Virus record (IMG/VR): IMGVR_UViG_3300035187_000715
Coordinates: 1-20,373 of that record
Length of the DNA: 20,373 bases
Direction: 5' to 3' (one strand)
Origin: a virus
Shown here: piece after piece, positions 1-20,373 of the stretch
Layout: every line of letters starts with the position of its first letter
Numbering within the stretch: position 1 is the stretch's first letter
Notes under the pieces: model-generated
Seen by the model: only the letters and a program-made list of their open reading frames with translations
What the model was told of the DNA's origin: nothing
Database searches by the model: none
Position numbers and translations under genes: made by a program

Positions 1-1
1 T

Positions 2-238
2 GTTCAGGGTTCTCCTGAGCGTTCTCAGCGGCTATTGGATACTTTGTATGAGAAGGCGTTGGGCGGCGACATCAAGGCTGCCCAGTTGTACTTGCAGGCT
101 ACAAACAGAATGGCTCCCCCAACCCTTACTGTTAAATCAGAGGGCAATATTGGCCAGTTGTCAGATAAGGAACTTGAGGACTTAATTTCTGCTGTTGCGT
201 CACAGGAAAAAGAATCTCGCAAACTTCGTGTGGTATGA
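2..238 (+). CDS. Probable terminase small subunit, C-terminal part (5' end outside window)
   Basis: The frame is open from the left edge to TGA at 236-238, giving 78 residues with no start visible, so this is the 3' end of a longer gene. The visible part begins with an amphipathic helical stretch (SPERSQRLLDTLYEKALGG, then AAQLYLQATNRM). A short Pro/Thr linker follows, then an acidic helical tail (LSDKELEDLISAV) and a basic end. Small terminases commonly have this layout of a helical DNA-binding/oligomerisation region plus a short C-terminal tail that contacts the large subunit. The assignment rests mainly on position, immediately upstream of the large terminase and coupled to it through the next tiny gene; the N-terminal helix-turn-helix that would confirm it is not in the window. 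It could be another small DNA-binding protein. Confidence 0.55.
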   Translation, partial: VQGSPERSQRLLDTLYEKALGGDIKAAQLYLQATNRMAPPTLTVKSEGNIGQLSDKELEDLISAVASQEKESRKLRVV

Positions 239-363
239 CCGAGTTAATTGAATGTCCTGTTTGTGGTGAAGAGTATCCACCACTGGCTTGTAAGTGGCAA
301 TGTCCCGCCTGTGGCGAATTGGATGATGAGCCTCTTAAGATGAGGAATAATGGATCTGAATGA
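235..363 (+). CDS. 42-residue zinc-ribbon mini-protein between terminase genes
   Basis: This small open frame starts at ATG 235, overlaps the TGA of the preceding gene (ATGA), and ends at TGA 361-363, 14 bases inside the large terminase gene. It encodes 42 residues. Cysteines lie at 7, 10, 19, 23 and 26 in two CPxC-G knuckles (CPVCGE and CPACGE), which is a classic rubredoxin/zinc-ribbon spacing. The start-stop overlap upstream and the overlap with the terminase start downstream suggest translational coupling through all three genes. Such ribbons usually bind nucleic acid or stabilise a protein contact. A role in packaging is inferred from position only. The frame is short, but two Cys knuckles in so few codons make chance unlikely. 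Confidence 0.62.
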   Translation: MTELIECPVCGEEYPPLACKWQCPACGELDDEPLKMRNNGSE

Positions 364-1942
364 ACTGCTCAACGAGCGTGAGTGGCGTAAATGTAAAGGA
401 CCACAGGACGGTTCTATTGACGACCTCGTGGACGCATTTGAACACTTCTGTACCAACTATTGGTATATCAAACATCCTGAGCGAGGACGTATCCCTTTTG
501 AGATGCGTGAAGCCCAGGTTGAGACTATCCGAGCATGGCTGTCTAACCGTTACAGTGTGGTTCTAAAAGCACGTCAGATCGGGTTTTCTACTCTTGGTGC
601 TGCTTACGCTTTTTGGTTAACTTTCTTTTGGCAAGACCGTTTTGTGGTAATGTTGTCTCGTACTGAACGAGAGGCCGCTAAATTGCTACAAAAATCCAAG
701 TATGGGTTTAAGTTTATTCCTCAATGGATGAAGGAACGTGGTCCTCAGATTACATCTGATAACCAGTTAAAGATGACTTTCTCAAATGAGTCTGCGATTG
801 AATCATTGCCATCGGGCAATGATCCTGCTCGTGGTGAATCCGTGTATCTTGTTATTGTTGACGAGATGGCGTTCTTACCTAACTCTGAGGAAGCGTGGGC
901 TTCTATTGAGCCGATTGCTGACGTTGGCGGTCGTGTTATCTGTCTATCTACTGCCAACGGGTCAGGAAACTTCTTTCATCATCTTTGGACTGGCTCACAG
1001 ACAGGGGCAAACCTTTTTAAAGGTATTTTTTGGCCTTGGTCTGCTGGCGACCGTGACGAAGATTGGTATGAATCTAAATGCAAAACTATGCCTGGCTGGC
1101 AGTTGCATCAGGAATACCCTCGTACCCCTGAAGAAGCGTTTATTAAGTCAGGTAACCCTGTCTTTGATATTGATTTGCTGGATTCAATAGAAACTATTGA
1201 ACCAGCACGCGGATATTTACATACTATTTCTAAAAAGAACTGCGACTTCAGAATAGTCCCTGAAGGCGAGTTCGCTATTTGGGGATACCCTAAACCTGAA
1301 GGTGTTTATGTTGTCGGTGCTGACGTTGCTGAAGGTCTTGTACATGGCGACTATTCTACCGCACATATTATTGAGGCTAGATCGTTAGAAGTTGTAGGAC
1401 ACTGGCATGGCCATATTGAACCTGACCTTTTTGGTGATCTTCTTGCCGAAATAGGATGGTGGTATAATGGTGCTCTTGTAGGCGTAGAAAACAACAATCA
1501 CGGTTTAACTACTTTAAAGGCTTTACAACGTTATGGCTACAAGAATATTTACCGTACCCGTAGGTTGCAGCAACGTCGCCCTGAGGCGACTGAGCAGTTG
1601 GGTTGGCGTACTACGACAGCCACGAAACCTTTGGCAATTGACGAACTTTCTGCCTCTATTCGTGACTCTGAACTCGGTTTGTTTGATAGCCGCACTATTG
1701 CAGAATTAAGAACGTTTGTTCGCGACCCTAACGGCAAAATGCATGGTTCACCCCATGACGACCGCGTAATGTCCCTGGCTATTACATATCAAATGTTAAA
1801 ATATGTGTGGTTGCCTGAATATCGTGCCGAAGCCCCTATACCTAAATATAGTTTGCATTGGTTTGAAAGATTCATTATGAGCGAAGATCATGGTACAGAT
1901 CCCATACCTATCGGTGCATATAACACTAGAAGAACCATGTAA
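350..1942 (+). CDS. terL: Terminase large subunit (packaging ATPase/nuclease)
   Basis: A 530-residue motor protein that pumps DNA into the prohead and cuts the concatemer. The ATPase half shows a Walker A-like loop (KARQIGFST, residues 73-81, the deviant form common in TerL). It also has a Walker B strand ending in acidic residues (VYLVIVDEMAF, 165-175, D171/E172) and a coupling motif STANG (200-204). The RNase H-like nuclease half shows the expected acidic triad: D325 in GADVAEG, E380 in VGVENN, and D470/D471 in SPHDDRVMSLA. Length and motif order fit full-length large terminases. The ATG at 350 is preceded by GAGGA with short spacing and lies inside the end of the zinc-ribbon gene. Nothing is truncated. 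Its subfamily, and hence cos or headful packaging, was not determined. Confidence 0.97.
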   Translation: MDLNELLNEREWRKCKGPQDGSIDDLVDAFEHFCTNYWYIKHPERGRIPFEMREAQVETIRAWLSNRYSVVLKARQIGFSTLGAAYAFWLTFFWQDRFVVMLSRTEREAAKLLQKSKYGFKFIPQWMKERGPQITSDNQLKMTFSNESAIESLPSGNDPARGESVYLVIVDEMAFLPNSEEAWASIEPIADVGGRVICLSTANGSGNFFHHLWTGSQTGANLFKGIFWPWSAGDRDEDWYESKCKTMPGWQLHQEYPRTPEEAFIKSGNPVFDIDLLDSIETIEPARGYLHTISKKNCDFRIVPEGEFAIWGYPKPEGVYVVGADVAEGLVHGDYSTAHIIEARSLEVVGHWHGHIEPDLFGDLLAEIGWWYNGALVGVENNNHGLTTLKALQRYGYKNIYRTRRLQQRRPEATEQLGWRTTTATKPLAIDELSASIRDSELGLFDSRTIAELRTFVRDPNGKMHGSPHDDRVMSLAITYQMLKYVWLPEYRAEAPIPKYSLHWFERFIMSEDHGTDPIPIGAYNTRRTM

Positions 1943-1960
1943 CGAACCATTGTTAATGTG

Positions 1961-2188
1961 ATGGGATCTATTAACTGCACAGAATGTTCAAAACTGTTCT
2001 CCTTTGACGTACTTCCGCGTAGAGGCGCGGTATGTTTCGCGTGCCATTTAAAAGGTATTCGTCTAGGATTTGCACATGGTAAAGAGGACTTTCATGGCCC
2101 GACCATTAAACAACGTCAAGATGAGCAGATGAGGCAGGCTACCAACGCTGGTATCAAGGCTGAACCCGTTGGGACTCGTTGGATCTAA
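1961..2188 (+). CDS. Small zinc-ribbon protein, function unknown
   Basis: A 75-residue protein with a CxxC-x15-CxxC zinc-ribbon pattern (C6, C9, C25, C28) in the N-terminal third. A conserved-looking central segment follows (GFAHGKEDFHGPTI), then a charged C-terminal helix. I start it at ATG 1961; a GTG at 1958 would add one residue. There is no obvious Shine-Dalgarno sequence, so translation may depend on read-through of ribosomes from the terminase gene, which stops 18 bases upstream. Its stop is one base before the next gene's ATG. It is the second of three small Cys-rich proteins in this module. I do not recognise a named family. A structural or nucleic-acid-binding role is possible, but nothing here decides it. 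Confidence 0.7.
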   Translation: MGSINCTECSKLFSFDVLPRRGAVCFACHLKGIRLGFAHGKEDFHGPTIKQRQDEQMRQATNAGIKAEPVGTRWI

Positions 2189-2189
2189 T

Positions 2190-2384
2190 ATGCATTGGAT
2201 CACCCCTGTTGTCGTCGCACTTATTGGTGGTCCTTTAATGTTTGCTTTAAAGAAGTTTGATACACGCAATACTGAGCAGCATGGTGAGAATTTGAAAGTG
2301 TTGCAACGTATTGAGGAAAAGGTTGACCATATAGATGATCGTTTGGACGATCATATTGATTACCACTTGAAAGAGGGATTATGA
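2190..2384 (+). CDS. Single-pass membrane protein with C-terminal coiled coil
   Basis: A 64-residue protein with one N-terminal membrane helix (about residues 3-20, WITPVVVALIGGPLMFAL). A basic KK follows directly, then a charged heptad-like helix rich in Asp, Glu, Ile and His (VLQRIEEKVDHIDDRLDDHI). The ATG at 2190 follows the previous stop by one base; a TTG at 2169 would add seven residues but is less attractive. The end overlaps the next gene by four bases (ATGA). Tailed phages often carry such single-helix plus coiled-coil proteins beside the holin. The lysine pair after the helix predicts a cytoplasmic C-terminus, which argues against an inner-membrane spanin. A lysis-associated role is inferred from the adjacent holin-like gene. 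Confidence 0.68.
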   Translation: MHWITPVVVALIGGPLMFALKKFDTRNTEQHGENLKVLQRIEEKVDHIDDRLDDHIDYHLKEGL

Positions 2385-2569
2385 AGTATTCAGAATCTGC
2401 TAAGAAAGCAGTCGCCACTTTTGTTTTTGCGTCAACAGGTATTCTTGTTGGTGGTGCTGTAGGTGGTTTGGAAATTTGGAAAACCGCTTTGTGGACTGGT
2501 GTTGGCGCACTGATCAACTTCGTTTATCGTGCTTCCGAAGAGTACATTAACAGCATTGAAGGTGAATGA
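2381..2569 (+). CDS. Holin-like small membrane protein
   Basis: A 62-residue protein with two predicted membrane segments (about residues 9-28, VATFVFASTGILVGGAVGG, and 31-48, IWKTALWTGVGALINFVY) joined by a very short turn. It has a basic N-terminus (KYSESAKKA) and an acidic, charged C-terminus (EEYINSIEGE). This size and hairpin topology match small class II-type holins, which form the inner-membrane lesion that starts lysis. A good ribosome binding site (AAAGAGGG) lies just upstream of ATG 2381, which overlaps the preceding stop. No endolysin gene is visible in the window. Placement between terminase and portal is unusual for a holin, so it could instead be a membrane protein used in assembly or entry. 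Confidence 0.6.
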   Translation: MKYSESAKKAVATFVFASTGILVGGAVGGLEIWKTALWTGVGALINFVYRASEEYINSIEGE

Positions 2570-2572
2570 TCT

Positions 2573-2908
2573 ATGGCTACTATTGTTGGTTCTACAACAC
2601 AAAGTTTATCTAGTGTCACTTCAGGAACTGCTGTAGATATTTCTGCTGCAGATAACCTCAGCGTGCAAATTGATGGTACTTTTGTTGCTACATGGGCTTT
2701 TCAAGTAAGTTTAGATGGTACTTTTTGGCAAAACTTTGGTATGCACAGTACATCAAACGCAACAGCCACAAATGATGTCACCAATGCTACTGTAGTGGGT
2801 TTTTTTAATAAACCGTGTACGGGAATAAAATATTTTCGTCCTACCTTAACTGCATATACTAGCGGAACAGTTAACTTTAGAATTAATGAAACAATGTTGG
2901 AAAAGTAA
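2573..2908 (+). CDS. Small beta-rich virion-type protein, paralogue A
   Basis: A 111-residue Ser/Thr/Ala-rich protein with alternating hydrophobic strands (AVDISAADNLSVQIDGTFVATWAFQVSLDGTFW) and no charged helices, pointing to a beta-sandwich. The motif of a self-describing strand followed by IDGTF...SLDGTFW resembles small phage surface or decoration domains. It is followed nine bases later by a clear paralogue with the same layout (MATI start, VDIS, VQI-GTF, KPC, KYF, AYTSG). A single conserved cysteine sits in KPC. It starts at ATG 2573 after GAAGGTGA. Codons are more A-rich than in the surrounding genes, which hints at separate origin. A capsid decoration or tail-surface role is inferred; the family name is not known to me. 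Confidence 0.75.
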   Translation: MATIVGSTTQSLSSVTSGTAVDISAADNLSVQIDGTFVATWAFQVSLDGTFWQNFGMHSTSNATATNDVTNATVVGFFNKPCTGIKYFRPTLTAYTSGTVNFRINETMLEK

Positions 2909-2917
2909 GGGACGAAT

Positions 2918-3256
2918 ATGGCTACTATTATTAAAGAATCAACTTCAACTTTGGGTGCGTTAAATGCAAGTAGTGCTGTTGTTGATATTAGTGACGCAGA
3001 TGTTATTGCAGTACAAATTAATGGTACTTTCGTTGGAACTATGAATTTCTATGCATCATTTGATGATGTAACATATTTTCAATTTGCTTTGCACCAAAGC
3101 ACACAAACTAGTGCTACAACAGATATTGCGAACACAACAAGTACAGGGATTTGGTCAAAACCATGTGCTTCACTAAAATATTTCAAAACAATAATGAATG
3201 CGTACACTAGTGGTAGTGCGACTATGCTTGTTGTTACTTCACGGTATGGCAAGTAG
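2918..3256 (+). CDS. Small beta-rich virion-type protein, paralogue B
   Basis: A 112-residue paralogue of the preceding gene. Aligned landmarks include the MATI start, VDIS at about 22-25, VQINGTFVGT at about 31-40, WSKPC at about 80, LKYFK at about 85 and AYTSGSA at about 94. The two differ across most surface positions, so the duplication is old rather than a recent tandem copy. The protein is Thr/Ser/Ala-rich with beta-strand alternation and one conserved Cys. A ribosome binding site (AAGGGA) precedes ATG 2918. Its stop lies five bases before the portal start. The paired copies could form a hetero-oligomeric decoration or fibre. That is inference; no enzymatic motif is present. Confidence 0.75.
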   Translation: MATIIKESTSTLGALNASSAVVDISDADVIAVQINGTFVGTMNFYASFDDVTYFQFALHQSTQTSATTDIANTTSTGIWSKPCASLKYFKTIMNAYTSGSATMLVVTSRYGK

Positions 3257-3261
3257 ACACA

Positions 3262-5091
3262 ATGGCCCGTCAAACACACTCAGAAACTCTTAGCAAATAC
3301 AAACAAAAAATTGCTACGACAAAACGGTGGCGTCGTGAAGAAGATTATGATGATCTTTGGCGTCGCCTAATTGACTTATATCGCGGTAAGCAGTATGAGG
3401 ACATTTCTCCTGAAGATCGTTTGCTTGTCAATATTTCGTTCTCTACCGTAAACGTTATTGCTCCTAGTGTTGCTGTTAACTATCCCAAGATTGCTGTTAA
3501 CGCTCGTCGTCCCGATGACGCGCCTAAAGCAATTATTACTGAGGCTGTTATTAACTACTGGTGGAAGCACTATAAGGTGCGTCCTGAGTTCCGTAGGGCT
3601 GTAAAAGACTTTCTTATTGTTGGTCACGGATGGCTTAAGTGTGGTTATCGTTATGTGGAAGAGGAAAGCATCTCTGAAGAAGGAGATCATTCTGATGCGC
3701 AGGTAGAAGGCAACGAAATTACGCCTACTATTATTGTTACTGAGGATCGTCCTTTTGTTGAGCGTGTATCACCATTTGATGTGTTTGTTGATCCTGATGC
3801 TACGTCCATGCAGGACGCGCGTTGGATTGCTCAGCGTATTCGTCGTACGCTTACTGAAGTTAAGTCGGATAAGCGATACTCACGCGCGGCGCGCGAGAGC
3901 ATCAATGCTACTTCTTGGGGTCGCTATAACGAAGATCCAGGCAAACGTCAAATTCAAGATACCGAAGAAGGATATGTTGAAGTTTGGGAATTCTACGACA
4001 TCGTTAAAAAGACAATGTCTGTGTTCTGTGATGGTGGCGACCAGTATCTAGTTAAACCTATGGATATGCCGTATGCTTTTGGTCATCCTTTCGTAATGAT
4101 CCGCAACTATGATATTCCCGACTACTTCTATCCTATGGGTGATCTTGAGGCTATTGAGCCGCTTCAACGTGAGTTGAATGCGACTCGTACACAAATGATG
4201 AATCACCGTAAACGGTATTCACGCAAGTATCTGTATAAGGAATCAGCATTTGATGCTGATGGTCGTGACGCTTTAGAATCAGACTACGACAACGTGATGG
4301 TCCCAGTTAGTGGTGACGAAAACCTCGCTAATGTTGTTGCTCCCTTCCCTGCTGTTATGACTCCTCCCGAGTTTTATCGTCAGTCAGATATTATTGAGGG
4401 TGACATTCAAACTGTTTCGGGTGTATCCGAGTATCAACGTGGTGGTGTTCCCGAAATTCGTCGTACAGCGACAGAAGCGGCTATTGTGCAGGACGCGGCT
4501 AACGCTCGTGCAGCAGACAAGTTGGCTACCATTGAGGGTGCTATTGCTGAAGTTGCTTTGCGTCTTGTTGGGTTAGCACAGCAGTTTATGACTGGTGAAC
4601 AGGTTGCTCGTATTGTTGGTAGAGATGGTGAACCTTTGTGGGTTACTTTTGATGCTGATTATATTGCTGGTGAGTTTGACTTTGAAGTTGAGGCTGGGTC
4701 TACTGCACCTAGTAATGAGTCGTTCCGACGACAGATGGCGTTGCAACTTGTGGATGCTATGGCCCCGTTTGCTGGTATGGGTATTGTGAACATGCCAGCA
4801 TTGGCTGGACATGTTCTTCAGTTTGGTTTTGGTATTAAGAACCCTGATCAGTTTATTCAAGAAGCACCTTCTCCTATGGGTATGCCTCCTGAGCAGGGTG
4901 GTATGCCTCCTGGGGGTGCTCCTATGCCTCCTGAAGAAGGCATGTTGCCTCCTGGTGGTGCGCCTATGCCTCCAACTGATCTTGGTGCTATGGGGCCGAT
5001 GCCTCAAGGTGCTGAAGCGTTATCGGGTGTTGATCCTGCGGTGTTGGCGGCTTTGTCGCAGCGTATGGGTATGCAATTACCTAACACTTAA
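3262..5091 (+). CDS. Portal protein
   Basis: A 609-residue head-tail connector that forms the DNA channel at one capsid vertex and docks the terminase. An N-terminal helical region is followed by a segment typical of podovirus portals: SVAVNYPKIAVNARRPDD, then a WWKHYKVRPEFRRAVKDFL helix. The SPFDVFVDPDA motif lies at residues 170-180. Further on, the long helix RRTATEAAIVQDAANARAAD (starting near 400) matches the portal stem/crown helix. The last 75 or so residues include a Met/Pro/Gly-rich tail with repeated MPP and PPGGAPMPP units (about 534-583), probably disordered. Position between the small proteins and the scaffold-capsid pair supports the call. The start at ATG 3262 has little Shine-Dalgarno character. 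Confidence 0.93.
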   Translation: MARQTHSETLSKYKQKIATTKRWRREEDYDDLWRRLIDLYRGKQYEDISPEDRLLVNISFSTVNVIAPSVAVNYPKIAVNARRPDDAPKAIITEAVINYWWKHYKVRPEFRRAVKDFLIVGHGWLKCGYRYVEEESISEEGDHSDAQVEGNEITPTIIVTEDRPFVERVSPFDVFVDPDATSMQDARWIAQRIRRTLTEVKSDKRYSRAARESINATSWGRYNEDPGKRQIQDTEEGYVEVWEFYDIVKKTMSVFCDGGDQYLVKPMDMPYAFGHPFVMIRNYDIPDYFYPMGDLEAIEPLQRELNATRTQMMNHRKRYSRKYLYKESAFDADGRDALESDYDNVMVPVSGDENLANVVAPFPAVMTPPEFYRQSDIIEGDIQTVSGVSEYQRGGVPEIRRTATEAAIVQDAANARAADKLATIEGAIAEVALRLVGLAQQFMTGEQVARIVGRDGEPLWVTFDADYIAGEFDFEVEAGSTAPSNESFRRQMALQLVDAMAPFAGMGIVNMPALAGHVLQFGFGIKNPDQFIQEAPSPMGMPPEQGGMPPGGAPMPPEEGMLPPGGAPMPPTDLGAMGPMPQGAEALSGVDPAVLAALSQRMGMQLPNT

Positions 5092-5134
5092 TGTAACGCA
5101 CTATTCCTATATGTAGAGCAACCGTGTGGACTCT

Positions 5135-5141
5135 AAAGGAG
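5135..5141 (+). promoter_or_regulatory. Strong ribosome binding site fixing the scaffold GTG start
   Basis: AAAGGAG lies seven bases upstream of GTG 5149. It decides the start of the scaffold gene, which has no suitable ATG there. The surrounding 57-base intergenic stretch (5092-5148) is one of the few gaps in the module; I see no convincing promoter in it. The sequence AGGAGAAACAAA here recurs exactly in front of the gene at 13332. Confidence 0.8.
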
Positions 5142-5148
5142 AAACAAA

Positions 5149-5925
5149 GTGTCTGACACTTTTACAAATGACTCAGAATTCGACCCCATTGATGATGGAC
5201 AAGTTGAAGGGATGGGTGAAGCAGAAGAATTTGATGCACCACTTTTAGATATTGACGAATACAGTGATCACTATATCACTGTTAAAGTTGATGGAGAAGA
5301 TGTTCGTGTACCTCTTTCGGAAGCAATTGCTGGTTATTCACGTCAAGCGGATTATACTCGTAAGACTCAAGAACTAGCATCACAGAAGCAGGAACTTCAA
5401 TGGGCTTCTGCCATTAGGCAGGCATTGGAAAACGATCCTGCTGGAACTATTGATTTGTTAACTAGCCATTATGGTGTGACTCGCAAAGAGGCACAGCGTA
5501 TGGTTGATGATGACTATTTCATGGATGATTTCCAGCAAGACGACCCAGTGGATAAGCGTCTGCAAGAAATTGATAAACGCGTTAGCGCGTTTGAGCAGAT
5601 GCAAGCACAACAGAGGCTTGAAGAGGAAATCCAGCGACTGCAAAACACTTATGGTGAAGATTTCAATCCTCAAGAAGTAGTGGCTGCCGCGCTCGCGCAA
5701 GGCAACACTAACCTTGAAGCCGTTTTTAAGCAGGTCGCTTTTGACCGCGTTAGAACATCCAAGAAGGCAGAACCTTCTCGTGATACTAAGGCTGTTGAAA
5801 GTAAACGTACTGCATCTGTCGTTTCAGGTGCATCGTCTGCTAAGGCTGGCAAGGATGCAGTCGGCACTGTCCGTTCAATTTCTGATGCCTGGAACTCTGC
5901 AAAGAGAACTCACGGCGTCTCCTAA
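5149..5925 (+). CDS. Capsid scaffolding protein
   Basis: A 258-residue, highly charged protein directly upstream of the major capsid gene, where tailed phages place the scaffold that templates prohead assembly and then leaves. The N-terminus is acidic (about 1-40). Next comes a VKVDGEDVRVPLSEAIAGYSR segment and an ADYTRKTQELASQ helix (about residues 43-85), a motif pair often seen in phage scaffold-type proteins. A predicted coiled coil (about 134-165, KRLQEIDKRVSAFEQMQ then QRLEEEIQRL) follows. The C-terminus is Lys/Ser-rich (KKAEPSR, SAKAGKDA), matching the basic capsid-binding end of scaffolds. The GTG start is fixed by the strong AAAGGAG site. The capsid gene follows after 18 bases. No protease motif was seen. 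Confidence 0.85.
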   Translation: MSDTFTNDSEFDPIDDGQVEGMGEAEEFDAPLLDIDEYSDHYITVKVDGEDVRVPLSEAIAGYSRQADYTRKTQELASQKQELQWASAIRQALENDPAGTIDLLTSHYGVTRKEAQRMVDDDYFMDDFQQDDPVDKRLQEIDKRVSAFEQMQAQQRLEEEIQRLQNTYGEDFNPQEVVAAALAQGNTNLEAVFKQVAFDRVRTSKKAEPSRDTKAVESKRTASVVSGASSAKAGKDAVGTVRSISDAWNSAKRTHGVS

Positions 5926-5943
5926 CCCTATAAAGGAACTATC

Positions 5944-6909
5944 ATGCCAGGTAATGCTAACTTTGACGCACTTCTATCCACAACGATTGCGAACTATCGC
6001 AAGACTCTCACTGACAACGTGTTTACGGCACGTCCTTTGACCTATCATTTGATGGACAAAGGCCGTATCCGCATGTTGAGTGGTGGAACTAAGATTGTTG
6101 AACCATTGATTTATGGTGAATCATCTACTGTTGCACCTTACAGTGGCTACGACACATTGGCTTTGACTCCTCAAGAAGGAATGTCGGCTGCTGAATACGA
6201 TTGGAAGCAGTACGCTGTTTCTATCGCCATCAGTGGTATTGAAGAAGCCAAGAACAATGGTGAGCAGGCTATCCTTAACCTTCTTGAAGCCAAGATTATG
6301 CAGGCTGAAGAATCAATGAAGGAAGGCTTTAACCGTATGTTCTTCGGTAACGGTACTGACACTCTTGGTGCTGGTGGTACTGACAGCGGTAAGTCTTGGA
6401 ACGGTCTTGGTAACTTGGTTGAATCAGGTAACACTGTTGGTGGGATCAACTCGGCTTCAGGTCAGAATAACGATTGGTGGCGTTCATATGAAGAGAACAC
6501 CGCTGGTGCTTTGACCCTTGCTCAGATGACAACCGCTTACAACACTGTTAGTGTTGGTAACGATCATCCTGACATGGTTCTTACTACTCAGACATTGTTT
6601 GAAAAGTATGAGTCGTTGCTTCAACCGCAACTTCGCTACACCGACACTAAGACTGCTGATGCAGGCTTCCAAAACCTTTTGTTCAAGGCTGCTCCTGTTG
6701 CTTATGACGTTCATTGCACCTCGGGTGTTATGTACTTCTTGAACAGCAAGTACATCAGCTTGGTTGGTCACTCAGACAAGTGGTTCGCTAATACCGAATT
6801 CCTTCGTCCTGAGAACATGGATGCTCGCTATGCGCTCATCTTGTGCTACGGTAACCTTACGATTCGTAACCGCGAAAAGCAGGGTAAACTTACGGCTAAG
6901 ACTGCCTGA
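5944..6909 (+). CDS. Major capsid protein
   Basis: A 321-residue protein, the expected size for an HK97-fold shell subunit without a large delta domain. It has an N-terminal arm (about 1-50), then a hydrophobic beta-rich region starting at GGTKIVEPLIYGES, which resembles the E-loop of related capsids. A long acidic spine helix follows (about residues 99-128, GIEEAKNNGEQAIL to AEESMKEGFNR). After it come Gly/Ser-rich and A-domain-like parts including TTQTLFEKYESLLQPQLRY, and the C-terminus ends in a strand, ALILCYGNLTIRNREK. A strong ribosome binding site (AAAGGA at 5932-5937, spacing six) and frequent AAC, AAG, GGT and CGT codons fit very high expression. It follows the scaffold and is followed directly by a terminator. 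Fold-level assignment is by position, size and pattern rather than by a specific family match. Confidence 0.92.
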   Translation: MPGNANFDALLSTTIANYRKTLTDNVFTARPLTYHLMDKGRIRMLSGGTKIVEPLIYGESSTVAPYSGYDTLALTPQEGMSAAEYDWKQYAVSIAISGIEEAKNNGEQAILNLLEAKIMQAEESMKEGFNRMFFGNGTDTLGAGGTDSGKSWNGLGNLVESGNTVGGINSASGQNNDWWRSYEENTAGALTLAQMTTAYNTVSVGNDHPDMVLTTQTLFEKYESLLQPQLRYTDTKTADAGFQNLLFKAAPVAYDVHCTSGVMYFLNSKYISLVGHSDKWFANTEFLRPENMDARYALILCYGNLTIRNREKQGKLTAKTA

Positions 6910-6933
6910 GTTTTTCCGACAAGGAATGCAGAG

Positions 6934-6960
6934 AACCCACCCCTGGGGGGTGGGTTTTTT
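6934..6960 (+). terminator. Rho-independent terminator after the capsid gene
   Basis: A perfect 10-bp stem (AACCCACCCC at 6934-6943 pairing with GGGGTGGGTT at 6947-6956) with a three-base TGG loop runs into TTTTTT (6955-6960). It begins 24 bases after the capsid stop. Genes downstream are on the same strand, so it probably works as a partial terminator that sets capsid mRNA level, or marks the end of a separate transcript. It is the only strong intrinsic terminator I see in the window. Confidence 0.93.
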
Positions 6961-6991
6961 GTTGTACAGGTAACGATTCAGCCTAGTATTG

Positions 6992-7234
6992 ATGGCTGGA
7001 ACACCTATACATTCATATTACGGAGTCTCTGCAAACATAGGCTCACGTCCTTTTGCTACAGCAGACGCTACTCCCGCGCCCGCAGGCGGCATGCCCTATA
7101 TGGGGCATACGCGCTGCATGGCTAACGAGGAAACATGTCAAGGTGCACGTGCTAAAGGCACTGACTATTGCATTGGTCATCTACGACAAAAAGCGAAGGA
7201 GATAGCCAGTGAACCTAACACAAATTCGCTCTAA
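6992..7234 (+). CDS. Small Cys/His mini-protein, function unknown
   Basis: An 80-residue protein with a Pro/Ala/Gly-rich N-terminal half and a C-terminal C-x6-C-x10-C-x2-H cluster (C42, C49, C60, H63), the latter a likely zinc site. A basic helix follows (LRQKAKEIAS). I start it at ATG 6992; a TTG at 6989 adds one residue. No good Shine-Dalgarno sequence precedes it. It sits between the capsid terminator and the adaptor gene and overlaps the adaptor's start by 26 bases. It is the third small Cys-rich protein in this late operon. Short zinc-binding proteins of this type are common in phages, but I cannot name the family or assign a role. Confidence 0.65.
   Translation: MAGTPIHSYYGVSANIGSRPFATADATPAPAGGMPYMGHTRCMANEETCQGARAKGTDYCIGHLRQKAKEIASEPNTNSL
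7196..7203 (+). promoter_or_regulatory. Ribosome binding site fixing the adaptor GTG start
   Basis: AAGGAGAT lies inside the end of the Cys/His gene, five to eight bases before GTG 7209. It supports a GTG start for the adaptor and independent ribosome loading despite the 26-base overlap. Confidence 0.75.
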
Positions 7235-7901
7235 AATCCGTGAGATCGTTGACCTTGATCAACAAGATGTTTCGGACACCCTTCTCAACATGTATATCAA
7301 AGACGGGTTTGATCGTATTATAGCCTTAGAACGCCGTTGGCCGTTCTACCAAAAAACCTTCACTCTGAGTACTGTTCCTGGTGAACGTTCGTATGCTATC
7401 AACACTATTGGTGATGGTAACTTGCGTGAGATTACTTCTATTGTTGATACTTCTACTGTTGGTAATCGTTTGGAGTTTATTAGTTATGATGATGCTGAAG
7501 CGGTTTGGGTCGGATCTTATGACCAAGTTCAACGGCCATTGTATTTCACGTTGTGGCAAGACCAAGTGCATTTGTGGCCCAAGCCTGACACAATCTATCC
7601 GCTTACGATTCGTGGATACCGTAAGCCTGATGACTGGTCTAGTTCAGATTCTACGGAAGTGGACGCAGACGAACGTTTACATCAGTGTCTTGTGTACTAT
7701 GGGGTTGCGCAAGTGTACCAGTTGCAAGAGGACATTGAACTCGCATCCTTTTACCGTAAATCGTTTGACGAATCGGTTAGATTGACAGCGCAAGATCTTA
7801 TGCGTCCTTCGTCGCAACGACCTCTTGCTGTTTCTGATGGTGCTCCACATAACTCTCGTCGCTGGTGGCTACAGTCACTTGGTAGGACTCTTGGTCAATG
7901 A
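7209..7901 (+). CDS. Head-tail adaptor protein (T7 gp11/P22 gp4-like role)
   Basis: A 230-residue protein with the profile of podovirus adaptors that bridge portal and nozzle. It opens with a helical bundle (IRSKIREIVDLDQQDVSDTL, then MYIKDGFDRIIALERRWPFY). A beta-rich middle carries the characteristic short strands (YAINTIGDGNLREITSI, then PLYFTLWQDQVHLWPKP, then LTIRGYRKP). It ends in a helical C-terminal region beginning DERLHQCLVYYGVAQVYQL. The W-P-F-Y and LWPKPD motifs are common in this class. The GTG start is supported by AAGGAGAT. The stop overlaps the next gene by four bases (ATGA), coupling adaptor and nozzle. Position after the capsid and before the nozzle agrees. I infer the role from order and architecture. 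Confidence 0.82.
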   Translation: MNLTQIRSKIREIVDLDQQDVSDTLLNMYIKDGFDRIIALERRWPFYQKTFTLSTVPGERSYAINTIGDGNLREITSIVDTSTVGNRLEFISYDDAEAVWVGSYDQVQRPLYFTLWQDQVHLWPKPDTIYPLTIRGYRKPDDWSSSDSTEVDADERLHQCLVYYGVAQVYQLQEDIELASFYRKSFDESVRLTAQDLMRPSSQRPLAVSDGAPHNSRRWWLQSLGRTLGQ

Positions 7902-9748
7902 GTCGTCTGTCGTTGCTTCGTACAGATGATTTTACTGGTGGGTTGAATCTTCGTGCTGATCCGTTTCAGTTAGGTCGTACCGAGTCACCTGATTTGTTGA
8001 ACGTGGATATTGATCCACGTGGTGGTTTGACTGTGCGTGGTGGTATGACGAAGTTGAATACGTCTGCTATTAGTAGTATTGCTAATGGTTCGTTTACTCC
8101 CAAGGCGTTGTACGCTTGGGATAATGTTACGCCACAGGTTTTGTTGTCTGCTAATAGTTTTGTGTATTTTGCGACGACAACTGCTTTTAGTTTTTTGTAT
8201 GAAGCAGGCATTGCTATTACGAATGCTACTTATTCTTCACTTTATGCCACTACAACTTATACAACTGCGACTCCTCATGGTTTTTCTACTGGCGATACTA
8301 TTGCGGTAACTGACATAACACCGAGTTCGTGGAACAGAACGGCGACTATTACTGTTGTTAACTCAACTTCATTCTATTTTTCGTTATTCAATGGTTCTAC
8401 GGGTGGGGCTTATTCATCGGGTGGGATAGCAAGAAGGGCAGTTAAAACAACTGCTCCTTTTGGCGCATCGTTTACTTCATGGTCTGCTAGTAGCGAAAGT
8501 TTTGCTTATGTCGCTACTGGTGGTAATTCGTTTAAATGGGATGGGACAACTGCAACTTTATTGAATGATGCTAGTGCTGCTTATGCAGATGATTACGCTG
8601 CGCCTGTTACGGGGTATGCCCCTAAGTGTCGTTTGATTGCTTCGCATGTGGATCGTTTGTGGTGTGCGTATACGAATGAGGGTGGCGTTGACTATCCGAA
8701 CCGTGTGCGTTTCTCTCATCCTATTAATCGTGAGTCGTGGGCGACTAACGATTATATTGACATCGTTGAGGGTGGTTCAGGGATTACTGCGATCATTCCT
8801 TTTAATGGTTCGCTTCTTGTGTTTAAGAAGCGTGCCGTGTTCAGTATTTTGGGTTATTCAACTGACACGTTTCAGGTTGTAAATTTAACTAGTGAGGTTG
8901 GTGCTGTTAATCCTTTGAGTGTTGTGGCTACTGAGGCTGCAGTGTATTTTTTTTCTTGGCCTGATGGGCTGTTTAAATATGATGGTCAGCAGTTTATGGA
9001 TTTGTTTACTGCTATCCGTCCTTTGATTCAGACTGGGCAAGTTAATAACATTGCTCAGGATGAGATCCGTGTTGCTGATATTAACCATAAGATTTGGGTT
9101 TCGCTTCCTTTGGGTGTTGATACTGAGGCTACTGCTACTTATATTTATGATCCTTCTTTAAGGCAGAGTGGTGCTTGGAGTAAGTATCAGACTTCTGATG
9201 GGAAAGGTTTGGGTAGTGGGTGCGATTTTGTTACGTCAACTGGTGCGACTTATAATTTGGCTTGCCATCCTTCTAACGCTTATGTGTTGAAGGTTGATCA
9301 GTTAAGTGTGTATCAGGATGATGTTGGTACTGGTCTTTCTAATTTTGTTTCGTATTATACGACTCCTTGGCAGGACGCTAATAATGTTTCTAATCGTAAA
9401 ATGTGGAGACGACCTGACTTTGTTGTGAAACAGACTAGTGTTGCTACTGATTTAACTTTGCGTGTTTATCACGATTGGGAAGAATCTGTTGTTGCTAGAA
9501 CCTATGTTGTTAGTTTGGACGCTTCGGGTTCTTCTCTTATTTGGACTGCTCCTGCTACTGAACCTGATGGTAACGCTGGTTGGAATCAGGCTAACTGGGG
9601 TGCTAGTGCTACTGGTTCTGCTCTTGCTATCGGCAAGTCTTTAGGACTTGCTCGTAGCGTTCAGTTACGAATCCAAGGTGAGGGTGGAAAACCTTGGGGT
9701 GTTAACTCTATTACTTATAAATATAATCCAAGGAAGGTGCGTGCCTGA
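7898..9748 (+). CDS. Tail nozzle protein (T7 gp12-like tail tubular protein B role)
   Basis: A 616-residue beta-rich protein. Its N-terminus (DDFTGGLNLRADPFQLGRTESPDLLNVDIDPRG) is the hallmark opening of podovirus nozzle and related stopper proteins, followed by GGLTVRGGM. The remainder is built from many strands with WD/propeller-like units such as AYVATGGNSFKWDGTT and AAVYFFSWPDGLFKYDGQQF. In T7 and its relatives this protein forms the hexameric tube that closes the exit channel and carries the fibres. It starts at ATG 7898, overlapping the adaptor stop. It ends by a one-base overlap (TGATG) with the collar gene. There is no tape measure or tube gene anywhere nearby, which is what points to a short-tailed particle. 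Confidence 0.87.
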   Translation: MSRLSLLRTDDFTGGLNLRADPFQLGRTESPDLLNVDIDPRGGLTVRGGMTKLNTSAISSIANGSFTPKALYAWDNVTPQVLLSANSFVYFATTTAFSFLYEAGIAITNATYSSLYATTTYTTATPHGFSTGDTIAVTDITPSSWNRTATITVVNSTSFYFSLFNGSTGGAYSSGGIARRAVKTTAPFGASFTSWSASSESFAYVATGGNSFKWDGTTATLLNDASAAYADDYAAPVTGYAPKCRLIASHVDRLWCAYTNEGGVDYPNRVRFSHPINRESWATNDYIDIVEGGSGITAIIPFNGSLLVFKKRAVFSILGYSTDTFQVVNLTSEVGAVNPLSVVATEAAVYFFSWPDGLFKYDGQQFMDLFTAIRPLIQTGQVNNIAQDEIRVADINHKIWVSLPLGVDTEATATYIYDPSLRQSGAWSKYQTSDGKGLGSGCDFVTSTGATYNLACHPSNAYVLKVDQLSVYQDDVGTGLSNFVSYYTTPWQDANNVSNRKMWRRPDFVVKQTSVATDLTLRVYHDWEESVVARTYVVSLDASGSSLIWTAPATEPDGNAGWNQANWGASATGSALAIGKSLGLARSVQLRIQGEGGKPWGVNSITYKYNPRKVRA

Positions 9749-10722
9749 TGGCTACTGCTGCTGTTACTTATACGTTCGCTAATGGTACTAATGCTGATGG
9801 TACTCAAGTTAACTCTAACTTTACGAGTGTTGTAAACTTTTTGAATACCGAGGTTGTTCAGCGTGACGCAAGTGTTGCGTTCACGGCTATCCCTAATTTG
9901 CCTGCTACCGATCCTACGACAGCCAATCAGGCTGTGCGTAAATCTTATGTGGATAACTATACGCCTGCTGGTGTGATCACTCAGTATGGTGGTTCTAGTG
10001 CGCCGACAGGTTGGTTGTTGTGTCAGGGTCAGGCTATTTCTCGTACTAATACTTTGTATACTCGTTTGTTTACTGCTATTAGTACTACGTATGGTGCTGG
10101 TGATGGTACGACTACTTTTAATGTTCCTAACTTGCAGGGTCGTATTCCTGTTGGTAGGGATAGTACTCAGACCGAGTTTGATGCGTTGGCTGAAACTGGT
10201 GGTTCTAAGACAAGTACGTTGATTACTGCTAACTTGCCTTCTCACCAACATGGTGTTGGTACTATTGTTCCTAATACTATTGCTGACCATTTACATAGTG
10301 TCGGAACTATTCTACCTAATACTATTGCTGACCATTCACATGGTGTTGGTACTATTCTGCCTAACACTATTGCTGATCATGTTCATGCTCATACTTTTGC
10401 TATTGCGGATCATTCATTATCACGCTCTTTGACTAGTGGTACTACTTCTACTACATATGAAAAAGCAGGAATTGGTAATGGTACTCCAAGTACATTGGCT
10501 CATACATTTACTGGGTCAATCACTGCAGGTGGTGGACACACTCACACGATGACTGGTTCTACTGCTACTGGTGGAGGGCATACCCACACCATGACTGGTT
10601 CTACTGCTGTTGGCGGAGGACACGCACATACAATGAGTGGTTCTACTGCTCTTGAAGGTAGTGGCACAGCGTTCAGTAATCTCGCTCCTTATATTGTGGT
10701 GAACTACATTATTAAACTATGA
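9748..10722 (+). CDS. Tail collar/needle protein with His-rich repeats
   Basis: A 324-residue protein with a phage tail collar domain at about residues 72-165. This holds a GVITQYGGSSAPTGWLLCQG motif, then the YTRLFTAISTTYGAGDGTTT stretch and VPNLQGRIPVGRD. These are the signature of T4 gp12-type short fibres. Two repeat arrays follow, at residues 168-212 (15-residue units) and 261-302 (14-residue units), both rich in HxH. The C-terminus (FSNLAPYIVVNYIIKL) matches the usual end of collar proteins. In T4 gp12 such HxH clusters bind metal along a trimeric needle. A ribosome binding site (AAGGAAGG) precedes ATG 9748. The N-terminal 70 residues (NSNFTSVVNFLNTEV and on) probably attach to the virion. 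Host-receptor binding is inferred. Confidence 0.88.
   Translation: MATAAVTYTFANGTNADGTQVNSNFTSVVNFLNTEVVQRDASVAFTAIPNLPATDPTTANQAVRKSYVDNYTPAGVITQYGGSSAPTGWLLCQGQAISRTNTLYTRLFTAISTTYGAGDGTTTFNVPNLQGRIPVGRDSTQTEFDALAETGGSKTSTLITANLPSHQHGVGTIVPNTIADHLHSVGTILPNTIADHSHGVGTILPNTIADHVHAHTFAIADHSLSRSLTSGTTSTTYEKAGIGNGTPSTLAHTFTGSITAGGGHTHTMTGSTATGGGHTHTMTGSTAVGGGHAHTMSGSTALEGSGTAFSNLAPYIVVNYIIKL
10249..10383 (+). repeat. Three 45-bp tandem units in the collar gene
   Basis: Three in-frame 15-codon units of the form HGVGTILPNTIADHS. Each begins with His and carries IADH near its end. Units 2 and 3 differ mainly at synonymous or conservative positions. A truncated fourth unit (HAHTFAIADHS) follows. 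Confidence 0.9.
10528..10653 (+). repeat. Three 42-bp tandem units with HTH/HAH motifs in the collar gene
   Basis: Three in-frame 14-codon units of the form GGGHTHTMTGSTAT. The third has HAH and a Ser for Thr. The HxH pairs recur every 14 residues, as expected for stacked metal sites on a trimeric needle. Confidence 0.9.
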
Positions 10723-13124
10723 CCAAGTGGACTGCGCCCGATATTGCGTCCATTCGTGGTGACAATAGTAGACCTCTGCAAAAGATCTTTGGATCTTTAA
10801 CAGAGTATCTTAAGGACTACCAAAACACTCTTGAGACTGAGAGTGCAGAATCGTCACAGACGTTTGTACGTAATGGTGAAGCGACGACATTGACTATTGG
10901 TACTGTTGTGTATTTGGATGCTCAGCAGGGTGATCGTGCGACTGTTAAACGTGCGTTTAATACGAGTGATGCTACGAGTGCTAAGACCCTTGGTGTCGTC
11001 GCAGAAACTATTCCTGCTAATGCTGATGGTCTTGTGACTACGTTGGGTTATCTTTATAAGTGTAATACTTCTGCGTTTACTGCTGGACAGACTTTGTATT
11101 TGGGTTCTACTGCTGGTACGTTTACTGCTACTAAACCGCATGCTCCTAACCATATGGTTTATGTTGGTGTTGTTGTTCGTGCTAATGCTGGCAACGGCAT
11201 TATTTATGTCCGTTGTCAGAATGGTTATGAGTTAGATGAGATCCATGATGTTCTGATTACGTCTCCTACTACTGGCGACATTTTGATGCGTAATGGTTCT
11301 AGTTTGTGGGTTAATACTCCACAAACTTCTATTACTAGTGTTGGGACTTTGAGTGCTTTAAGAGTTGATGGAAACTTTGGTATTGGGGCAAGTGGTTTAC
11401 CGCAGATGGGGTTGTGGATTGGGAAAGCAATTGGGGGAAGTGCTTTTTCTCAAGCAATATATATGAATGGGGCAATCCAGCCAACTGTAACAAATAGGGC
11501 TGACATGATTTGGACTGCCCCAACAGTTGCTGCTTCTGCAACTGTTCCTACTGTCAACCACTTTTATGCGACTCTTTCAGGAGTTGGTACAGGATCAACT
11601 GTTACAACATCTGCAGGGTTTGTTGCTGAATCCAATCTTGGCAATCCGTATTCAGGGACAATAACAAACGCTTACGGTTTTAGGGGCAACTTAAATACTC
11701 TTGCTGGCTTTACTCGCTATAACCTTTTTATGAATGGTTCTGCACCCAACTATTTGGGTGGTCGTTTGGGTGTTGGTGCAGCATTAACTAGTGGTGCAAT
11801 GGCAATAGTAGCAAACACTACTGCTGCTGATAAAGCATTTATTGTCAAGGGCGCAGCAGCACAATCGGGTGATTTCTTTGATATTCAGGATTCAAGCGGA
11901 GCATCACAGTTTAAAGTTGACTCTGTAGGAAATGTTGGTATTGGTAATAGTACACCAACTTCCAAATTGGAAGTTGATGGGTCGGTCACTATTGACTCGC
12001 AAACAAACGTTTCTGCTCAGTTTGGAACTTTGGGTGGACTAAGCAACTTGTTAGTTGGTTCTGTTACTGGCAACACTCCTTTTGTTGGTTCGCAAGGTGC
12101 TTATGCTTTAACGTTCAGAACTAATGCCGCTGAGCGTGTCCGTATTACATCTGATGGTAATGTCGGTATAGGTACTGCATCGCCAGCAACAAAACTGGAT
12201 GTAAATGGGACTATTACTGCAACATCCTATAATGGTGCGTTAGCATCAACTACAACCGCTACAACTCAGACTGTTGGCGATAATTCAACCAAGGTTGCTA
12301 CGACTGCGTTTGTGATTGCCAATGCTGATGCAATGTCTGAGATTGACGCACAAACCTTCTCAAGTTCAACTACTTACACAATCCCTGCTACATCAAAACT
12401 GATTATCGTTGAATGTATCGGTGCTGGTGGCGGCGGTGGTTCAGGTCGGCGTGGTGGATCACAACAAGGTGGCGGTGGCGGTGGCGGTGCGTGGGAACGC
12501 TTGTCTATCCCCGTGTCAGAACTTGGTGGTGTTGGAGCGTCTGTGACGGTCACTATCGGTGCGGGCGGTGCTGGTGCGCCACGAGCAACAGTAGACGGCA
12601 ACGGTAGCGCAGGTTCTAAAGGTGGGAACTCACGCTTTGGCACATTCTATTTTTCAGGTGCTATGGGTGGTGGCGGTGGTGGTTCGAGTGGTGCTGGCGA
12701 GCGTGGTATGGGCTATGTGGGTGGATTAGCGATGACGGTTGGTTCTGAGTTTGGAACTGGTGGTCGTGCGGCACTTGTTGCTCGTAAGGGTTGGCGCGGC
12801 GGCGGCGGCGGTGGCGCTGGTGGATATGCTGGTGCGAGTTCTGAAAGTGACCCACCACTTACCACTACTGGTCAAACCTATGCCGCAACAACTGGTGGTG
12901 GTGGTGCTGCTGGAACAGGTGATGGTGGCAACGGCACAGCAGGTGGAACATCACAAGGTGGTGGCGGTGGTGCTAATGGAGCCTCAAATACGGGTGGCAA
13001 CGGTGGCAACGGTGGAAACGCTGGTGGTGGTGGTGGCGGAGGCGGCAGTTCAGCAACTCTCATCAACTCAGGTGCAGGCGGTACTGGTGGTAACGCACAG
13101 ATCAAGATATGGGTGTTTGGATGA
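10719..13124 (+). CDS. Chimeric tail fibre with glycine-rich tip
   Basis: An 801-residue fibre with at least three parts. Residues 1-180 are a virion-proximal domain with beta strands (TLTIGTVVYLDAQQGDRATV, YVGVVVRANAGNGIIYVRC). Residues about 185-560 are a shaft with fibre signatures such as TGDILMRNGSSLWVN, two GNVGIGN/GNVGIGT-type units (VGIGNSTPTSKLEVDG, VGIGTASPATKLDVNG) and DNSTKVATTAFV. Residues about 568-798 are a polyglycine-rich tip, entered through TYTIPATSKLIIVECIGAGG and ending GGNAQIKIWVFG. Such tips resemble the Gly-rich tip domains of many phage fibres and the polyglycine helix bundle of T-even-type adhesins. The start is coupled to the collar gene (ATGA) with no Shine-Dalgarno sequence. 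Codon use shifts inside the gene. Host recognition is inferred. Confidence 0.88.
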   Translation: MTKWTAPDIASIRGDNSRPLQKIFGSLTEYLKDYQNTLETESAESSQTFVRNGEATTLTIGTVVYLDAQQGDRATVKRAFNTSDATSAKTLGVVAETIPANADGLVTTLGYLYKCNTSAFTAGQTLYLGSTAGTFTATKPHAPNHMVYVGVVVRANAGNGIIYVRCQNGYELDEIHDVLITSPTTGDILMRNGSSLWVNTPQTSITSVGTLSALRVDGNFGIGASGLPQMGLWIGKAIGGSAFSQAIYMNGAIQPTVTNRADMIWTAPTVAASATVPTVNHFYATLSGVGTGSTVTTSAGFVAESNLGNPYSGTITNAYGFRGNLNTLAGFTRYNLFMNGSAPNYLGGRLGVGAALTSGAMAIVANTTAADKAFIVKGAAAQSGDFFDIQDSSGASQFKVDSVGNVGIGNSTPTSKLEVDGSVTIDSQTNVSAQFGTLGGLSNLLVGSVTGNTPFVGSQGAYALTFRTNAAERVRITSDGNVGIGTASPATKLDVNGTITATSYNGALASTTTATTQTVGDNSTKVATTAFVIANADAMSEIDAQTFSSSTTYTIPATSKLIIVECIGAGGGGGSGRRGGSQQGGGGGGGAWERLSIPVSELGGVGASVTVTIGAGGAGAPRATVDGNGSAGSKGGNSRFGTFYFSGAMGGGGGGSSGAGERGMGYVGGLAMTVGSEFGTGGRAALVARKGWRGGGGGGAGGYAGASSESDPPLTTTGQTYAATTGGGGAAGTGDGGNGTAGGTSQGGGGGANGASNTGGNGGNGGNAGGGGGGGGSSATLINSGAGGTGGNAQIKIWVFG
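12420..13112 (+). other. Glycine-rich tip-coding segment of the tail fibre
   Basis: About 230 codons, with glycine runs GGGGGSGRRGG, QQGGGGGGGAW, GAMGGGGGGSS, RGGGGGGAGGY, GGGGAAGTGDGG and NAGGGGGGGGSS. These are separated by short polar or hydrophobic spacers. The DNA is dominated by GGTGGC and GGTGGT repeats, which also create long spurious reading frames in other frames. Repetitive GGT/GGC tracts are prone to slippage and recombination. Confidence 0.9.
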
Positions 13125-13321
13125 GATATCTAGAATTGAACGCCGACGGCGTTGTCGTGAATGTTTGTGTTTGGGATGGTTCTACACCGTATTCGCCCGC
13201 TGGTGTTGCACAACTCCTACCGTGTGCAGATAACCTTGGTGTGTCATTCGGTTGGGCACTTATTGATGGTGTTTGGCAAGCACCGATAGTTGAAGAACAA
13301 GAAATATCGGAAGGTAACTAG
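13121..13321 (+). CDS. Small tail-fibre-associated protein
   Basis: A 66-residue protein starting at ATG 13121, which overlaps the fibre stop (ATGA); an upstream in-frame ATG at 13109 would add four residues inside the fibre gene. The opening (RYLELNADGVVVNVCVWDGSTPY) resembles the N-terminal beta motif of small fibre accessory or assembly proteins, which begin with a strand-turn-strand followed by WDG. A WALIDGVWQAP segment near the middle and an acidic tail (EEQEISEGN) complete it. Direct coupling to the fibre gene supports a fibre chaperone or fibre-bound role. That is inference, because the family similarity is short. Confidence 0.68.
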   Translation: MRYLELNADGVVVNVCVWDGSTPYSPAGVAQLLPCADNLGVSFGWALIDGVWQAPIVEEQEISEGN

Positions 13322-13324
13322 GAG
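13320..13324 (+). promoter_or_regulatory. Ribosome binding site selecting ATG 13332
   Basis: AGGAG lies seven bases before ATG 13332 and begins on the last base of the previous stop codon. It supports this start over one 42 bases upstream inside the previous gene. The 12-base AGGAGAAACAAA block is identical to the one in front of the scaffold gene. Confidence 0.8.
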
Positions 13325-13331
13325 AAACAAA

Positions 13332-13559
13332 ATGCAATTTAGAACACTTGACCCAGTTGAAGGTAAGAAGCAGGCTTTGGCTGCTCGTATGAATCAGTTG
13401 GAACAAGAATACCTTAACAACGAAACTGCTTTAATTGTTGCTCAAAGTTTACCTGAGGGCGAAGCCAAGGATGCTCAAATAGCACAGTTTTCCAGCAACC
13501 TTGTTGTTATTGAATCTGCTCATGGGGCTATTGTCACTGAACATGATTCGGTTGCCTGA
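13332..13559 (+). CDS. Small coiled-coil protein, function unknown
   Basis: A 75-residue, mostly helical protein. An N-terminal beta-like MQFRTLDPVEG is followed by a long helix (KKQALAARMNQLEQEYLNNETALIVAQSL), a short break (PEGEAKDA) and a second helix (QIAQFSSNLVVIESAHGAIV). This is a helical hairpin or short coiled coil. A strong AGGAG site fixes the ATG start. It sits between the fibre accessory gene and the putative internal proteins, so it could be a small virion or assembly protein. I recognise no family. Confidence 0.72.
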   Translation: MQFRTLDPVEGKKQALAARMNQLEQEYLNNETALIVAQSLPEGEAKDAQIAQFSSNLVVIESAHGAIVTEHDSVA

Positions 13560-13609
13560 TTGGTGGCTTCTGTGGATAAAGGTGAGGGTAACGAAAAAGG
13601 TGATTAGTA

Positions 13610-14041
13610 ATGGCTTACACTGATATAGGTTTAAACTACGAACCTCAAAAGCGCAACGCTGCTATGCAGCGTGACGCTTCTTTAGCCATGAACGCGTTTA
13701 GTCGTCTACTGTCGCAGCAACGTGGTTCTCGTGACATTATGGCTACTGACAAGGCTGCGTCTAAAGGTCTTGAGGGTTTTGGTGCTGGTTATGGTAGGCG
13801 TGGTTTACGTAATAGCGGTATTTTTAGAGGTGCTGCTTCTGATTATTCGCAGAATTGGATGAACCAACGTAATGATCAGTTGGATGCTTTGCGTCAGCAG
13901 TTGGCTACTTATGATTTGCAGGATACTCAGTCGCAGGCTGGGTATCAGAATACTTTGGCTGATATTGAATTAGCGAAGCAGCGTGACATTTTGTCTACGG
14001 CTGCTTCTTTACAGGGCTTGCGCCCATTTTTAGGAGCGTGA
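13610..14041 (+). CDS. Putative small internal virion protein
   Basis: A 143-residue helical, Gln/Arg/Ala-rich protein (RNAAMQRDASLAMNAFSRLL, NQRNDQLDALRQQLATYDLQ, LADIELAKQRDIL) with a Gly/Arg patch in the middle (GFGAGYGRRGLRNSG). A ribosome binding site-like AAAGGTGA precedes ATG 13610. It is the first of four consecutive large or helical genes downstream of the fibre, as T7 gene 14 heads the ejection-protein block. The next gene follows after three bases, with its own AGGAG inside the end of this one. No enzymatic motif is seen. Assignment as an internal protein is by position and composition and is tentative. Confidence 0.62.
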   Translation: MAYTDIGLNYEPQKRNAAMQRDASLAMNAFSRLLSQQRGSRDIMATDKAASKGLEGFGAGYGRRGLRNSGIFRGAASDYSQNWMNQRNDQLDALRQQLATYDLQDTQSQAGYQNTLADIELAKQRDILSTAASLQGLRPFLGA

Positions 14042-14044
14042 GTT

Positions 14045-15517
14045 ATGGCTACCGTTGATCAGATGGAACGTGAACGTAAAAGAACTGTTGGGAAACCACC
14101 TGCTACAACTTCCCCTAAGAAAACGACTGGTTCGGTGCAACCCGATTTTAGTGCTGCTGTCCAATCTGTTGCTACGCCTGCTCGTGTTGCAGCGGATTTA
14201 TCATGGATGAAAGATCCCGCATTTGCTGGGTTTGTTCAAGAAGGTACAGCGCAAGGATTAGCAGGAAATAATTTAGCCACTTGGGTTAAAAACCGCGCTT
14301 TGGCTGGTGCTGACTTCAGTGGTTTTAATCAACCTAAACCGCCTACTGGTGGTGGCGGTGGGACTATGAGTACACAAAACGCTAACGCTCCCCTTATGTC
14401 GGCGTTAACTCAATATGCAAATAATATGGGTTCTAACACTGGGATGAACTCTATTAACGATTTGTATGGCAAATTGTTGGCTAGCACTCAGAGTAGTGGG
14501 CAATCTCAGCAGGACTCTATTAGCAATTTGTATAACCAGTTGTTGACTGACACTCGTGGTAGTGGGCAGTCTCAACAGGATGCTATTAAAAATTTGTATA
14601 GTCAACTGTTGACTGATACTGGCACTCGTGGACAATCTCAACAGGACGCTATTAACAAGTTTTATGGTGGTGCTGAAAGTCAACTTGGTGGTTTAAACGC
14701 TGACGCTTTGGCTATGTTGCAGAATCAGTATAATCAGATTAGTGGCGAGATTGGTACTCAGACTGACGCTGGTCGTGCAACTATTGATGAGAGCACCCAG
14801 CGCGCTTTAGCGGCGCTTGGTGGTCAAGCAAACCCTTATGCTAATTTGCAGATGGCTAGTGCTCCTGCTGTTACTGATCCTATGTCTGCTTACACCCAGG
14901 CTGTTGGTGGTTCTCAAGGTGGCATTGATGCTTTGCAACAGATGTTGCAGTCTCAAAATGCGGCGACAGGTGGGGGGTTCAGTAATCTTGCTCAGTTGTT
15001 GGGTGCTTCGAATCAGGCGGCTCAGCAGTCTCGTATTGGTGATGTGAATGTGGCTCGTGCTGGTGCTCAGCAGGATTTGGCGGCTAATCAGCGTGCTGCA
15101 GCGTTGCGTGCGTTACAGCAGTCTCAGCAGGCTCAGCAGGCTCAGCAGGGTACGTATGCTCAGCAGTTGCTTGGTTTGGGTCAGAATCGTTTGCAAGCCA
15201 ATTTGGGTGCTGAACAAAACATGAACGATTTGTTGAATCAGTTGCAACAATCACAGTTGCAAGCCAATTTGGGTTCTCAACAGAATACTAGTAATTTGTT
15301 GAGTCAGTTGGCTCAGTCGCAACTGCAAGCCAATTTGGGTAGTCAGCAGAATACTGGCAATTTGTTAAGTCAGTTGCAACAGTCGCAGTTGCAATCTCAG
15401 TTAGGTCAACAGCAGAATACTCAGGGTCGTCAGGATACTTTGATGCAACAGTTGTTGGGTCTTGCTGGTCAGGGTATTGATGTGTCGCAGATTATGGCTC
15501 TTCTTGGAGGACAATAA
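14045..15517 (+). CDS. Gln-rich repeat protein, putative internal virion/ejection protein
   Basis: A 490-residue, very Gln/Asn/Leu/Ala-rich protein. The N-terminus is basic and Pro/Thr-rich and contains a WMKDPAFAGFVQEGTAQGL helix. Residues 140-205 are three 22-residue units (LYxxLLxxT...GQSQQD.I). The middle is Ala/Gly/Gln-rich, with AQQAQQGTYAQQLL-type runs. Residues 381 to about 460 are a second array of 22-residue units (SQLQANLGSQQNT.NLLSQLxQ). Both arrays predict amphipathic helices. AGGAG lies eight bases before ATG 14045. The end overlaps the next gene by one base (TAATG). The composition suits a long helical virion protein, and position suggests ejection into the cell, but there is no recognised domain. 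Confidence 0.7.
   Translation: MATVDQMERERKRTVGKPPATTSPKKTTGSVQPDFSAAVQSVATPARVAADLSWMKDPAFAGFVQEGTAQGLAGNNLATWVKNRALAGADFSGFNQPKPPTGGGGGTMSTQNANAPLMSALTQYANNMGSNTGMNSINDLYGKLLASTQSSGQSQQDSISNLYNQLLTDTRGSGQSQQDAIKNLYSQLLTDTGTRGQSQQDAINKFYGGAESQLGGLNADALAMLQNQYNQISGEIGTQTDAGRATIDESTQRALAALGGQANPYANLQMASAPAVTDPMSAYTQAVGGSQGGIDALQQMLQSQNAATGGGFSNLAQLLGASNQAAQQSRIGDVNVARAGAQQDLAANQRAAALRALQQSQQAQQAQQGTYAQQLLGLGQNRLQANLGAEQNMNDLLNQLQQSQLQANLGSQQNTSNLLSQLAQSQLQANLGSQQNTGNLLSQLQQSQLQSQLGQQQNTQGRQDTLMQQLLGLAGQGIDVSQIMALLGGQ
14462..14659 (+). repeat. Three 66-bp units in the Gln-rich gene (array 1)
   Basis: Three consecutive 22-codon units beginning LYGKLL, LYNQLL and LYSQLL, each ending with GQSQQD(S/A)I plus two residues. 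Bases such as CAGGA and TTTGTAT recur in register, so the duplication is visible at DNA level as well. Confidence 0.88.
15185..15424 (+). repeat. Four 66-bp units in the Gln-rich gene (array 2)
   Basis: Three full 22-codon units plus a partial fourth. The first three share CAAGCCAATTTGGGT in register, and the fourth diverges (SQLQSQLGQQQNTQ). Unit length equals that of array 1, although the sequences differ. Confidence 0.88.
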
Positions 15518-16779
15518 TGGCCCCGAAAATTAATGATCCTTTGGCTTTGATTCAATATTTGCAGAATAGTGGTGGTGGTGGGAGCAACCCTCCGTCTGCT
15601 TCGTCGCAACTAAACTATACTCAGGACATTTTGTCGTCGCTGTTTAATCCGCAGTTTGCTGCGGCTTATGGGATGTTTGATCCTGTTGGTTTGGCTCCTG
15701 CTCCTTTTGATTTTGCGACACCAGTTTTGACTGGTGCGCTAAATAGTGCTACTCCTGTTTGGCGTGAGATTGCTCAACAGATCTCTGATGGGACTATTGA
15801 TCGTCAGAACGCTATTAGTGCTGTTGCTGAAACTTTGGGTGTTGACGAGTATTCTACTGGTGCTGGTTTGAATCTTAAGAGCATTGAGACTGATATTGAT
15901 TCAATGTTTAATGAGATTGGTGATAAGCAGAACGCGGCTATTAAGTATCAATCTGATATGCGTGAAGCGGAACAAGGTAATATTTATGGCAAGGCTGGTT
16001 TGCGCCAACCTTACGAACAGTACACTTTGCAGGACGCTCCGTTTAGTCAGAATGTTTTTGATCAACAGTCTGAGTTAGAGAAGATGATTCAGAGTTTGTC
16101 TTTGCGCGGCGACAAGCAGAGGCAGGCCATTAATACTGATACTCAGGCTATTTATACGAAGATGATGGAGCAGGATCAGGCTGCTCAGGATGCTATCCCT
16201 GACAGGTTCATGCCTGAGTCGTGGGCTGATGCTAAGGCTTTGGCTGAGACTCTTGGTGTTGATGAGGGGTGGATGAAAGATATTTACGATAAGAGTTTTG
16301 GTCTTGGCACTGTTCAGGTTTATGATCAGGAAAAACAGAAGTATGTTAATAAGACTTTCACTCCTGCGGAAAAGCAGGAGGCGTTTAAGAACTTTATTCG
16401 TAATGAGGTTAATAAGGGTACTTCGGGTACGGGTTCTCCAATAGGTGACTGGTTGTCAGGTAATGCTGACGAACGTGGTGTGAAGGTTTCTAATTATCTT
16501 AAGGCAGGCAAACCTCTTATTAGTGGTGCTCGTAAAGAGGACGCCGACCAGGCGGGTCGTCGTGGTATGGCTATGTCTATGGAGGCGGCTAAGAAATCTA
16601 AAGCCAAGAACACTGATCGTTATCTTGCGGCTGATCGTTTTGCTAAAGAGGCTAAGGCTAGAGAACTTGATATTCAGAAACTGGCTGAATTGCAGAACCT
16701 TATTGATGCTGGCAGGACGCCTTTGCAGGATCAGTTGACCCAGCGTGCGGCTCTGTTTGGTTTAGGTAACAACCTCTAG
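15517..16779 (+). CDS. Putative internal virion protein, helical, function unknown
   Basis: A 420-residue protein. The N-terminus is short and helical (DPLALIQYLQNSGGGG), then a Gly/Pro/Ser linker. A region with two LGVDE motifs follows (near residues 108 and 246), which may mark an internal duplication: AETLGVDEYSTG and AETLGVDEGWMK. The C-terminal half is charged and helical (KQEAFKNFIRNEVNKG, AAKKSKAKNTDRYLAADRFAKEAKARELDI). GGAGG lies six bases before ATG 15517, which overlaps the previous stop. It is followed eight bases later by the giant gene. I do not recognise it. Position between two putative ejection proteins suggests a virion-internal or tail-associated role. Confidence 0.7.
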   Translation: MAPKINDPLALIQYLQNSGGGGSNPPSASSQLNYTQDILSSLFNPQFAAAYGMFDPVGLAPAPFDFATPVLTGALNSATPVWREIAQQISDGTIDRQNAISAVAETLGVDEYSTGAGLNLKSIETDIDSMFNEIGDKQNAAIKYQSDMREAEQGNIYGKAGLRQPYEQYTLQDAPFSQNVFDQQSELEKMIQSLSLRGDKQRQAINTDTQAIYTKMMEQDQAAQDAIPDRFMPESWADAKALAETLGVDEGWMKDIYDKSFGLGTVQVYDQEKQKYVNKTFTPAEKQEAFKNFIRNEVNKGTSGTGSPIGDWLSGNADERGVKVSNYLKAGKPLISGARKEDADQAGRRGMAMSMEAAKKSKAKNTDRYLAADRFAKEAKARELDIQKLAELQNLIDAGRTPLQDQLTQRAALFGLGNNL

Positions 16780-16787
16780 TATTAGTA

Positions 16788-19700
16788 ATGGCTGTTTATA
16801 ACCCCCGTTTAGATATTGCTCGCGCTGCTCAAGAAAAGGCTAAGTCGTCGTCTGTACAGACGCTTCAAAGTGTTTTAAAACAGCAGACGATGGACAGTAC
16901 ACTTAAGAAGGACTATACGGCTTTAGGTGGGGCTAACACTGCTCCTGAAATTGGTGGCTGGAAAGGTCTCATTACAGATATCTTGGAGTCGCCTGTAGGT
17001 AAGGCTGTCTCTAAGGCTGGAGAGATTATCTCTTTGCCTGGTCGTGCTGTCACTTCTACGGTGATGGAGTTAAAGGATGCTTTAGATAACGATCCTAATA
17101 CTGTTGCTTCTTGGAATGATTTTACTAAGCAGGTTGCTGATCCTAGTTTTGGTTTCGGTAAAGTTATTGGTGACGCTACTGGCAGTGCTTGGGGTAATCG
17201 TATTCTTGGTTTTGCTGGCGACGTATTACTTGATCCTTTAACTTATGTGACGTTGGGTGCTGGTCGTATTTCGGGTGGCATGAAACTTCTTGACGAGGCT
17301 GGTGCTGTTGTTAAGGGTGCTAAAGGTATCTCTATTGCTGGCAAGGAAGGCCGTTTGGCTTTCGCTACTCGTCTAGCCGAAATTGGTGCACCTAATGATA
17401 TTGTTACTAGGGCTGCTCGTTATGGTCGTGTCGCTGTTAAAGACGCCGACCTTCTTGCGAAGGCTGGCGTTAACCGCGCTGGTCTATATTTTATGGGTCG
17501 TCGTGTTGCTGGAACTACTCGCATTGGTGAGGGTTTAGAACGTGGTCTAGTTGGTATGCGTACTTGGTCGGGCGACCATTTGTTTAAGCGTGCTGCAGAA
17601 CTATTTGATGCTACTGATATGAACGCTGCTCGTAAAGCATTAGCACGTGGCACAGCCACTGCTGATGAGGGCGTTGACTATCTGCACATGGTTATTTCAC
17701 GGAACTCGGAACGTGCTACTGCGGCTAGTGCAAAGCGTGAAGCACAGTTGTTGCAACGACAGTTTGTTGGTTCTGTCAGGGCTGAGGATTTGCGTGTTTC
17801 TCGTAAGACTGCTTACACGTTGTTAGACAATACTGATGCTGCTGCTAAGGCTGGTACTGCTACTGCTGATGAACGTGTTGCTGGTCCTGTCGTAGGATTC
17901 TTGAAGCAGTTGCATGACAATATTGATGCAGCCGCTAAGGCTGTTGACCCTGACGCTCCTGTTGGAAAAGTTGTTAACTACTTCCCTCACTTGCCTTCAG
18001 ATCAGGCTTACCGTTTCATGACGAACACAGAGAACCCTACTGCTGTTAAGTTGGCTAATCTGTTGTACAACCCTTTGACTGAAGAGGGTGCGTTCAAGTC
18101 TCGTATGGCCGCTGGTGACGACTTCTTTGGTTATATCTTGAAGCAGGAAGATATTGATGGTGGTATCACTCGTCTGAATAAGATTGCTCGTGATGAGGGC
18201 AAACTTACTTTTGATTTCTTTGAAACTGATCTACCTACTGTGCTTGATCGTTATGTTGATATGTATTCTGCTCAGATGGGTAAGATTGCTCGTAAGAAAT
18301 ATCTTTCAGAGAAAGGCGTTTTCAAACGTCTTGAGGAACGTCTGCTAATCAACGATGAGGCTGTTGATGGTGCAACCAAAGCGTTGAAGTTGGCTATTGC
18401 TGATCGTGGTAAGGCTATGAAGAATGGTTCAAAGGCTTTGAATGATTTGAACAATTCTTTTGATGAGTTGTTCACTAGAACTAATGGTGCACGTGAAAGC
18501 GTTTTCCAGGCACAGCAAACTTTGACTACGCTCATTGATGAGTTGTCGTTGCATGATAAGACGTTGAGTCGTATTCTTGGTGATCGTCCTGAATTGTTGA
18601 ATGCTCTTGAGGGTCAATATGGTCGTCTTGTTAAGGAACTTAAAGAACTTAAAGAACAATCAGGTATCTTTGAAAACATTGATGGCGTTGTTCGTCCTCG
18701 TTTGGCTGAAGCAGCCAAAGAGTTAGAACAACTGCAGAAGGTTGAAGCGCGTTTAGTTGAGTTTGGTAACGTTGTTCAGAACCGTTTTGATGACATTGTT
18801 AATGGTGTAGAGATCCCTAACCTTAAACAGTTTTCTGAGAGAGTGCGTACCGCGTTGTTCGGTGATGCGCGTGTTGCTGGTGGCAAACGACAGGCTGTGT
18901 TTGGTGTTGAGCCTGAGTCAACTCCTCTTAATCCTAAGTTGTGGGAAGAACTTAAAGTTAAAGTTTTGAAGGGTCGCACTGGTGGTGCTAGTGGGAAGAT
19001 GACTCCTGAAAAGGAATCGTTGTTGGCTCAACGTTATGCTCAGGCTGGTGGCGAATGGTCTAAGGTTGATGTAAGTAAGTTGGGTGCTGTTGATCAGCGT
19101 TGGTGGATGCAAGCCAATATTCACAACGACATCTCTGCGCGTGAAGTTGCTGAGATGATGGGTGCAGATAATCTTGTTGAAGCAATTTATCGTGGTGTCC
19201 GCGACGAGGCTTCCTTGAAGGAAACTCGTCTTGCGGCTATGGCGATTCTTACTTTGCATGATGGTTCTATTTCTTTGCCTGCTGGTGTGGCGGATGATCT
19301 TAAGAGTATTTTGGCTGAGGCCGCTGATGTAGATAACTTCTATATGAAGTTGGCTAAATCTACTACGGACAAGTTTGGCCGTATGCGCTTAGAAACCATT
19401 TATGATAACTATCTGAGTGTTGAGAACAAAGTTGTTGATAGCGTTCGCGAGTATGCGGCTGCTATTAAATTGAACAATCTTTTGTTTAAGGATGGTATTC
19501 CTGATGCCGACCAGCGTTTTGGTGCTGATCTTCTAAAAGATTTCTTAGACAGACCTGAGTATGATTCTTTGTTGAAGTATTTTGATCTTGAAAAAGATCT
19601 TACTTTTGGTGAGATCGCTAAGGCGATTGATTCAATCCGTGTTGATGCGATGACACGTGAGTTTCAGATTGTTGCACCTGTCAAGGGTATTGGTATTACT

Positions 19701-20373
19701 GATACTGATGAAGTTCTTAAAACGATTAACATGGAAGATTATGTTAATGCTTTGAAGTTGCGCGATACTGGTGGTAGTCGTATCCATAGAGGCGAAGCGA
19801 CGTTAGATGAGATAGAAGAATGGATTACAGAAAATATTACTGGTGAAGCCGCTGTTGCTGGCGTGCGTCCTCCTAGTCGTATTTTTACTGCTGACGATAT
19901 AGTTGATCTTCCTAATGTCAATGCTTTGTTTGGTATGAACAAACTTGTGCCAGGCATTACACGTACGATCAAGAACCGTAAACTTGATGATCGTATTGTT
20001 AAATGGATTACTGGTGCTGCTGACGCTAAGCCTTATGTTTCAATGAATAATGATTTGCGTGTTGTGCAAGGTATTGTTCAAGAGAAACTTTCTATACTTG
20101 CCAAGAAGTTGAAAGATGTTCCTGAGTCTGACTGGTCTGAGGTTGACCGTTTACTTTTGGACAATATGACTCTTGCTTCGAGACAACTTGATGACGCGAT
20201 TAAGGATATTAGTAATAGGATTTCGGGTGTTGTTCGTCCTTCAGCACCACGAGGTAATTTGCCTCGTGCTCGTGCAGTAACTTTTAAAGAAGAAGTACTT
20301 CCTAATAATTCTTTGCGTGCAGAAATAGAATCTTTACGCAATCAACTATATAGCCAATATGGTATTCAGCGTG
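16788..20373 (+). CDS. Giant virion-type protein, at least 1195 residues, 3' end outside window
   Basis: An unbroken frame from ATG 16788 to the right edge, 1195 codons with no stop, so its true end is beyond the window. It opens MAVYNPRLDIARAAQEKAK. A Gly/hydrophobic segment with GFAGDVLLDPLTYVTLGAG (about 141-159) follows, resembling membrane-adjacent segments in large podovirus ejection proteins. A NYFPHLP motif lies at 397-403, and predicted coiled coils at about 550-662 include KELKELKEQ. The C-terminal visible half is helical and charged, with VRPPSRIFTADDIVDLPNVNALFG. I saw no lysozyme or transglycosylase motif. The closest analogue by position and size is T7 gp16, the largest core protein; a polyvalent-type protein is an alternative. 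The start has no Shine-Dalgarno sequence, with a 13-base ATTAGTAATGGCT match to the start context at 13610. Confidence 0.85.
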   Translation, partial: MAVYNPRLDIARAAQEKAKSSSVQTLQSVLKQQTMDSTLKKDYTALGGANTAPEIGGWKGLITDILESPVGKAVSKAGEIISLPGRAVTSTVMELKDALDNDPNTVASWNDFTKQVADPSFGFGKVIGDATGSAWGNRILGFAGDVLLDPLTYVTLGAGRISGGMKLLDEAGAVVKGAKGISIAGKEGRLAFATRLAEIGAPNDIVTRAARYGRVAVKDADLLAKAGVNRAGLYFMGRRVAGTTRIGEGLERGLVGMRTWSGDHLFKRAAELFDATDMNAARKALARGTATADEGVDYLHMVISRNSERATAASAKREAQLLQRQFVGSVRAEDLRVSRKTAYTLLDNTDAAAKAGTATADERVAGPVVGFLKQLHDNIDAAAKAVDPDAPVGKVVNYFPHLPSDQAYRFMTNTENPTAVKLANLLYNPLTEEGAFKSRMAAGDDFFGYILKQEDIDGGITRLNKIARDEGKLTFDFFETDLPTVLDRYVDMYSAQMGKIARKKYLSEKGVFKRLEERLLINDEAVDGATKALKLAIADRGKAMKNGSKALNDLNNSFDELFTRTNGARESVFQAQQTLTTLIDELSLHDKTLSRILGDRPELLNALEGQYGRLVKELKELKEQSGIFENIDGVVRPRLAEAAKELEQLQKVEARLVEFGNVVQNRFDDIVNGVEIPNLKQFSERVRTALFGDARVAGGKRQAVFGVEPESTPLNPKLWEELKVKVLKGRTGGASGKMTPEKESLLAQRYAQAGGEWSKVDVSKLGAVDQRWWMQANIHNDISAREVAEMMGADNLVEAIYRGVRDEASLKETRLAAMAILTLHDGSISLPAGVADDLKSILAEAADVDNFYMKLAKSTTDKFGRMRLETIYDNYLSVENKVVDSVREYAAAIKLNNLLFKDGIPDADQRFGADLLKDFLDRPEYDSLLKYFDLEKDLTFGEIAKAIDSIRVDAMTREFQIVAPVKGIGITDTDEVLKTINMEDYVNALKLRDTGGSRIHRGEATLDEIEEWITENITGEAAVAGVRPPSRIFTADDIVDLPNVNALFGMNKLVPGITRTIKNRKLDDRIVKWITGAADAKPYVSMNNDLRVVQGIVQEKLSILAKKLKDVPESDWSEVDRLLLDNMTLASRQLDDAIKDISNRISGVVRPSAPRGNLPRARAVTFKEEVLPNNSLRAEIESLRNQLYSQYGIQR

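Follow-up and report, generated by a model that had tools for sequence, protein, structure and literature searches.

The window, a stretch of 20,373 nucleotides (positions 1 to 20,373 of the IMG/VR record IMGVR_UViG_3300035187_000715, here G000), closes with the first 1195 codons of a giant gene whose product is, at a probability of roughly 0.85, a large ejection (internal virion) protein of a short-tailed phage. The best reading of its layout is one like that of the N4 virion RNA polymerase (vRNAP), without a recognisable polymerase and without the transglycosylase of T7 gp16. Proteins of this kind are known, but the family appears to be new: its constant plan of two blocks, how large it is among uncultured viruses, and a probable link between its C-terminal block (C-block) and the N4 vRNAP seem to be undescribed in the literature searched, most subscription journals excepted.

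An open frame with a close relative

16788..20373, + strand: giant gene, first 1195 codons; ATG start at 16788, 3' end beyond the record

The frame has no stop codon from the ATG at 16788 to the last complete codon at 20372, where the record ends, and the chance of 1195 stop-free codons is ~5e-31 at the base composition of the window. The closest relative, the giant of another contig (L002), is 82% identical over all 1195 residues and is stop-free to at least 2298 aa, where that contig also ends. The single frame running off the edge, as first described from the letters, is confirmed by this relative and, because L002 is still open at 2298 aa, the window would hold less than half of the giant gene if the lengths are alike. 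Codon positions 1, 2, and 3 differ between the two genes at 166, 94, and 386 sites, respectively, with a dN of 0.113 and a dS of 0.639 (dN/dS 0.18), indicating purifying selection. The third-position bias and the low dN/dS point to a real conserved protein that is free of frameshifts within the part common to L002, and the intact frame of the preliminary description therefore holds throughout the 1195 residues.

Extension of the gene through other contigs was unsuccessful, as the C-terminal half of the L002 giant used as a query matched only itself and three contigs with the neighbouring 420-aa gene (L149, L150, and L151) stop early in the giant or before it. The five contigs recovered from this group of phages all break off within the giant gene or immediately ahead of it (window, 20373; L002, 16896; L149, 6413; L150, 10510; L151, 10223), which may be an assembly effect or a property of the gene.

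A family of giants with two conserved blocks

A search of IMG/VR with the conserved N-terminal region recovered 14 further loci besides L002, and comparison of these loci revealed a conserved N-terminal block (N-block), a middle whose length and sequence differ widely from one relative to another, and a conserved C-block of ~500 aa with the motifs VATPGF..RN and PFYTW.RNNLPLQ. Scanning with the C-block returned at least 576 loci in IMG/VR and one weak match only in 84,980 cellular genomes. A few isolates also have distant relatives of the giant (podovirus Jasmine, Casserole, Shocker, and DS1). Among the C-block matches listed, both blocks are present in all 28 giants that have a start and a stop (1456–2987 aa; some are near-identical records), and in each of these the C-block starts 466–526 aa before the end of the protein. 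MW202795 and Shocker, which lie outside the training sets of both profiles, also possess both blocks, and the C-block is present in Jasmine, Casserole, and DS1, likewise outside the profile training. The C-block is absent from the 2298 available residues of the L002 giant and, given its position at the very end of complete giants, the window giant is predicted to reach at least ~2,750 aa and to end in a C-block that would lie beyond residue 1195.

17019..17537, + strand: N-block, conserved N-terminal region (residues ~78–250); found in 28 of 28 complete giants
17208..17249, + strand: signature segment GFAGDVLLDPLTYV, hydrophobic (residues 141–154)
17976..17996, + strand: NYFPHLP (residues 397–403), common to a subset of relatives only

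The N-block of the window giant carries a W....GF.GD...DP motif that is near-universal among relatives, and in 13 aligned sequences G141, F142, G144, D145, D149, and P150 of the signature segment are invariant. Two landmarks had been singled out as family-like at the outset and both are real, though they differ in reach: judged from the alignment, the hydrophobic GFAGDVLLDP segment is the signature of the giant family, while NYFPHLP extends to some relatives only, with a counterpart in MW202803 (GYMPHLP) and looser ones in two further loci (L015, YLPHV; L009, YTPHI). Simple hydropathy analysis of residues 1–1195 did not reveal a strong transmembrane helix, and T7 gp16 and P22 gp16 likewise do not stand out by this measure.

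Gene order and the absence of cysteine

350..1942, + strand: terminase large subunit (context), 53% to MW202803
3262..5091, + strand: portal protein (context)
5944..6909, + strand: major capsid protein (context), 41% to podovirus MW202803
7209..9748, + strand: connector-like 230-aa and tail-like 616-aa proteins (context)
13290..13559, + strand: 89-aa cysteine-free ORF with a TTG start; module membership uncertain
13610..14041, + strand: 143-aa cysteine-free protein, candidate small ejection protein
14045..15517, + strand: 490-aa cysteine-free, glutamine-rich protein with two 66-bp tandem arrays, candidate middle ejection protein
15517..16779, + strand: 420-aa cysteine-free protein, candidate middle ejection protein

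The giant of the window follows genes for the terminase, portal, scaffold, capsid, connector-like, and tail-like proteins and stands in a block of genes without cysteine. The podovirus relatives have the order TerL-portal-scaffold-capsid-connector-tail-small-middle-giant-lysis, the giant of complete relatives being the last structural gene ahead of the lysis genes. L002, L149, and L150 carry the 420-aa gene in the corresponding position, and relatives of the 143-aa protein occur upstream of the giants in L015 and L009. The repeat arrays of the 490-aa gene (14451–14665 and 15191–15421) probably vary in copy number, since the L002 relative of the protein has 402 aa. Tandem repeats of 45 bp and 42 bp are also found in a tail-fibre-like gene (10248–10380 and 10528–10650, respectively). 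Two similar small proteins of 111 and 112 aa adjoin at 2573–2908 and 2918–3256, and their MW202803 relative sits after a carboxypeptidase (lysis-type) gene.

Neither the window giant nor the two genes preceding it encode a cysteine, and the full cysteine-free run (the 420-, 490-, 143-, and 89-aa ORFs plus the giant) has none in 2337 aa versus 23 in 4071 aa elsewhere in the window (Fisher P 3.6e-5). Across a set of complete giants there is a single cysteine in 48,702 aa, at residue 3 of a protein whose start codon is doubtful, compared to 515 in 40,849 aa (1.26%) for the other ORFs on the same contigs. The first gene upstream of the giant is cysteine-free in 23 of 24 cases and the second in 18 of 19, and the signal stops at the third (2 of 8). 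Cysteine is absent from the proven ejection proteins T7 gp15 and gp16, P22 gp7, gp20, and gp16, and N4 gp50, gp51, and gp52 (T7 gp14 has one) and present in most other virion proteins of these three phages; its absence is not specific to ejection proteins, as some scaffold and capsid proteins are also cysteine-free. The trait is on record for N4-like vRNAPs and the giants of Zobellviridae (PMC3715699, PMC2784036, PMC10747016), and published work has read it as a requirement for injection and, for the vRNAP, tied it to passage through the tail and periplasm (PMC3715699, PMC2784036).

Comparison with described phages

The only annotated-phage match to the window giant is that of Arthrobacter phage Casserole, the sister of Jasmine; electron microscopy shows Jasmine to be a podovirus with a tail of 10 nm (PMC5513430). 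The giant of these two phages (1803 aa; phrog_36598, which is also the one weak match of the window giant in PHROGs) shares the N-block (window versus Casserole, 35% over 109 aa), has a weak C-block and no cysteine, and follows cysteine-free genes as in the window, but is shorter, has a middle that is not alignable, and is annotated as hypothetical. A large ejection protein had been proposed from position, and the cysteine-free block behind the capsid, connector, and tail genes, the podovirus homologue in Jasmine, and the missing cysteine all support that assignment.

A second podovirus, ct52p938 from Manatee Spring (MW202803; 42-kb circular genome), has the gene order of the window with a related capsid and terminase. 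Its giant is 25% identical to the window giant over residues 76–490, including the GF.GD and P-H-L-P motifs, possesses the C-block, and follows two cysteine-free genes close to a lysis-type gene, though at 1312 aa it is much shorter. This giant (L004:14313-18251) is annotated as 'chromosome segregation', a label that looks wrong and most likely derives from coiled-coil similarity.

T7 gp16 is likewise the largest ejection protein of its phage, cysteine-free, and encoded after two smaller ones, and the window giant resembles it as the cysteine-free last member of consecutive candidate ejection genes. Any counterpart of the membrane-spanning helices found near the C-terminus of gp16-type proteins would lie beyond the record. 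The two proteins differ in that the window giant lacks the N-terminal lytic transglycosylase domain and has no sequence relation to T7 gp16 or P22 gp16 (profile comparisons at noise level), which agrees with the different architecture suggested at the outset; the unfinished L002 giant is already 1.7 times the length of T7 gp16. The N4 vRNAP (gp50; 3500 aa) is also a cysteine-free giant with a three-part plan, encoded beside two smaller cysteine-free ejection genes. The internal virion proteins of Zobellviridae (PA11 ORF35 and ICP2 gp6) are cysteine-free giants in a similar place (PMC10747016), but without a detectable sequence relation to the family. Microbacterium phage Akoni, a podovirus shown by electron microscopy, encodes a cysteine-free giant of 4487 aa (gp31; L112:17984-31447) that, unlike the family, is encoded ahead of the portal gene and resembles neither of the two blocks, and is possibly an independent giant ejection protein.

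Domain and structure searches

No enzyme was identified by Pfam in the 1195 residues of the window giant, in the 2298 residues of L002, or over a set of 24 giants, and the transglycosylase model SLT matched none of the giants tested, extending to L002 and the other giants the lack of a transglycosylase signature reported for the window protein. The one clear domain in the 24 giants is an FtsK gamma domain, a DNA-binding winged helix, at residues ~1648–1706 in the variable middle of the 2987-aa L064 giant. A match to MscS_porin (E 0.66) was rejected as coiled-coil noise. Solved structures gave chance matches only when searched by sequence, the AlphaFold models are too poor for a claim about the fold (N-block pLDDT 45; C-block pLDDT 57), and a Foldseek search against the PDB returned nothing. 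Profile comparisons with T7 gp14–16, P22 gp7, gp16, and gp20, N4 gp51 and gp52, the Zobellviridae giants, and Akoni gp31 detected no homology, and no relation was detected between the N-block and the N-terminal domain of the N4 vRNAP.

A probable link to the C-terminus of the N4 vRNAP

The C-block motifs reappear within the final ~330 residues of N4 gp50. When the C-block alignment, enriched with divergent members mostly from actinophages, was compared by profile with 21 schitovirus-type C-termini, the score was 43.9 (P 9.3e-5) against a maximum of 22.4–24.6 when columns or blocks were shuffled (sets of 60). With the seven divergent members as its only input, a profile aligned at the same place (41.6, P 1.4e-4; shuffle maximum, 25.0), and several residues conserved in the vRNAPs coincide with conserved residues of the C-block. 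Before the divergent members were added, the alignment gave a borderline score (25.3 against a shuffle maximum of 24.2), and the HHalign probability was 52–59%; on account of these two results the distant similarity between the family C-block and the N4 vRNAP C-terminus (~330 aa), as seen at the level of sequence, is graded probable rather than proven. A recent structural study reports that the large C-terminal subdomain of the N4 vRNAP resembles no known structure and describes the N-terminal domain of the same protein as able to enter membranes (PMC12633501).

It is conceivable, at somewhat less than even odds, that the C-block and the C-terminus of the N4 vRNAP are one ancient address or packaging module for giant injected proteins, such that the N4 vRNAP would be one case of a widespread carrier with an N-terminal membrane part, an exchangeable middle, and a C-terminal address.

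Alternative explanations

The probable C-block similarity also bears on a narrower proposal, that the giant is itself an N4-type virion RNA polymerase, injected with a middle that transcribes the early genes. Its size, the missing cysteine, and its place after two smaller cysteine-free genes would all fit, and the authors of the StenR_269 study concluded likewise from size, lack of cysteine, and helices alone (PMC10747016). However, neither L002 (2298 residues) nor any of the 24 giants matched a polymerase family, and the middles of relatives vary widely; this proposal is quite improbable. A polyvalent protein, a DarB-like combination of anti-defence domains that enters the host along with the DNA, is a somewhat better candidate but still an unlikely one. 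It draws on the FtsK gamma domain in the middle of one relative and on the best Foldseek matches of the C-block model in BFVD, giants of uncultured phages named 'Large polyvalent protein associated domain-containing' (E 2e-14); these names are taken as a hint only, and confidence in the model used as query was low (pLDDT 57). Pfam detected none of the methylase, helicase, peptidase, ART, or LPD domains in the 24 giants, and LPD38 had no match in 54 C-blocks, the LPD38 model being silent in control genomes as well.

That the giant is a tail fibre, a tape-measure, or another tail protein has very little probability. A tape-measure profile did match weakly (E 0.075), but the match was rejected as coiled-coil noise, and the PHROG labelled tail fiber that some relatives match (E 1.5e-5) is so named by annotation only. 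Among the relatives is a podovirus whose tail measures 10 nm, the searches detected no receptor-binding domain, and in the window the genes for the tail are located upstream of the giant and do encode cysteine.

Proposed role in infection and implications

From gene order, homology, the absence of cysteine, and analogy, we infer how such a protein may be packaged and ejected and what its blocks may do. Several copies of the giant would be packed in the head, accompanied by two or three smaller proteins that lack cysteine and whose genes lie immediately upstream. During infection, the giant and these partners would exit through the portal and tail before the DNA, unfolded or loosely folded, a passage during which the lack of cysteine is proposed to avoid disulfide trapping, and would reassemble as part of a conduit carrying DNA into the cell. 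The N-block has a single conserved hydrophobic stretch and could act at the membrane or the conduit, the C-block predicted beyond the window may serve packaging or docking, and the long variable middle may be a linker or cargo.

Few components of short-tailed phages are understood as poorly as their giant injected proteins, and runs of cysteine-free genes offer a simple marker for ejection modules in unannotated phage contigs. If the carrier scheme is true, the middle would be occupied by a polymerase in N4, by an FtsK gamma domain in the L064 giant, and by some unknown cargo in the phage of the window. A family with at least 576 viral loci and no Pfam entry, whose conserved C-block seems to occur in the N4 vRNAP as well, suggests a general delivery domain, which could be tested in the family members that exist in culture.
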